A DNA stretch of 64,000 nucleotides from Stentor roeselii. Taxonomy: Eukaryota > Ciliophora > Heterotrichea > Heterotrichida > Stentoridae. Positions 1-64,000 of this stretch are shown in pieces; positions within the stretch are counted from its first letter, which is position 1; each line of letters opens with the position of its first letter. Location: the NCBI GenBank assembly GCA_006503475.1, contig RSEH01000090.1, positions 62,001 to 126,000 on the forward strand, in the 5' to 3' direction. The position numbers and the translations under genes were made by a program. The notes below the pieces were generated by a model, which saw nothing but the letters and a program-made list of their open reading frames with translations, did not search any database and was not told the DNA's origin.

Positions 1-436
1 TGGTGCCTTGATTGCTACAATTGCTTGTGGGTTTAATGTCAGGGCCACTTCTGCCTTAGAGCCTGATAGAGATGTCTCGAGAGTTGTGTTGAACAAGGTT
101 CAACCTACAGGATTAAGCGGGTGGTGTGCTGAGATTAATGACATCAACAACTGGGTCATGGTCGGCAGTTTCTATAAAATGACTTGGAAAAAAATAGACA
201 TTCAAGGAGTGGCTTCTTCAAGTAACTGGGTGAAAACTTTTAAAGTTTCTTATACAGTTGATGGGGAAAGTTGGAGTTATTATAACAATGGAGAGATTTT
301 AACAGGAAATTACGATGATACTTCTGTGGTTTCAGTGAATCTTACACCTTTCGAAGCGATCGCTGTGAGAATGCATCCAGTGACTTGGAACTCTGGAATT
401 GGTGTTAGAATCGAAATGTACTGCAGTGAGATTTAA
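1..436 (+). CDS. Discoidin (F5/8 type C)-domain lectin, 3' part only
   Basis: The frame is open from the first base, so the gene starts upstream of the window and only its C-terminal domain is seen. The end reads as an F5/8 type C / discoidin domain: SYTVDGESWSYYNNG, then a stretch ending EAIAVRMHPVTWNSGIGVR and a final MYCSEI. It is clearly related to the second domain of the two lectin genes near 31-34 kb, sharing the GFNV, SYTVDG.(S/N)W, FxAxAxRxxP and LR(I/L)E-Y-C pattern. Such domains bind sugars or lipids on the outside of cells or in secreted material. By analogy with the full-length copies it is probably secreted. The stop lies 5 bp from the stop of the convergent gene. The first in-window TTG at base 8 is not a credible start. 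Confidence 0.85.
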   Translation, partial: GALIATIACGFNVRATSALEPDRDVSRVVLNKVQPTGLSGWCAEINDINNWVMVGSFYKMTWKKIDIQGVASSSNWVKTFKVSYTVDGESWSYYNNGEILTGNYDDTSVVSVNLTPFEAIAVRMHPVTWNSGIGVRIEMYCSEI

Positions 437-441
437 CTACA

Positions 442-909
442 TTAATAATTAGACTTTTTATAAAAATAACTCATTTTTTGCTCAGCTAGGACCATTTTTT
501 CTACAAATCTCGTGATTCCTGTGATGCCAACTTCTGGAGCAGGAGTAAGTTTATTTTCTTTGAAAATGTTCAGGTTTTCCTTTTTTTCTCTTCCAGTCCT
601 GGAGTCTGCCAGTCGTTCTTTTGACCTTTGCAGGTAAAAAGTGTTGGCTCTTCGATGCTCTAGATGTCTTGCTGAGTTGTTTTTGGTGCAGGGAACCTGC
701 ACCACGTGAACCTTCGACAAGTCTAAGTTTATTGAATTGTTGCCACTTTTTGGGTAATGTTTCAGCACTAGTCCTCTTCCGATTGAACTGTTTGAAATCG
801 AGCCGTTGTTTCGTGAAGTACCTGAAAATGAGGTTTCTTTTGTTAAGGACTGGTCTGACTTCCTTCTTTGGTGCTTTGCCAGGGCCTGGATATTTTTAAA
901 TCTTTCCAT
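442..909 (-). CDS. Hypothetical basic protein, 155 aa
   Basis: Not recognised. The frame runs from an ATG at 909 to a TAA that ends 5 bp from the convergent lectin gene. The product is rich in Lys, Arg, Ser and Asn, begins MERFKNIQALAKHQRRKSDQ and has no signal peptide or membrane segment. An open frame on the other strand (621-899) is judged its shadow, because the minus-strand product has the low-hydrophobicity, charged composition typical of neighbouring genes while the plus-strand one is Cys/Phe/Leu-rich. The upstream neighbour on the same strand ends 31 bp before this start. Function unknown. Confidence 0.6.
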   Translation of the reverse strand: MERFKNIQALAKHQRRKSDQSLTKETSFSGTSRNNGSISNSSIGRGLVLKHYPKSGNNSINLDLSKVHVVQVPCTKNNSARHLEHRRANTFYLQRSKERLADSRTGREKKENLNIFKENKLTPAPEVGITGITRFVEKMVLAEQKMSYFYKKSNY

Positions 910-940
910 CTAACAGCTTATTATCGATATTTTAAATTAA

Positions 941-1606
941 CTAAAATGTCACGATTTTTTTTGCTGAAGATTTCGTGCTGTTTGTTTTGTATCTGGAGAG
1001 GACTTTGTCGATTTTACTTGAAAAAAAATTGGCTTTGTAGGAATTTTTACTTATGTAACTTGGCTTACGGCTTTGAGGGGTTGGAGTACTCGAGCCAGTT
1101 TTTTCATTCTTAAACTCCCTTTTTTTCCATCCATTTTCTTTCATCTGAGAAAGAATCAACCTTTCTGGAGAAACCGGATAATAAACCGAATTCGCAGTTT
1201 TGCATACCTTTTTAACTTTAAAACTCGATGGAAAAATCGTATATTTTTTCACGACAGATTCCACAAGATCTGAGTTGCTATATGCATTAGCAGTGAACTC
1301 ATTTCTAGAAAATCCGAAAGTATCACAATCCGAAGTATGTTTGAATGAAAGTTTTGATTCCCACATCGAAGGATCCATTTGTCTATGACGAGTTTTTAGG
1401 TATTTTTTCGGTGTAGGGAAGATTTTCGGTGAAGAAGGTGCTGAAATTTGAGGTAATTCCGGAACGGTCACAGGAGGTCCTTCATCTTTGAATCTTTTTG
1501 CTTTGATAAAAATAGTCATGACTGGAGTTTTCAATTGACTTTCAGGGTCCGGAGACGATTCAAGGTGCTTCATGACTCTTCTGTGAGTGAATAGAAATTC
1601 TCTCAT
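941..1606 (-). CDS. Hypothetical basic protein, 221 aa
   Basis: Not recognised. ATG at 1606, stop TAG at 941. The product is basic and Ser/Pro/Lys-rich, with a proline-rich stretch (VPELPQISAPSSPKIFPTP) around residues 48-67, and looks largely disordered. There is no signal peptide, membrane segment or clear domain. It lies head-to-tail with the next minus-strand gene (31 bp) and is divergent from the gene starting at 1699 (92 bp). The uninterrupted frame and the low-complexity but not shadow-like composition support a real gene. Confidence 0.6.
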   Translation of the reverse strand: MREFLFTHRRVMKHLESSPDPESQLKTPVMTIFIKAKRFKDEGPPVTVPELPQISAPSSPKIFPTPKKYLKTRHRQMDPSMWESKLSFKHTSDCDTFGFSRNEFTANAYSNSDLVESVVKKYTIFPSSFKVKKVCKTANSVYYPVSPERLILSQMKENGWKKREFKNEKTGSSTPTPQSRKPSYISKNSYKANFFSSKIDKVLSRYKTNSTKSSAKKIVTF

Positions 1607-1698
1607 GTTATTATTATGTCTAATGGTTATATCATTGAATAGACTGTCAGAGCACTGCTCTTGACGATTCCTTTAATTCAACAGGCTTTATAAACAAT

Positions 1699-2130
1699 AT
1701 GAATATAATTAAAGCGATTTCCTCTGTTCAGAAAGCTTTTAGTTACTTCTTCGGCTTCACTCCTCGAGTCCTTCCAAGCCTCTCTGCCAAGTCCAACTTG
1801 AGCCTTAAAGAAAGATCTGGACTTTCCTTTATTTCACTTCCAGGATCGGAAAAAATCCGCTCGGCTCGTCAGTCAAATGACAAAAAAAATCAACTTCAAG
1901 AGAAAAAAGCGAGTTTTTTGCAAGTTCTTTGCCCACCTGTCGAAGGTCCTGAGGTAAAAAATAAAGAAAATATTACCTGTCAAGTCCTTCATCGAGTGGC
2001 AGTCCGGTCAATAGTCCAGGCGCTTCATACAACTGAAAGTCGAGAACTGTCTGAGTCCGAATTCGAACTGATCAACACGACTCACTCCTCGTATTTAGAC
2101 TCTGAAGAGCAGAGACTGGCAATTTCTTAA
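1699..2130 (+). CDS. Hypothetical protein, 143 aa
   Basis: Not recognised. ATG at 1699, with the AT-rich leader TTTATAAACAAT just before it. The first ~25 residues are moderately hydrophobic (MNIIKAISSVQKAFSYFFGF), which could be an amphipathic targeting helix. The rest is Ser/Glu/Arg-rich and ends with an acidic stretch (ESRELSESEFELI). It is convergent with the small MGCxxC gene, with 26 bp between stops. No domain can be named. Confidence 0.55.
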   Translation: MNIIKAISSVQKAFSYFFGFTPRVLPSLSAKSNLSLKERSGLSFISLPGSEKIRSARQSNDKKNQLQEKKASFLQVLCPPVEGPEVKNKENITCQVLHRVAVRSIVQALHTTESRELSESEFELINTTHSSYLDSEEQRLAIS

Positions 2131-2156
2131 TAAATGTTAAGAATCTTTCATTAAGT

Positions 2157-2390
2157 TTATATATTCAAACTACTTGAAAAATCATAACTTTTCTGAGATT
2201 GGCATGGAATATTAGAGTGAGCTCGAGAAGGGATAAAGGATTCTTCGTTTTTTGCACTTTCTTCTTTTATTGTATATAAATTTATCTCTGTCTGTGGAAA
2301 GATTTCACCGTTTTCTTGAGTGGTTTCTTTAGGATGATGGTCGATGTTGATTTTCGGTTTTTTTCTTTGAGTGCAGATTGAACAGCCCAT
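2157..2390 (-). CDS. Small MGCxxC protein, predicted N-myristoylated/palmitoylated, 77 aa
   Basis: Starts MGCSICTQRKKPKI. Gly2 followed by Cys3 and Cys6 is the classic pattern for N-myristoylation plus palmitoylation, so the protein is probably held on the inner face of a membrane, helped by the basic RKK patch. A second gene at 28650-28838 encodes a relative with the same start (MGC-x2-C-x2-RK-x-PKI) and the same C-terminal motif I(K/R)E-x-SA(K/R)NEES-x2-PSR. The shared motifs in two otherwise divergent tiny proteins make both genes credible and define a family not matched to anything known to me. It is divergent from the p24 gene, with 15 bp between start codons. Function unknown; a membrane-bound adaptor or kinase/phosphatase target is only a guess. 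Confidence 0.75.
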   Translation of the reverse strand: MGCSICTQRKKPKINIDHHPKETTQENGEIFPQTEINLYTIKEESAKNEESFIPSRAHSNIPCQSQKSYDFSSSLNI

Positions 2391-2405
2391 TATTATTTAG
2401 CTTTG

Positions 2406-3017
2406 ATGATAAAATCGTTACTTTTTTTACTTTTTTCTCAGATTTCTGCTGTGTTTTACCTTTTACCACCTGAAAAGGAGACTTGCTTTTTACTTGACTT
2501 GCCTGATTCAATAGTTATTTTTGCGACTTATGGACTTTTCAACCGGCCTCCTGAGGACATGCCTGAAGATGGGGTCTTGTTAAGAGTTCTTAACACAAGG
2601 TCCAGTCAGATTTTTCAACAAGTTTTCAGAGAAACTGGAAAGTTTTCATTTACAAGCCAAGAGTCAGGAAAGCATCGAGTTTGCATTCAAACAACTCGAC
2701 GCTGGACTAATGAAAAAGTTGGAGTTGAGATAAAACTTGACAACTATCAAAATTATGAGGTTCATGAACATCTCGTGAAAAAAGATGAACTTTTGCATAT
2801 TGATGAAATCGTTCAAAGTCTCAACCAGAGGACTGAAGATTTGATCAAAGTTCAACAGTATGATAGGGAAAAAGAAGCAAAGTTTAAGGATGAAAGTGAG
2901 GAAGTTCATGGAAGGATCTTGGTTTTTACTTTGGTTCAGACTTTGGTGATTTTTTTTTCTGGTGTCTGGCAAATTTTGAATTTGAGAAGGTTTTTTATTG
3001 AAAAAAGGATTTTTTAA
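2406..3017 (+). CDS. p24/emp24/TMED family cargo receptor (GOLD domain)
   Basis: Type I membrane protein of the early secretory pathway that helps load cargo into COPII/COPI vesicles. Start taken at the ATG at 2406; the codon before it is TTG. Signal peptide about residues 1-17 (MIKSLLFLLFSQISAVFY), lumenal GOLD domain about 20-115 with the expected pair of cysteines (C27, C93), coiled-coil region about 130-165, one TM helix about 170-187 and a short cytosolic tail, LRRFFIEKRIF. The tail has the FF motif used by COPII and basic residues as in p24 proteins. Length 203 aa is usual for the family. The last ~16 codons lie in the first unit of a tandem repeat that continues downstream. Confidence 0.93.
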   Translation: MIKSLLFLLFSQISAVFYLLPPEKETCFLLDLPDSIVIFATYGLFNRPPEDMPEDGVLLRVLNTRSSQIFQQVFRETGKFSFTSQESGKHRVCIQTTRRWTNEKVGVEIKLDNYQNYEVHEHLVKKDELLHIDEIVQSLNQRTEDLIKVQQYDREKEAKFKDESEEVHGRILVFTLVQTLVIFFSGVWQILNLRRFFIEKRIF

Positions 3018-3393
3018 GGTTTATGCTATTTAAGTTATTTGAGATGTAGTGATTTCTTTTAAATTTAAGTTTTTTTTTATGATCTCTTCGTGATGGTTGT
3101 TGAGATTCTGGCAGATCTGGAATTTGAGAAGATTTTTTATTGAAAAAAGGATTTTTTAAGCTTTATTATATATTAACTTATTTAAATAAAGTGATTTCTT
3201 TTAAATTCAAGTCTTTTTTTCATGACTTCTTCGTAATGGTTGTTGAGATTCTGGCAGATCTGGAACTTGAGAAGATTTTTTATTAAAAAAAGGATTTTTA
3301 AGCTTTATTCTATGTTAACTTATTTTGGATGTAGTTTGTGATTTCTTTTAAATTCAAGTCTTTTTTTCCTGACTTCTTCGTGATGATTGTTGA
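2965..3393. repeat. Tandem repeat of ~143 bp (3 units) built from two gene ends
   Basis: Three units of about 142-143 bp begin at about 2965, 3107 and 3250. Unit 1 contains the true end of the p24 gene (plus strand) and unit 3 contains the true end of the coiled-coil gene (minus strand). Each unit carries a copy of both ends. Units 2 and 3 still encode in frame a p24-like tail, WQIWNLRRFFI(E/K)KRIF. The array fills the whole space between the two convergent genes. Confidence 0.9.
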
Positions 3394-4353
3394 GACCTTC
3401 TGTACGAATTGTCTGATTTCTTTGCTTTGTTTTGCAACTTCAGCAAGAAAAAGTACTTTTTTATAGAGATCTTTTTCACTAGCAACTCCAAGTTCTTGAA
3501 TGAGTTCCTTCATAAAGCTACTTTCTTGAGTATTCCTCTTCATTAAACTTTCCAGTTCCGCGTTTTTTACTTTAAAGAATTCATTTTCACTTCTTAGTTC
3601 CTTGATCTCGCTTTCAAGTCCCAAAACGACCTTTCTATAAAACTCGACAGTCGCAGTTTCCACAAGTCTTTCGTCATAACAGCTCAAGTTGCTTTTCTTT
3701 AAACTCGTGATTTCATTCAGCAACTCTTCATATTTTAGCTCTGCTTCTTTCAATTTATTTTCATATTCGTCTTTCAAGTCCTGAGCCAGGTCAAGTTCTT
3801 TGACAAGTCGTGAGTTCTCGTCGTTCTATTTAAAAAATACTGCAAGTTCTAGTTCTGAGTAAAGTTTGTAGTTCGGCTTTGATTTTTGGTTTAAATAAAT
3901 GTTTTCTTCACGGCCGGCTTTGGCTTCTAGTAAAAGTTTTAGTTCTTTAATGTGTTGGTTTGCGAGTTGGTTTTGGTTGATTAAATAGTGGAAGTCAACT
4001 TCGTATTGGTTTATCTGATCAGATAAATCGTCGAGTTGTGATATTAGTTCCTTCTCATGTGCTTGAAAAGCTTGGATTGTCTGTTCTTTTTCTTTTAGTA
4101 ACTTTTCAAGTGTTCTGCATCTTTCAGGATCAGCGAGATGCGGGTAAAGTCTTTGATTTATCTCAGAGATTTTTAAATCAATTAGTGATGAACTCAAGTT
4201 GGAAATTCGGTTCAGGTCTTGGTCTTCGTAGATTCCAGAGAGTTGAAGGTCTGACTCGGATAGTTTTGACTCATTTGATTTCAGCTTCGCTTTGATTAAG
4301 GCCAGCTCTTCTTCGATGTCCATTGAGTTTTTTAGCAGAGGAGACTCTTGCAT
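3310..4353 (-). CDS. Coiled-coil protein, 342 aa, one 15-nt intron
   Basis: Two open frames (4353-3841 and 3825-3310) join after removal of a 15-nt intron at 3840-3826, giving ...ELELA-NDENSRLVKELDL... without a frame change. The product is Leu/Glu/Lys-rich with long heptad-like stretches over most of its length, and ends KKDLNLKEITNYIQNKLT. No other domain is visible; a cytoskeletal or centrosome-type scaffold is a guess. It is divergent from the gene at 4379 with 25 bp between start codons. Its 3' end lies in the tandem repeat shared with the p24 gene. Confidence 0.85.
3826..3840 (-). other. 15-nt intron
   Basis: Sense sequence GTATTTTTTAAATAG, phase 0, A at position 10. Retention would stop translation at the TAG. 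Confidence 0.9.
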
Positions 4354-4378
4354 GTTTAAGATTTGATAATAATTGGAA

Positions 4379-5671
4379 ATGCAGAAAACTGATTCACCTC
4401 CACCATCTCATCGAAGTCCTAAAAGGAAAAACACTGAACTTAGTGTTTTATCATCAAAATCTCATTACGCAACATATCAATACAAAAGTCCAGACAACTC
4501 AATTTCCCTTTTAATGCTCGAAAGTTACTTATCCGACATCGTGAAAACAATATCAGAGCACAAGTCAATAACCGAGCACTCCTACATGCAAGTAGGTCCA
4601 ATGCGAAACATCCTATCCGACTGCATGTCTCTATCAAACATAACTTTCGAATTTTACAGCCAAGTAGATGCAGCTTTAAACCTTCTCTGCAAGATATACG
4701 AGTACTCCTGCACAAGTATGATAAAAGACCTAGTTCGACTTCTGGCAAGAATCTGCGGAATGATAGGAAACAAAGAGCACTTCACCCAAGGCGTATCAGT
4801 TCCAATGCGTGAGTCCTTCGGCACAAACCTAGACCAATGCCTAGTCGAGTTGAAGATTCGAATCAACAGAGTCACTCCTCGTGTGATAAACGTAAGAAAA
4901 ATACAGATTTTCAGGAATATTTTAAGCCCTGCTAAAGAAATCGAAGTAGTTTGTTATGGATTTTTAAAGTTTTACTGTGAAATCGACCCGACAATCCCCA
5001 GACCGGGATATGAGGACCCGATGCTCGCAATGAGTCGATTTTCGAGAAACCCAGGACATGTTGTTCAGATGATCAGGAAGACGAAAAGTTACCTTGATGA
5101 AGAAATGATCAGTCTTCGAATTGCTCGAGAAGTCAATCGATTGATTCAAAAAACACCTCCTGAAGTTCTTACTTGTATTGATAAAACTCTCACTGGGTTT
5201 ATTATTTGGGACCTTGTTAGGTATTCATTGGAATATTATAGGACTTATGGACTTTTTCATTATAAACTCGATATTTTTGAAAGTAACTTGATTGATGACT
5301 TTGAAGATGAGGATATGGCTAAAACTAATAAGTTTCCTTTTGTGGAAATGGAAAGTGTCTCGAAAGGTTGTAAAAGTGTCAAAAAATTTAAAAATTCGAA
5401 AGAGTTTAAAAGGCGACTTAGCTTTAGCAGTCCTGTTAGGGTTAGAAAGTCACCTGTTAACAGCAGACTAGATGATTATAATTCGATGGTGCAGGAAAAG
5501 TTTCAGGAGTTTCTTGTCAATAAATTGAGGACTTCTTCAAATTCACCGAAAAAAAATGAACTGCTTGATGAGTTTTCCAGTTATTTGACAAGGATTGATC
5601 AGGTGACAATAGATAGCTTGTGGGATCGCAATAATCTCTCGAAGACTGCCCTGAACCTGAAATTTTTATAG
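4379..5671 (+). CDS. Hypothetical protein, 430 aa
   Basis: Not recognised. The best start is the ATG at 4379; two codons earlier the frame only offers TTG. N-terminal ~40 residues are Ser/Pro/Lys-rich and disordered. Residues ~50-290 look like a folded, mostly helical domain with well-spaced hydrophobics and several Cys. The C-terminal third is basic and Ser-rich (for example FKRRLSFSSPVRVRKSP), with possible phosphorylation sites. No membrane segment. The 5' half uses C-rich codons and the 3' half G-rich codons, as in many genes here. Confidence 0.75.
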   Translation: MQKTDSPPPSHRSPKRKNTELSVLSSKSHYATYQYKSPDNSISLLMLESYLSDIVKTISEHKSITEHSYMQVGPMRNILSDCMSLSNITFEFYSQVDAALNLLCKIYEYSCTSMIKDLVRLLARICGMIGNKEHFTQGVSVPMRESFGTNLDQCLVELKIRINRVTPRVINVRKIQIFRNILSPAKEIEVVCYGFLKFYCEIDPTIPRPGYEDPMLAMSRFSRNPGHVVQMIRKTKSYLDEEMISLRIAREVNRLIQKTPPEVLTCIDKTLTGFIIWDLVRYSLEYYRTYGLFHYKLDIFESNLIDDFEDEDMAKTNKFPFVEMESVSKGCKSVKKFKNSKEFKRRLSFSSPVRVRKSPVNSRLDDYNSMVQEKFQEFLVNKLRTSSNSPKKNELLDEFSSYLTRIDQVTIDSLWDRNNLSKTALNLKFL

Positions 5672-5943
5672 GAAATTAGTAAATTAAGGAATAGAAGAAT
5701 ATAAAGATAATGATCTTCTTGATAATATTTCAAAATATTCACTTAGTCCTTCTGACAATTCTTTGTAATCCTTATTTAAAACTTCGAAATATTTATAATA
5801 TTCATGTGTATATCTCTTCTCTATTCTTATAATCCTTTTGAACTAACTAAAGTATTTTATTAAATTCACTCTGAAGTCTCCTGTCTCTTCTTTATCATAC
5901 TTCAACATTCATCAGGAAGTATTAAAAATCAGTTAAACTAATA

Positions 5944-6696
5944 ATGACTACTTCCAAATGTTTTCTGGACAGTCTGAACCTCGATATGGTGACTGAAGCA
6001 GACCATGTACACAACTACTGCTACTGTTCGAGATGCACATGCGGGCGTCACATCTGTCCAAAGCCAAGCTCAAAACGTTACCCTCGTTCAACATTTAATT
6101 CATTTTACAAGCTAAACTATAAACGCCATTCCGTATCAAACCGTCCAACATCCTCCTCAACAACATACCGTAAAAGTCAATTCAAGCTAGAGTCAGAGAC
6201 AACAACAAGCCACGACTTCCAAGCCTGGGAGGTAGACAAGTCGTTTAACATAAAAGCAGCGACTTCACCAGCACAGAAGTCAGGTTACAAGTTATCCGCG
6301 AGCAGTACTTACAAGCAAGATTTCGCTGACAGAGGTCCGATGAAAACTGAGATGATTAAACAAGTCTCTATGCCTGTTGCAGCTGGTGTCAAGTTCAACG
6401 CGACGACGACTTATAACAATTTTTACTCGAATTCGCCTGGAAAGCCGAGCAAAATGGCAAGTCCTCATGTTAATACCAATATTTTATGCACTGCTGGGAA
6501 TACTAAACCGCCGGAATCGACTACTAAGGCCAATTTCTTGAAACATGTACCTTTTCCTAGTTATCAGATTGTGAGAGGGGATAGCACTATGCCTCTACCT
6601 GCTTATCCTAATCAGTATGTTACTGTTAATAGTGCAAATTTTAATGTGAAAGATATGGGATGTACTATTAGAAGAGCTCGGAGGTCTTTGGATTAG
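5944..6696 (+). CDS. SAXO/MAP6-like microtubule-stabilising protein
   Basis: Probably binds and stabilises axonemal or basal-body microtubules. Near the N-terminus (about residues 26-40) is the motif CYCSRCTCGRHICP, matching the Cys motif that opens SAXO (FAM154) proteins (C-x-C-x2-C-x-CGRH-x-CP). After it come spaced repeats resembling the SAXO/MAP6 Mn modules: ETTTSHDFQAW, SSTYKQDF, TTTYNNFY, STTKANF and VNSANFNVKDMG. Length 250 aa is short for the family (human SAXO1 is larger), so it has fewer modules. No introns are needed. A heterotrich with heavy cortical microtubule bands would be expected to have several such genes. The family call rests on the Cys motif plus repeats. Confidence 0.82.
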   Translation: MTTSKCFLDSLNLDMVTEADHVHNYCYCSRCTCGRHICPKPSSKRYPRSTFNSFYKLNYKRHSVSNRPTSSSTTYRKSQFKLESETTTSHDFQAWEVDKSFNIKAATSPAQKSGYKLSASSTYKQDFADRGPMKTEMIKQVSMPVAAGVKFNATTTYNNFYSNSPGKPSKMASPHVNTNILCTAGNTKPPESTTKANFLKHVPFPSYQIVRGDSTMPLPAYPNQYVTVNSANFNVKDMGCTIRRARRSLD

Positions 6697-7048
6697 ATTT
6701 TTTAATATTTAGAAATTTAAGAAACTTTTAACAACGATTTTTTTTGGTATTTTTATAAAAATTTTATTTTCAAGGTGATAAGAGAATTATTTGGCTTTCT
6801 TCATTTATTAGAAGCCACTTTACCTCTTAATTCCACAATTCTTTAATTTCTTTCTTGATTTAAACCCACTCCAATTAATCCCTTTCCTAAAAACCACCTG
6901 AATTTTTTTATTTCAATTAAAACCCGCTTATTTTTTTACTTAATTAAAACCACCTTAATTCCTAACCTCTTCAAATCTACCTTCAATTTCTTTACTTTCA
7001 TTAAAACAAAATAATATCTTCAGCGTCTATTCATTTTCTTATACTCTA
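6697..7048. other. Intergenic, 352 bp, degenerate C/A-rich repeats
   Basis: No gene seen. From about 6820 to 7010 the plus strand has three or four poor copies of a unit containing TTTAAACCCACTCC / ATTAAAACCCGCTT / ATTAAAACCACCTT, each followed by a T-rich run. It lies directly upstream of the gene at 7049 and may be its promoter region. Confidence 0.5.
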
Positions 7049-7750
7049 ATGGAAGAAACCGAAAACATCTACAACTGGAGACTCAGCCCAACCCATTCAA
7101 AAAAGTCAAAAGAGCCAAGTTTATCCCACATCTCAAAATCCGTTCTTCAAGAATTCTGTGAAAGTCCTCAGTTCAAATCGCTTCCAACCCCCGACATATT
7201 CATTCCTTTTCACAACGAAAGAGACGGCCTGAACCGTTTAATCAAGTCAAACTCTCAGAAGTTTTCAAAACAAGGCAAAAATCGCAACTTGAGTTTAAAA
7301 ACAGGGAAAAAAATCGTGGCGAGCAAGAAAATCCTTCTAAAAAATCCTCTTAACAGCGAAACTCCTGCAGTTGGGACTTATTCGATTAATTATGACTGGA
7401 ACAAGCAATCTTTTAACAAAAGATCACCGAAAAAGTTTAACTTTAGGTCGAATCAAAGTCCAAATGAAGTTTGTCGAAGCTTTGAAAGGGCTGAACAAGT
7501 TTCTAGGGTGTTAGGAAAGGAAAAAATGAATAAAACTAGAGAATTGTTTCAGTTGGAAAGGAAATTTAACTTCGTGCCGAGGAAAAAAGGCATTTGGGAA
7601 GACATCAAAATTCAGGAACTTTCGAAAGGGTTTGCTTTCAAGTCTATTGAGGAAAATGAAAGTATTGTAAATGCTCATCATAATAATATCATCAGTTCTA
7701 TTCAGAAGTTCAAACAAGATATGCTTAGTATTCAGAAGTATCTGAAATAA
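7049..7750 (+). CDS. Hypothetical protein with one STPGR-like motif, 233 aa
   Basis: The product is basic and Ser/Lys/Asn-rich. At about residues 107-120 is PAVGTYSINYDW, which resembles the PGPGxY / STPGR (SHIPPO) motif of ciliary and cytoskeletal proteins. Only one copy is present, so the resemblance is weak evidence for a ciliary role. The C-terminus is more hydrophobic and could form a short helix pair. ATG at 7049 follows a C/A-rich leader. No introns. Otherwise unrecognised. Confidence 0.7.
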   Translation: MEETENIYNWRLSPTHSKKSKEPSLSHISKSVLQEFCESPQFKSLPTPDIFIPFHNERDGLNRLIKSNSQKFSKQGKNRNLSLKTGKKIVASKKILLKNPLNSETPAVGTYSINYDWNKQSFNKRSPKKFNFRSNQSPNEVCRSFERAEQVSRVLGKEKMNKTRELFQLERKFNFVPRKKGIWEDIKIQELSKGFAFKSIEENESIVNAHHNNIISSIQKFKQDMLSIQKYLK

Positions 7751-7946
7751 TAGTAAATACTTGAATGGAAGATTTCAATGTTGGAGGATTTATGATTGTT
7801 TTTGGAAGGATTTTTTTAGGGTTGGAAGGAAAGAGTTTAGAGGATAGTGACTTTGGAAAGGGTTGATTTTTTTTGTAGAAAAAACTTAGGAAGCTTAAGA
7901 CTCTTAAATTTTAGAATTATTTCTTTTTGAAATATTTAAACAATAA

Positions 7947-10751
7947 ATGGCCTTTTGGATGTTTCTAACTTTTCAATCAACGATTTCAAAGATAGTCGAG
8001 TATCGATTTTCTAGTAATTTCGGGCAGATTTTCTACGACTACTCCGGAAATATGAACAATGGAATAAACGGTGAAAACTCAAACGAAGACCCTCAAGACA
8101 CAGTAAGTTCAGACCGTGGTTCTTATTTTTCAAATAAAAACAGCCTGATAACAATACCTCAAGAATTATCTTTTCCAAAATCAAGTCTCTCCGAATTTTC
8201 AGTCATTTTCTGGCTTTACCTTCTGCCTGATTCTTTTTCAGACACAGAATTTTTATTCTCTTCATCATTGAACTCGTCCTTTTCTCAATCTTTTATCCTT
8301 TTAAACTCATCACTGGTGATCGAAGACAACTTTTCACCTGACCAGAGCATGTTAAAAGCGACTCAGATCCTTAAAAGATCTTCATGGCAGATGCTTCGAC
8401 TTCTGCTTCAACCAAATCAAGTCGAAATCTGGGTAAATTCAAATCTCGAGAAAGTAATTCCCAGTCCTTTTTACTTATTTTCTACTTCTTTCCAACCTCT
8501 TTACATAGGAGGAAAACCTTCAGAGTTCTTTTCCATAAAGACCTTCATCTGGAACTTCGTAATTATCAATAAATTCATTTTAAGTGAATTTTTTACTGAT
8601 TCAGTCAACGGGTGCACTGTCGGAATCATTGAAAATTCAAAATTTTTCTGCCCATCAGAAAATTTCAACCTTTCCAAGACTTCCTCAGGAAAAAACTGTG
8701 AAAAAGGTTGCAGGTCATGTTCAGACTTCGGGTGTCTGACCTGTGAATGTCCTTCAAAATCATGTATTTTCAAAGAAAACCAAAAAAAATGCCTTTGTCC
8801 TTCAACTGCTTTTTCCAGTGAAAATCATTGCATTTGCCCTTCGGGGTACTTTTTTCAAGACTTTTCTTGTAAATCCTGCCAAGTCCCTAACTGTTTTACC
8901 TGCGAAGATGAAGAAAAATGCTTGAAATGTGAAGAAGGTTTTAATTTAGAGTCCAGTTCTTGCAAGTGTCGCGTAGGGTTCAGGGTGGAGCAAGAGTCTT
9001 GTGAAGCTTGTAGCTTGAATTGCAAGAAATGTAGTTCAAAGGTTTGTATTGAATGCATGACAGGTTTTTTCATTCGAGAACTTGCATGTGAACCTTGTGG
9101 AAAAGGATGCGAAAAGTGTGAGGAAGGGAAATGTTTGGAATGTAGAACGAATTTTTTTATGAAGAAGTCGGGAGAATGTCAATGTCCGAGAAAAGGATTC
9201 AGTCAAGATGGTCTTTGTAGAAGAAACTTTTTCACTGCAGAGATTCGTGTAAGTGAAGGGAATGTCGTGAATCTGTTTTTTAATGAAAGCTTGAAGCACC
9301 CGCTGGAAAGAAAAGACTTTCAGGTGAAAGTCAAGGATGTACAACAGCCAAGCGTTAAGTTTCGAAGAATTTCCAATGAACTTTACAGGTTTTTCATTAG
9401 GTCTACAGCTATCATCGAGGAAAACGCTTTTGTTCAGATTATTGTTAAAAAATCTCCACTTTTTAGCACTCAAGAGTCTCTTTATCTACAAAGTGAGTTA
9501 AAAGCTCATCTCTTGTTTAATGACCCTTTTATTACCTCTGCTCGAGATTATATTCAGAAGACTTCTTTGAAAGGTTTAGAGTTTTCTTTAACTGTTGCTG
9601 TGATTTCTGGGTTTTTTTATGATTTTGCATTTTTTTGGGGAGTTTTTTCTAGTTTTCAAATTGTTTCTTACCTGCCGATGAACTGTTTAAATTATAGTGA
9701 AAATTTCAGAGGTTTTTTTAAAGAGCTTAATGTGGTTTCGAGACTTTCTAAATACTTTGATGTTGAATTTGGAGCTTTTTTTGAGATGAATGGGAAAGGA
9801 AAGTATTTTATGGAGAATTATTGGCAAAAATATGATTTGCCTGAGGTAAGTATTTTGATTTATTTGTTTATTTTTGGAGCAGTCCTGGCGATTTTTAGTT
9901 ATTTAGGAAAAAAAGTGCTTAAGGGAAGGATTCAAAGTTTTTTTTCCTCAATTTTCTTTGTTTTTTGCTATAAGTACCCGATTCGATTATTTTTATCATG
10001 CTCTGTCGACATAGGAATATATTCTTTCAAGCAACTTTTCAATTTACCTTCAGAAGATTTAAATTTTAATTTGATTTCTTTGATAATCCTTCATTCACTT
10101 TTTATTGTAATTTTCACTTAGCTGGCAATTTTCCTTTCCCCGATATTTTTAACGGTTCTTACTTACAAAAACAGAGAAAAAATCATGAGTCCTCTGAACC
10201 CTGAGTTTAATTTAAAATGGTCAACATTCTATCAAGACTTCAGAAATTCAAACGGTTTTCTAAGCACTCAATTTTTTACTATTTTCCTGATTCGAAGGTC
10301 AATATTCCTCATTTCTCAAATTTTTCTAGGACACTTCCCAGAGTTTCAAATAACTCTAAACATCAGCTCTTCAATGTTAGAATTTTTCTTCATTTTCATT
10401 TACTTTCCCTTCAAAAGACCTCTGATAATGATTTCCAAGTCATTTTCAGAGTTTTCAATCCTATCCATCCAAGTTTTAATCATGACCTTGACACATGAAC
10501 CTCAAGACCCTTTCAAAGAAAAGCTCGAATTAACTGTGAATTACTTGATTTACTTCTTAGTCCTTGTTCAAGCCTTGCTCGCCTGTTGTGACCTTCTAAT
10601 TTCCTTAAAACTCTTCAAAAATAAGCTAAAACTTTCCCTTCAAAGTCGAAAACCGGCTGAAATTAATTCAATTCAAGATTCATTCGACCAAAGCTCTGAA
10701 AAAGTCTTCCAAGAGTCATTCAACGATTTCAAAGCAACATTTAATAATTAA
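7947..10751 (+). CDS. Large surface protein: LamG/ConA-like, Cys-rich repeats, multi-TM; one intron
   Basis: Two frames (7947-10106 and 10122-10751) join after removing a 15-nt intron, giving 929 aa; SLFI-LAIFL continues a hydrophobic helix across the junction. Order: short hydrophobic start; a laminin-G/concanavalin-like domain about 50-215; a furin/growth-factor-receptor-type Cys-rich region about 225-430 with many C-x2-C pairs (for example CKKCSSKVCIECMTGFF); a beta-rich stretch about 430-520; then several TM helices to about residue 900 and a short charged tail. The architecture matches the large ciliate families of Cys-rich multi-TM surface proteins, whose roles are mostly unknown. A receptor or adhesion role is inference. 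Confidence 0.85.
10107..10121 (+). other. 15-nt intron
   Basis: GTAATTTTCACTTAG, phase 0, A at position 10. It sits inside the TM-coding part, and retention gives an immediate stop. Confidence 0.92.
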
Positions 10752-10756
10752 TCTTA

Positions 10757-11716
10757 ATGTCAACTCCTCGAAACCCTTCCAATGCGAAAAAAAGTCTTTC
10801 AGGGCGGAGTTTTAACTCACTTGACCAGAAAGAAGCAGCTTATAAGAAGATCTTCTGCAAAAAGCAAATAATGACGAAGCTTATTCCCGGCTTCCTTTTA
10901 CATGCGCCTGAAAAAGAAGGGATTAACGCGATTGATATTCTTAGACTTAATCTGCAATCAGATAATCTAAACAACGCGAAAGTTATCAAGCCAGACTTGA
11001 CAAAACCTTTAAATTCAGCGAGAAATTCAAGGATTTTCATTGGAAACGACCCTGAATCAACTGAAAGTCTTATAAATGAAGTGCTTAATCCGCATTTACC
11101 TGAAAATGAAGTCATTGTCAGACTTGGGAAAACTTTTTTGACTAGAGCTGAACTTCTGTGTTTTAGAGAAGGTTTTGATTTAAATTTCAAAGTAGTTGAT
11201 TCTTATATGTCCGTCGTTAAGTCGAATTTTAAAAGGGTGCTTAATGGGAACAGGGTTGATAAAATTGTGGTGCTTAATTCGAGGTTTTCGAAGATTTTGT
11301 TTGGGAGTCACCATGTTATGCCGCAGCCGAAGGTGAATATTTTTGATTTTAGTTTTTTGGTTATTCCTTATTTTGATATTTACTGGATTCTCATTGTGGT
11401 TAACTTGAAAACTGGAGCTACTCGGATTTACGATGCTCATGGAACTGAAAATGATTATCAAAGATTTTTGATTCCACTTACCCGATTTATTTTAAACTCG
11501 AATATCAGAAAGCAATCGAATGTAAATGAAAAATTTTTGTATCCTGACGTGGTTCCGCAGGTTCTGGAAAATATCAGCTTGAAGGATACTGGAATTTTTA
11601 TTTGCAAAGTAGCTGAAATTATTGCACAACAGAAGGAGGTTAAATTATTAGATATTAGAAGCTTTAGAAGAGAAATGCTTTTGAATTTATTGAAAACAGC
11701 AAAGTTAATAACGTAA
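10757..11716 (+). CDS. Ulp1/SENP (C48) peptidase-like protein lacking catalytic Cys and His
   Basis: Ulp1/SENP enzymes cut SUMO or related proteins. Landmarks are in the right order: FLTRAELLCFREGFDLNFKVVDSYM-like opening at about 127-151 (family: LT-x2-DL-x-L-x4-WLND-x-V-I-x-x-YM), IPYFDIYWILIVVNLKTG at 203-220, YDAHG at 225-229, a Gln at 268 and KDTGIFICK at 276-284. In active enzymes the His-Trp pair is here Tyr209-Trp210 and the Asp-Cys-Gly motif is Asp277-Thr278-Gly279. Asp226 and Gln268 remain. The fold seems kept but cysteine-protease activity is not expected. The first ~120 residues have no clear domain. The start is 5 bp after the previous stop codon. It could act as a SUMO or ubiquitin-like binding protein; that is inference. 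Confidence 0.72.
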   Translation: MSTPRNPSNAKKSLSGRSFNSLDQKEAAYKKIFCKKQIMTKLIPGFLLHAPEKEGINAIDILRLNLQSDNLNNAKVIKPDLTKPLNSARNSRIFIGNDPESTESLINEVLNPHLPENEVIVRLGKTFLTRAELLCFREGFDLNFKVVDSYMSVVKSNFKRVLNGNRVDKIVVLNSRFSKILFGSHHVMPQPKVNIFDFSFLVIPYFDIYWILIVVNLKTGATRIYDAHGTENDYQRFLIPLTRFILNSNIRKQSNVNEKFLYPDVVPQVLENISLKDTGIFICKVAEIIAQQKEVKLLDIRSFRREMLLNLLKTAKLIT

Positions 11717-12498
11717 GTTTAGATAAGTTAATGAGACTATTCAGTTAAAGATAATAAAAAAAGTAAGAGTTAAATATTTGAAAATTATAACTTGATTAAT
11801 CGCGTTAACTAAATAGTCTATAATTAAGAATTAATGAATATTTTTAAATTGAATTCAAATTTAAAATAATAGTTCTGTTCCAGGTTACGCTCGATATTTT
11901 AGTTTCTGTTGTTTATTATGATCTTTGTCATGAGGAACTTATACAAAAGTGTAAAAAACTCGGACAAACCTTAATGACTTTTGGAGTCTATATCTTGACG
12001 TCAGCATGGGTTTCTATGATTTAATTGATCTAGACTTTTTAGATATTATTAAAGGATTTGCAAAATTTTTAATGCACTTGATTGAAAATTCAATTGATTA
12101 AAGGGAGGGTATTAAGATTAGATAAGTTTTCAATATGAAATATGATGAGAAACTAGAGTATTTCTCAAGTATTTTACTTATTTAAAACCCATAGATGATC
12201 AAGGGTCAAATATCACCATTTTATAGTTATGAATATAATTAAATATTCTAGAAACAAGCACTACTTGTTTATAGTCAAACCCTTAAGTTATCAAATTTAA
12301 TTCCATCCCAAGAGACTTTCAATATAAAAAGTACCTAATATCCCTTCAGCTAAATCCATAAAATATTCTAGATTCTTTCACAAATTCTCAATTCCATTCT
12401 AATTCATAATCAACACAATCAAACCTAAACATCCATTACTTCCCTCTCTCTTAAAAATTCAACTTCAACACTTAAAACCGTCTAAAAATAATAAACTC
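11717..12498. other. Intergenic, 782 bp, no gene seen
   Basis: AT-rich, without an open frame of note or a tRNA-like box. The last ~100 bp before the gene at 12499 are C/A-rich on the plus strand. Confidence 0.6.
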
Positions 12499-13500
12499 AT
12501 GAAAAAAAACCGTTCAACAAGTATCCCAGGAAAGTTACAATCACTCCCACTAGGCAAAAGTCCTCGAAACCAGTCCACAACAAAAAAAAACCAATTCGTG
12601 AGTCTCTCCCTAAAAAACCCTGAAATAATTTCACTGCACAAAGAAAACTTAGAACTACGTACAAAGCTGAAAGACTTCAACGAAAAGCTCAACAATCTTA
12701 TAATCTCTTCAAAAAACAAGCTTTCAAGCACTTCAAGACCAGAAACGAATCCTGAGCTCGAATTAAAACATCTGAAAAGAAACTTAGAGTACTACGAGTA
12801 ACTTTTACTTAGAAACGAACATAATCGAGTTGAAGCAAGACTCAAACTTCTAAGTGACCCTGGATATGAGAACAAATTGAAAGAAGACATTCAAGAACTA
12901 CAGACTAAAGTCAACCACTTCGGCGAAAACATGAAAAAAGGAGAAGCAAAACAAAAAATTCGAGAAAAAGTTTTAGAAACTGTTTTAGAAACTGGTGAAA
13001 CTGAAAAGAACTTTCAGGAGTTCAATGAACTTAACACTGAAATCGGACTTTACATGAAAAGGACAAGGAAATTAGAAGAGTTGAATGCGAAAACAGTCAA
13101 AAGTTGGAAAGAGATTCAGGAAAGTCAAAAAAAATTCGAAGAGAAATTCAAAGAGTTGAAAGAAGAATACAAAGCTTTAGACTTGAAAGATGATACGATT
13201 CAAAAGATTATTGGAGAACATAATGAAAAGTTGAATAGGAAATTAGGAGTCATTAGTGGAGAACTTGATAGCAAAAATAAAGTCCTGGTTATTAGAATTA
13301 AAAAGTTGCAGGATGAACTTGAAAAAACTCGTAAGACTGAAGCTGAAATTGCTGGAAAACTTGAACAGGTTTCAGTCAATTTAAGGAAAAAACAGAAGGT
13401 TTTAAATAATCTTCAGGATCGAAGTTTGAATTCTTATAGGAACTTACTTCATTATGAGGATATGAATGGAGATACCATGTTTATCACCGAGCGGCTTTAG
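12499..13500 (+). CDS. Coiled-coil protein, 328 aa, one intron
   Basis: Exon 1 (12499-12797) and exon 2 (12813-13500) join in phase 2 after removal of a 15-nt intron, giving LEYYENEHNRVEARLKLL. The N-terminal ~50 residues are basic and Ser-rich (KKNRSTSIPGKLQSLPLG); the rest is Glu/Lys/Leu coiled coil up to about residue 310, and it ends DGDTMFITERL. No other domain. Probably a structural protein of the cytoskeleton; no specific match. Confidence 0.82.
12798..12812 (+). other. 15-nt intron
   Basis: GTAACTTTTACTTAG, phase 2, A at position 10. Retention creates TAA across the 5' junction. Confidence 0.92.
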
Positions 13501-13760
13501 TTGTTCAGTAATTAAATAATTAGAGTTAAATGCAAGAATTGTTTGAGATTTTAGTAGTTCAGGGTTTTATCACAATTATGATTAACTAATTTAATTCTGA
13601 TTCAAGGATTTTTATATTTAAAGACTAAAAATTAAAAAAGTAGAGATTTTTGCTATTTTCTGAGGTTTTAAAATTCATATGATAAAAGTATTGGGTTATG
13701 AATATTTCTGAAAGATATAATAAAATATATAGGTTTTAAACTAGATATTTAACTTTAAAA

Positions 13761-14063
13761 ATGCCGATCATTATATATATGGGAAAGCTTTTGTTTTGCA
13801 CAAAGTTTTGCATGTACTTCTCAATTTTCTCATGCCTTAGTCTGGTAAGCACTAAATAGTGCGCATTGGCAATCGCTTTAATGAAAGATTACAAATACCT
13901 AAAAATCTCAAACAAGCAAACATCAAGTATGACCTGTTTTTACTCAGCAATGATCTACTCAGTCCTGGCAGTTCTCTGCCTTGTTCTTCTAAAGTGTAAA
14001 AAAAGGACTCACTTAGAGCAACCAGACGAATTCTCTAAAAGCCAAGGCTCATGGCCAGAGTGA
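13761..14063 (+). CDS. Small two-helix membrane protein, 95 aa, one intron
   Basis: Found by splicing: exon 1 13761-13844 and exon 2 13860-14063 join in phase 0. The product starts MPIIIYMGKLLFCTKF, has a first hydrophobic helix about residues 10-36 that spans the splice junction (SCLSL-CALAIALM), and a second about 50-70 (YSAMIYSVLAVLCLVLL). It ends in a charged tail (KCKKRTHLEQPDEFSKS). A start at the second Met (13779) is also possible and would give 89 aa. The gene ends in TGA, one of only four here. No family recognised. Confidence 0.68.
13845..13859 (+). other. 15-nt intron
   Basis: GTAAGCACTAAATAG, phase 0, A at position 10. Confidence 0.85.
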
Positions 14064-14143
14064 TTCAAATTAACTTCTAACCCTTAAACCAGGTAGTTTT
14101 TCATAATCCTCATTTAACTTTAATCATATTCTTATTATACCTG

Positions 14144-14779
14144 TTAAGCAAAGTACAAGTGGAAAGGCGGTGTGGCTTCATTACACTGTGAAAAGTACTG
14201 AATCCTCATCATTTCAGCTAAAGATGAGAAATTTTGATCGACTTTAAACCCGACAAAAGCAGTAGGAGGTGAGACAGCGACAGGAGTTTCTATTTTAAAC
14301 CCTTCTTTAATATCTCCTTTCTTCCTATTAAGTAAGCTTTTCCACCTATTTTTTACTTGATTTTCATTTCTTCCAGGCAAATTTTTCGCTATTTCACTCC
14401 ATTTGTTTCCATTAGAAGTCTGCATTTCTAGAATAAACTGGTCTTCTTCTGGAAGCCACTGCCCTTTTTTCAAAGAAGGGTTTATATGGTTGAAGTACCG
14501 TTCTCGACATTGCTTTCCTTTACGGACTTCTCGACTTGAATGGAAAAGTTTGTTGATTTCTCGACAGATGCCTGCCCAGGCCCTTTTTCCCTGAATTTTT
14601 ACAAGATTTTCAAGGGCCTGGTCTTCTTCATCTGACCAGGGTTTTTTAATGTTAATTGTAAGAGACTCGCTTTCAAGAGGACTGCAGATGGGTTGGTAAG
14701 TGTTTGCTTCTCGGTTGATGTAACATGGGACCATCCACATATCGCCTGTTACAGGAGTAGGAGTAAATTTTTGGTCCAT
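14144..14779 (-). CDS. R2R3-type Myb DNA-binding protein
   Basis: Two Myb repeats: R2 about residues 46-100 (KPWSDEEDQALENLV...) and R3 about 104-153 (KKGQWLPEEDQFILEM...W...NQVKNRWKSLLNRK). The regularly spaced Trp residues and the recognition-helix patterns CRERYFNHI and VKNRWKSLL are typical. R2 has a longer linker before its third helix (KLFHSSREVRKGKQ). It likely acts in the nucleus as a transcription factor, or in a spliceosomal CDC5-like role; the short length (211 aa) and lack of a CDC5 C-terminus favour a transcription factor. Flanking regions are Pro/Ser-rich. Confidence 0.92.
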   Translation of the reverse strand: MDQKFTPTPVTGDMWMVPCYINREANTYQPICSPLESESLTINIKKPWSDEEDQALENLVKIQGKRAWAGICREINKLFHSSREVRKGKQCRERYFNHINPSLKKGQWLPEEDQFILEMQTSNGNKWSEIAKNLPGRNENQVKNRWKSLLNRKKGDIKEGFKIETPVAVSPPTAFVGFKVDQNFSSLAEMMRIQYFSQCNEATPPFHLYFA

Positions 14780-14989
14780 AGATTTTAATTATTTTAAGAG
14801 GTTCTATTTTTTTTCTTAATTTTCAGGAATTTCTAATGATTGAAAGTTCGGCTCTGGATTAAAGGTTGAAGTTTTGATGTTGAAAGAAGATGAAAATTTG
14901 AAAATTTTTTGAAATAGGTGAATTTAAGAAATTTTGAGAATTTGAGAATTATGGGAAAATGTTTAGAGTTAGGAGGTTTTTGCATGATT

Positions 14990-16306
14990 TCACTCTAGAT
15001 AGCTAAGCTTTGCACGAATGGAATTAATTATCAGGTCGTTCACTTGCTCGGCCATGTCGATGTTGAGTCTTTTGCTATTTAATCGAATTTCTAAGTTTTT
15101 TACCTGACTGTCCATAATTTTCGCCTTTTTCTTCAAAAATGACATTTTTTCATTTCGATCTGATAGTTTTTCTAGACCCTCTTCCCACAGAATCATACTT
15201 TTATTAATTTTTACGCTTTTTTCCCTGGATTTTCTTCTTTGCCCTAAATAATCAACTTTGAAGCCTTGTTTTTTTTCAGCCGGTTCAGGAATCATTAAGT
15301 TTTTTTTCCATTTTTTAGGCTGGACTGAAACACTTCTGGAGCAGTTTGAATCGCTTTCAGTCATTGAAGAGTCTCTAAGCTTGAATCTTACAGGAAGTTC
15401 CAACCGAGCTTTGATGAGTTTCATTTCTTGTTCTTTAAACCTGTCAAGACTGGGCTGATAAAGTTCAGAAATAACTTTTCCGTATTCTTTTCTTTTATCA
15501 AGTAGTTGTTTTGGATTTTTTCTTTTGTTTTCTTCGATTTCTTTTGATTGACGGTCATATTCGAGTATCGCTTCTGTGAATTTAGTTTTTAGTTTTTTGG
15601 ACTTGCTGTCATTAAGGTTGCAAGATTCAGCTTTTCTTTTGTGTTGAAGGTCTTCTAAGAGTTTTTTTGATTTTTCAGCATGTTCTCTGATTTCTGAGAG
15701 CGAAATTGGTTTAAACATCATTCTTTTATTTTCTAGTTCTTTTTTTCTTCTTTCAAGTTCAGGCATCTGCTGGTGTAAGTTGTAGTTTTCTTCTATTTGC
15801 TTGAAGAGAGGCATAGGTTTGACAGGACTATCGATTTCTTGATAATATTTCATCAGATCTCTTCTTTTTTCTGAAGAAATTCTTAGTTTTTCAAGTTTTT
15901 TCTCATTTTCCAAACTCTTTTGCATCAGTAAGTCTTGCTTTTCCTTTTCCTGCATCAGAAGTTCTGCTTCTTTTTTGCGATGCTCTGAATTTTCTCTGTC
16001 TTTTTTCCGTTTTTCTCTTGCTCGTTGATCTTTAATGAATTTCAAAGCCACTAACTTGTTAAGAGCTAAGCTTTTTTCAAAAGTTTCCAGGTAAATCTTT
16101 CGAATTGCTTTTAAATCAAGTGACTTTCCAGCTTTTTTAAGCTTTTTCAATGGTTTTGGGTCGATTCCAGCTTTTGTGAAGAGACTTACACGATAGTTGA
16201 ATAAAACCTTTGAATCAAGTTCTTTAAAAAGGCTCTGAAGAGTATTTTTTTCGTCTTTTGTGATGGTTAATGATAGAAGTTGCTTCTTTAAGTATTCGTT
16301 CGCCAT
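14990..16306 (-). CDS. Charged coiled-coil protein, 438 aa
   Basis: Not recognised. ATG at 16306, ends TGA. The first ~80 residues are a compact, possibly helical region (MANEYLKKQLLSLTITKDEK). From about 85 to 290 it is very rich in Lys/Glu with coiled-coil character (EKRKKDRENSEHRKKEAELL). The C-terminal part keeps basic helices and ends with a Leu-zipper-like stretch. No membrane segment. A cytoskeletal role is plausible but unproven. Confidence 0.75.
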   Translation of the reverse strand: MANEYLKKQLLSLTITKDEKNTLQSLFKELDSKVLFNYRVSLFTKAGIDPKPLKKLKKAGKSLDLKAIRKIYLETFEKSLALNKLVALKFIKDQRAREKRKKDRENSEHRKKEAELLMQEKEKQDLLMQKSLENEKKLEKLRISSEKRRDLMKYYQEIDSPVKPMPLFKQIEENYNLHQQMPELERRKKELENKRMMFKPISLSEIREHAEKSKKLLEDLQHKRKAESCNLNDSKSKKLKTKFTEAILEYDRQSKEIEENKRKNPKQLLDKRKEYGKVISELYQPSLDRFKEQEMKLIKARLELPVRFKLRDSSMTESDSNCSRSVSVQPKKWKKNLMIPEPAEKKQGFKVDYLGQRRKSREKSVKINKSMILWEEGLEKLSDRNEKMSFLKKKAKIMDSQVKNLEIRLNSKRLNIDMAEQVNDLIINSIRAKLSYLE

Positions 16307-16414
16307 TAATAAATGTTTATTTGTTGTTTGGAGTTTTTAAGGTTTTATGGATTAAAGGATTGGCTGGAACACTGAGTTGAAGATTGAATTCTTTTTATAT
16401 GTCGATTATATAAT

Positions 16415-17161
16415 ATGCAGAAAAATACCGTAAAAAATCAAAGTTCGCAGCTCCAACCATCGAATCAACCAATTATCAATCCATCTGACCTGCAGTCGCT
16501 CAAACCTCGACATATGCATCGAAGAACAATGAGCAAGACATCAGATGAACTTGTCCAAACTTTAAAATCATCAAGTCCAAAAAACTACACAAAGCCGGTG
16601 ATCATAACACCAGAGATGGTGAAAGCCCAATTATCAAAGCGAGGAGTGAATTATTTAAAACACGAGGAATCCTTAGACTCCAATTCAGATGACGAATCAA
16701 CAATCCGAAAGATAATCGAGCAACGAAAAGCCCTGTCACCAATAACATACCAAGAAATTCCAAGTCCTCAAATCCAAAAGTTAACCGAACGAAAATCATT
16801 CAACACAAGCACAACAGCCTTAACGAGTTCAGAAGACAACAACTTAGACCGAGTGCTTCACTGTTTGGAAGAACTTTTCCTGCCAGGAGAAAAAAACCTT
16901 CAGACACTAAAAACGCTAGAAAGTTTGATGCAAAAATGTACTGAGCCCAGCTTCGGCCTTGCCTTGAATGATGAGCAGCGATTGAAAGGAATTTATTACC
17001 TGGAAGCCGCGACAGGGTACTTCCATCGAATAGTGGCTGACGACGACCTGCCGATAGTCCTTCCCCCAAGAAGAATAAAAGAGTTCCTGGTCCTAGACCC
17101 TTCCGAGAAGCGTCTGAGCAGATCCACAATTCTCAGATTCGAAGCTTTTGTGTATATTTAA
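16415..17161 (+). CDS. Hypothetical protein, 248 aa
   Basis: Not recognised. The first ~140 residues are Ser/Gln/Lys-rich and disordered. The last ~110 residues (from about NNLDRVLHCLEELFLPG) look like a folded helical domain ending LDPSEKRLSRSTILRFEAFVYI. The stop codon is only 9 bp from the start of the OSCA/TMEM63 gene on the same strand, so the downstream promoter and leader must be tiny or overlap this gene. No shared function is implied. Confidence 0.72.
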   Translation: MQKNTVKNQSSQLQPSNQPIINPSDLQSLKPRHMHRRTMSKTSDELVQTLKSSSPKNYTKPVIITPEMVKAQLSKRGVNYLKHEESLDSNSDDESTIRKIIEQRKALSPITYQEIPSPQIQKLTERKSFNTSTTALTSSEDNNLDRVLHCLEELFLPGEKNLQTLKTLESLMQKCTEPSFGLALNDEQRLKGIYYLEAATGYFHRIVADDDLPIVLPPRRIKEFLVLDPSEKRLSRSTILRFEAFVYI

Positions 17162-17170
17162 TAGTTAATC

Positions 17171-19645
17171 ATGTCGGACTCAGACATAATCGCTCCCACT
17201 GACCATCGAATCGAAAAGAAAAAACATAAAAAGTTCCAAGACAAGGCCACATTTTTAGGAGAGTCTCTTGTTGCCAGTGTCCAAGTTGCTGAAATGCACT
17301 CCTTATCTCGAAGCGTTTATTTAGACTCACCTGTCGAGGACCTCGACAAAAGAAACGAAAAACAAGTCTGCCCTTGTTGTGGAGTCCCTGTTTACGGAAG
17401 CCTTATTTCTTTATGCTGCCCTCCTGAAGAACTTTTAGGACTCGGGACTAGTTTTCCCATGATCTTTAAATTGAGCAGGTATTCAATCTCGGCATTGGTC
17501 TTTGTGAGTATCGCGGCTTGCATTCCTTGTTTTATTGATAATATTTTGCAGGGGGAAGACGAGTGGACTTATGAACAGTCTTTTAACTTGTTGACTCCTG
17601 CAACTTATGGAAAAGATTTCAATGTGAGCTTCTGGCAGCCTTTGTTGCATATCAGTGTTTGTGGAGTTTTGGTGTTTTTTTATATGTGGGTTATTGCAAA
17701 GATCAAGCAACAGTCTATTGATTTAGATACTTTTACTACCACTCCTTCGGACTTCACTGTTGTTGTTAGAGGACTACCCGCGCAATATAAACCTGAGGAT
17801 TTGAAAAGTCACTTTGAAGAACATTTTACTTCAAATTTGATGAAAATTGTTAAAATGGTCCCTACTTATGATATTTCAGAATATATGAAAACTACTCAGC
17901 TACTCAATGATTGGAAGTTTCAATACTCGCTTGTTAGAAGTTATAATGAAAAACATCAGAAACCGATGGTTATCACCAAATGCTGTTGTTTTCATACTGA
18001 ATTGGAAGACTGTGATGGTTGCAAAGTTAATATTGAAGATCTGAAACAGAAGAAAAAAGAACTGCTTAGACAAATGAATACTGAAAAAATGGCTTCTGTT
18101 GCTTTTATTTCATTTTCAACACAGATTGCAACTCGCGAAATTGCTGAAGTAATGAATCGATCAAACGTTCAGATCTTCTTCGACAAGCTGTTTCCTTGTT
18201 TCCGCAACAACAGGCACAACTTCAAAGGAAACTACATCTATGCAGAGATAGCTCCTGACCACACTGACATCAACTGGGAAAACCTGGCTGTTCCAGCTTC
18301 ACACAAGTTCTATCGCAGGTTGATCACCGTCGTTGCTGCTCTTTTGTTAATCGGGGTCGCATGCGCCATCATGGCTGGAACAGCGGTTTGGAAGTTGAAA
18401 GTGAACGAGAACAAGGAAAATGAAAGCGCAGATTCAATCCGAGCAGCGACGATAATTCCATCAATAATCACAGTAATCGTAAATTTTGCCGTAGCAAGAC
18501 TAATCCGGGTATTATCAGCATACGAAAAGCACTCAACCTGGACAGACTTCAACAGGTCAGTTCTAAACATGTTGGTAGCTTCAATCCTTCTAAACAACAT
18601 CGGAATTCCAATATTCATTTACATCGCTCTAGACCAAGACTGGTTCAGTTTCGGAGGACTAGCCTACACTGTATTTTGGTTAGAAATCATGAACGCTTTA
18701 GCCTCTCCAATAATTTTATTTGTGAATCCCAAGAATCTAGTGAAAAAACTACAGCAGTGGTCATATCGTCGTCTAGAAATGAAAGAAAAATTAAATATAA
18801 GTCAAAAACAAGCAAACCTGGTCTTTCTCGGCCCTGAAGTCGACCTGGCAGATCGCTTTGCAAACATTATAAAGAACTTTTCTCTTAGTTTGTTCTACGC
18901 ACCCATCGTGCCTGTCGGAGTCTTGATCGCCATCTTCGGACTACTGTTCGAAATGATGATATTCAAATATATGCTGCTTAGGGTCCACACGCGTCCGAAG
19001 AATTATGACTCGGACCTTGTCGTCCAAGCGGCTTCTTGGATGCGATGGGGACTTCTACTTTATAGTTTAGGAATCTTTGTCTTTTATCAGAAACTTGTTC
19101 ATGAATTGTTTTATTTGGAACTGTTCTTTTTTGTTGCTATGTCTGGATATACATTGACTCCTATATCTGCTCTTTGTAATTGCTGCTTTAAGGATAAAAC
19201 TTTAGAGGTTTTGAAAGGGTTGTTTCAGCAAAATGAACAGATTTATAATGATTTTGAAAAAGTTTATCCGAAGTTTTATAGTGATTATGAAAGGGAAAAT
19301 CCTGTTACTAGGGAAAAGGGATTGGAACTTTATCATGAGGCTTTGGTTAGGTTTAATGAGAAAAAGAACTTGGAAGAACAGGCTGGAAACAATGAATTTT
19401 ATGATCCTAACTTCGGTCAAAACATTTCCTCAGCCAACCAATTGATAAATAATCCAGCCCCCGCAATTCCCCCTTTAAACAACTATTCACCAGGTTATCC
19501 CCTCCCGCCCTCCTCCGCTTTACCCGTAAACTACAACACAAGTTACCCAGACCTATCTCCCCCTAACGCTTCATCCCCCTACCCGTTCCAACCACTAGTC
19601 CACAACCCCCTCCATATGGGTGTCCAACCCAATAATTATTACTAA
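17171..19645 (+). CDS. OSCA/TMEM63/CSC1-family mechanosensitive cation channel
   Basis: Family members are stretch- or osmo-gated, Ca2+-permeable channels in plasma or internal membranes. N-terminal Cys-rich stretch CPCCGVPVYGSLISLCCPP; early TM helices about 95-180; a cytosolic RRM-like domain about 190-345 that begins DFTVVVRGLPAQYKPEDL; then the family marker EIAPDHTDINWENLAVP followed by about eight more TM helices up to ~residue 690. The C-terminal tail is Pro/Asn/Tyr-rich. 824 aa fits the family. A second member lies at the other end of the window (61998-64000). The gene follows the previous stop by 9 bp. Confidence 0.92.
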   Translation: MSDSDIIAPTDHRIEKKKHKKFQDKATFLGESLVASVQVAEMHSLSRSVYLDSPVEDLDKRNEKQVCPCCGVPVYGSLISLCCPPEELLGLGTSFPMIFKLSRYSISALVFVSIAACIPCFIDNILQGEDEWTYEQSFNLLTPATYGKDFNVSFWQPLLHISVCGVLVFFYMWVIAKIKQQSIDLDTFTTTPSDFTVVVRGLPAQYKPEDLKSHFEEHFTSNLMKIVKMVPTYDISEYMKTTQLLNDWKFQYSLVRSYNEKHQKPMVITKCCCFHTELEDCDGCKVNIEDLKQKKKELLRQMNTEKMASVAFISFSTQIATREIAEVMNRSNVQIFFDKLFPCFRNNRHNFKGNYIYAEIAPDHTDINWENLAVPASHKFYRRLITVVAALLLIGVACAIMAGTAVWKLKVNENKENESADSIRAATIIPSIITVIVNFAVARLIRVLSAYEKHSTWTDFNRSVLNMLVASILLNNIGIPIFIYIALDQDWFSFGGLAYTVFWLEIMNALASPIILFVNPKNLVKKLQQWSYRRLEMKEKLNISQKQANLVFLGPEVDLADRFANIIKNFSLSLFYAPIVPVGVLIAIFGLLFEMMIFKYMLLRVHTRPKNYDSDLVVQAASWMRWGLLLYSLGIFVFYQKLVHELFYLELFFFVAMSGYTLTPISALCNCCFKDKTLEVLKGLFQQNEQIYNDFEKVYPKFYSDYERENPVTREKGLELYHEALVRFNEKKNLEEQAGNNEFYDPNFGQNISSANQLINNPAPAIPPLNNYSPGYPLPPSSALPVNYNTSYPDLSPPNASSPYPFQPLVHNPLHMGVQPNNYY

Positions 19646-19677
19646 ACCTCTCATAACCTAATCTAATCCATAACCTA

Positions 19678-21105
19678 TTAAGAATCAGTCATAATGAAGA
19701 AACCCGAGACAATTCCAAGTATTCCAAAGATGCTTGCCCAAGTCAAATATCCAAAAATGAAGATCTTCTTCTTATCTTCAGCCATATGAATAAAGCTGTG
19801 CTTGTTCCTATTTTCAGTCTCCACATTATAAGGCTTGCTCGGCCAGACGGCCTTTCGATACTCCTTCGAATACAAAAGTGCGATAGCAGGTACAAAGACT
19901 CCTAAAATGCAACTAAGGAAGACTCCCAAACAGACAGTGATTCTCCAGAACATCGTGTTGAACATGAACAAACTCATGATAATCGAGCACATAATCAACA
20001 AAGCACTTAACAACTTATCTGAACTTGAAGCTTTTTTCATTGTTTCGGCGTCGTTTCCTGATAACAGCTGGGCCAAGGCGAATCTTGCTGGAATCACGTT
20101 GATGATGATTGCGCAGGCTCCGGCTAACACCCTGCCGTAGTCAGTGATGTGCTCGTAGAACAGGTTTTGCTTGCAGCTTTCAACTGCGACTTGAAGGGCG
20201 ACGACTGTCGCGTTCGCTGGCTGGTCTGTTGGCGAGCTCGGGTCTGTTGTTGTTGTGTTTCCGCCAATGTCTGGTTCTTGGTTATTCGAAGGAATTACTA
20301 TTGAAGCCGGGTCAAGGGTGTAGAAAAGATAAACTGACAAGTAAATCAATGGAACTATCAATGCTGAATAGTTTATGACTCTTTTCATCACTTTTCCTTT
20401 TCTCGCTTCTTTGTAGATGAATGGCACTGACTGGAAAGCACTTGCGAAGTAAAGTTGAAGACCGATTAGTTTTACCACCCAAGTGTCGAAACCACTGCTT
20501 GATGCTACTGGGAACTGGTCCCAGTACTCCTCACTTGTGCAGACTGTCGAGATCTCGACGAGTCGACCGATGAAAATGTATGTCCAGCACAGAAGAAGCA
20601 CGATGCAGAACCATCTGATCTTTTTGAACTCTGTCGTGAGAGATACGAAAATCAGAGGAATGTTCACTATTGCTAAGAAGTAATAAGCTTTGTCTCCGTT
20701 ACCTGTACCACGGCCTTCTACCATGAAATGAGCCACGAAGAACTGGATGTAGGCGAGAAGAATTATGTTGTGAATAGTCATCAGTACATCATAAATCAAA
20801 GCAGCAATTTTTCCAAAATGGTCTTCAAGATACTCAGCAAAGTTATATTTTTCACTACTTTCTCTGCAGCAGTAGGCAATAATATGATGACTGACTGTAT
20901 AAGTGACAACCACGAAGATCATCACTAAAAAGTCAGCTAAAAGGCTATCAATGTGGAACTTCTCAAAAGTATAGGTCGAGCCGAGGATTCCCAGTCCAGT
21001 TGAATAGGCGACCATGAACAAAAGTGACTGAATCACCTCATAGGTATAGCTCTTAGTGGGCTTTTCGGTATTCATTAGTGGTTGTTCTAAACCTGTGGCT
21101 GACAT
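19678..21105 (-). CDS. Amino acid/auxin permease (AAAP, SLC36/38-like) transporter
   Basis: Probably an amino acid transporter. About eleven hydrophobic helices are seen across 475 aa, with a short charged N-terminus (MSATGLEQPLMNTEKP) and first helix motif FMVAYSTGLGILG, as expected for AAAP TM1 where the substrate and ion bind. A lumenal or extracellular loop about 275-300 is Thr/Pro/Asn-rich with two NxT/S glycosylation sites (NTT, NAT). The start is preceded by AATAA. Substrate cannot be told from sequence. Confidence 0.85.
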   Translation of the reverse strand: MSATGLEQPLMNTEKPTKSYTYEVIQSLLFMVAYSTGLGILGSTYTFEKFHIDSLLADFLVMIFVVVTYTVSHHIIAYCCRESSEKYNFAEYLEDHFGKIAALIYDVLMTIHNIILLAYIQFFVAHFMVEGRGTGNGDKAYYFLAIVNIPLIFVSLTTEFKKIRWFCIVLLLCWTYIFIGRLVEISTVCTSEEYWDQFPVASSSGFDTWVVKLIGLQLYFASAFQSVPFIYKEARKGKVMKRVINYSALIVPLIYLSVYLFYTLDPASIVIPSNNQEPDIGGNTTTTDPSSPTDQPANATVVALQVAVESCKQNLFYEHITDYGRVLAGACAIIINVIPARFALAQLLSGNDAETMKKASSSDKLLSALLIMCSIIMSLFMFNTMFWRITVCLGVFLSCILGVFVPAIALLYSKEYRKAVWPSKPYNVETENRNKHSFIHMAEDKKKIFIFGYLTWASIFGILGIVSGFFIMTDS

Positions 21106-21450
21106 TTATTACAAAACATTTAGAAAACTCTTGAAGAGCTTAAAGGGTTTGTTTAAATCTGAGAGAAAATTAGAAGAATCTGAAAACATTTCTGGCCTAT
21201 TTTAAATGACCTTGGGTTTTGGTTTAGGGTTTATAGAAGGTTTTTCTGGGGTTTGACTGGATTTGAGTTGAGGTACAGCCGCGAGAATCATTGTAGGGAT
21301 TAGTGAGGTGTAGAATAAGATGGGAGTGATTCTAGAATTTATGTTTTATTGGGGTTTTATTAGAAGGGGTTTTGAGAGGGTTTTTAAAGGACCTTCGAGG
21401 TTTTATGGGATCGAAGGAAGAGTTTATGTAGATTGATTGGGTTATTATAA
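21106..21450. other. Divergent intergenic region, 345 bp
   Basis: Lies between the transporter (minus) and the PP1-inhibitor gene (plus). The plus strand is G/T-rich near the transporter. No gene or RNA was recognised. Confidence 0.55.
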
Positions 21451-21696
21451 ATGGAAACTAGAACTATTGTTGAAACCTCTCAGGAGAATGTTATCCGACT
21501 TAGACCTCCACCCAAAAGGGTTATGTTTACTGAAGACACAGTGGATAATGAAGAAATGAATAAAAAGAAATCGAATAGTACTGTCTAGGTAGTCTGCTGT
21601 ATTTTTAGGAAAAAAGACTGTTCTAGTGATGAGAGCAGTGGAAATGATTCTGTCAACGGATATGAAAAACAGCCTAAGTATAAATCCAAAAAGTAG
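21451..21696 (+). CDS. Protein phosphatase 1 inhibitor, PPP1R11/Ypi1-like, 76 aa, one intron
   Basis: Found by splicing: exon 1 21451-21577 and exon 2 21593-21696 join in phase 1. The product carries KRVMFTEDTVDNEEM (22-36), then KKKSNICCIFRKK (38-50) and an acidic DSSDESSGND-like stretch. Human PPP1R11 has KKVEWTSDTVDNEHM, CCCIY and an acidic Ser-rich region in the same order. Arg23-Val24-x-Phe26 is an RVxF PP1-docking motif, and the CCxI motif is also kept. It should bind and restrain PP1. It is shorter than the human protein because the long His/Pro-rich tail is missing. Confidence 0.88.
21578..21592 (+). other. 15-nt intron
   Basis: GTACTGTCTAGGTAG, phase 1, A at position 10. It lies just before the conserved CCxI codons. 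Confidence 0.88.
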
Positions 21697-21752
21697 TTAA
21701 ATCTTTTCCATTAAATGCACCCAGCACTTTTCTGATCTACCATATAATAATT

Positions 21753-22073
21753 ATGGCAGATCTTTATCTGTCTCTAAGCCTAAGTAATATCAAGTCAAAA
21801 CACCGAGCATTCGACCAGAAATCGATATCTCATCGACCACTGACAGGCCCTTCGTCCAAGTCTTCCCGAGATCGATGCAAATCACAAGAAAAGCTGATAT
21901 TCGAGCACAACAAGTTCACTCATGGAAAAGTCATCAAAGCAAGTCACGACATTCCCCACATCTCGACATGGACTCATCAGCACAAACACCACGAAGACCA
22001 TTCAAGAACTGTGATGATCAAGAAGAGAGTCGTCTCAGAAAACATCTTGTTGGACAGTTTTCCCCACTGTTAA
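21753..22073 (+). CDS. Hypothetical His/Ser/Lys-rich protein, 106 aa
   Basis: Not recognised. ATG at 21753 after ATAATAATT. Basic, with a His-rich part (HISTWTHQHKHHEDH, about residues 69-83) that might bind metal. It ends SFPHC. Short space to both neighbours on the same strand (56 bp and 48 bp). Confidence 0.55.
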   Translation: MADLYLSLSLSNIKSKHRAFDQKSISHRPLTGPSSKSSRDRCKSQEKLIFEHNKFTHGKVIKASHDIPHISTWTHQHKHHEDHSRTVMIKKRVVSENILLDSFPHC

Positions 22074-22121
22074 GTAATGGTTTAAATTGTATATAATAAG
22101 ATGTTTGGTCTAATATTATAA

Positions 22122-22997
22122 ATGGGAAGCTTTGACGAAACTAGCTATTCTTCAAATGAAATGACGATTATCTACTACTCAATATTTGTTTGCGCCATTC
22201 TAAGTATTATTGGTAGTACATTCATTCTTTTCCTGAGTTTTTTCTATCCAAAACTCCGACAACTTCCTTTCAGGCTAATTTTATATTTGACAATAGCTGA
22301 CCTTGGAATGTCAATAAGTTACCTGTTGCCCTATTCGGCTTCAGACAGTGTCTGTCAAGCCCAAGGTTACATGGAGAGTTATTTTTCTCTATCTTCAATT
22401 TTTTGGAGTGCGTGCATATCCCATGCAATAAAGTCAACAATTTTACTAGACAAGGAAGTGAAAGACTTCATGAGAAGATATTTTTTCATTTGTTATTTCC
22501 TTCCTCTTCTGAGTTATCTGGTCTTAATAGACATAAAAAGATACAGAGTAGCATTAGGCTGGTGTTGGATTTACTTAAACGAAACCCACCATTCAATGTT
22601 TTACCGTCAAATCACTTACCGTCTGATTACTTATTACATCCCTTTGGCAGTGGTCATTATTTACATAATATTCAACTACTTAAGCGTCATTTCTGCTATA
22701 AAGAAATCTGAGTCATTCTTCGGGAAAGACTCGAAAGTAAGAGAAGCGATGATATTGAAATTAAAACTTTATCCTCTGATTCTCATTGTTTCCGTATTTC
22801 CTGTTTGTGTTCTGAGATTTCTCAGTATTTTCATTACACCGTCTTGGTCACTTACACTTATCTCTGGAGTCTTCATGGCTCTTGGAGGATTTTTGAATTC
22901 CATTGTTTACGGATTTACACAAGATGTAAGAAACGAGCTAAAAAAAACACTAGGACTGAAAAAAAGAGACTATTCTGAGAGTTTGACTGAAATTTAA
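22122..22997 (+). CDS. Seven-TM receptor, cAMP-receptor-like (cAR family)
   Basis: Seven hydrophobic helices over 291 aa. TM2 has FRLILYLTIADLG, the extracellular side carries GWCWI, and TM5-7 (IPLAVVIIYIIFNYLSVISAI; LYPLILIVSVFPVCVLRF; LISGVFMALGGFLNSIVYGFT) fit the Dictyostelium cAMP-receptor class. A charged C-terminal tail (KKTLGLKKRDYSES) could be phosphorylated. Such proteins signal through G proteins; the ligand is unknown. The stop is 3 bp from the stop of the convergent gene. Confidence 0.85.
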   Translation: MGSFDETSYSSNEMTIIYYSIFVCAILSIIGSTFILFLSFFYPKLRQLPFRLILYLTIADLGMSISYLLPYSASDSVCQAQGYMESYFSLSSIFWSACISHAIKSTILLDKEVKDFMRRYFFICYFLPLLSYLVLIDIKRYRVALGWCWIYLNETHHSMFYRQITYRLITYYIPLAVVIIYIIFNYLSVISAIKKSESFFGKDSKVREAMILKLKLYPLILIVSVFPVCVLRFLSIFITPSWSLTLISGVFMALGGFLNSIVYGFTQDVRNELKKTLGLKKRDYSESLTEI

Positions 22998-23000
22998 TAT

Positions 23001-24020
23001 TTAATAATCTTCTTCTATTTCACGAAAGTTTAGAAATCTCAGCCCGTCCTTTTCCACCTCGCTGTACTCCCTGAAACAAGAAAGACACTTGAAAAAATCT
23101 TGAGTTCTGCAAAGGTTACAAATAAAACAGCCTGATTCACATTTAAATGTTGATTCCTGGTCTTCAGTTCCACAACTAATGCATTTAATTTTCAAGAAAT
23201 CTGGAAAAGGGCTGAAGTAATCTTCTTGTAAGGCCATAGAAATGAAACTTGATGATTTTTTCGCATGATGACTGAATTCTTCAGGGTTTTCATTTAAAAT
23301 TTCAAGAAACTTCTGAAAATAAAAACTTGATTCAGGGTTTTTTGATATAAAATTTTCAAGTTTTGAATGAGGAACTTGAACTTTCTGTGGTTTTCGGTGA
23401 AAAGAACAGTTACTTGTAAATTTCACGAAAGGCTTTCGAAATAAATTTATGGAAAACCTGTCATAATTCAAATCAACTTCAAGTTCTTCTCTGTGAATCA
23501 GGACTTTAAACTCATTCACATCAAAAAAAACCCGAACTTTAATTAAACAACAGGGAAACAGCAGGTCTTCAACAGCTTCATTGTAAATTTTTTGGTTAAA
23601 TTTAATGTAAAGTCGAAGTTCTTTAGATAAAATCTTCAGTCTTTCATCGAAAGGCTCTTCTTGAAACAAAATTTTTTGAAAAGTTTTGAGAATTCGACCT
23701 GAAATATTCGGGTCATTTGAATTTCCCTTTTTTAAGTCAAGGAAAAAATCTTTCAATTCTTGAAAATCTTTCAAGTCACTTTTCAAGTTAACTTCAGGAT
23801 TTTTCTGAAGATTCTGATTTTTCAGGGTTTTTTCAGCATCTGAGATTTTTTGGATAATCTGGGAATAAAGATAAGATCCGAGACTTAAATGAAAACGAAA
23901 TCGGGCGGCAGCGGCGATGATAGAGTAAGAAAGAGCAGCTTGGCAATCATTAAAAGAAACAAATTTCAGGTATTTTTCAGATTTTATCCTGTAGTTATCC
24001 CGAAGAGCGAATTCATCCAT
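23001..24020 (-). CDS. Protein with C-terminal RING-like zinc-binding domain, 339 aa
   Basis: The C-terminal ~50 residues hold CISCGTEDQ...FKCESGCFICNLCRTQDFFKCLSCF: four C-x2-C-type pairs that would bind two zinc ions, as in RING or FYVE-like folds. The rest is helical and Lys/Phe-rich with no named domain. It might be an E3 ligase, but there is no clear RING His. It is divergent from the glycylase gene with 19 bp between start codons. Confidence 0.75.
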   Translation of the reverse strand: MDEFALRDNYRIKSEKYLKFVSFNDCQAALSYSIIAAAARFRFHLSLGSYLYSQIIQKISDAEKTLKNQNLQKNPEVNLKSDLKDFQELKDFFLDLKKGNSNDPNISGRILKTFQKILFQEEPFDERLKILSKELRLYIKFNQKIYNEAVEDLLFPCCLIKVRVFFDVNEFKVLIHREELEVDLNYDRFSINLFRKPFVKFTSNCSFHRKPQKVQVPHSKLENFISKNPESSFYFQKFLEILNENPEEFSHHAKKSSSFISMALQEDYFSPFPDFLKIKCISCGTEDQESTFKCESGCFICNLCRTQDFFKCLSCFREYSEVEKDGLRFLNFREIEEDY

Positions 24021-24039
24021 AGTATTATTTTAATAAATC

Positions 24040-25794
24040 ATGATACTCGACCCAAGCAAACCTCAAAATCGTTCAAAAAGCGAAAAAAATCTCGACTTTG
24101 AAAGAATAAAAAAAGTTCTAAAAGTCCAAGCCGAGGTTTCCAAAGGAATTTTCACTTTTTACTCGAAAGACCAGGCCGGAAAGTACAAAGAATTACTAAA
24201 GTTTCCCAGTGATGTCTCCTCGAAACCTGCTCCTCATTTCCTTAAAATCTCCCCCAGTCCTCTTCTGACCCTAAAGAAAACCCAAATTCAACTACATCAA
24301 AGTGACTTTAAATCCTTGAAACAACAGCAAATTCGAGAAAATCGGAGAAAACTTGTAAAAATCAACCTTTTTCCTTCAAGTGCCTCTCAAATCGAGGCAA
24401 AAGTCAGGCCAAAGCCTTTTGAATCTTGGAAAATTAACAACAAAATCAACTTGGACTGCAAAATTTTCGTGATTGAAGGAAAATACCCAGATCTCCGACG
24501 TGCACTGTTGAAAAGAGGCTGGATTGAAAACACGAACTCGACGAGTATCTTCTTCGATTTGAAATACTCAAGAAATGCGAGAGTTCCTTGTGGAATTCAG
24601 GACTGGCAACTTTTTAACCACTTTCCAAATAACTTTGAACTGACTACTAAGTGGAGCCTTGCGAAAAACCTTCAAAAAGATCTGCAAAAATCTGAAAAAT
24701 CGAGTCTTTCTTTTTTTCCTAGATGTTTTCGATTAAATGATTCAGGTTTTCAAGTTTTTTCTGAATATTTCAGGATAAACTTCGCGATTTCTATTGTGAA
24801 AGAAGCTGTTTTGATACCGTTTTCAGTTCATTATGAAAAACTCGCTGCTGCTGTTCAAGTCGCTAGAAGATGGGCTGCGAGAATGAAGATGAAAGTTGAG
24901 GATGATGATGAATTTCAAGTTGTTCAGGAAAATGACTGGAGGATTTTAAATGAGAAGGATACGAGGATGATTGGGACTTTTTATTCAAGGTTTTTTAGGG
25001 ATGATGATATTCATAATACTGCTTTGGAGGTTTTGAAGGAGGTTGAAAGACTTGATCCTCAGTTTTTTATTAATGGGGTGAAAAATATTTGGATTGTGAA
25101 ACCTGGGCATAAGTCAAGAGGACGTGATATCACTTTGCATACAAGTTTGAGAGATGTTTATGAGTATATCAATACTAAAGAGTTTTGTGTTGTTCAGAAG
25201 TATATTGAAAATCCTTTGCTTATTCATAACAAAAAATTTGATATTAGGCAGTGGGTGCTGGTCTCTTCATCTGACCCGCTGAAAATCTGGCTCTTTAAAA
25301 AATGTTACCTAAGGTTTTCAATAAACAACTTTTCAACAAAAGAGCTTTCAAATATTTTCACACATTTGACAAACAACTCAATCTCCAAGAAATCTAAAAT
25401 TTTTTCTGAATCTGAAATAGAAGGTTGCATGTGGAGTTTAGACCTATTTCAAGAGTGGCTAAAAAAAGAAAACGGATACGATGTATGGACTGACAGGATT
25501 GAAAAAGATATAAAAAAGATTGTTATTCAATCTTTGAAATCTGTGAAGGACCTGGGAAGGAAAAAGAGTTTTGAGTTGTTTGGATATGATATCATGATTG
25601 ATGAGAAACTCAACACTTGGCTCATTGAAATCAACTCCAGCCCTGCCATGGACTACAGTACTGTAAGAAATAAATAGGGTACCACTGAAGGACTCGTTAA
25701 ACATGTTATGGAAGACTTGGCTAAGGTCGTTGTTGATCATGAGATTAATGGTTTGAAGGATACTGGAAGCTTTGAGCTAATTTATATCAAGTAG
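24040..25794 (+). CDS. Tubulin-tyrosine-ligase-like enzyme, TTLL3/8 glycylase type, one intron
   Basis: TTLL3/8 enzymes add glycine to tubulin tails in cilia. 579 aa after joining exon 1 (24040-25662) and exon 2 (25678-25794) across a 15-nt intron. ATP-grasp landmarks: WIVKPGHKSRGRDI (351-364), VVQKYIENPLL (384-394), FDIRQWVLV (400-408), LTNNSI (443-448) and FELFGYDIMIDE...WLIEINSSPAMDYS (511-540), with the catalytic Glu530 and Asn532. The TT after the splice (MDYST-GTTEGLVK) continues the family pattern, which supports the intron. The N-terminal 130 residues are basic and unstructured. Confidence 0.93.
25663..25677 (+). other. 15-nt intron
   Basis: GTAAGAAATAAATAG, phase 0, A at position 10. 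Its removal restores the conserved C-terminus of the TTLL protein. Confidence 0.95.
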
Positions 25795-25809
25795 ACTTAT
25801 TTAATGTAT

Positions 25810-26097
25810 TTAGTCTCTGGAGTACTTGGACTGCTTCAATAGTTTCTCTTCGCTTCGGAAACATTCGAGGAAAAGTTGGTACTTTTCACGGTGAATTTCT
25901 CCAGGTTCAAGTCTAAGATCAGCATAAATTTTTTCATAGCATTTAATCGACATACACCTTAAGACACAATTTTCAGTATCATCCCATTTGCAGACCTCAA
26001 GTTTTTCACATTCTTCTCTTTTGATGCGATCACTAGACTTGCCCTTTGCATGGACATCAGATAAAAGTAAAAGCGCGACGAGTATCTTGAGAATCAT
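25810..26097 (-). CDS. Small secreted Cys protein, 95 aa
   Basis: Signal peptide about residues 1-17 (MILKILVALLLLSDVHA), then a compact region with six Cys (EECEKLEVCKW, NCVLRCMSIKCYEKIY, FLECF). The pattern resembles a widespread family of small secreted eukaryotic proteins with EC-x6-C...C-x3-C-x4-C-Y; I recall this as DUF4787 but cannot confirm it. Mature protein about 78 aa, probably disulphide-bonded. Convergent with the glycylase, 15 bp between stops. Confidence 0.75.
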   Translation of the reverse strand: MILKILVALLLLSDVHAKGKSSDRIKREECEKLEVCKWDDTENCVLRCMSIKCYEKIYADLRLEPGEIHREKYQLFLECFRSEEKLLKQSKYSRD

Positions 26098-26131
26098 AAT
26101 ATGAAGAAATAGAAGAGAAACTATAATTAGA

Positions 26132-27373
26132 CTAAAAGTTCGCCTTAGAAAATGCTATTTTGAGGTACCGGCCGTTTATGTTGTGGTTATGATGAATCAC
26201 AAGCACTGTGACCGCATCCTCAACAGTCTTAAACTTCGCTAAAGCCATCCTTCGGCCTTCTCCGATATATTTAAAAGCAACTAAAGGAGCTTGTTCTGCG
26301 AAGAGATTTATAAAAAACTGTTCGTTCATGTTATCTGACAGGTTTGATAAATGCAACACACAAGAAGGAGGAAACATGTTTTGGCAGTTCTTGGAACCTG
26401 CTATTTTATAACGATGAAACGTTGAATTCGTGTAATCTTTACAGAGCGCAGCTTTTTTCTCGCTCGAAGGCATGTTGATAAACGAATTTCTTGAAATTGA
26501 AACAAGAAGGTTTTGCCCAAGAAGCGGAATATTATGCAGATTATTTTTCGCCGAGACAGCCTGTTGATGATCTTCATACTGAACCAATCCCATATCCCTT
26601 CTTTTGAAGAATATCTTAACACGAAGTACATTTCCATACAAAGAAAACAAATTGAAAACCATATCCGGGGTAGTCTTGGGGTCCATATTATGAAGGAAAA
26701 CCACACTACTGACATCTTCTTCATTAATCTCTTCCAGTTTCGGCTTCTCAGATACGAGGTAAGGTACAGGACAGTAGTCAGCTTTGATGGAATTCGACCC
26801 AGAATAAATATGCTGACCATCTAGTCCGGTTTTCGCCAGAGTCGCTTGGTCAATTGACTCGAATTTAATAACGACCTGATATCCAAAGTTCCTTGGAAAA
26901 ATCCGACACTTTAGGAACTTTCCATACGATGCGGTTATTTTAGTGACGACATCAAGAGTTACTGGATACCTAGCTTGAGTAATTGAGAGTAACAAATTTT
27001 TAGAAGGAGAGGCCGGCTCATTTGACTTTTTCGAAATTTCGATGCGTCCTGAGTAAGAAAAAAAGACTCGGCTCTGAGACAAGAAAGCTGGGTTCCTAGA
27101 AAAATGTAGTAAACAGAAATCAGCAGCCTCAACAGAATCAAATTGAACGAAAGCCTGACATTTGTTCCTAAGCAAGAAAACCTGTTCGACCACCCCGACT
27201 TCTGAACACATCTCAATTATGTCCTTTTCTTTTACGCTGGAACTGAGACCACGAAGGAAAAGAACGCGGGTTGGCTCGTATTCTGTGTTTGATTTTGGAT
27301 CGACACGAGCCCGCTTTAGAAGCTTATCTTCTTCGGGTGGTTCGCTATATCTTTTGAATGGAAGAGGATCCAT
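26132..27373 (-). CDS. Four-RRM RNA-binding protein of the PTB/hnRNP L type
   Basis: Four RNA-recognition motifs at roughly 36-110, 125-200, 220-295 and 335-412. RRM1 opens VLFLRGLSSSVKEKDI; RRM3 opens VVFLHNMDPKTTPDMV; RRM4 opens VLHLSNLSDNMNEQF. The RNP1 positions are non-canonical, as in PTB, and the RRM2 ending and spacing also match PTB/hnRNP L. In animals these proteins regulate splicing and mRNA fate. 413 aa is a little shorter than animal PTB. A regulator of splicing in a genome with 15-nt introns is of interest, but its targets are unknown. Confidence 0.88.
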   Translation of the reverse strand: MDPLPFKRYSEPPEEDKLLKRARVDPKSNTEYEPTRVLFLRGLSSSVKEKDIIEMCSEVGVVEQVFLLRNKCQAFVQFDSVEAADFCLLHFSRNPAFLSQSRVFFSYSGRIEISKKSNEPASPSKNLLLSITQARYPVTLDVVTKITASYGKFLKCRIFPRNFGYQVVIKFESIDQATLAKTGLDGQHIYSGSNSIKADYCPVPYLVSEKPKLEEINEEDVSSVVFLHNMDPKTTPDMVFNLFSLYGNVLRVKIFFKRRDMGLVQYEDHQQAVSAKNNLHNIPLLGQNLLVSISRNSFINMPSSEKKAALCKDYTNSTFHRYKIAGSKNCQNMFPPSCVLHLSNLSDNMNEQFFINLFAEQAPLVAFKYIGEGRRMALAKFKTVEDAVTVLVIHHNHNINGRYLKIAFSKANF

Positions 27374-27847
27374 GTTTTAAGTATAAGATGGAAAGGCTAG
27401 AGACTTCTTAGAGATAGGACTGGGAACTTTGGTTGCTTAAAATGACTGAGGCATCATCTGTCGGATTCAGAGGGCCAGCTTGTGGTGAGAGTTCTAATCA
27501 TGTATTTTTAGTACTTTGGCCATTCGTTCCCTGTTTCACTAATTTTATTTATTCTTGTTTTAATTGTTTGATTATTGTATTGATGAGGTAAAGTTATTGC
27601 TATAAACTTGGAATTATTTAAAATCCAAACAATTTATAGCAGAATATCTCATTCATTATGAATTGTTTGATAAACATTGATTCAGTTTTTGAATGTTTCT
27701 GCAATTTTTAGTTTCATCAATATAGCTGAGAAGGGGCTAAATACAAACATCTATAAGATTAATTTTGATTAATCCTTAAATCTGAAATGTTCAAAGCCTA
27801 TAAATATTCGAAAATTTGTCACTTATACTCTTAACTCTGAAATTTCA
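27374..27847. other. Intergenic, 474 bp, with one possible micro-ORF
   Basis: Mostly AT-rich. The only coding candidate is the 49-codon frame listed separately; no RNA gene recognised. Confidence 0.5.
27442..27591 (+). CDS. Possible micro-protein, 49 aa
   Basis: ATG to TAA, 49 codons, less AT-rich than its surroundings. The first ~20 residues are polar (MTEASSVGFRGPACGESS); the rest is hydrophobic with several Cys (FLVLWPFVPCFTNFIYSCF...CLIIVLMR) and could be a membrane helix. No relative is known to me, so coding status is uncertain. Confidence 0.3.
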   Translation: MTEASSVGFRGPACGESSNHVFLVLWPFVPCFTNFIYSCFNCLIIVLMR

Positions 27848-28540
27848 ATGAAAGCTTTCAACAAATATCTAAGGAATAACTATGAATTACCTTGGCCAGC
27901 CCTAAAAAAATCCAGTCTTGTACCTTCGATTCCATCTTCATTCCCCATTTCCGTTAACTTATCCCAACGGTTAATAAATAATTTAACGTCGCTAATGTTT
28001 CAAAGAAGCTCTGATACAAAATACCCGTCAGCAATACGAAAGCGAGTCGACGGTGACTGGAACTGCCCGAAATGCCAGAACCTGAACTTTTCCTTTCGAG
28101 ACAAATGCAACAAATGTCAGCAACAAAAAGAATATTCAAATGCTTTTGACTGTTTCCTCTACATAATGCCTCCATCAATCAACGAGATTCACGAAGAAGA
28201 AGAAGCAACGAGTTCTTCTCGATTTGCTTTGGCGCAGCTTCCATCGATTTCTCCTTTTTTACGGGAAAAATTCATGAAAACGCCTTCAACTATAAACCCA
28301 GTAACGTCTAGGTTGTTAAAGTTTGATAAAGAAAACACTGAAAAGTCTTCCTCAGAGGCACTTAATTCAGAAAAACCTAATTCAAAAGAAGTAGAAGAGC
28401 TACTTAGCAAAGCAAAAAAACCCAGCACACAACGACAAGGCGATTGGCTCTGTCTTCAATGCAATAACTTTAACTTTGCATTTCGAAATGAATGTAATGT
28501 TTGTAGTAACTCGAAAACTGGGAGTATCCAAATATCCTAA
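27848..28540 (+). CDS. Protein with two RanBP2-type zinc fingers
   Basis: Two fingers of the W-x-C-x2-C-x3-N-x6-C-x2-C type: GDWNCPKCQNLNFSFRDKCNKC at about 69-90 and GDWLCLQCNNFNFAFRNECNVC near the C-terminus. Such fingers commonly bind single-stranded RNA or ubiquitin; the paired N-F-x-F-R residues are like those in the RNA-binding ZRANB2 group. The middle is Ser/Glu-rich. 230 aa. The last codons are duplicated downstream in a 72-bp repeat. Confidence 0.9.
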   Translation: MKAFNKYLRNNYELPWPALKKSSLVPSIPSSFPISVNLSQRLINNLTSLMFQRSSDTKYPSAIRKRVDGDWNCPKCQNLNFSFRDKCNKCQQQKEYSNAFDCFLYIMPPSINEIHEEEEATSSSRFALAQLPSISPFLREKFMKTPSTINPVTSRLLKFDKENTEKSSSEALNSEKPNSKEVEELLSKAKKPSTQRQGDWLCLQCNNFNFAFRNECNVCSNSKTGSIQIS

Positions 28541-28649
28541 TTAGAAAATTTAATTTAATAGATATTACTGAATGTGATAAAATCGAAAACTGGGAGTATC
28601 CAAAAATCCTGATTAGAAAATTTAATAGATATTCACTGAATGATATAAA
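28511..28649. repeat. 72-bp tandem duplication containing a gene end
   Basis: Unit 1 (28511-28582) contains the last codons and stop of the zinc-finger gene. Unit 2 (28583-28649) repeats it with a few changes, again reading SKTGSIQ-S then a stop, and ends at the start codon of the MGCxxC gene at 28650. Confidence 0.9.
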
Positions 28650-28838
28650 ATGGGATGTGCCTCGTGCATCACTCGCAAGTACCCAAAAATTTCCTATCAA
28701 GAGACCAACAAGTGTTCTGAAGACCAATCAAATGACCTGAAAATCGCTCCAATGTTTATAATTCGAGAAGTAAGTGCACGTAATGAAGAATCTGCACTTC
28801 CCTCACGATTTCAATCAAACAACGACGGATGTTTATAA
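28650..28838 (+). CDS. Small MGCxxC protein, predicted N-myristoylated/palmitoylated, 62 aa
   Basis: Starts MGCASCITRKYPKISYQE, so Gly2, Cys3 and Cys6 are placed for double lipidation. It shares the N-terminal motif MGC-x2-C-x2-RK-x-PKI and the C-terminal motif IREVSARNEESALPSR with the gene at 2157-2390; the middle differs in length and sequence. The start codon follows TATAAA directly and abuts the duplicated end of the previous gene. It is convergent (27 bp) with a PP2C whose own N-terminus, MGLCC, also looks lipidated. Function unknown. Confidence 0.75.
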   Translation: MGCASCITRKYPKISYQETNKCSEDQSNDLKIAPMFIIREVSARNEESALPSRFQSNNDGCL

Positions 28839-28865
28839 TATTATCTAAGCATTGTGTATTAATCC

Positions 28866-30182
28866 CTACCTGTTGGCATCTCTGCCAAAAAACCCTTTTC
28901 TTGTAAAATTTTCCTTAACTTCCAATTCATTTTCCTTATCTTCTGAAAAAGAAGTTTTCAAAAACATAGTATCAGCTTTTTCAATCATTGAAGGCAACTC
29001 GATGACAACACAAGAAATATCATCAATCGTTGAGTCCTCATTTTCGACCTTTGCAAGCCATCTTAGTCTAGCCTCTTCACAAAGCAATTGAGAAATACAG
29101 CTATTTGCAGGTGTAACAATTTCACAAACTGGAGGCTTTTCCGTGTCTTTCATGCAGAGACCTCGATGACTTTCAATGAAATCCACACAGTCCTTGTTAG
29201 TCATGACCCTCCAAACTCCATCTGAAGCAGCAACAAGAAATTTATCATTAGAAGTAATTGCATGAGAGTTTATTTGAGGCATGCTTGAAATTCCAATTTC
29301 TTTTAAAAGAGTATCTCCTAATGTTCGCGATAAGGTCAGTCCTTTAATACTTGAGAAATTTGGAGACACTCGGTAAGGGCCGAAGTAATTTCCGTATTCA
29401 TCTTTAAGTCTTTTCACTTTTCCACCTTTTGAAACTATTCTTAAAGTCTCACTTGGAGAGTCTGGCCGATGGTCAGTTGAAAGTTGAACAGCGGTTAAAG
29501 AGTCCATCAAATACTTCCCCCTCGCCTTAGACACTTCACTTAAAAACTGAAATCGATTGTGAAGAGACATGTGTCTTCTTGGAACAATGCTTACTTGCTC
29601 TTCAGTTGCCAGGACAAGCCGGTTGCATCCTAGATTAGAGACGAAGATTTCACTGTTACAAATAAGGAAAATCAAGCAACTTGCTCCAGAATTCGAAATG
29701 TCGATTCCTGAGCATTGTTCAAGTTGAAACTCGAGAAATTGGATAAGGTCTTCTAAGAATTTTGTGTAGTCTTCTGAGTAGTTCTGCACTTGGCTTGAAA
29801 AGAAGAAGTCTGCTTCAGATATGCAAAAACTTACGATTTTTTCACCGTCTTTTCCGTGACCGTCGAAAAGTCCTGATATTAGTCTTTCTTCCTCGCTTGA
29901 TATAAAACAGAAGTCTCGACAGACCTTGTTGAAGTTTCCTCGAGGGTCTTTACCTGGCAATACGCAGGCTGAGGCAAGAAAAGGATGGCCCAGGTTGTAT
30001 TCTTGAGATATTGCTAGGATTGGCTCGGTGTTTGTTAACTCTAGACTTTCTTTTCGGATTATTCGCTCTCGAGAGTTACGTTGTTTTATTGTGATCATTG
30101 TTTTACGGGGGTATTTCACGTCTACGCTATAGTAGATTGTTGATGCGTTTACTTTTTTGGTTCGCGTACAGCATAAACCCAT
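28866..30182 (-). CDS. PP2C/PPM-type Ser/Thr phosphatase with lipidation motif
   Basis: Mg2+/Mn2+-dependent phosphatase. Motifs in order: VCRDFCFIS with metal-binding Asp90, GLFDGHGKDG (104-113) with Asp107, SGASCLIFLI, LSTDHRPDSPSE, GLTLSRTLGD, FLVAASDGVW and a final DDISCVVIEL with the last metal Asp. All expected acidic residues are present, so it is probably active. The N-terminus MGLCC predicts myristoyl plus palmitoyl anchoring to a membrane. The C-terminal ~45 residues are a charged tail. 438 aa. Confidence 0.9.
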   Translation of the reverse strand: MGLCCTRTKKVNASTIYYSVDVKYPRKTMITIKQRNSRERIIRKESLELTNTEPILAISQEYNLGHPFLASACVLPGKDPRGNFNKVCRDFCFISSEEERLISGLFDGHGKDGEKIVSFCISEADFFFSSQVQNYSEDYTKFLEDLIQFLEFQLEQCSGIDISNSGASCLIFLICNSEIFVSNLGCNRLVLATEEQVSIVPRRHMSLHNRFQFLSEVSKARGKYLMDSLTAVQLSTDHRPDSPSETLRIVSKGGKVKRLKDEYGNYFGPYRVSPNFSSIKGLTLSRTLGDTLLKEIGISSMPQINSHAITSNDKFLVAASDGVWRVMTNKDCVDFIESHRGLCMKDTEKPPVCEIVTPANSCISQLLCEEARLRWLAKVENEDSTIDDISCVVIELPSMIEKADTMFLKTSFSEDKENELEVKENFTRKGFFGRDANR

Positions 30183-31000
30183 TAATTCAAATTTTAACGA
30201 ATAAATCGACAGTTCAGTTGAAGTTGATTAACATGAAATAGTTAACTAAATTAAAGAAAGTGTAATTTTAATTATCGCTGCTCAGTTTATTTTATAATCA
30301 CTAAGTTCATCATTAAGAATTTTCAATATGAATCTTTTTGAAACTTGAGATACCTTTTCTTTAGGTTAAATATTATTTTGAAAAGTTTATCTTAATAATT
30401 TTTCTGAGAGTTAATAAAATTAGCATTGAAATTTACTTATTAAAACAGGATTGACAAAATAATCTAATAGTTGTTTACACCTTTGAACAATCAGCTTCAT
30501 TTCTCATACAAGGTAATAAAAAACATTCAAATTAGACTCTTTTCTATAAAAATTTCTAATAATTTTTTATTTATTGAGAAAGAATAACTATCATCAAAGG
30601 ATTGATTTATAAAATTTTCAAGATAAACTTGGTGCATATGGAAAATTTTGGATTTATTAAATTGGAGGTTAAATGAGTTTCTATTTGCATATTTTTGAGA
30701 AATTCATGTCTATCTTTGCATTTTTTCTTGATCTTTTAATGGAAGTCAGCACAATATGTAGAAGATACTTAAAATAATTATTTCATATTGAACATTAATG
30801 TTATTAATAGGATTATTTTTTTTATTTGGTAATAGAAAACTTCTTTATTTTTACCTATAATTTTGAATAAATCGAACTGATAAATGTCTTAAAAGACATA
30901 AAGATTGAACTATTTTAGTAAGACAACTATTTTCTGGTCTAATGCTGTCTATTATAATTATATTAGGGTTTATTCTCATCATTAAAAAGCTACCTGAGCC
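30183..31000. other. Intergenic, 818 bp, no gene seen
   Basis: Very AT-rich. No convincing frame, tRNA box or repeat was recognised up to the edge of the tandem duplication. Confidence 0.6.
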
Positions 31001-31256
31001 AATCAGAATATGAAATCTAGGCCACTAATTAATTCTCTTAAATCAGTTGAAATTTATCAACTCAGGTCTTCTCATCAAGCGTTCTTGATGAAAATTAATA
31101 ATTTTGAAAATTTCTAAAAAACTTAATTTACCCTTTCATAACTTCGCAACTTTTCACTGAATATCAAATTTATCTCCACATAAAGATTATATTCTAATTT
31201 AATACTTTGATTCAAGCTAAATTAATATATTCAACTTTTTAAACTAATCTAAAAGA

Positions 31257-32378
31257 CTAAACTCTTGAACAATATGCCTCAAGTCTCAAGCACATATTAT
31301 TTTTAAAAGTTTTTGGAATTATTTTCATCGCCAATGCTACAAAAGGGACAAACTCAATAGAATTAATTGAAAACATATCATAGCACGCAAGAAATTCAGC
31401 ACCGTTGTCATAGTCTATCCAATTAATCCCATCAACTGTATATGATATAGAAAGACTGATTATCCACCCATAATAAATATTTTTTCCTCTAGATTGAAAA
31501 GAAATCCTATGCCACCTTACCGGAACAGGTGAAGCAATTATTGCATCGTTCTTTGATTGAACATGATTTGAACACCATGGAGATAAATTTGATTTACTTC
31601 TAAAATTTAGGAACATCTCTTCAGGTTGATGATATTCGTCCCAAAAAGTATGAGATATTACATTGAAACCAGATTGAATTGCATTAATCAAAACAAGTCT
31701 TTCAGAAGGAGGTTCAGCTTCATAATAAATATCAGAAATATACATTTCAGCCCTTAGAGAAATCTTACTATTCCATCCTACAGGCAAGACTTTAACAGCC
31801 CTTGCTACAAAAGGATCAAAAGTATTATTCACTCCTTGACTATTCTCAGTATTTCCTTGAAAAATTAACCCTTTTTTATACATATACCAAGAGTTTCCAT
31901 CTAAAGTATATTGGATTCTGTAACTTTGCACCCATTGTTGCTGAGTCAAGTCTCCTCTTGTCTCAATTGAATGGAACTGGACTGGTTGGGATGCTGAAAA
32001 CATGAGATAGGCATCTGAATTATATGGGACCCATGAACCTGAACCTACTCTAGACACAATGTCAAGTCTTGCTTTGTTTGACTTTGAATCGTAATCTTGT
32101 GATGAAGACTCTAATTGCTTTAACATTCCACTTTGTACTCCTGGGTAAATTATTAAAGGAAATGTTTCTCGCTTTTCTGTGTCTATCATTTGGAAGACTT
32201 CATTCAAAGCACTTGAGCTTGACTCTAAGAAACTCAGGATTTGAGCGTCGCAAGATATTGAAGAGTCTGAGGATCTGTAAGTTAAACATTCTCTGAGATT
32301 TGATACGATTTCAACTGTAAAAGTATCTAAGAAACTCAGGGATGTTTGAGTAATCATCAAACATATGAAGGTTTTCAT
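31257..32378 (-). CDS. Secreted two-domain discoidin (F5/8 type C) lectin, copy 1
   Basis: 373 aa. Signal peptide about 1-17 (MKTFICLMITQTSLSFL), a short lead region, then two F5/8 type C domains at about 75-217 and 228-371. Domain 1 has IQYTLDGNSWYMY and ARAVKVLPVGWNSKISLR; domain 2 has ISYTVDGINWIDY and ALAMKIIPKT. The repeated VDG/LDG-x-(S/N)W and A-x-K-x-x-P signatures are those of coagulation-factor/discoidin domains, which bind carbohydrate or lipid. Probably secreted or in the cell coat. It differs from the neighbouring copy at 18 residues, 17 of them after residue 169. Confidence 0.9.
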   Translation of the reverse strand: MKTFICLMITQTSLSFLDTFTVEIVSNLRECLTYRSSDSSISCDAQILSFLESSSSALNEVFQMIDTEKRETFPLIIYPGVQSGMLKQLESSSQDYDSKSNKARLDIVSRVGSGSWVPYNSDAYLMFSASQPVQFHSIETRGDLTQQQWVQSYRIQYTLDGNSWYMYKKGLIFQGNTENSQGVNNTFDPFVARAVKVLPVGWNSKISLRAEMYISDIYYEAEPPSERLVLINAIQSGFNVISHTFWDEYHQPEEMFLNFRSKSNLSPWCSNHVQSKNDAIIASPVPVRWHRISFQSRGKNIYYGWIISLSISYTVDGINWIDYDNGAEFLACYDMFSINSIEFVPFVALAMKIIPKTFKNNMCLRLEAYCSRV

Positions 32379-32818
32379 TTATTAGTTTAAAAAGATCATA
32401 AATTCAATAAGAGATTAAAGTTTTAAATAATAATGAAGTTTTTCTTATTGATAGATATTTAGTATTTTCTTGTAGGATAATTGCAGATAAAAATCGAGTG
32501 AAATTAATCCTATGTGTTAAAAATTCAAACTGTTTAAAAACAGATTTTATCAGGTTTTTTAATCAGACTATGAAATCAAAGCCAAAAATTTATTCTTTCA
32601 AGAAGTTAAAATTTATCAACTCAGGTCTTCTCATCAAGCGTTCTCTCGATGAAATGTATAAATTTAAAATTTTCTAAAGAACTTAACCTTATATTTTCAT
32701 AACTTCGCAACTCTTTCACTAAATATCATGATTTATCTCCACATAAAAATTACACTATATTTTAATACTTTCAATTGAGATAAATTAATCAATTTCACTT
32801 TAAAACTAAACTAAAAGA

Positions 32819-33940
32819 CTAAACTCTTGAACAATATGCCTCAAGTCTCAGGCATACATTATTTTTATAAGTTTTTGGAATTATTTTCATCGCCAATGCT
32901 ACAAAAGGGACAAACTCAATAGAATTAATTGAAAATTTATCATAGCATGCAAGAAATTCATTTCCGTTGTCATAATCTATCCAATTAATCCCATCAACTG
33001 TATATGATATAGAAAGACTGGTTATCCACCCGTAATAAATATCTTTTCCTCTAGATTGAAAAGAAATCCGATGCCACCTTACCGGAACAGGTGAAGCAAT
33101 AATCGCGTAGTGCTTTGATTGATCATGATTTGAACACCATGGTGAAAAATTTGAATTAGTTCTGAAATTTAGGAACATTTTTTCAGGTTGATGATATTCG
33201 TCCCAAAAAGTATAAGATATTACATTGAAACCAGATTGAATTGCATTAATCAAAACAAGTCTTTCAGAAGGAGGTTCAGCTTCATAATAAATATCAGAAA
33301 TATACATTTCAACCCTTAGAGAAATCTTACTATTCCATCCTATAGGCAAAACTTTAACAGCCCTCGCTACAAAAGGATCAAAAGTATTATTCACACCTTG
33401 ACTATTCTCAGTATTTCCTTGAAAAATTAACCTTTTTTTGTACATATACCAAGAGTTTCCATCTAAAGTATATTGGATTCTGTAACTTTGCACCCATTGT
33501 TGCTGAGTCAAGTCTCCTCTTGTCTCAATTGAATGGAACTGGACTGGTTGTGATGCTGAAAACATGAGATAGGCATCTGAATTATATGGGACCCATGAAC
33601 CTGAACCTACTCTAGACACGATGTCAAGTCTTGCTTTGTTTGACTTTGAATCGTAATCTTGTGATGAAGACTCTAATTGCTTTAACATTCCACTTTGTAC
33701 TCCTGGATAAATTATTAGAGGAAATGTTTCTCGCTTTTCTGTGTCTATCATTTGGAAGACTTCATTCAAAGCACTTGAGCTTGACTCTAAGAAACTCAGG
33801 ATTTGAGCGTCGCAAGATATTGAAGAGTCTGAGGATCTGTAAGTTAAACATTCTCTGAGATTTGATACGATTTCAACTGTAAAAGTGTCTAAGAAACTCA
33901 GGGATGTTTGAGTAATCATCAAACATATGAAGATTTTCAT
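32819..33940 (-). CDS. Secreted two-domain discoidin (F5/8 type C) lectin, copy 2
   Basis: 373 aa, a near-copy of the gene at 31257-32378 with the same signal peptide and two F5/8 type C domains. Only one of the first 169 residues differs (Thr3 to Ile), against 17 in the rest, mostly in domain 2: H243Y, E254K, S261T, K262N, L265F, V273D, N277H, D278Y, N300D, I307T, A327N, M335K, F358Y and M362V (copy 1 to copy 2). Both copies are open and look functional. Both have their own upstream region within the repeat, ending AATAA before the ATG. Confidence 0.9.
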   Translation of the reverse strand: MKIFICLMITQTSLSFLDTFTVEIVSNLRECLTYRSSDSSISCDAQILSFLESSSSALNEVFQMIDTEKRETFPLIIYPGVQSGMLKQLESSSQDYDSKSNKARLDIVSRVGSGSWVPYNSDAYLMFSASQPVQFHSIETRGDLTQQQWVQSYRIQYTLDGNSWYMYKKRLIFQGNTENSQGVNNTFDPFVARAVKVLPIGWNSKISLRVEMYISDIYYEAEPPSERLVLINAIQSGFNVISYTFWDEYHQPEKMFLNFRTNSNFSPWCSNHDQSKHYAIIASPVPVRWHRISFQSRGKDIYYGWITSLSISYTVDGINWIDYDNGNEFLACYDKFSINSIEFVPFVALAMKIIPKTYKNNVCLRLEAYCSRV

Positions 33941-34117
33941 TTATTAGTTTAAAAGATCATAAATTCAATAAAAGATTAAAGTTGTAAATAATAATGATTT
34001 TTTTTTTTTTATAGATATTTAGTGTATTCTTGTAGGTTAATGCAGATAAAAATCTAGTGAAATTAATCCTATATGTTCAAATTCAAACTGTTTTAAACAG
34101 ATTTTATCAGGTTTTTT

Positions 34118-35521
34118 AATCAGATAGTCTGATTGAACCCAAGACAAAGAAATAAAGACTTAATACTACAAAGGAAGATCAAGCAAGCATGCTATCGAGA
34201 TATTGATTCAATAAAATTGTTAAATTTGAAAGTTAAGAAACTAGATAGTTTTACAAAAACTAGGATAGATATTTTGAAAACGAACTGTTATTAATGGTTT
34301 TATACATATGTGAGATAATATGTACCATGATCTTCAGTAAATTATAAGATTAAATTGACTTCAGCAACTGTGAGAAACTCATTGAAATTACTTAAAGTTT
34401 ACATTTACCACTAACCTTCGATTCTTGGATTTCATAAAAAACTTAAAGAAAATATATTTTTTTTTACATTCAAGACCTATCAAGTTTTATACACCGACAA
34501 CCAAAGCTACTTTAATGATTAAAAAATAAGTTTCAATAAAAGAATTCAATTCACTTCCTACTGAATTAAATGAGCTGTATAAAAACGAGGGTCTTTTAGA
34601 GGAAACACTGATAATCCTCCAAATTTCAAAAAATCTTTCTTTTTTGTTGCCAGGTCATAAGAATTATCCTTAAAGTATTGTTTTTAACAAATAATAAGAG
34701 CTGAAGCTTATATTTCAATACTTTGTTATGCTCAATCTTTAAAATTATGGTCTTGATTTGCTGCTTTACATTGGATTAAGGTCTAGACTTCCAATATGTG
34801 GGCTCTTATTCATATGGCTTAATAAGCTTGACTTAATTTGAGTCTTTGGAAATTATGAATGCGCAACTTCTCTTCATACAAATCATTTGCTAATTTTTTC
34901 AGTTCCTAACGTAAGAAGGCACCATGTTGCAGTTCAAGATAGAAAACTTGATAGTATTGCTTATAGGTGAGCAGTTTTAACATCTTAAATACAGAAAATA
35001 AATTGAATAAATTGATTATCATTAATTAATGTTACATGATCATCGATTTTTAAATATTAGAATTAATTATAAGATGGAAATTTTTTTTAATGGAGGATTT
35101 TACAATATTATATTGTTTAATTATTTTCCTGGAGATTTTCTATATTTTTTTATATAAATCAGTTTATTGATTATTATTTTGGTCGATTATTGAATATATT
35201 CATATAGTAGATTACTTTTACGATTTTACTGTTAATTTAATCAAACTTACAAAGTTTACATCTGTGGGAATTGAAATCAATAAAAAAGTTTTGATTGAAT
35301 CACTATGTATGCTAAGTAAATATTTTAAAGCTTTCATTATTCTGTATTTATAATACTTAGTAATTGCAATTATATAATAATTGGTCTCAAATATCAACTT
35401 TAATGAAATAATATTCTTATAAAAACCCTCTTTTCAAAACCCAACTACACCTCATCAAAAATCAAACCTAATCCTCCCAATTCCTACTCACATCTAAAAC
35501 TATCCACTTAACACTCTTATT
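34118..35521. other. Intergenic, 1.4 kb, no gene seen
   Basis: AT-rich on both strands, with no open frame of more than a few tens of codons and no recognised RNA gene. The last ~120 bp, next to CFAP20's 3' end, are C/A-rich on the plus strand. Confidence 0.6.
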
Positions 35522-36094
35522 TTATTGTTTCTGTAAAGGCAAGAAAAGTTTAAACTCAGGCGGTAGTTCTTCTTCAGAATAAAGCCTATCACTAAAATAA
35601 ATCCTCCTAAGCCTACAATTCGCATGAAGTTGAACTCTTAAAGTTTCAATATAATTCGTTCCATAAGCCCTTCTAGTAAAATCACTTAAATTGAACTGAA
35701 TCTGATTCCATCCTTCATCAAGTCTCATGGGCATGGTGCAAATGAAAGGTTTGACCCTTGTAGTGCTTTGATAGTTCGAAGCCCTAAACCGCCTTCTGAT
35801 ATTTTTATCATCCAAGACCTGAACTTCAAAAGTGAAGTATTTCTTCAAGTTCTTGATAATCATGACTAAAAACGGCAGCTTTATGCCCAGTGTCTGATTC
35901 GCGTCAGCAGGGCAGGTGATGAAAGTGGTCGAAACATTAGTTCCCATGATTTCCAGCACTGAAGACTGGATGTCGGTGTCAGTTATTCGCTTGATGTGCC
36001 CGTTTCTCACGTTTTTGTCCCAGATCTGCAGGGGCTTCGCACCGATGCTGTAGAGAATCGACAAAAAACCTGATTGAAAAGTATTCTTAAACAT
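35522..36094 (-). CDS. CFAP20: CFAP20 (BUG22) ciliary inner-junction protein
   Basis: 190 aa, almost identical to animal CFAP20 along its length: it starts [20 protein letters not shown], holds [33 protein letters not shown] and [20 protein letters not shown], and ends with [20 protein letters not shown]20 sits at the inner junction between the A and B tubules of axonemal doublets and controls ciliary beat; it is also found at basal bodies. No intron. Because of its conservation this gene is a useful check that the code is standard and that no bases are missing here. Confidence 0.98.
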
Positions 36095-36877
36095 TCGAAT
36101 AACTGCAGATTATTATCGGTCCATTAAGAATTGTTTTGTGATTGATTTTTAATGTTTGGTCTTGTGTAGGTTTATTTTTGGTGAGTTTGACTGTTGAATG
36201 AGAGACTTTTTGATAGATGGTGAAGGGCTTGAAGTTTAGAGAATTTTGATTTTAGGAGTTGTTGGTTAAGTTTAGGTTTTTTGAAGGAGTGGTGAGTAGG
36301 ATCGGGTTGGACCGGATTTGGAGATTTGTGATGGTGAAGAGTTTTTAAATATTGTGAAATCTTGTGAGGTTGAATGAATGTTGGGGATTTTTTTTAAGAA
36401 TTTAAAAATAACTTAGAAACTTGAATCTTTTCTAAACAATCAAAACATTTTCCAAACACCTTATAGCGAGTTTATAATAAAAGACCTGGTTATTCAATTT
36501 AAACTTTAACTAAATTGAAAGATATGAAGATATAAAAGTTTTGAAAATTTAACATTTTTACACTTCTACTTTCAATTTTTTCAAAGTTTGTTACAGTTGT
36601 ATAGAAGATCATGAAACTATAAATATCATCGAAAACTTCCTAAAGAAAAGACTTAAATTCAACCTTGAAAAGTTTATTCGTTAAGTTGAATCATCAAAAG
36701 CAATAAAAATATCCATAATATTTCAATTCCTAAATTTAAAACGATGCATTTTCCTCCTTTCAAACCATCTCAAGCAATATCCAAAAAAAAAAATCCAAAC
36801 TTCTAAAAACGATATTCTTCACACACAAGATAAAAAAACCCATTAAAACTAATCATTTACCCAAAATCTTAAAAATA
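36095..36877. other. Divergent intergenic region, 783 bp, no gene seen
   Basis: Plus strand is G/T-rich next to CFAP20 (its upstream side) and C/A-rich next to the TBC gene. No frame or RNA gene recognised. Confidence 0.6.
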
Positions 36878-37795
36878 ATGAATTCCCCCAACCTTCACAA
36901 AATCCGCAAAAAAAGAACAAAACCCTTCAGCAAGTCCGAATGGGAAAAAATCCTTTCCAGAAACGACATCACAAACGTATCTAAAACAAGACTAAAAGAC
37001 AGTTTTCTCGAAGGTATTCCAAGTGATTTGCGAGGTCAAATCTGGTTACTACTGACACGTTCCTCTCATTTTTCACATCAATTTTCTCCATCAGTTTACA
37101 AAAAACTCTTAGAAAACCAAGTAGAAGAGGTCCAAAAGCAGATAGTCCGAGATGTTCATCGAACCCTTCCAGAGCATAAAATGTTTCAAGAGCCTGAAGG
37201 AATAGGTCAACAGGTTCTTTTGAATATTTTATCAGCTTATGCAAACTACGACCCTGAAGTAGGTTATTGTCAAGGAATGGGTTTTATTGTAGGGTGTCTT
37301 ATTTTGCAGCTTAGAGATGAAGAGTTGGCGTTTTGGACCTTTGTGCAAATCATGTATGATTATAACTGGAGACTTATGTTCAAGTATTGACTATTTAGGG
37401 ATGGAACACCTAAACTTATTTGCATTATGGACTCTTTTAATCATCAGGTTAAAAGAAGGTTTTTTGAATTGTTTGCTCATTTCAATGCGCAGGATGTAGA
37501 ACTCACCTCTTGCTTCAGTCAGTATTTTTTAACGATCTTTCTTTATGATACATCCACTCAGATCGGACTTAGAATCTTTGACCTTTTTTTGTTTGAAGGA
37601 GAAAAGGTCTTGTTTGATCTATTGTTTAAAATTCTTGCGTTGAAAAAGGAAAAACTTCTGGAATTGCAGTCTCAGGATTTGTTTTATTATCTTAGGAAGA
37701 GAATTGTTAAGGAATGCTTTGAAGAGTTTAGCTTGAATACTTTGTTTAGCCCGAAAAAAGTAGAGGAGTGTGAACTTGGAAATTTAAGTAGATGA
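36878..37795 (+). CDS. TBC-domain RabGAP, one intron
   Basis: GTPase-activating protein for Rab GTPases. Exon 1 36878-37383 and exon 2 37399-37795 join in phase 2 (MFK-DGTPKL) to give 300 aa, nearly all TBC domain. GIPSDLRGQIWLLL (46-59) is the family opening. IVRDVHRTLPEH (89-100) supplies the arginine finger, Arg95, and YCQGM (130-134) the glutamine finger, Gln132, so it should be catalytic. The C-terminus is a short charged tail, and the gene ends in TGA. The Rab target is unknown. Confidence 0.93.
37384..37398 (+). other. 15-nt intron
   Basis: GTATTGACTATTTAG, phase 2, A at position 10. Its removal restores the TBC domain. Confidence 0.95.
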
Positions 37796-38571
37796 TGTAG
37801 AATAGTTAGGAGTTTTTAATCAATTTGGTGAGTTTTAAGGAATTTTTTTTATTTAGTTTAAAGAATTTAAGGGGTTTATTGAATATTTTGGTAGAGATGA
37901 AATTAGAGGAGAATGAGGAGATTAATTTTTTGGAGATGATTGTTATCGAATTCAAAACATTTTTGAGTTGGTAAAATTCTGAACATTTTATTAAAGAAGA
38001 TTTTTTCTGATTTCTGGTGAAATGAATAAGAAAAACTTTAGATAGTTGGAAAAAGTATTTAAATTAAATTCATTTTAGAGACTATACTAAAGTACTAGAA
38101 AGAACTGATTATATTATAATTACCCTAAAATTTTGCTAGCATTTCACTAGAAATCCATATAATTTCTAAATTTCTCTACATCTTTTTTACTAAACCTAAT
38201 GGAACTTCCTTAACCTTGACCTTCTAACCTACGAAGCGTCAAATTGTAGATATTCGAAAATAATCTTATATTAGTCCTAAACTCATCATAAAAAACTATC
38301 CTAAAACTTCTTCCAATCCATCAAACCATAAAACTCCATCCAAACAAAAGTCTCTCGAAATCAAAAAGTCAAAATTCTTAATATTTCCTTCAACCCACCT
38401 ATTTTCACTCAACCCAGTCAACTCTTCAACCTTTTCATCATTCTCCAAAGACCTCATCCTTCTTATTCTAATCAAGTTCATAAAGATCGATCTCTAAAAC
38501 TCCAAAACTTCCTTCCTCAATTTGAAAGCGAATCATTCCATATCCATTGGTAAAAAACCCATATAATTTTA
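37796..38571. other. Intergenic, 776 bp, with one doubtful small frame
   Basis: Plus strand is G-rich just after the TBC gene and C/A-rich before the CCCH gene. Apart from the frame at 38296-38481 nothing was recognised. Confidence 0.5.
38296..38481 (-). CDS. Doubtful small protein, 61 aa
   Basis: ATG at 38481 to TAG. The product (MNLIRIRRMRSLENDEKVEEL..., ending CLDGVLWFDGLEEVLG) looks protein-like, with balanced charges and spaced hydrophobics. A second frame just upstream on the same strand reads MIRFQIEEGSFGVLEIDLYELD before a stop. No 15-nt intron joins them in frame. It may be a broken or mis-assembled small gene, or a chance frame. Confidence 0.35.
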   Translation of the reverse strand: MNLIRIRRMRSLENDEKVEELTGLSENRWVEGNIKNFDFLISRDFCLDGVLWFDGLEEVLG

Positions 38572-38982
38572 ATGAGCCAGCACAATACCGAGAGTCTTTT
38601 TCTCAGTGACTTCGGACTCTTCTCTGAAGACCGAAGCCTGTTGAAAGATTGCGATTTTCGAGTAAAGTACAAGACCGAGATTTGTCGTAACTGGGAGTTG
38701 GGCACCTGCGAATTTGGTGACAACTGTGCATTTGCACATGGAATTGAGGAACTGAGGAATAAAGTCAACATGGGGCTTAAATACAAAACTAAAAAATGCA
38801 AACAATTCCATGAGCAAGGCGTCTGTCAATACGGAAGCAGGTGCCAATTCAAGCATCGAGACACTGCTGATACCACTCCTGTTGTTTCTCCTAAATCAGT
38901 TACTGCCTGCCAAGTTTTCTTTGAATCAGCTAAGAAAAGACTTAGAGTTTTCGTAGAAATAAGCCAAAGGAATTTAACTTAG
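38572..38982 (+). CDS. Tandem CCCH zinc-finger protein (TIS11/ZFP36-like)
   Basis: Two C-x8-C-x5-C-x3-H fingers, each led by the family (R/K)YKT(E/K)-C motif: YKTEICRNWELGTCEFGDNCAFAH and, 15 residues on, YKTKKCKQFHEQGVCQYGSRCQFKH. This is the TTP/TIS11 arrangement that binds AU-rich elements in mRNA 3' UTRs and promotes decay. The N-terminal ~28 residues are Ser/Asp/Leu-rich and the C-terminal ~45 residues are basic with TP and SP sites. At 136 aa it is much shorter than the animal proteins, so any recruiting parts must be minimal. Confidence 0.93.
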   Translation: MSQHNTESLFLSDFGLFSEDRSLLKDCDFRVKYKTEICRNWELGTCEFGDNCAFAHGIEELRNKVNMGLKYKTKKCKQFHEQGVCQYGSRCQFKHRDTADTTPVVSPKSVTACQVFFESAKKRLRVFVEISQRNLT

Positions 38983-39004
38983 TTAAATATTTAAGGTTTT
39001 TTGA

Positions 39005-42000
39005 TTAACTAAGGAGCCAGTTCGTTTGAGTGATAAGACTGACAAACAATGGAAGTTCTAAAACCTTCGTCAAATACTTCTCCCTAAGCCCAAAAACAAA
39101 CTCTCCATTGATTAAAACACAATCAGAAGTCTTAAGCGAGACAGGAGCAGGTTCAGTGAATTCCATCCTAACCTCCACTTTTTCATGACATCCATTAACC
39201 TTCCCAACAAATGGAACCTCAAGTCCTCTAATCCATCCCAAGTCCCACTCAACATTGACATTAAAAGCAGGAACAACCAAATCTTCCCTCTTCTCACTTT
39301 CCTGAAGACTTTTCATCAAATTTTCCACTTTTCCAAACAAATCCGATTTACACCCTTTGATTTCCCTAGAAAGTTCCTTTTCAATATTAACATAAACAAG
39401 AAAAAACGCCGAAATCTCATGAAAATTTGTATCAATCTCATAAAACGAGTACTGCTCAGATTTAAAGCTTCTAACATTAAGAAATTTCAAAAATTTATAA
39501 GAAACTTTTTCAAAAACCTGAGAAAATGAACTAATATTCAGAAATTTCAAGTCAAGATAAAATGATGAAGTCGATCTTTGCACTTCTTGAAAATTTTTCA
39601 AGAAAGAGTATCTAAAATCTTCTGTTGTTGAAATTATCTCTAAGATGTCCAGTAAATCGCTTTGAAGACGCAGGTTTGACGATGAACTTTCCTCAGGCAT
39701 CTCGTTTTTGTTGAGAACTGAAAGAATCGCATGTAAGGTGCAATGACGGTTTCCGATTTTTTTCATTTCTTCTCTTGGGTTCAGGTCTGGAGGGTTTGAA
39801 TCTTCTGAAAAGGAAAGTCTTGATGATGCTGATATTTTCAGGGAAAATGATAGAATTGGTGAACTGAATGAAAAGGTTTCAGGAAAGTCTAATGAAAGGT
39901 GGTTGATAGGCTCTAGGAATGAAGGAAATGAAAAATTTATAGGGTCGGAAAGGGTGATTGATAAAAATGATGAAAGTTCTTTTGTCGTTTTTGGGTTTAG
40001 GTTAAATATCAACTTTTTGCAATTGTGACTTGACATTAGTTTTTGGGATTTTTCTAAAAGAATTCGAAGGTTTTTTGGGTTGGTTGTTGAGAAGTGATGG
40101 ACTAAACTGCATTTTTTGGTGGATTGAACGATTGTGGAGTAGATTAGACAACCGGTTATTTCTGATTCGTCTTTCAACCAGAACCATGAACAGTCTTCAC
40201 AGAATTGGAGAATTTCGAAGAGGTTTTCAGACGGCCAGTTGATTTCTTTTAATTTTTCTGAAAGGGTTTTTAAATATTGGTTGAAACTTTTACAGGCGTT
40301 TTTTAAGTTTTCATTAAATGGGACTAGATCGTAGTTTCCGTCCTTTCTTCCTTGAGAAATAATTCTATTCAGCATATCACTTGTATAAGAGTCCTTGGCA
40401 GGTGTATCCTCTTCACTTTCCTCAGTCAAAACATGGTTCGGACTATGAACCCCAGGAGTAAAGACCTCCAAGGCATAATCATCAGCTTCTTCAACAACAA
40501 GATCAGGTTTTTTAAATAATAATGTTTCAAAAGTTTTCTTTCTATTCGGATTTCGAGTCACGTTAAACAAACTTAAAGCGAGTTGTTCAAGCCATTCAAG
40601 TTCGACGAAGCTATCAACAAGACTGTTATAAAGAACTTCATTTAACTTATCAGATTCCAAAGTTTTCACTATAATTGTCAGTCTTCTTTTTTCTTCATTA
40701 TCAGCATTTTTCGACTTTTCTGAAAGAATTGACTTGATACTTGAATTTACAATTGACTCGAAATCTGCTTCTTTTATTAGAAGTTCAATCATGTTTCTTA
40801 TAATCCACTCTATCATTATAAATTGTTGTAGACGCTTAGCATTTTGAGTACTTCTTCGTTCTGATTCGGTTTCGGCAGGCCGTTTTGGTTTTTCAGAATT
40901 TTCGTGTTTAGGTAAATCATTTGTTATTGTCTGATGTTCCTTATTTGATTTAAGCTCTTCTTCATGCTTTTTTTCATAAGATTTTACCTCTACCGTTAAA
41001 TTATTTTTTTCATATTCACTTCTTTCTCCACTATCTTCCACGAATTTAACAATTTTTTTCTCCGAACTTTCACTATTTTTAAATTCTTCTTCTTGAAAAC
41101 TCAATAAACTATCTTCAAATTTTTTACTAATCTTCGGAAAATCATTTATTTCACGAAAAATTTTCTGATTTTCAATTTTTCCATAATTTTCACGACTACT
41201 TCCAAGATTTAGTGATTCTCCTTGATCATCATCATTTTTTCCATTTTCAGTGATATCCCTGAACACTTCAGCAACAATAATCTGCAAGCAAGGGTTGAGA
41301 ACAGGTTCAATATCAAAGCTAATCATTTTCGCAATATAATCATCTGCTTCTTTCTGAGCGATTTCAAAAGTGACAAAGCTGATGACTTCTCTATAAATTC
41401 CTTCAGCGATATTTTTGGTTAAACTAAGATCATCAATTTTTGACTCATTTTTTTTGTGTTGTTTTTTTATTACTGGCTTTTCTATTGTTTTCTCTTTTGG
41501 GAAATCGAATTCTGATTCTTGTTTGACTAAATCGTCCATCTTTTGAACTCTTTTAAGGATTAGGGAAGGAAGGGGGATTATGACTTGCCCGTTGGATAAG
41601 AAGTAGTTGCCTCCAGGCTTGGTTTTGTGCTTTTCTATCACTTTTGATGGTCGGATTAGAAATGGGTCACTTTCAGTTGAAAATTTGAAAGCTTTTGAAA
41701 GTTCTGAAGTAGGAAGAAAGTTAAGGTCATGTCTAATTTTTTCCAAATAATTCATACCATTATACACAAAGTTCGCCTTAAAGTCCGGGTTTTCAAACAA
41801 AAAAAACTCTTTCCACCTTTCAATACTTTCAACAACATTCAAAGTAAGCATTCGATGAGCATGTAAAATTTCAGCACATTCAATTCTAACATCTGAAAGA
41901 GTTTCCCAGTCACTAGCCTTGGCTAAATAATCACACATTTCTTTAATGCTAATAAGACTTTCCTCCCTGGCATGAATTCCTTTCAGACATACCTGAACAA

Positions 42001-42265
42001 GAGAGTTGTAAGACCTGAGGTCCGACAGTTCTTTTTGCATGAAAATAACACTTTTGCGATGAGGAAGCAGTGAAATGAAGCCTGAGTAAATTTCGCATAA
42101 AGCGTAAGGAATGCTCTTTGATTTCCATTCCTGTTCAAGTGAAAATCGAAGCTGGTGGACTAGGTCTAAAGGATTCACTCCGGCTTGAAGAGGGTCTTTT
42201 GATCGGCTTGGGTAACGAGGAGCTTCTAATGATGGACCTTTCGGTTTTCTGATTGATTTTTGCAT
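39005..42265 (-). CDS. Large unknown protein, 1086 aa
   Basis: Not recognised, though it is the longest frame in the window and has no break. Residues ~30-200 form a Leu/Trp-rich helical domain (LVHQLRFSLEQEWKSKSIPYALCEIYSGFISLLPH). Residues ~240-500 are highly charged and disordered (Glu/Lys/Ser). Residues ~520-640 are helical, and from ~690 to the end there is a region rich in Phe, Leu and Ser with beta character. Several FxxxxF-like and acidic stretches occur. No signal peptide or TM. It could be a ciliary or cortical scaffold. Stop 22 bp after the CCCH gene's stop; starts 21 bp after the end of the next gene upstream. Confidence 0.8.
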   Translation of the reverse strand: MQKSIRKPKGPSLEAPRYPSRSKDPLQAGVNPLDLVHQLRFSLEQEWKSKSIPYALCEIYSGFISLLPHRKSVIFMQKELSDLRSYNSLVQVCLKGIHAREESLISIKEMCDYLAKASDWETLSDVRIECAEILHAHRMLTLNVVESIERWKEFFLFENPDFKANFVYNGMNYLEKIRHDLNFLPTSELSKAFKFSTESDPFLIRPSKVIEKHKTKPGGNYFLSNGQVIIPLPSLILKRVQKMDDLVKQESEFDFPKEKTIEKPVIKKQHKKNESKIDDLSLTKNIAEGIYREVISFVTFEIAQKEADDYIAKMISFDIEPVLNPCLQIIVAEVFRDITENGKNDDDQGESLNLGSSRENYGKIENQKIFREINDFPKISKKFEDSLLSFQEEEFKNSESSEKKIVKFVEDSGERSEYEKNNLTVEVKSYEKKHEEELKSNKEHQTITNDLPKHENSEKPKRPAETESERRSTQNAKRLQQFIMIEWIIRNMIELLIKEADFESIVNSSIKSILSEKSKNADNEEKRRLTIIVKTLESDKLNEVLYNSLVDSFVELEWLEQLALSLFNVTRNPNRKKTFETLLFKKPDLVVEEADDYALEVFTPGVHSPNHVLTEESEEDTPAKDSYTSDMLNRIISQGRKDGNYDLVPFNENLKNACKSFNQYLKTLSEKLKEINWPSENLFEILQFCEDCSWFWLKDESEITGCLIYSTIVQSTKKCSLVHHFSTTNPKNLRILLEKSQKLMSSHNCKKLIFNLNPKTTKELSSFLSITLSDPINFSFPSFLEPINHLSLDFPETFSFSSPILSFSLKISASSRLSFSEDSNPPDLNPREEMKKIGNRHCTLHAILSVLNKNEMPEESSSSNLRLQSDLLDILEIISTTEDFRYSFLKNFQEVQRSTSSFYLDLKFLNISSFSQVFEKVSYKFLKFLNVRSFKSEQYSFYEIDTNFHEISAFFLVYVNIEKELSREIKGCKSDLFGKVENLMKSLQESEKREDLVVPAFNVNVEWDLGWIRGLEVPFVGKVNGCHEKVEVRMEFTEPAPVSLKTSDCVLINGEFVFGLREKYLTKVLELPLFVSLITQTNWLLS

Positions 42266-42286
42266 TTTTATTCTAATGAAGTTAGT

Positions 42287-42673
42287 TTAAATTAATAATG
42301 ATGAGACTGGCATGCTTAGTAACTTGAAAAATTTGCAGGGGGTTGATGAGGTTTTGCATTCTCGCTTCTGGGGAAGTTGATAGTCTTCGTTGAAGTCTTT
42401 TTGGTTGTTTTGTTTTGGGAGTTGTTTCGGGTTTTCTGGGTATTCGATCATTAAAATTTTGCTTGAATTTATTAACGTCTTGAATTTTTCTGATGGAAAC
42501 ACCCGAAGGGTTTCGAGAAGAAGGTACGAGCAGTATCTTTTGTACAAAGAATCATGTGTTGCTTTGATTAACGTTAAAGGAAATGCTAAGTCTTTAGTTA
42601 GGCTTTCTTGATTCATGTCAATATCATTAGAATTCTTAGGGATTTCTAAATCGATGTCCATAAAGTAACTCAT
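42287..42673 (-). CDS. Hypothetical protein, 128 aa
   Basis: Not recognised. Starts MSYFMDIDLEIPKNSNDIDM. Residues ~30-80 look like a short helical domain (LIKATHDSLYKRYCSYLLLETLRVFP), and the C-terminus is Gln/Lys-rich, then ends hydrophobic (FKLLSMPVSSLLI). Same strand as the 1086-aa gene, 21 bp upstream of its start. Confidence 0.6.
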   Translation of the reverse strand: MSYFMDIDLEIPKNSNDIDMNQESLTKDLAFPLTLIKATHDSLYKRYCSYLLLETLRVFPSEKFKTLINSSKILMIEYPENPKQLPKQNNQKDFNEDYQLPQKRECKTSSTPCKFFKLLSMPVSSLLI

Positions 42674-43363
42674 TATATTCTAGATACTTCTTTTATTAGT
42701 AAATATGGAAATTGCACTTTTTTCCACTTCAAAATAGCTTCGCCATCATAGATAGTCTCATTTTCCAAAAAATATTAAACATTCAGATATCAATTACATG
42801 CAATGAAGCAGACACTTCAATTTTATGAAACACTTTCCAGATGTTCTTCTTAAAATCCTCAAGAAACTTTACTCGAGGTCTATAAATGATCGAAAAACAA
42901 TCTCATCTCCTCAGGTGATAAATACGAAGAGTTCAAAGCGGAATGTTGAAGCTATTTTCTTCCGCATCACTTTACGTATACAACAATTCACCTGACAGAA
43001 CTCGATCTTCAAATATGAGAAGACTGTGTTTATTGGATAAGAGGTAAATAGCAATTGAATATCTCAAGTTTTCAGTATTTACCGTCAAGTTCCATTAATT
43101 GAAACTGAATATGCATGAGCTGTACTGGGTATCAATATGAAATTCGATATAATGTAGATTGAATACTTGGTTTTCTTCAATAATCGAGAAAATTTCTGCG
43201 AATTTTGATAATATACTCGAGTTTTTCATAATTCAATCAGTTTTTGGCAGGGTTGTCAGGATGAGACTTTTACAATACAAAGTGATTGTTTCTATGTGGA
43301 TTTCGAATAGGATTACTACCAATCTCCAACATTCTAATCATTCATTTAAGAGTCTATTTATAA
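42674..43363. other. Intergenic, 690 bp, with one weak micro-ORF
   Basis: Mixed-composition sequence with short open frames. A TTG-initiated frame at 43159-43437 overlaps the RING gene out of phase and is judged spurious. The best ATG frame is 42825-42995. Confidence 0.5.
42825..42995 (+). CDS. Possible micro-protein, 56 aa
   Basis: ATG to TGA: MKHFPDVLLKILKKLYSRS..., basic, ending FFRITLRIQQFT. Contains GTGATAAATACGAAG, a 15-nt GT...AG stretch with A at position 10 that keeps the frame if removed, so an intron cannot be excluded. No relatives known to me. Weak call. Confidence 0.25.
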   Translation: MKHFPDVLLKILKKLYSRSINDRKTISSPQVINTKSSKRNVEAIFFRITLRIQQFT

Positions 43364-43900
43364 ATGGAAACAAATATATTACTCTACTTAATTATTATCG
43401 GAAGTCTTTACTTTATCCAAAAGAAAAACAAAAATAACGATTTCAAATGTTTTGCCTGTCGAGAGAAAATGATTGAGCCAGTCGAAACTATTTGTGGGCA
43501 TCGATTTTGCTGTAATTTATAAAAAGATCAATGCATTGACTTGGGAGGTCGAAAGTGCAAATGTGAATATGAAATTTCTATTCTTTTTACAGAAGATATC
43601 ACTCAAGAAGTAGCTTTGTTCAATTTAAATCATTGTGATAGAAATTTGATGCAAATTTTAAAAGATTCGATAAAGATTAATGAAAAGATAATTGATTTGA
43701 CTTTAGGAGGAATGAGAATTAGGATCATTAGGGTTTGGATTGTTGGGCTTGGGTGTGTATATTTATTTGGTTATTTTACAGAGTCTTTATTTTTTCAGAT
43801 TTTTTCTTACTTTGTGGCTTTTGTATTGTCTAGTGTTGTGTTTTACTCTGATAGTGTGAGGAAATCAGCTGAGTTTTTTTTAAATTCGAAACAAAAGTAA
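43364..43900 (+). CDS. Membrane RING-type protein, 173 aa, one intron
   Basis: Exon 1 43364-43511 and exon 2 43527-43900 join in phase 1. Order: N-terminal TM helix about 4-18; RING-like motif CFAC (29-32), CGHRFCYQC (44-52: C44, H46, C49, C52) and a last pair KCKC (C60, C62); then one long or two TM helices about 110-150. The final zinc pair is C-x-C with a short loop, not the usual C-P-x-C, so the RING is compact. Likely an E3 ubiquitin ligase of an internal membrane, in the manner of small RNF/RNFT proteins; the unusual last pair leaves activity open. Confidence 0.82.
43512..43526 (+). other. 15-nt intron
   Basis: GTAATTTATAAAAAG, phase 1, A at position 10. It ends AAG where most others here end TAG, and lies inside the RING motif. 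Confidence 0.9.
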
Positions 43901-44813
43901 CTAAATGATGTTTTTAAGTTAAATATCTATAAAGATAGTAAGGTCAGTCCGAGAACAATTAATTTTCAAATCTCTAATCTCATCACTCACAAAATTTTTT
44001 ATTAGTCTTGAACCTGGCCTATTATCAAAGTTATAATTCTTTGAAATTCAGAAAGCTTAATAAATGGATTGAAGGCGATTATATCCCTTGGCAAAAGACC
44101 TGAAACTTAAAGATTAAGGCTTAGCCATAAAAGATTCAAAATCTTAAATATAATAAAATGATATGCATAAACTTTACCAAAACCCCTAGTTTCTTATTGA
44201 ATCGAGACGATTACTTTTTTAATCATCAATAAGAATACCTCTAAGAAATAAAAATAAATCTTTATGATAGATCCAAGAATGTACAACTATAAAAGTTTAC
44301 TATAACAGCTAAGAATTCTAATAGAAACTACTGCGATGATATTGAAAAATATAGTCATAATCCTTTGATATGATATACAAGAGGCTGTACTTCATATGAT
44401 TTGAAAAGATTTTTTTATGATTTGGATAAAATCATGTTCTTCACAGTGATATGTATAATAACTTAATTTCTAACCTGACCATAATCCTGCAAAAGTTTAT
44501 CAAATTTGTGTATTTTTAACTAAATTACGAAATGAAATAATAATAGAACTAAAAGTGATTATATCAGAATCAATAAAAACCAAGATAACCCACCCTAAAT
44601 AAACCAAAAAAAAAATTTAAATTCTCCTAACCACCTGATTCTCATAAACCATCTCCAAATCCCCCAAATCACTTAAAAACCCCACAAAACTTAAAATTTT
44701 CTCACATAAACCCAACCAAACAATTTCCCTCCTCAACAACACTCCCTCCACCACTTCTAAAAACTCCATAAAACTCATCCAATTCTCTAACTATTCCAAA
44801 CCATCTTGATTAA
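43901..44813. other. Intergenic, 913 bp, no gene seen
   Basis: AT-rich up to about 44580, then strikingly C/A-rich on the plus strand for ~230 bp up to the COMMD start codon. No frame or RNA gene recognised. Confidence 0.6.
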
Positions 44814-45374
44814 ATGGATGAATTACTAGAAACCCTAGACTGGCTTCAAGACATAGACTCCAAAAGTCGTTTAGGTCTCTTCGAGTCAAGCTACACCTTC
44901 TTACAAGGTCCACTCGACAGAAAATCATTAAACACGATAGCAGAGACCTACGAAAAAACAAGCGAAAACATTGAACGTAACCTGGAAGCAATTGGCTTTT
45001 TGATAACAAGTCTTAGCACCTCTCGACCTTTGCCTGAAATTCCTTGGATAGCAGAACTTGAGACTTTCCTGAAAGAAAAACAAGCAGATATCAAACTTGG
45101 CTATTCTTTGAATTCTCTCCATAATCCACTTTTAAGCAACTTTAAAGACTTTGACTGGAGAATGGAAGTTCAGCTCAGTTCTAGAGCTGTTGAAGATGTT
45201 ATTGTTCCGAGAATTATTTTGCAGTTTCAGACTGATGATCAGGAAAAAGTGGTTGAATGTGATTATGCTAACTTGAAAAACTTGTATATTCAGCTTAAGA
45301 ATGCTTTGAAGAGCTTTGAATCTGTCAGGGCGAAGAAGGCTGAGAAATTCTTGAAGCCTAATAAAAATCTTTAG
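44814..45374 (+). CDS. COMM-domain protein (COMMD family)
   Basis: 186 aa. N-terminal helical half (1-105) and C-terminal COMM domain about 108-180: FKDFDWRMEVQLSSRAVEDV, IILQFQT, VVECDYANLKNLYIQLKNAL. The DFDW-R-x-(D/E)VxLSS signature and a final helix are typical. COMMD proteins form the ten-subunit Commander ring with CCDC22/CCDC93 and recycle membrane proteins from endosomes. Which of the ten COMMDs this is cannot be told safely by eye. No intron. Confidence 0.85.
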   Translation: MDELLETLDWLQDIDSKSRLGLFESSYTFLQGPLDRKSLNTIAETYEKTSENIERNLEAIGFLITSLSTSRPLPEIPWIAELETFLKEKQADIKLGYSLNSLHNPLLSNFKDFDWRMEVQLSSRAVEDVIVPRIILQFQTDDQEKVVECDYANLKNLYIQLKNALKSFESVRAKKAEKFLKPNKNL

Positions 45375-45551
45375 ATGGATAGTGATTAGGATGGATTAAT
45401 TTTATGAATGGATTTAGAGAATCAGATGAGTTTTTAGAGTTGGTGGAACCAATTCCAATCCACTTAAAAATCCTCAAAACATCTCCAAAATTCTTCCATT
45501 CTCCAAATAAACCCACCATCTTAAAACCCTCGTCATTCCCAACTAATAAAT

Positions 45552-47498
45552 ATGAGTCGTAACGAGCTTCTCCATTATTCCGAAAAAGGGCAAATAGAAG
45601 ACCTCGAGCTTTTATTCTTATCCAAAAAATTCGATCCCTGTCAAATCTCTCAAGGAATCTTCAAATGTCTAGAATCCTTAAATGCAAACCACTTAGAAAC
45701 AATAACTCTTCTCTTAAAACAAAAAGCCGATCTTTCATTCCGCAACAACAAAGGCCTGACAATTCTTCAGTTCGCTTGTTTTAAAGGCAGTGCAGAAGCA
45801 GTGAGTCTCATCTTATCAGAAAAGCCAGACCTAAGCGAATCAGACAATCGAGGAAGGAGTCATCACTGCATCGCCTTGTTAAACGAATCACGAGACCCTG
45901 TCGATATTTTAAAGTTACTTCATGAGTCAGGAGTAAGCATTTATACTCAAGACATGTATGGAGACACCCCGTTGCATTACGCGGCGAGTAAAGGACATAA
46001 GGCCAGTGCTTTGTTTCTCATTGAAAAAGGAGCTGATGTTAAAACTTGTGACCAGTTTCTTGATACTCCTTTACATATCGCTTTTCGAAAGGATAGAACA
46101 GAAATCGTTGAAATTTTACTTCCGATTTCAGACTTAATGGCAAAAAATAATCAGGGAAAAACTCCTGCTCTTGAAGCGCATGGACGGGCTGTGGAAGTCT
46201 TGAATTTGTTTTATAGGGAAAAGAATGTCAATCAGAAACAAGTTGAAAATGGAAAGACTTCGAAATGCTTTCAATGTAAGATTTTTACTGAAGTCTTTTG
46301 TTTGACTTGTGCTGGAGAATTGATGGGATGTTCTAAGTTTGAACAGAGGATTAAGGAACTTGAAAATTCACTTGAGATATGTAGAAGGGAAAAAAGGATT
46401 ATACAAGAAAAAATTGAGGAAATTATGAAAAAACAAGAAAAAAATAATGAAATACAAGAAAGGATCAATGAAAATCTAGAAAAAAGTACTGGAAAATTAA
46501 AAATTTCTCCTGTTTTAATTAGTAGTTTTTCGAAAGTGAAAAGGGAAGTTTTGGTTGAGAAACTTGAGAAAGATATTCAAGAGTTTAGTGAATTGCAGGA
46601 AAAATTTGTGAATGAAGTAAAAACTACCTATGAAGTACTGATAAGTATCATTAAAGACTGTATTGAATCAACTCTAAAAAAATCGAAAGTCGAGATTTTT
46701 GGGTCTTTGGCTACAGGGTTGTTTTTACCGTATTCTGATATTGACTTGGTAATTACTAATGATAAATACAAGCCTGCTTCAAGTCTGCTGGAAAAAATAA
46801 TAAAACCACTTGAATCTCTTGGAATTGTTAATCATACTGAAAGAATTTATAATGCGAAATTCCCTCTAATCAAAGTTCAAGTTTTTGAAGGGAATATTTT
46901 AATTAAAATTGACATCACTGTCAGTGAAGATAAACATAAAGGAAAAGATTGTGTCTCCCTCGTAAACTCCTTCACCTCCAAGTACCCCGAAATAAAGCCA
47001 ATCTTTCTAATCCTAAAGCAACTAATGCACGTCTGTGGATTTTCAGAGCCATTCAAAGGCGGTATGAGTAGTTACGCCTTATTCCTAATGGTAATTTCCT
47101 TCTACCAAAAAAAATTCAAATCCAAACCCAATTCCCAAAAAAGCGAGATTTTTTTAGGTTTCCTCGAATTTTACACAGAACAATACAACTACTCCTCTAA
47201 AATCGTGGTTGAATACGAAGGTTGGGATTTACGAGATTTCAAAAACAAGAGTTTTTCAGACAGTTTCATCGAGGGTTCCTTAGACATTCCAGACCCGCTA
47301 AACCCAAAAAGCAACGTGGCTCATTTAACAGACATCGAAAGATTTTACGTAAAAACTATTCAGGCCATATTGATGTGTGCTAGGCACATCTTATTCAAAC
47401 CCAACCTCTGCAGTTGTCTCGACTCATTAAACCTGATATCCAAGGTTTTATACGAGTGCATGTTTAACACCCACCCTGACAACATTAAACACAATTAA
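45552..47498 (+). CDS. Ankyrin repeats fused to a TRF4/5-type non-canonical poly(A) polymerase
   Basis: 648 aa. Ankyrin repeats about 45-220 (for example YGDTPLHYAASKGHKASALFLIEKGADV at 136-163). Then CFQC...CLTC (C239, C242, C250, C253), a possible zinc knuckle, and a coiled coil about 262-315. The nucleotidyltransferase starts about 355, with FGSLATGLFLPYSDIDLVI (383-401), giving catalytic Asp396 and Asp398, and a third Asp at 454 (IKIDITV). The central/PAP-associated part has LILKQLMHVCG, GGMSSYALFLMVISF and IPDPLNPKSNVA. These are TRF4/PAPD5 features, so tailing of nuclear RNA for decay or processing is expected. The ankyrin N-terminus is unusual for the family. One uninterrupted frame. 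Confidence 0.9.
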   Translation: MSRNELLHYSEKGQIEDLELLFLSKKFDPCQISQGIFKCLESLNANHLETITLLLKQKADLSFRNNKGLTILQFACFKGSAEAVSLILSEKPDLSESDNRGRSHHCIALLNESRDPVDILKLLHESGVSIYTQDMYGDTPLHYAASKGHKASALFLIEKGADVKTCDQFLDTPLHIAFRKDRTEIVEILLPISDLMAKNNQGKTPALEAHGRAVEVLNLFYREKNVNQKQVENGKTSKCFQCKIFTEVFCLTCAGELMGCSKFEQRIKELENSLEICRREKRIIQEKIEEIMKKQEKNNEIQERINENLEKSTGKLKISPVLISSFSKVKREVLVEKLEKDIQEFSELQEKFVNEVKTTYEVLISIIKDCIESTLKKSKVEIFGSLATGLFLPYSDIDLVITNDKYKPASSLLEKIIKPLESLGIVNHTERIYNAKFPLIKVQVFEGNILIKIDITVSEDKHKGKDCVSLVNSFTSKYPEIKPIFLILKQLMHVCGFSEPFKGGMSSYALFLMVISFYQKKFKSKPNSQKSEIFLGFLEFYTEQYNYSSKIVVEYEGWDLRDFKNKSFSDSFIEGSLDIPDPLNPKSNVAHLTDIERFYVKTIQAILMCARHILFKPNLCSCLDSLNLISKVLYECMFNTHPDNIKHN

Positions 47499-47533
47499 TA
47501 TCACCCTTGATTACTCTAAACTATTCTAAGCTA

Positions 47534-48409
47534 TTAAAGAGCTTCAGCTCCTGAAATGATTTCACAAAGTTCCATTGTGATCTTAGCTTGTCTCACTTTG
47601 TTATACTCCAGCTGCAGCTTTCCGATCATTTGATTGCAGTTCTTAGAAGCGCCTTCCATAGCAGTCATTCTTGCACTTTGCTCTGAACTTGCACTGTTAA
47701 GCATGGCGTGGTAAACAGAACTTGCCAGGTACAAGTCATAATAAACTTCAGTCGCTAATGGAAAGTCCGGCTCTTCAACTTCAAAAGTAGATTTATGATG
47801 TCCTAATCTAAATCCACTTCTTGAAATCACTTCACTTCTCTTGATCTTTGAAGTGACCACATTTTTAAACTCATTGAAAATCAGCTCTATTCTTTGACAT
47901 GACTTTTCCTTCGCTGCTGCTTCTAAGGCCTGGGCTATTGCAGAAGCTGTGGCATAGCTGACTGGAGTAAGAATATTCGTGATCGACTTGTAAAGAAGGT
48001 CTGGGAATGGCCTGGTTAAAGCCAGGGTCCCTTTTTCACCGATTGCAAAAATCGCATATTTTTCTCTTTTTTTCCCTGCCATGGCTTTAATCTCTCGGAT
48101 GATGCCGGAATTGACTCCTCCGCAAAGACCCCTGTCTGATGTGAAAGGAACGAGAAGAGTACGCGCTTCAGGGCCCAGCTCGGGGAGGAAGCGACGTGCG
48201 GTGTCATCTCCTTTGAACCAGTTAGTTGCTAGGTTGTGCCCGAAGTTTCCACCTGCGACTAGTCTGGAGATTTCAGCTCGCATTTTAGCCGCTGCAACCA
48301 TTTTCATCGCTTTCGTGATTTTACCGATGCTGGATACTGACTTGATTCGAGCTTTCAGCGCTTTCTCGTTTCCGGAGCCAAAGGTTCTTGATAGGACTCT
48401 TTGAAGCAT
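47534..48409 (-). CDS. ATP5F1C: Mitochondrial F1F0 ATP synthase gamma subunit
   Basis: Central rotor shaft of F1. 291 aa, usual length. A short basic leader (MLQRVLSRTFGSGNEKALKAR) fits mitochondrial import. The conserved N-terminal helix ARIKSVSSIGKITKAMKMVAAAKM, the DRGLCGGVNSGI motif and the C-terminal helix SSEQSARMTAMEGASKNCNQMI are all present. The gene has no intron and lies convergent to the TRF4 fusion (35 bp). Its upstream side is a degenerate repeat array whose first unit includes the start codon. Confidence 0.96.
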   Translation of the reverse strand: MLQRVLSRTFGSGNEKALKARIKSVSSIGKITKAMKMVAAAKMRAEISRLVAGGNFGHNLATNWFKGDDTARRFLPELGPEARTLLVPFTSDRGLCGGVNSGIIREIKAMAGKKREKYAIFAIGEKGTLALTRPFPDLLYKSITNILTPVSYATASAIAQALEAAAKEKSCQRIELIFNEFKNVVTSKIKRSEVISRSGFRLGHHKSTFEVEEPDFPLATEVYYDLYLASSVYHAMLNSASSEQSARMTAMEGASKNCNQMIGKLQLEYNKVRQAKITMELCEIISGAEAL

Positions 48410-49080
48410 TTATTATGGTAGTTATTTTCTGGATTTAGAAGGACTCAGCCTGTTGGAACACTTAAGACCTTAGGAAGCATTTTATTATGGTTGTGGGTTG
48501 CTGGATTTAGAAGAAACTTAACACCCTGCATTTTATTTAGGTGGTGAATTTCTGGATGGAGAAGGAGTAGGCATGTTGAAACTTTTAACACCCTAGGATT
48601 TTTTATGTTTAAGAGTTTTTGGGTTTGAAGAGCTCAGCCTGGCTGAAGCACCTTAAAACCCTAACACCCTAGGATTTTATTATGTTTAAGAGTTTTTGGG
48701 TTAGAAGAGCTCAGCCTGGCTGAAGCACCCTAACACCCTAGGATTTTATTATGTTTAAGAGTTTTTGAGTTCGAAGAGCTCAGCCTGACTATAGCACCTT
48801 AACACCCTGATTTTTATTCGGGTAGTGATTTTCTGGGTGTAGAAGAACTCAGATATTTGAGGTATATTTTTGGTAGTGATTTATGAAATTAGAAGAACTT
48901 AGCCTAAAAACACTTAACACCCTAAGAAGGAATTATTTTGATAGTGATTATTGATATGGAAGACATATCCTTGTTGAAACAGCTAACACCCTAAGAAGAA
49001 TTTTTTATGGTTGTGATTTCTGGATTTTTAACTCACCCTGGTGGAATAATTTAACATTTAAGAAAAGTTTCACTAAAAAC
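48403..49080. repeat. Degenerate tandem array upstream of ATP synthase gamma, ~10 units of 50-75 bp
   Basis: Plus-strand units share (GC)ATTTTATTATGGT-like starts, a middle TTTCTGGATTTAGAAGAACTCAGCCTG and an end AACACCCTAGG or AACACCCTAAG. Three units around 48600-48790 are most alike. The start codon of the ATP synthase gene (CAT on this strand) lies in the first unit, and the next two units keep the GCATTTTATT context. CCCTAACACCCTA occurs at about 48658 and 48728. Confidence 0.85.
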
Positions 49081-49124
49081 TGCAAGTTTTCACTTAAACA
49101 AGATTTTTCAATTGAGTTATTATT

Positions 49125-49744
49125 ATGGTTAGCAAAATCTGTCAAATAATTGAAGAACTTCAGCAGGCTGAGGAATTCTTTGATTTCATTGAAAAGTGGC
49201 AAATGTTTTTAGATGTTAGAGAAAAAAAAGTTCACTTGAAGGAACTTATGGTATCTGTAAATAGAATAATATTGAAAAAAGTGTTTCTGAACTTGAGGAT
49301 GGATTAGAAGATGTTAAAAAAAAGCTAAGAAAAAGGGAAAAATTCAGACGTTGGAGAAAAACACAAGTAGAGAAATCTAAAATTCTAAAGTACTTCCCAG
49401 ACAGACAGCTTTGGAGAGAATGCAAATCAATATCAACCCAAGACCTCGAAGAAACCTATAAAAAAAAGCTCAAAACCGCTAAAACCTTCCAAAAAAAGCC
49501 TTCCAAATCCACTTTAAAACGTTGCCAGCTATTTATCAGCATCTTAAAATCACAGAACCCATCAAAAGCTGATATATATGAAAGCCAATTATCCTCCCTT
49601 CTCTCTCCAAAATCCAGTCCTACCAATTCAGACGATTCAAGTCCTTACCTAAGCGAGTTTCACATAAAAGACTACCAAAGTCTTTTAACAAGCTCATCAT
49701 TCCTAAAATCACGAGAGTCAGAATGGTCATCATTCGAAGTCTAA
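49125..49744 (+). CDS. Coiled-coil protein, 201 aa, apparent 14-nt intron
   Basis: Exon 1 (49125-49250) and a 160-codon open frame without its own start (49265-49744) can be joined only by removing 14 nt (or another 3n+2 length). The join LKELM-NNIEKSVSELEDGLEDVKKKL continues a coiled coil. The N-terminal half is coiled coil, the middle basic (KLRKREKFRRWRKTQVEKSK) and the C-terminal ~60 residues Ser-rich (SPKSSPTNSDDSSPYLSE), ending SRESEWSSFEV. No known domain. Its stop codon directly abuts the stop of the convergent dynamin gene. Confidence 0.75.
49251..49264 (+). other. Candidate 14-nt intron
   Basis: GTATCTGTAAATAG. The last six bases (AAATAG) match the A10-to-end part of several 15-nt introns here; one base is missing between the GT and that A. 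Either a true 14-nt intron or a one-base assembly or sequencing loss. Confidence 0.6.
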
Positions 49745-51676
49745 TTAAGAGATATTCCTAATCTCATTAAGAATCAAGTTGGCACGTTCAAGGCTTCTCA
49801 ACAGGTCTTTGCATTTTTTCCTTTTCTCCTGGATATCACTAGGTTCAGCCAGCAATTCGTAGATTTTTGACTCCTTGTAAATCATTGAAACCAGTTCAGT
49901 ATGGATGCTGCTTTTTGCTTTGTTCACCAAGAAAGTCATGATTGTCTTGGGGACTGTGTCCCTTACGTTTTCTCTGACGATCTTGAAGTAACTTTTAATA
50001 AGTTCTTTGATGATCTTAACGTTTTTCTTTTCTATGTTTTTAACACTGTCATCTTTAGTTTTTTCTTCTCCTAGAGTAGGCTGCTTGTGGAAAGTAAAAG
50101 CTTTGTCCTTGTCTAAAAAACCGATGGGGTTAATTTCTTCTTTTTGAATGGAGTCTTCTTCGAATGACTCAAGGTCGATCATGACTTTGCTGCCTCCGAT
50201 GAAATCTGGATGTTCGATATTTATGTAAATTGACTCGACTTTTATTATGTTTTCTATCATTGCCTGTGCAGGTTTCGCATATCGTGCAAGCATCTCGTCA
50301 ATGATGATGTTCATCTCAGTTCCTAGATTTGGGTAAACATCGAATTCTTTTAATTTTATTTGTTGAAGGGCTTTTTTTAACTCATCTAAAACTTCGTTTA
50401 AACAGGAGATTGAAGGCTCTCGAAGACGGTGAACAAGTTTTTTGGTAAGCATTTCGAAAGCTTGTTCTGGGATGAATAAAGAGCTTCTGATGCCTAATGT
50501 GTTTTTTATTGCTGTTGATATAGTTTCATCTGAAAGTCTATCAAAAATATCGATTTCATTTATTTTTTTTTTATATGTTTTGAAAAGAATTTCTTTAATC
50601 TTCGCACCAAGACTCGCCTCACGAACTGAATCAGTCGACCCATCAATATTTTCCTTAAAAATCGTAGCAAACCTTTCAATAATCTTTAAAATAAGTCCAG
50701 ACATTTTATCATAATCTCCATCAAGTCCTTCTCCATAAGTATTAAGTTCATCTCTGCAACTTTTAAGCATTTTCGACAAGTTTTCCTTAAACTGAGGTAA
50801 ATATTCCTTAATATGTTTAACAAGTAGTTGATTCAGCCTGACAGACAAATAAGGAATTCCCATTCTATCAGAAATGGCAGCATAAGAAGGATGATTAAGA
50901 AAAAAGGATTTTTCAAATTTGAAGTGTTGGTCAATCGGTTTTTTATTCATGATGTCCTGCTGAGATCTACAAATGACGCCGACATATCCAAGCTTCAAAG
51001 GATAAACCCTTCCATTAATCATGTCCAAGGCATTAGTTCCTTTATCCATCAAGTCAATTTTCGTCAAGACTCCTAAAGTCCTATTCCCTTCAGGGTCAAC
51101 TTGCCTCGCAATTTTAAGTGATTCAGAATTAGCCAGGTCTAAATTCGCACAAGAAACTGCTAAAATAATAGAACTTTGCTGTTGAACGAATTCCATGATC
51201 ATCTCATTGATCCTTGCTTCAATATCAGCCGGCTGGTCACCAACAGCGACTTTAGTAAGTCCAGGTAAGTCGACTAGAGTGATATCAACGACTTTAAAAG
51301 AATAAATAGTCAAAAAAATCGGTTCTTTTGAAATGCCATAAGTCGAACCAGCGACTTGTCGAGTCGCATTTTCAATTTCAGCAAGAATTAACTTAAAGTC
51401 CTTGAACTTGATTTCCTCCTTATGTCCGAACTCGCCCCATTCTTCCCTTTCGTTGATGTGAATGAGTCGAAGTACTAAAGGTCTTCTCGTGACAATCCCT
51501 GACCCTCTCGGCAAAAAATCTCTTCCAACAAGACTTTCCAAGACACTCGACTTGCCCGAGGACTGCGACCCGACGACTACGATTTGAGGAAGGGTCAGGG
51601 TGTGAGAAGAGTCAACCAACGAAATCACTTCTTGCAACTTGTTGATAGTCGGAATCAGCTTTTCAAGCGAGTCCAT
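49745..51676 (-). CDS. Dynamin-family GTPase (DRP1/Vps1-like)
   Basis: 643 aa with the dynamin GTPase, middle and GED regions but no PH or Pro-rich domain, as in DRP1/Vps1/DNM1L. P-loop GSQSSGKS (36-43), TRRP switch I, DLPGLTKV (136-143), TKID (205-208). Middle domain about 300-480; variable acidic insert about 515-560; GED about 565-640. Cuts mitochondria, peroxisomes or endocytic membranes; ciliates have expanded this family. Shares an 8-bp spacer with the divergent CH-domain gene, and its stop codon abuts that of the previous gene with no gap. Confidence 0.95.
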   Translation of the reverse strand: MDSLEKLIPTINKLQEVISLVDSSHTLTLPQIVVVGSQSSGKSSVLESLVGRDFLPRGSGIVTRRPLVLRLIHINEREEWGEFGHKEEIKFKDFKLILAEIENATRQVAGSTYGISKEPIFLTIYSFKVVDITLVDLPGLTKVAVGDQPADIEARINEMIMEFVQQQSSIILAVSCANLDLANSESLKIARQVDPEGNRTLGVLTKIDLMDKGTNALDMINGRVYPLKLGYVGVICRSQQDIMNKKPIDQHFKFEKSFFLNHPSYAAISDRMGIPYLSVRLNQLLVKHIKEYLPQFKENLSKMLKSCRDELNTYGEGLDGDYDKMSGLILKIIERFATIFKENIDGSTDSVREASLGAKIKEILFKTYKKKINEIDIFDRLSDETISTAIKNTLGIRSSLFIPEQAFEMLTKKLVHRLREPSISCLNEVLDELKKALQQIKLKEFDVYPNLGTEMNIIIDEMLARYAKPAQAMIENIIKVESIYINIEHPDFIGGSKVMIDLESFEEDSIQKEEINPIGFLDKDKAFTFHKQPTLGEEKTKDDSVKNIEKKNVKIIKELIKSYFKIVRENVRDTVPKTIMTFLVNKAKSSIHTELVSMIYKESKIYELLAEPSDIQEKRKKCKDLLRSLERANLILNEIRNIS

Positions 51677-51684
51677 TTATAAAT
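51677..51684. promoter_or_regulatory. 8-bp spacer between two divergent start codons
   Basis: Spacer TTATAAAT between the dynamin ATG (51676, minus) and the CH-gene ATG (51685, plus). It is nearly self-complementary and reads ATTTATAAATATG on the plus strand. Any promoter for either gene must overlap the other gene or be very compact. Confidence 0.7.
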
Positions 51685-53640
51685 ATGAACAAAAGCTTTC
51701 CGAGCTTTGAAGTCTCTTTTGATACTAATGACCAGAGCTACTTTAATGAAGATGAACTTAAGATTGTTAAAGGACTTAACAGGGAACAAGCTGGGGTTTT
51801 AGAATGGCTTGAAAAGTTTAACATTAGTTTTCCTTTTGAACTTATACCGGCTAAGTTTTCAAATGGAGTGCATTTATGTGAGATTATTCAGAAAACATTA
51901 AAAAAAGATCTGAAGTTTCAGAAAAGTCCGAATTTTCTGCAGGATAAAAAGTTTAATGTGAGAAAAGCTTTAGGATTTTTAAGGACTTTGAAGGATTTTA
52001 AATCGAAATTTCTTTGGAATGAAGAACAAATCTTAGAAGGTCGACCTGTTGTTGTCTGGGGAATTTTAAATGATTTGAAGAATTTTGTATCTGTGAAAAG
52101 ACATCCAGTGGGTAGGGCTTCTTCTGTTGTTAAGAGCAAGTCAGGAGTCGCTTTAGCCTTGCATCGAGACAACAGCTTTATATTTGAAGAGAATCAAGAA
52201 CAGCTATTAAAAGATCTCGTATATAAAGTAAGACCTTGGCTTGTATTTTTAGGTTTTGAGGCTCTTTTATCTTCTCATTCAACTCTTTCTAATTACGTAA
52301 AAGACAACATCAGAAATGGCGTCGTTTTGTGCAGTGTTTTGAAGTTAATTGAAAATTCCCTTGAATTCTGTGAATTTCCTCAAAGTCCTGCAGATGTCTA
52401 TAAAAACCTTGAAGTCGCTGTTAATAGCGTTGCAGGAAAAGTGCATATTAAAAGACTGGACCTTTTTTATTATACTGAACCTTTGGAAGTCTGGTCTTTG
52501 CTTCACACTTTGATGATGTTTTTTCCTTCATTACAACCATGCAAAAAAAATAACACCTGGCCTTATGACAATGAAGCAAATCTTCAGTTGCAGGCTTCGA
52601 TTCTTGCTTGGGTTCAAAGATTGAATGTTTCTGATGAAATTCAGGATTTTTCTCAGATTGTTCAAATGATCAGGACTGGAGAACTTTTAGCGAAAATAGT
52701 GAAAAAGATTACAGGGAAAGAAGTTCTTGGAATTCTTCCTAAACCGAAAACTCCGAAAGTGGCTTTAGCGAATATTCAGAAGTCGTTTAAAGTATTGGCT
52801 AATGAGAGGAAGTTTTCACAGGAGTATATACATAGTCCTGATAAAGTGCTTTCTGGCGATTGTAAGTTTGTTATGTTGCTTCTTGAAGATCTGCATAGGT
52901 ACCACGCAGGTCTCGGTATCCGAAAACGTGGAAAGTCCTATCACACAGACGGTCCTTTCATAGTGCATCAAAGTCGACCAGCCCTAACCCCCCAAAAATC
53001 CTATTCAAACCTGACATACCTAACATTCGACCAAAAGCCCATAAAAAAGTTAGAAAATCCAGAAATCTCTCATTCAAGAAGACTAGTAAAAAACAGCCAA
53101 AGCGCTTTCGAATACATTGAACAATCAACAACAGTCCCAAGCAGTTCATTTCAAGGATTATCATCAGGACTAAACCAAAAAAAAAAATACCCTATCAACG
53201 ATGAACCTTTTTTTAAATCACCTTTTCAAAAAGACTCTCAAATTTCAGAATTTCCAAATTTCAGTGATTTTCTTTGGCTTGGTAAACTTGGATTGAACTT
53301 TCCTGAAACTCTTGACTTGAGAAAGGAAAAAATCCCTGAACTTAGTGATGGGCTTGTTTTGTGTCAGTTGTTGAGTAGACTTGAGTTTAAAGATATTCAA
53401 GGTGTTCAAAGGTGTAGATTTGGAACTCCTAGCGCTAAGAGAAATATTAAACTTGCTATGGGCTTGCTTAGGCTAAAGCCTAGTCTTTCTAGTCGAGCTC
53501 TTTATATTGATGATGAACTCGCCGCTGGCAGTGGAGAAGCTTTTCGACTGGTCTTTGCGGAAATATATAAAATTTATAAAAACTCTATCAAGACACTTAT
53601 AAGATTCAATAGAAAAAATAGGAACAGCAGTTTTGTGTAA
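51685..53640 (+). CDS. Multi-calponin-homology-domain protein, actin-binding candidate
   Basis: 651 aa with apparently four CH-like segments: about 35-135 (LEWLEKFNISFPFELIPAKFSNG...LCEII), 180-285 (VRPWLVFLG...NGVVLCSVLKLI), 305-410 (LQASILAWVQRLNV...GELLAKIVKKI) and 530-635 (FSDFLWLGKLGLN...LSDGLVLCQLLSRL). The S-(D/N)G-x-(H/V)LC pattern is the CH hallmark. A basic Ser-rich linker lies about 415-520. Fimbrin/plastin also has four CH domains but with EF-hands and different spacing, so this is fimbrin-like at best. Starts 8 bp from the dynamin start. Confidence 0.8.
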   Translation: MNKSFPSFEVSFDTNDQSYFNEDELKIVKGLNREQAGVLEWLEKFNISFPFELIPAKFSNGVHLCEIIQKTLKKDLKFQKSPNFLQDKKFNVRKALGFLRTLKDFKSKFLWNEEQILEGRPVVVWGILNDLKNFVSVKRHPVGRASSVVKSKSGVALALHRDNSFIFEENQEQLLKDLVYKVRPWLVFLGFEALLSSHSTLSNYVKDNIRNGVVLCSVLKLIENSLEFCEFPQSPADVYKNLEVAVNSVAGKVHIKRLDLFYYTEPLEVWSLLHTLMMFFPSLQPCKKNNTWPYDNEANLQLQASILAWVQRLNVSDEIQDFSQIVQMIRTGELLAKIVKKITGKEVLGILPKPKTPKVALANIQKSFKVLANERKFSQEYIHSPDKVLSGDCKFVMLLLEDLHRYHAGLGIRKRGKSYHTDGPFIVHQSRPALTPQKSYSNLTYLTFDQKPIKKLENPEISHSRRLVKNSQSAFEYIEQSTTVPSSSFQGLSSGLNQKKKYPINDEPFFKSPFQKDSQISEFPNFSDFLWLGKLGLNFPETLDLRKEKIPELSDGLVLCQLLSRLEFKDIQGVQRCRFGTPSAKRNIKLAMGLLRLKPSLSSRALYIDDELAAGSGEAFRLVFAEIYKIYKNSIKTLIRFNRKNRNSSFV

Positions 53641-53654
53641 TAATTATTTAAGAC

Positions 53655-54356
53655 TTACATGTTAAAATTTGCTCCTAAAGCCATTTGGCCTGCTAATGCG
53701 TTTTCGAGCTCTTCGTATGCGGTTTTTTGGAGAAGTTGGGTGTTTTGAAGTTTTTGAATAAGTTCCAATTCTTCTTGTTCCATTTTCGCCACTTCTTCTT
53801 CCCTCATCCTTCTCATCCTATTCTCATCCTCAATCTTCTTTTCCGTTTCAATCCTAGTTCTTTCAATCCTATCCCTTTCAAACTTCCTCCTTTTCTCATC
53901 AGCTTCTCGTTTTTGACTTTTAATCAAATTCCTCATAGTTGCCTTTTGAACTAAATCCTGCTGTTTAAGTTCCTTAATAGTATCTTCATTCACCCTCCTT
54001 GAAGACTTAATAGCATTAGCTTCACTAATCGCTCTATTTTGTCGACTAAGGTTCTTTTGATAATTTGAAGACTGTCGAAAATCACGAAAACGTTTGATTT
54101 CTTCAAGTCTTGCACGTTCTTGTTCTTCTTTTTGCTGTCTTTCCTCCTCTTTTTTCCTTAAATATTCAACGTTTCGGTTACGAAGATTAACAATTTCTTG
54201 AGCTTTTCGACGAGTTTCCTCGATTTTTTTCTGGGCTTTAAGCTCTTCTTGTTTCAACAGCGCGATGCGATTTGCGAGAAGTCTGGCATCTTCGTCTGCT
54301 CTTTTTCTCATTTGTTTGGCTTCGGTTAGCTTGGTTTGCTCGGAGTAGTCGTTCAT
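53655..54356 (-). CDS. Coiled-coil protein, 233 aa
   Basis: Continuous Glu/Arg/Lys/Gln-rich coiled coil from about residue 5 to 225 (for example KKEEERQQKEEQERARLEEI), with one less charged stretch about 95-125 (FRQSSNYQKNLSRQNRAISEAN). Ends ALAGQMALGANFNM. It resembles the long single-helix proteins of cilia and basal bodies, but no specific family can be named. Convergent with the CH gene (14 bp) and 66 bp from the DYRK gene on the same strand. Confidence 0.8.
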   Translation of the reverse strand: MNDYSEQTKLTEAKQMRKRADEDARLLANRIALLKQEELKAQKKIEETRRKAQEIVNLRNRNVEYLRKKEEERQQKEEQERARLEEIKRFRDFRQSSNYQKNLSRQNRAISEANAIKSSRRVNEDTIKELKQQDLVQKATMRNLIKSQKREADEKRRKFERDRIERTRIETEKKIEDENRMRRMREEEVAKMEQEELELIQKLQNTQLLQKTAYEELENALAGQMALGANFNM

Positions 54357-54422
54357 GTTTTTCGGTTACTATTCTATTTGAAATTAGAAGGAAAGATGGA
54401 TTTAACTCTTGTTATTAAATAG

Positions 54423-55844
54423 TTATTCATTCACTCTCTTTCCAACAATCCACTTATGATTCAAAGCTTGACAAGCAGTGATCCTCTTTTTCGGGTCATA
54501 CTCAAGACACTTTTTCACCAAATCAACAAATTCACTATCACAACAATTAACAACCTGTTCAATTTTCCTTCCCCCAGGTTGAACAATTCTTCCATTTTCC
54601 ATCCTAAGCTCATCCCTCTCCATCATTTTCTCAGGCATTTCTGAGACCTTCAAAACTTCCTTCGGTGGATATCCAATAAGCTCTACAATCAAAGCAGCCT
54701 GATCCACTTCACTTTCTCCAGGCAGCAAAGGACATCCAGTGACAAGTTCCACTAAAATACATCCAAAAGACCACATATCAATAGCTTCATTATAATCAAT
54801 TCCTAAAATAATTTCAGGTGCTCTATAAAACCTGCTTTGAATATAAGTATGTATCTTCTCCGATTGAAACGTGGAACTTCCAAAGTCAATTAAAACAACT
54901 TCTGACTTTAAAGCCGATCGAAGTAAAATATTTTCAAGTTTCAAGTCGCAATGAACGATGTTTAATGACGATAAAAAAACCAGTCCTTTTAGAATCTGGC
55001 TTGCAAAACGTCGAACAAGAGCAAGTGAAAGACCTTTGTAGTTGTTTAGTTTAACTACTTCATAAAGGTTGTAGTGGAAAAGGTCGAAAACCATGCAGAT
55101 ATGCATGCGAAAAATCATCGAATTTTTCAGTTTCACGACTGGTTGTTGGTCAAAAATGTCATTTTCTCGCAAGGCTGAAAGAACTGACAACTCAATTGAA
55201 GCTTGCTTGTAAAAGCGTTTTTTATTGCGAATTACTTTTAAAGCTACTTTTTCGCTACGTTTGTGATCGATGCACTCGAAGACCTGTCCGAAAGTTCCTT
55301 TGCCGATCATTCGAATTGCTTCAAATCTATAAGCAAGATGGTCACCTTTAGTTACTTTAAGGTTGCCATTTACATCATCAAATCCGAAATTTACCTGGTC
55401 TAGCTTCGCTGATATCTTATTTACGCGATTTCCTAAATAAAAAATTTCTTTAAATCCGAGGATTTCTGACTGTTCATAAGCGGTAAGTTCAGTCGAATGA
55501 CTCATTAAAACTTCTTTCGCACTCATGAACTGCTTCAACTTTTTGCTGTTTGGAGGAGAAAGAACTGATTTTATGTGAAAGTTTGTTGGAGATGTCACTT
55601 TACTTAAAACTTTTTTTCTTTGAATTGACTTCGGCCCGATGATTGTGCCTGTTGAAGTTGAGATGTTGAGAACTGGCTTTAAATGGACAGAACTTTGATT
55701 TGGTTGATGGTTCTTCGAATTGAAGGAAGAGACTTTTCTTTTTATGAAACTTGATGGTTTTTGCACTGGCTTCAATTTGGAAAGTTGGGATTTGCTGAGT
55801 TTTTCAAGGCTTTTCGATTTTTGATGGATTTTGTTGAGAGACAT
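54423..55844 (-). CDS. DYRK-family protein kinase
   Basis: 473 aa. Basic Ser-rich N-terminus (1-105), a DYRK-homology/NAPA-like stretch LTAYEQSEILGFKEIFYLG (120-138) and GDHLAYRFEAIRMIGKGTFGQV leading into the kinase (174-467). Lys203, HCD (298-300; the DYRK form of HRD), DFGSS (320-324) and the YIQSRFYRAPEIILG loop with Tyr334 for autophosphorylation are all present. Class 2 DYRK (DYRK2/3/4, Pom1) is the best fit. Likely active on Ser/Thr substrates in growth, polarity or the cell cycle. Confidence 0.95.
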   Translation of the reverse strand: MSLNKIHQKSKSLEKLSKSQLSKLKPVQKPSSFIKRKVSSFNSKNHQPNQSSVHLKPVLNISTSTGTIIGPKSIQRKKVLSKVTSPTNFHIKSVLSPPNSKKLKQFMSAKEVLMSHSTELTAYEQSEILGFKEIFYLGNRVNKISAKLDQVNFGFDDVNGNLKVTKGDHLAYRFEAIRMIGKGTFGQVFECIDHKRSEKVALKVIRNKKRFYKQASIELSVLSALRENDIFDQQPVVKLKNSMIFRMHICMVFDLFHYNLYEVVKLNNYKGLSLALVRRFASQILKGLVFLSSLNIVHCDLKLENILLRSALKSEVVLIDFGSSTFQSEKIHTYIQSRFYRAPEIILGIDYNEAIDMWSFGCILVELVTGCPLLPGESEVDQAALIVELIGYPPKEVLKVSEMPEKMMERDELRMENGRIVQPGGRKIEQVVNCCDSEFVDLVKKCLEYDPKKRITACQALNHKWIVGKRVNE

Positions 55845-56167
55845 TTATGGCCACTAAGAAAGGTTTATATTTTTGATCATTTTGATTAAATTTAAAGAGC
55901 TTGATGTGGGGAAGGACTGGAAAAATTTTAAGATAATTAATGGGATGAGTTCTTTTTTGACTCATGAAAACTATTGGAGACTTTCTTGGTTAAATATGAT
56001 GAAATTGAAAAATGATTGAAAAGTGAGGACTTTATCAAAACTTGATTAAAATTGTCTTGTTATCAAAACTTTTCTTTTCTGACCTTGAATGTTTTTCCTT
56101 AAATATAACCAGGACTCAACATTCCTATCATATTTAATATAACTTGACCTTAGAAGATTAACTTAAA
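55845..56167. other. Intergenic, 323 bp, no gene seen
   Basis: AT-rich, between the start of the DYRK gene and the end of the PKA gene, both minus strand. No feature recognised. Confidence 0.6.
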
Positions 56168-57127
56168 TCAAGCTGTCCAATTCAAAAAAGGGTCAAAATT
56201 GGACTGAACTGCTGGAGCATTAGTTAAACTTTCAGGGTAGTTCATGAAATGTGACGTGTCTCCAGCGTTAGTCACTTTGGGCACGTGAATCATCGGAATC
56301 CTTTTAAGAACCATTAGTTCCCAGTTGGTCCCTTTGAACCAACGATGTCCTTTAATGTCTTGGACTCCTTTTTTCAAGTTTCCGTATCTTTTGCTCAGGT
56401 CAGTCACCAGCAGATGCTTGATGAGACTTTTGGCATTCCTCTCAAACTTTCGAGTAAATGAAAATTTACCTTTTAGGATCTTCTGGTATATCAACATTGG
56501 GTCTTCGTCGTGAAATGGGTCGATACCAGCGATCATCTCGTAGATAATCACTCCTAAGGTCCACCAGTCGACAGGCTTTCCATGACCCTTGTTCATTAGA
56601 ATTTCAGGTGCCAAGTACTCAGGAGTTCCACAAAGTGTGTAACTCCGCTCATGAATAACCTTGGCAAATCCGAAGTCAGTCAACTTCAAATACCCATCAG
56701 CTGCTATTAACAGATTTTCTGGTTTCAGGTCTCTGTAAACAATGTTGAGAGAGTGAAGATACTCGAACATGAGAGCGATTTGAGATGCGTAAATCACTGA
56801 CTGAGGATTATCAAACGCGCCTACTGAGCGTAGATGAGTGAATAAGTCCCCGCCTGCCACGAACTCCATTCCAAAGTACAGATAAGAAGGATCCTGTGTG
56901 AAACCAACAAGATTGACCAGTAAAGGATGGTTTGTTAGTTTAAGTATTGAATATTCAGACTCAACATGATCAACCTGTTTCGTTCTAATCAAATGCGATT
57001 TTTTCATAGATTTAATAGCAATATAGTCCCCAGTTTGCTTATTCCGAGCAAGTCTCACCCTTCCAAAAGCTCCAGTTCCAAGAGTTTTAATAAATTGATA
57101 AGAACCCAGGTCTAGATTTTTCGACAT
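56168..57127 (-). CDS. cAMP-dependent protein kinase catalytic subunit-like (AGC kinase)
   Basis: Start taken at the ATG at 57127 (MSKNLDLGSYQF); an upstream GTG is in frame but the ATG fits. 319 aa. GTGAFGRV loop (17-24), Lys39, YRDLKPEN (131-138), DFG (151-153), activation loop SYTLCGTPEYLAPE with Thr164, then DWWTLGVIIYEM. The tail RYGNLKKGVQDIKGHRWF and the C-terminal FDPF (FxxF-like) match PKA-C. Phosphorylates targets when cAMP or cGMP frees it from its regulatory subunit. The pocket and loop residues are complete, so it should be active. Ends in TGA. Confidence 0.94.
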   Translation of the reverse strand: MSKNLDLGSYQFIKTLGTGAFGRVRLARNKQTGDYIAIKSMKKSHLIRTKQVDHVESEYSILKLTNHPLLVNLVGFTQDPSYLYFGMEFVAGGDLFTHLRSVGAFDNPQSVIYASQIALMFEYLHSLNIVYRDLKPENLLIAADGYLKLTDFGFAKVIHERSYTLCGTPEYLAPEILMNKGHGKPVDWWTLGVIIYEMIAGIDPFHDEDPMLIYQKILKGKFSFTRKFERNAKSLIKHLLVTDLSKRYGNLKKGVQDIKGHRWFKGTNWELMVLKRIPMIHVPKVTNAGDTSHFMNYPESLTNAPAVQSNFDPFLNWTA

Positions 57128-57249
57128 ATTATAAAACCCAAACAACTCCAAGTTCAACTTTTTCACTATAAAATCCTTATTTTTAATATGAAATCATTAA
57201 AATCCAAACCTTAGTGATTTTTCACTTCAACATTCCTTCCAATAAAAAA

Positions 57250-58626
57250 ATGAAAAAAAACTCTAAAGTCTTTTTAGACATCATCATCGGAACTAAAGCT
57301 GCAGGGCGGGTGACCATCGAGCTTTTCGAAGACTTGACACCTTTCACCTGTGAGAACTTCCGAGGTCTTTGCACAGGTGACTACGGAAAGAGTAGTTCAG
57401 GTCAGGCCCTTTGTTACCAAGATTCCTTATTTTTCAAGTTGATTCCCAACAAGTACCTTATCGGAGGCGACATTATTTCAAACACAGGAAAAACAGGAGA
57501 GTCAATCTACGGAAAGACCTTCGTTGATGAGAGTTTTTCTCGAAAGCATTCATCAGCAGGTCTTTTATCGACTTACTCGAAAGGTCCGAATACGAACTCA
57601 AGTTCCTTCATCATCACACTTTCTGAATGTGAAGAACTTGATGGAAAAAGTGTTGTTTTCGGGCAGGTTGTTGAAGGTCTTCAAGTTTTAAAGACAATGG
57701 AAAAAACACCGATTGACTCTTTTTATAAACCTAAAGTCCCGATACGAGTTTTTAACTGTGGACAACTGGGTGATGGCCGGGAACATGTGAAATTCGAGGA
57801 GTTTAGAGACCAGATCAAGATTTATAGAGCTTTTGAAGAGAAGAAAGCGCAAAGAAAAGAAGAGCATTTAAGACAGTATTATCAGTTACTTAATACAACT
57901 GGGGAAAATCAAAGAGAAATTATTGACCCTCAAGATGAGAAAAATAATGGCACGGAAGATGAGGAAAGCGAAGAATTTGAAGAATTTGAAGAAAATCAAG
58001 AAAAAATCTCAGAAAATTCACTCACCGCTCGACTAGCTCATCTAAAAAAATCTTTAAAACAAGCAAAAAAAGCAAATCAACAAGCAGTTCTAGAAGAAGA
58101 CGAGAAAAACATAAACCCATCACTTGACAAAAAACGAAAAAAACAGGAATGGCTATCAAAAGAGAAAAAAAAACAAGAAAACTTAGAAATTCTCGGAATT
58201 TCGACTGAAAAAGCTTATTTAACCGACAGCATCGCACATGCAGGCAACGTTGAGAAAAAAAAGCGAAAAAGAGACAAAAGGTCGACTTACGGTTGGGAAG
58301 TTTTCAACACAGACGCTCATTTAAGAGCCTATAAAAAGCGTGTCGCAAAGCTAGAAACCGACAAAACTCTAGCAAATCAACAAAGCGAAAACCCAACAAT
58401 TATTATTTCAGACCCAGTCCCTGAAAAAATCGAAAAAATGGCAGCTGAACTCGAAGCAGAAGCTGAAAGAAAAAATAAATTCAGCAGAAGAAGAGGATTC
58501 AACCAAGACCTAGACGTGAGTTACATCAATGAAAGAAATCGAGTTTATAACTTGAAACTCGACAGGACCTATAAAGACTACGTCGCTGAGATTAAAAGGA
58601 ACTTAGAACGCGGTACATCAATTTAA
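57250..58626 (+). CDS. Cyclophilin-like domain fused to splicing factor SYF2
   Basis: 458 aa in one unbroken frame; ATG at 57250 after AATAAAAAA. Residues 5-174 are a cyclophilin fold (VFLDIIIGTKAAGRVTIELF...VVFGQVVEGLQVL...NCGQLG). Key active-site residues differ from human cyclophilin A: R55 is Lys63, F60 Lys68, M61 Tyr69, Q63 Ile71, F113 Ile121, W121 Glu129 and H126 Ser134, so isomerase activity is doubtful. A charged linker with an acidic tract follows (about 190-255). Residues ~255-458 match SYF2: KKKRKRDKRSTYGWEVFN, SRRRGFNQDLDVSYINERN and a final AEIKRNLERGTSI. SYF2 belongs to the NTC-related part of the active spliceosome. Confidence 0.93.
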   Translation: MKKNSKVFLDIIIGTKAAGRVTIELFEDLTPFTCENFRGLCTGDYGKSSSGQALCYQDSLFFKLIPNKYLIGGDIISNTGKTGESIYGKTFVDESFSRKHSSAGLLSTYSKGPNTNSSSFIITLSECEELDGKSVVFGQVVEGLQVLKTMEKTPIDSFYKPKVPIRVFNCGQLGDGREHVKFEEFRDQIKIYRAFEEKKAQRKEEHLRQYYQLLNTTGENQREIIDPQDEKNNGTEDEESEEFEEFEENQEKISENSLTARLAHLKKSLKQAKKANQQAVLEEDEKNINPSLDKKRKKQEWLSKEKKKQENLEILGISTEKAYLTDSIAHAGNVEKKKRKRDKRSTYGWEVFNTDAHLRAYKKRVAKLETDKTLANQQSENPTIIISDPVPEKIEKMAAELEAEAERKNKFSRRRGFNQDLDVSYINERNRVYNLKLDRTYKDYVAEIKRNLERGTSI

Positions 58627-60986
58627 TTGTCTAAACTGGTGAAATTTGATAACTTTTCAATTTTTTCATTCAAACTTTCTAGTTCTTCTCTGTGTTTCAA
58701 AAGTGATTCACGGAGACTTTCGTCTTCTGATTTTTTTTCAAGTAAGGAAATGTTGAGAGACTCGGAAGACTCAAGAAGAGATTGAAGCTCGTTTGTCATT
58801 TCTTTTATTTCGTTGTTGATTTTTGCAGCTTCTTTGAAGAGCTTGTTGGACCTTGCTTGTTTTTTTTCGGATTCCATGATTGGAAGTTTTAGTTTTATTT
58901 CATCGATGCGAGATTCTTGTTGTTTTAACTCGTCTTGATAAGAGTTTATTTCTTGAGTTAGGGTTTTTAGAGTTTTTTCACAGTTGGAAAGTTTTTCTTT
59001 TGATGATTTTAAAGATTCTTTGTTTTTTAATACCTCGGATAATGAAGCTTCTCGAATTTTGATTTGGTTTTGAATGGATTTGAAACGTTCTTCGAAGGAT
59101 TGGTGGACTTCAACGGTTTTTATGAGTTTTTCAGTGATTTTTTCTATTATTTGACTGCAGTCTTCGATTTCTTTTTGATTTTTTTGTTTTTCATTTGATG
59201 ATGTTATGAGTAAGGCCTCGAGTTCAGAGGTTTCTACACGGATCAGGTCTTCAGCAGCTTGAATTTCTTGAAAATCGTCGAAAAACTCGACATCAACTCC
59301 GTTTAATTCATTTTCTATTAACTTTAACTTGTCACTCAACAGGTCTTTACTCGCGATTTTTTCATTTAAAAGTTTCGTGATTTCTTCAATTTCTTTTAAA
59401 ACACTTTCCAAAGAATTCTCAGTTTTTTCCTTTTCCTCCTTCAAAGGTTCTGAGCGATTTTTCACTTTTTCCTGAACTTCTTCTTTTTTTTCTTTAAGAC
59501 CTTCTTGCAAGTTAAAAACTTCTTCATTTTTTTTTTCAATTTCTTTCGAAAAATTTTTATTATTATTTTCGAAATTCTCTGAAAAAGTAACAAGTGAAGA
59601 TTTTTTCAATTCCAAGTCAAAAGTGCAAGTATCAATAATATTTTTCAATGAATCTTCAGTCCTGATAAACAAATTTCTAACCTCTTGATAAAGTTTCGAC
59701 TTTTCCACTTCCATTGTCAAGAACTCTTCAGATTTTTTTTCTAAATCTTTTAATGTAAACTCGATTTTAAGCAGAAGACTTTCACGTTCATCTGAATAAT
59801 TAACGGCCAGGTCGAAGTCTTCTGAATTCGCTGCTTCTGAGGCGAGGTTTTCCAGTTCTTTTTCTTTTTCTTGCATTACTTGAAGGTCTGCCTGGTAGTT
59901 TTTTTGCACGTCTTTTAAGGTTTGCTGATCGGATGAAAGCTTTTCGATTGACTTTTGAAGTGAAGAAAGATTTTCCTCGAAAGTGTTGAGGATAAAGTCG
60001 CTGTTTAAACGTTGTTCTAAGGATTTTCGCTCGAGATCTAAACGATCAAGTTCTTGCTTTCGGAGAAATTCTTCTTGTTCTTGAAGGAGGAGGGCCTCTT
60101 TTTGATCTCTTTCTTTACGTGCAAGGGCTTCTTGCTCTTGAAGTTTAGAAAATGCTTCTTGTATTGCTTTTTCTTCTTCAGCTTTTAAGAGTAAAGAGGT
60201 TTTTACTGCTTCTTCAGATGATGGGTTGATTTTAGGACTTTTTTCAAGACTTTCCTCTTTTTTTTCTGAGAGTTGTTTAGCTTCAGTTTCATTTTTTGTT
60301 GTAATTTTCTTTTTTTTCTCAGATCCTGAAGAATCTCTAGATTTTTTTTTATTTTTTCCTTGTTCACTGTAAACTTTTTTCTCTTTTTCCAGATTTTCAT
60401 TAACCTTCTCATTATTTTTCCGTAGTTCATTAATTCTCTGAGCAGTTCTAACATTAGAAATCCCAGAAAATAAATTCCCTTGTCCTTCTTCACTACTTTC
60501 AAAGTTCCTTCCAACATTCCCCTTGCGAAGTTCGCTGCTGACTTCATTTCGAATGACATTCGCTTTTTTAATAACAACAGGTGCAGGATTCTGACTGCTT
60601 TTTGCATCACCCATGGTAAGGTCAAGTAAGAACTCAATAGAATTAGGGTCGTTTTTCTTTAAGTCCTTTCCAGTGTCTCCAGATTGAGGGTGTTCTTTGA
60701 CATCATTCCAAACATTCGCTTCTGTTGGTCCCAAGGTGTTAAAATTGAAGGCTTTTGGGGTTTCACCAAGTAAGTCTTCGAAAGGATCCTTGAAAGTCTT
60801 AACAGTTTCAGTTTTTCCTTCATTCATCTGGACTACTGGAGAACTCTGAACATTTTTAACAACCGGCTTCGGAACAGGAGTCTTCACAGCAAGTCCTCCA
60901 AAGATACTCGGCGGTTTAACCGGTTCAGGAGGAGGCTTATGTTCTTCTTCTTTCTTAAAGAAAATATCTGTTTAAAGTTTACTCAT
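58623..60986 (-). CDS. Long coiled-coil protein, one intron with a 4-nt first coding exon
   Basis: The frame runs 60967-58623 and needs a start; an ATG at 60986 followed by one A and a 15-nt intron (60982-60968) gives MNIFFKKEEEHKPPPEPVKPP. About 780 aa. Residues ~1-130 are Pro/Lys-rich with acidic DPFEDLL-like motifs that recall clathrin/adaptor-binding sites. From ~150 to ~240 the protein is charged, and ~245-770 is coiled coil. No other domain. Membrane traffic is a possible theme because of the DPF and FEDLL motifs, but this is weak. Its stop codon overlaps that of the cyclophilin-SYF2 gene. Confidence 0.85.
60968..60982 (-). other. 15-nt intron after a 4-nt coding exon
   Basis: Sense GTAAACTTTAAACAG, phase 1, A at position 10. 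Exon 1 is ATGA (60986-60983). Confidence 0.85.
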
Positions 60987-61006
60987 CAAGAAGGACATTT
61001 AATAAG

Positions 61007-61963
61007 CTATCCATTAACCAAGTCCCAGTAAAAACTATTGAAAGTTTTTTTGATACAATCTGAGTTCTCCTGTAAAGCAGCGTAGTACCTCCACTCATAG
61101 TACTTCACCAGGTACTTCTCGTAGTCCTTCCATTTGCTGAGACATTTCGAGCTCTCTCGTAGGTCAGTGTGGCAAGTATGGATTTCATTAGAATCATACC
61201 ATTTCTTCACCATCTCAATGTACTCCTTGCCCAAATAGTCCCCTAAGAACGGTCTACAAAACCCTTTACCTTTCGAATTCAATCCACAGTCACAACTCGA
61301 GTAAAACTGCCAACCATAGCTTTCCCCTGGACAGTCCTCATTACTTTCACAAGAAGGGTCAAGATACCTCGGCTTTATCCCGTCAATACAAACGCCTTTG
61401 CCCCCAGGTCCTCCACAATTCCCAGAATGACACAAAAGTGAATTATGGTCTTCACAGTTAAAAACCCATTCCTTGTTTTTTAAAGAAAAATAACGACGGC
61501 ATTCGCCGTCGTCGGCCCTTGTCCAGAAATTACAGGCCATGTTGTTTTTGCATTCTGAGTCTCTGTTACAACGAGAGTATTCTTCTTTTTGTACCCAGCA
61601 GATTTTTTCTTGGTTGCAGTAAAGACCCACGTCACATTCGAATGAAGCTTCACAGGACTCAAGCCAGTGCTTTCCAACACATGTGCCTTTTTTGCAGTTT
61701 GGATAAAGACAGTCACGGTCCCTTGAACAAGCCTCGCCTGGAAAGCCTTTTTCTTCAGAAGGCGTCGGCTTTAAAATGCAAGTCGAGTTGCCCTGGGTGA
61801 CCTTGGGGCAGTATTCTGAGTCTTCACAGGAAGAAACGTAGGCTGTGGAAGATTTGATGTAAAGGCAGGTGGATGGCTTGAATATCATTGAATTCGGCTT
61901 GCATTGGTAGTTTAAACAGATCTCTTCGACACTAGAAACAACAGAGATTAACAAAAAAAACAT
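61007..61963 (-). CDS. Secreted Cys-rich protein (Dickkopf-like spacing), 318 aa
   Basis: Short signal peptide (MFFLLISVVSSVEE), then about 200 residues with ~30 Cys in repeated blocks such as GEACSRDRDCLYPNCKKGTCVG, SCEASFECDVGLYCNQEKICW and RCNRDSECKNNMACN. The C-x6-C-x4-C-x4-C pattern is like the Dickkopf N-terminal Cys region, which is also common in ciliate secreted or surface proteins. The last ~80 residues are Tyr/Trp/Lys-rich and less Cys-rich. Probably secreted and disulphide-bonded; role unknown. 20 bp separate it from the next start on the same strand. Confidence 0.82.
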   Translation of the reverse strand: MFFLLISVVSSVEEICLNYQCKPNSMIFKPSTCLYIKSSTAYVSSCEDSEYCPKVTQGNSTCILKPTPSEEKGFPGEACSRDRDCLYPNCKKGTCVGKHWLESCEASFECDVGLYCNQEKICWVQKEEYSRCNRDSECKNNMACNFWTRADDGECRRYFSLKNKEWVFNCEDHNSLLCHSGNCGGPGGKGVCIDGIKPRYLDPSCESNEDCPGESYGWQFYSSCDCGLNSKGKGFCRPFLGDYLGKEYIEMVKKWYDSNEIHTCHTDLRESSKCLSKWKDYEKYLVKYYEWRYYAALQENSDCIKKTFNSFYWDLVNG

Positions 61964-61997
61964 CTTTTTACTGAAGGTTTGGATTATTACTGGATAT

Positions 61998-64000
61998 TTA
62001 GTTGTAGAGTTTTTTGTGTTGCCAGTATTTTCGGTAGTAGTAACTTCCTCCGTTGAACTCGTAGGCTGGGTGGTTCTTGATTAACTCAGAGGATTCGCGA
62101 TTTGATCTGGCGATTTCAGGCAATTGGACTTTAGGGTTTTCAGGTATTGATACTTGCATTTCTGAAATGTTTTCTTGGATTTTTTCTTCTGGTTGTGGAA
62201 GAATTGCATGGGGCTTTGTTTCTTGTTGTTTTAGAACTGGAGTGAAAGATTTTTTTGTTAATTTTCTGGCCTCTGTTCGGAAATTTAATCGTTTTTTAGG
62301 TTTTGGGTGGACTGCTTCGGAATTTGGGGAACTTTCGTTTTGGTTGGATTGGAACTTTGGGTGTTTTTTAGATCTGATTAACTTTTTTAGGGCTTTTGTT
62401 GGATTTTGATTTTCTATTGTGTATTTTCTGTTTAGTTCTTTGAATTTTTCCTCGTCTAGAAGGTTTTTCTTTAGTAGGAGCTCGGCATATCTTTTATGAC
62501 CAGCTGATGAAGTGATTGGATTCATGGTATCATAGTCCTGCATAAAAGTAAGTGCGACATCTTCATATTTAACCTGTGAGTATTTCGTCCAAATACTCAA
62601 GTCCTTCTTCATGAAGCAGTCAGTGATCATTTCCAAAGGTAAAAAAGTGTACCCAAGCATGACTATCATCCATATAAAAGCCATTTCAGACTGATCTGGA
62701 TTCAATGAAAGCATAAAGACATAGTTCATAATTGAATACAATAATACTGCCCAAGGCAAGATATTCAGCATTGCCTTGGCCAGATCTCCAGAAAGTCTCT
62801 GAGGCCACGAATGTCTTCTAAGCAGAAGATACTTAAAAGTCCAGTATTCAAAAACAACTGCAATTATACCGAAAATATGGGAGACAGGGACTAAAGGTGC
62901 ATAACAAAAGGCTAACAGAACAGTTTTATTTAGATTCGCGAATCTCTGGCCCATATCAACTGAAGGATTTTCTATTAAAATATTAGCATCGTGTTGGCTT
63001 ATGTACTCTGTTTTCTTTACTTTTCTTATTCGATACTTATGCAAGCAGACCACAGGACTCAAGTAATAAACAAGTGGAGTGACAATTGCATTTGAAATCA
63101 AAATATAAGTTATGTCGTAGACTAGTCCTCCTCTGGTAAACCAGTCTTTTTCCCAGTCATAGTTTACTATAAGCGCGATCAATGCACTATTGAAAAACAT
63201 TGCAAGGGTCAGTTTGGTTGAAACTGAAATATTGTAAGCAGTCAAAGTGTGAGGCTTTTCGAATGAAGTGAAGTAACGAATTAGTCGAGATAATATAAAG
63301 TTGATGATCACAATTATGATTGAAGGCCATATAGATAAAATCCTAAGTTTCCAAGAGTCATTCTGACTATTATTATCACTATCCTCTTTTTCTTGTTTTC
63401 CCAAAATTTTCATTCCATAAATCATTCCAAAAGTGATAGAAATAGCAAAAGCAGTAGCCAAATAAGTTTTCAATAAATTAAAAGCCCTTCCCTTGAAATC
63501 AACTTCTAAATTTTCCCAAAAAATATCATTAGGTTCATTTGCAATCCAAGCAATAATCGATTCAGGTTTAAACTTCTGCTTACTTCTCGTAACAATTCCA
63601 AAAATCGACTTAAAAGTATTCCTCCAAACACGAAAAGCCCATTGTTTTCCAAATTTCATCTCAACAGCCCTCGCATCTTCCTGAGTATCAAAAGTGACAA
63701 AAGCCTGCCCAGTGAGTAAATTTCTTCCAATGCCTGCCGGAAGTTCAAGTTCAAATTTTCTGATTTGCTCTTCAATACTTTTCATTTCCATTTGAATTTC
63801 TCCCTTATTCCTCATTTTTTTCACACAAATTCCTTGAGTAGGGTTTTTTCCAATTTCTAAAGAAGTAAGAGTCTCCGCCAAATCTTCTAATCTTTTAATT
63901 TTTTCAACATATTCCTTGATTTTATAAGCAAAAACAACTTTCACAATTTTTGCAGGTTTTTTATCGACTCTTCCTGATTGTTCAAAAAAATTCTGAACTT
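61998..64000 (-). CDS. OSCA/TMEM63/CSC1-family channel, 5' part outside the window
   Basis: The frame is open to the end of the window and an in-frame GTG at 63944 is not a credible start, so the gene begins beyond 64000. Visible: the end of the cytosolic RRM-like domain (VVFAYKIKEYVEKIKRL; GQAFVTFDTQEDARAV), the family marker ANEPNDIFWENLEVDF, then about eight TM helices and a ~170-residue charged tail rich in Lys, Pro and Glu that ends YRKYWQHKKLYN. It aligns with the gene at 17171-19645 but is well diverged, so these are two distinct paralogues. Predicted stretch-gated cation channel. Confidence 0.9.
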   Translation of the reverse strand, partial: VQNFFEQSGRVDKKPAKIVKVVFAYKIKEYVEKIKRLEDLAETLTSLEIGKNPTQGICVKKMRNKGEIQMEMKSIEEQIRKFELELPAGIGRNLLTGQAFVTFDTQEDARAVEMKFGKQWAFRVWRNTFKSIFGIVTRSKQKFKPESIIAWIANEPNDIFWENLEVDFKGRAFNLLKTYLATAFAISITFGMIYGMKILGKQEKEDSDNNSQNDSWKLRILSIWPSIIIVIINFILSRLIRYFTSFEKPHTLTAYNISVSTKLTLAMFFNSALIALIVNYDWEKDWFTRGGLVYDITYILISNAIVTPLVYYLSPVVCLHKYRIRKVKKTEYISQHDANILIENPSVDMGQRFANLNKTVLLAFCYAPLVPVSHIFGIIAVVFEYWTFKYLLLRRHSWPQRLSGDLAKAMLNILPWAVLLYSIMNYVFMLSLNPDQSEMAFIWMIVMLGYTFLPLEMITDCFMKKDLSIWTKYSQVKYEDVALTFMQDYDTMNPITSSAGHKRYAELLLKKNLLDEEKFKELNRKYTIENQNPTKALKKLIRSKKHPKFQSNQNESSPNSEAVHPKPKKRLNFRTEARKLTKKSFTPVLKQQETKPHAILPQPEEKIQENISEMQVSIPENPKVQLPEIARSNRESSELIKNHPAYEFNGGSYYYRKYWQHKKLYN

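Follow-up and report, generated by a model that had tools for sequence, protein, structure and literature searches.

Fusions of a cyclophilin to the splicing factor SYF2 have been in print since 2009, when Kruecken et al. described "Cyps with SYF2 domain" which carry an ABH cyclophilin at the N-terminus and SYF2 at the C-terminus (PMC2713222). Such SYF2-Cyps were tabulated for Cryptosporidium muris, Toxoplasma gondii, Plasmodium falciparum, P. yoelii, and Babesia bovis, and Tetrahymena, Paramecium, and Ostreococcus were also named as having them; a nuclear localisation signal is reported for every apicomplexan SYF2-Cyp except CmCyp48.8 (PMC2713222). The fused gene of Tetrahymena is called CSY1 in the Gene deFuser paper of 2011 (PMC3143110), and a review of 2024 gives PfCyP81 and PvCyP65 (PMC11357558), while the matched passages of PMC12606809 contain nothing on SYF2. 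The same domain order is found in the Syf2 of Chlamydomonas reinhardtii (8xi2 chain M, 563 aa), in which the cyclophilin spans residues 2-175 and SYF2 residues 344-559. The entry 8xi2 is the C* spliceosome of this alga; the accompanying paper places Syf2 among the NTC-related proteins, and the complex contains PPIL1 besides Syf2 (PMC11833078). In the main text of that paper the words cyclophilin, PPIase, prolyl, cyp, and fused have 0 occurrences each and SYF2 has 2, though chain 8xi2_M bears a cyclophilin domain (PMC11833078). Contacts between a cyclophilin and SYF2 are also described for separate gene products: rice OsCYP20-2 binds OsSYF2 in two-hybrid and pull-down experiments (PMC7483694), and in the human C complex the back face of PPIL1 is contacted by SYF2 (PMC6315705).

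We analysed a window of 64,000 nucleotides, in which one open reading frame on the forward strand codes for a fusion of this kind. It runs for 458 codons from an ATG to a TAA at 58626 without any in-frame stop under the standard code, and upstream of the ATG the open frame extends by 21 codons only. Its parts are the following:

57250..58626, + strand: whole gene for a fused cyclophilin-SYF2 protein of the CSY1 type, 458 aa (open reading frame and Pfam; both parts match chain 8xi2_M)
57256..57774, + strand: N-terminal cyclophilin domain, residues 3-175, with 1/9 catalytic residues retained (Pfam, PDB matches, alignment, AlphaFold2)
57436..57462, + strand: active-site segment, residues 63-71, KLIPNKYLI where 1qng has RIIPQFMCQ (alignment)
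57793..57909, + strand: predicted long helix, residues 182-220, shortly after the cyclophilin (AlphaFold2)
57910..58026, + strand: acidic linker, about residues 221-259 (sequence; pLDDT below 50 at 228-236, predicted helix from 239)
58027..58623, + strand: SYF2 part, residues 260-458, with its Pfam core at 323-453 (Pfam, phmmer, 8xi2_M)

The cyclophilin family PF00160 was recognised at residues 13-171 (E 1.6e-34, 119.8 bits) and the SYF2 family PF08231 at residues 323-453 (E 1.7e-23, 84.1 bits), both above the curated Pfam cut-offs of 21.7 and 23.5 bits, which bears out the statement of a preliminary description of this DNA that the two domains lie in one frame. The ABH type of the cyclophilin was judged from its best PDB matches, which are PfCyP19, plant cyclophilins, PPIG, and PPIH. 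A scan against NCBIfam gave no match, and the SYF2 part found no relative in viral_contigs. A run rich in Lys and Arg, EKKKRKRDKR, is visible by eye in the fused protein. Within the coding sequence, GT..AG strings of 15 nt and of 16 nt occur five times each, and no intron was recognised in the gene, the strings in the cyclophilin part having been checked by alignment, to which none of them adds residues. On its downstream side, the stop of the fused gene (58623-58626) overlaps by 4 nt with the end of a convergent open reading frame at 58623-60827 (- strand; 734 aa, no Pfam family above cut-off). Upstream, two protein kinase genes adjoin at 54423-57127 (- strand), and the nearer one and the fused gene diverge across an intergenic stretch of 122 bases (57128-57249).

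With the cyclophilin at the very N-terminus and SYF2 towards the C-terminal end of one chain, the protein has the CSY1/SYF2-Cyp architecture. This is the order published for CSY1 of Tetrahymena thermophila (EAR98967), for Paramecium, and for the apicomplexan proteins TgCyp66.2, BbCyp57.3, and PfCyp80.9/PfCyP81 (PMC2713222, PMC3143110). The preliminary description had taken the two proteins to be separate in other eukaryotes and had known of no described fusion; the literature from 2009 and 2011 and the Chlamydomonas chain contradict the former and show the latter to be wrong, so that the idea of a hitherto unknown fusion is corrected here. As in the protein of the window, the middle region of the apicomplexan SYF2-Cyps lacks known features, and the length of 458 aa falls near the short end of five tabulated members, which range from 417 to 677 aa; one of the family, PfCyp80.9, is described as very divergent and provides a precedent for divergence (PMC2713222). 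Over its full length the protein has its best PDB match in 8xi2_M (whole-sequence E 1.4e-56), a single chain to which residues 3-175 and 260-457 align; between the two matches lie 168 residues in the algal chain and 84 here, an approximately twofold difference. By phmmer the SYF2 part covers about residues 260-458 and matches human SYF2 (5mqf chain N, 243 residues, E 1.9e-23) through to its final residue, the C-termini reading NLERGTSI here and NLERGTAV in human. Unlike the fused protein, human SYF2 shows no cyclophilin in the table row of this match. An artefact, in which assembly or annotation joined two genes, has a negligible probability in our view, given the one continuous frame through the linker, the lack of a second SYF2 in the assembly, and the identical domain order in Chlamydomonas and the published alveolates.

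As catalytic positions of a cyclophilin we chose nine residues which we take to be R55, F60, M61, Q63, A101, F113, W121, L122, and H126 in cyclophilin A numbering. Seven substitutions had been named in the preliminary description, and all of them (K63, K68, Y69, I71, I121, E129, S134) are present; they presumably correspond to R55, F60, M61, Q63, F113, W121, and H126 of cyclophilin A. An eighth replacement, Tyr109 at the position of A101, had been missed. The domain thus reads K K Y I Y I E L S where a canonical cyclophilin has R F M Q A F W L H, that is R55K, F60K, M61Y, Q63I, A101Y, F113I, W121E, and H126S, with L122 as the sole catalytic residue retained. Its identity to PfCyP19 (1qng) is 52%, yet only 1/9 of the catalytic positions agree, and the residue set of an active cyclophilin PPIase is missing. 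Among the fusions, the Tetrahymena, Paramecium, and apicomplexan ones are likened to the window's protein by their published descriptions, and the comparison of active sites covers the Chlamydomonas fusion, which keeps 9/9 catalytic residues in contrast to the 1/9 found here. Of 80 fetched bacterial and archaeal relatives, the 29 used retain 7 to 9 of these residues, having been retrieved by patterns that include part of the site. Fourteen cyclophilin domains of the organism's own genome were compared (15 matches minus the fragment L016), and the other 13 retain between 1 and 9.

The replacements are concentrated at the active site. Six canonical cyclophilins (1qng, 8xi2_M, 2mc9, L002, L005, and L006) defined 69 invariant columns, and the fused domain keeps one of the nine active-site columns vs 48 of the 60 others (one-sided Fisher p 1.1e-4, uncorrected, with the columns chosen post hoc after the alignment had been seen). 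Five of the 12 other lost invariants (H54, M100, N102, A103, Q111) lie beside or between catalytic residues and the remainder are scattered. This pattern points to a loss of the active site amid a preserved fold. AlphaFold2 also predicts that the cyclophilin fold is kept, with cyclophilin strands and helices and a ten-residue mean pLDDT of 87-98 over residues 1-170, although the underlying alignment contained the 29 bacterial and archaeal cyclophilins, whose sites are intact or nearly so and which bias the model to a normal fold. Beyond the cyclophilin the model shows helix 182-220, then low confidence within the acidic linker, and finally the SYF2 helices, the SYF2 half being without relatives in the alignment and the overall pTM being 0.50. 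The best Foldseek matches are the PfCyP19 structures 1qnh and 1qng (target-normalised TM 0.95 and 0.96, rmsd 1.2 and 1.4), and the best 50 of 459 matches comprise cyclophilin entries and chains from larger complexes. Chain 8xi2_M is absent among these best 50 of 459, and given this absence its cyclophilin may perhaps be unmodelled.

The same data bear on the view that the domain is an evolutionary passenger of an inherited fusion, whose activity became dispensable and which now decays without a role. The active site is gone and the branch of the domain is long (1.6-2.0 changes per column), as would be expected of such a passenger. Because the core is spared, with 48/60 other invariants kept and a confident fold that would not survive pure decay, we regard this view as improbable. 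We consider it likely instead that the protein is a CSY1-type SYF2 whose cyclophilin became a non-catalytic module tethered to the spliceosome. With its pocket replaced, the fused cyclophilin most likely lacks both proline isomerisation and cyclosporin binding, judging from the residues at the site. By homology to 5mqf_N and 8xi2_M, the C-terminal SYF2 helices would be expected to occupy the NTC-related region of the catalytic spliceosome, like Chlamydomonas Syf2, and SYF2 would carry the N-terminal cyclophilin, on its acidic linker, into every spliceosome that holds SYF2. The cyclophilin would there probably act as a docking or spacer module. The preliminary description had suggested a binding module, and a binding or tethering role does seem the natural reading of a degraded site in a preserved fold. 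PPIL1 occurs alongside Syf2 in the Chlamydomonas C* complex, so the fused domain does not have to take the place of PPIL1. If the loss of the pocket is confirmed, the placement of a cyclophilin at SYF2 would be separated from enzyme activity, which would bear on whether spliceosomal cyclophilins are mainly scaffolds.

As precedents, spliceosomal cyclophilins without isomerase activity are reported in PPIL2 and CWC27; their loss of activity is ascribed to a single substitution in the S1 pocket each, Trp121 to Tyr in PPIL2 and Glu122 in CWC27 (PMC6315705). In the fused domain 8/9 residues are changed, with Glu at the position of Trp121. Binding of proline, though not its isomerisation, is reported for both PPIL2 and CWC27 (PMC6315705), which lends some weight to the idea that the pocket was re-specialised rather than lost and accepts a particular ligand, perhaps a non-proline peptide, via a new surface of Lys, Tyr, and Glu. 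A pocket so heavily altered within an otherwise conserved domain is what one would expect if a new surface had been selected, and equally if the site had decayed. Against this idea, eight of the nine pocket residues differ in ways that alter charge and size. We hold re-specialisation, which overlaps with the docking module and would be one form of it, to be a tentative option that falls short of an even chance.

In a tree of 18 rows, the domain of the window pairs with PfCyP19 (98/97). The AU test, whose hypothesis was named after the first tree, rejected a sister relationship of this domain with the fused domain of Chlamydomonas (p 0.001), a result obtained with 18 rows and a long branch and with thin sampling, the Chlamydomonas chain being the sole other fused sequence in the set. 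When the active site and its surroundings (20 columns) were left out, the rejection persisted (p 0.002), while for the pair with PfCyP19 the bootstrap fell to 43 and the SH-aLRT was 99. Since the cyclophilin domains of the two fusions fall in different places of the tree, a single shared origin of the fusion appears doubtful, and repeated fusion should be taken as a lead only. A more elaborate scenario, which we judge rather unlikely, would be that green algae and alveolates acquired such fusions independently, each from a different cyclophilin, and that here a pseudo-isomerase with a new binding face resulted, in which a permanent cyclophilin seat at SYF2 was selected and catalysis was not.

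The fused gene is the only detectable SYF2 of the organism. In its genome (44.4 Mb, 522 contigs) the Pfam family gave one match, the fused gene itself, and a search with the SYF2 part returned this locus plus three other matches with E values of 0.40 to 0.73; as a check of sensitivity, SKIP/SNW was found once. A survey of the spliceosome of Stentor coeruleus lists Syf2 as N/A or not found, with a dash in the human column; according to its methods, proteins lacking human information were searched for with yeast queries, and it cautions that BLAST can miss distant homologues (PMC9505925). The sequence reported here suggests that Syf2 may have been missed in that survey, which is likely, if the species are related, because a fused SYF2 gene is present here. 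A SYF2 is thereby supplied, whereas the S. coeruleus survey reported none (PMC9505925), and the genome it comes from has a probable 15-nt intron. The probable intron lies in a cyclophilin-RRM gene of PPIL4 order at L014:1819-1833 (GTACTTTTCAAATAG), which contains the only stop of the frame (TAG) and is flanked by SS and FFITL, a normal cyclophilin motif.

Stentor combines 15-nt introns with standard stop codons. The window has 22 open reading frames of at least 300 aa under the standard code, and a 15-nt peak in its intron-like strings is weak at most: GT..TAG strings number 75 at 15 nt vs 51-78 at any other length in the range 10-25 nt, and GTAA..TAG strings 10 vs 1-8. The preliminary description had connected the fusion with splicing of 15-nt introns, and the intron in L014 is compatible with such an adaptation of the spliceosome. 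The fusion also occurs in apicomplexans, Chlamydomonas, and Ostreococcus, besides Tetrahymena and Paramecium; being common to groups outside the heterotrichs, it leaves the proposed connection unsupported. Since apicomplexans and green algae share it, the fusion did not arise for tiny introns, and we consider the adaptation very unlikely; any trait specific to this setting could only be the lost active site.

The cyclophilin search of the genome gave the same 15 matches at default settings and up to E 10. Pfam was run on seven of them (L003, L004, L008, L012, L013, L014, and L015), with these architectures:

L003:1489-2931: FKBP-TPR-cyclophilin
L004: WD40-cyclophilin
L008: cyclophilin plus an Rtf2 RING match that passes the cut-off and a U-box match that does not
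L014: cyclophilin-RRM in PPIL4 order
L012, L013, and L015: cyclophilin only

An RRM-cyclophilin of PPIE order was not found in open frames, nor were PPIL1, PPIL3, or PPIH recognised among them by eye, absences which introns and the uncertain completeness of the assembly make weak as evidence. A role of the fusion as replacement of PPIE or PPIL1 is not claimed, considering these weak absences and the matches for both PPIE and PPIL1 in the S. coeruleus survey (PMC9505925). The FKBP-TPR-cyclophilin architecture is also listed for Toxoplasma TgFCBP57.3 (PMC2713222). Degraded active sites are also seen in L013 (2/9 active-site vs 30/60 other columns, p 0.11) and in L015 (1/9 vs 30/60, p 0.03), the latter being the only one of the eleven rows given the Fisher test, besides the window's, with p <0.05. 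L015 groups with L013 in the tree (100/100), and the best PDB match of L013 is PPIL6, over residues 4-267 of 340.
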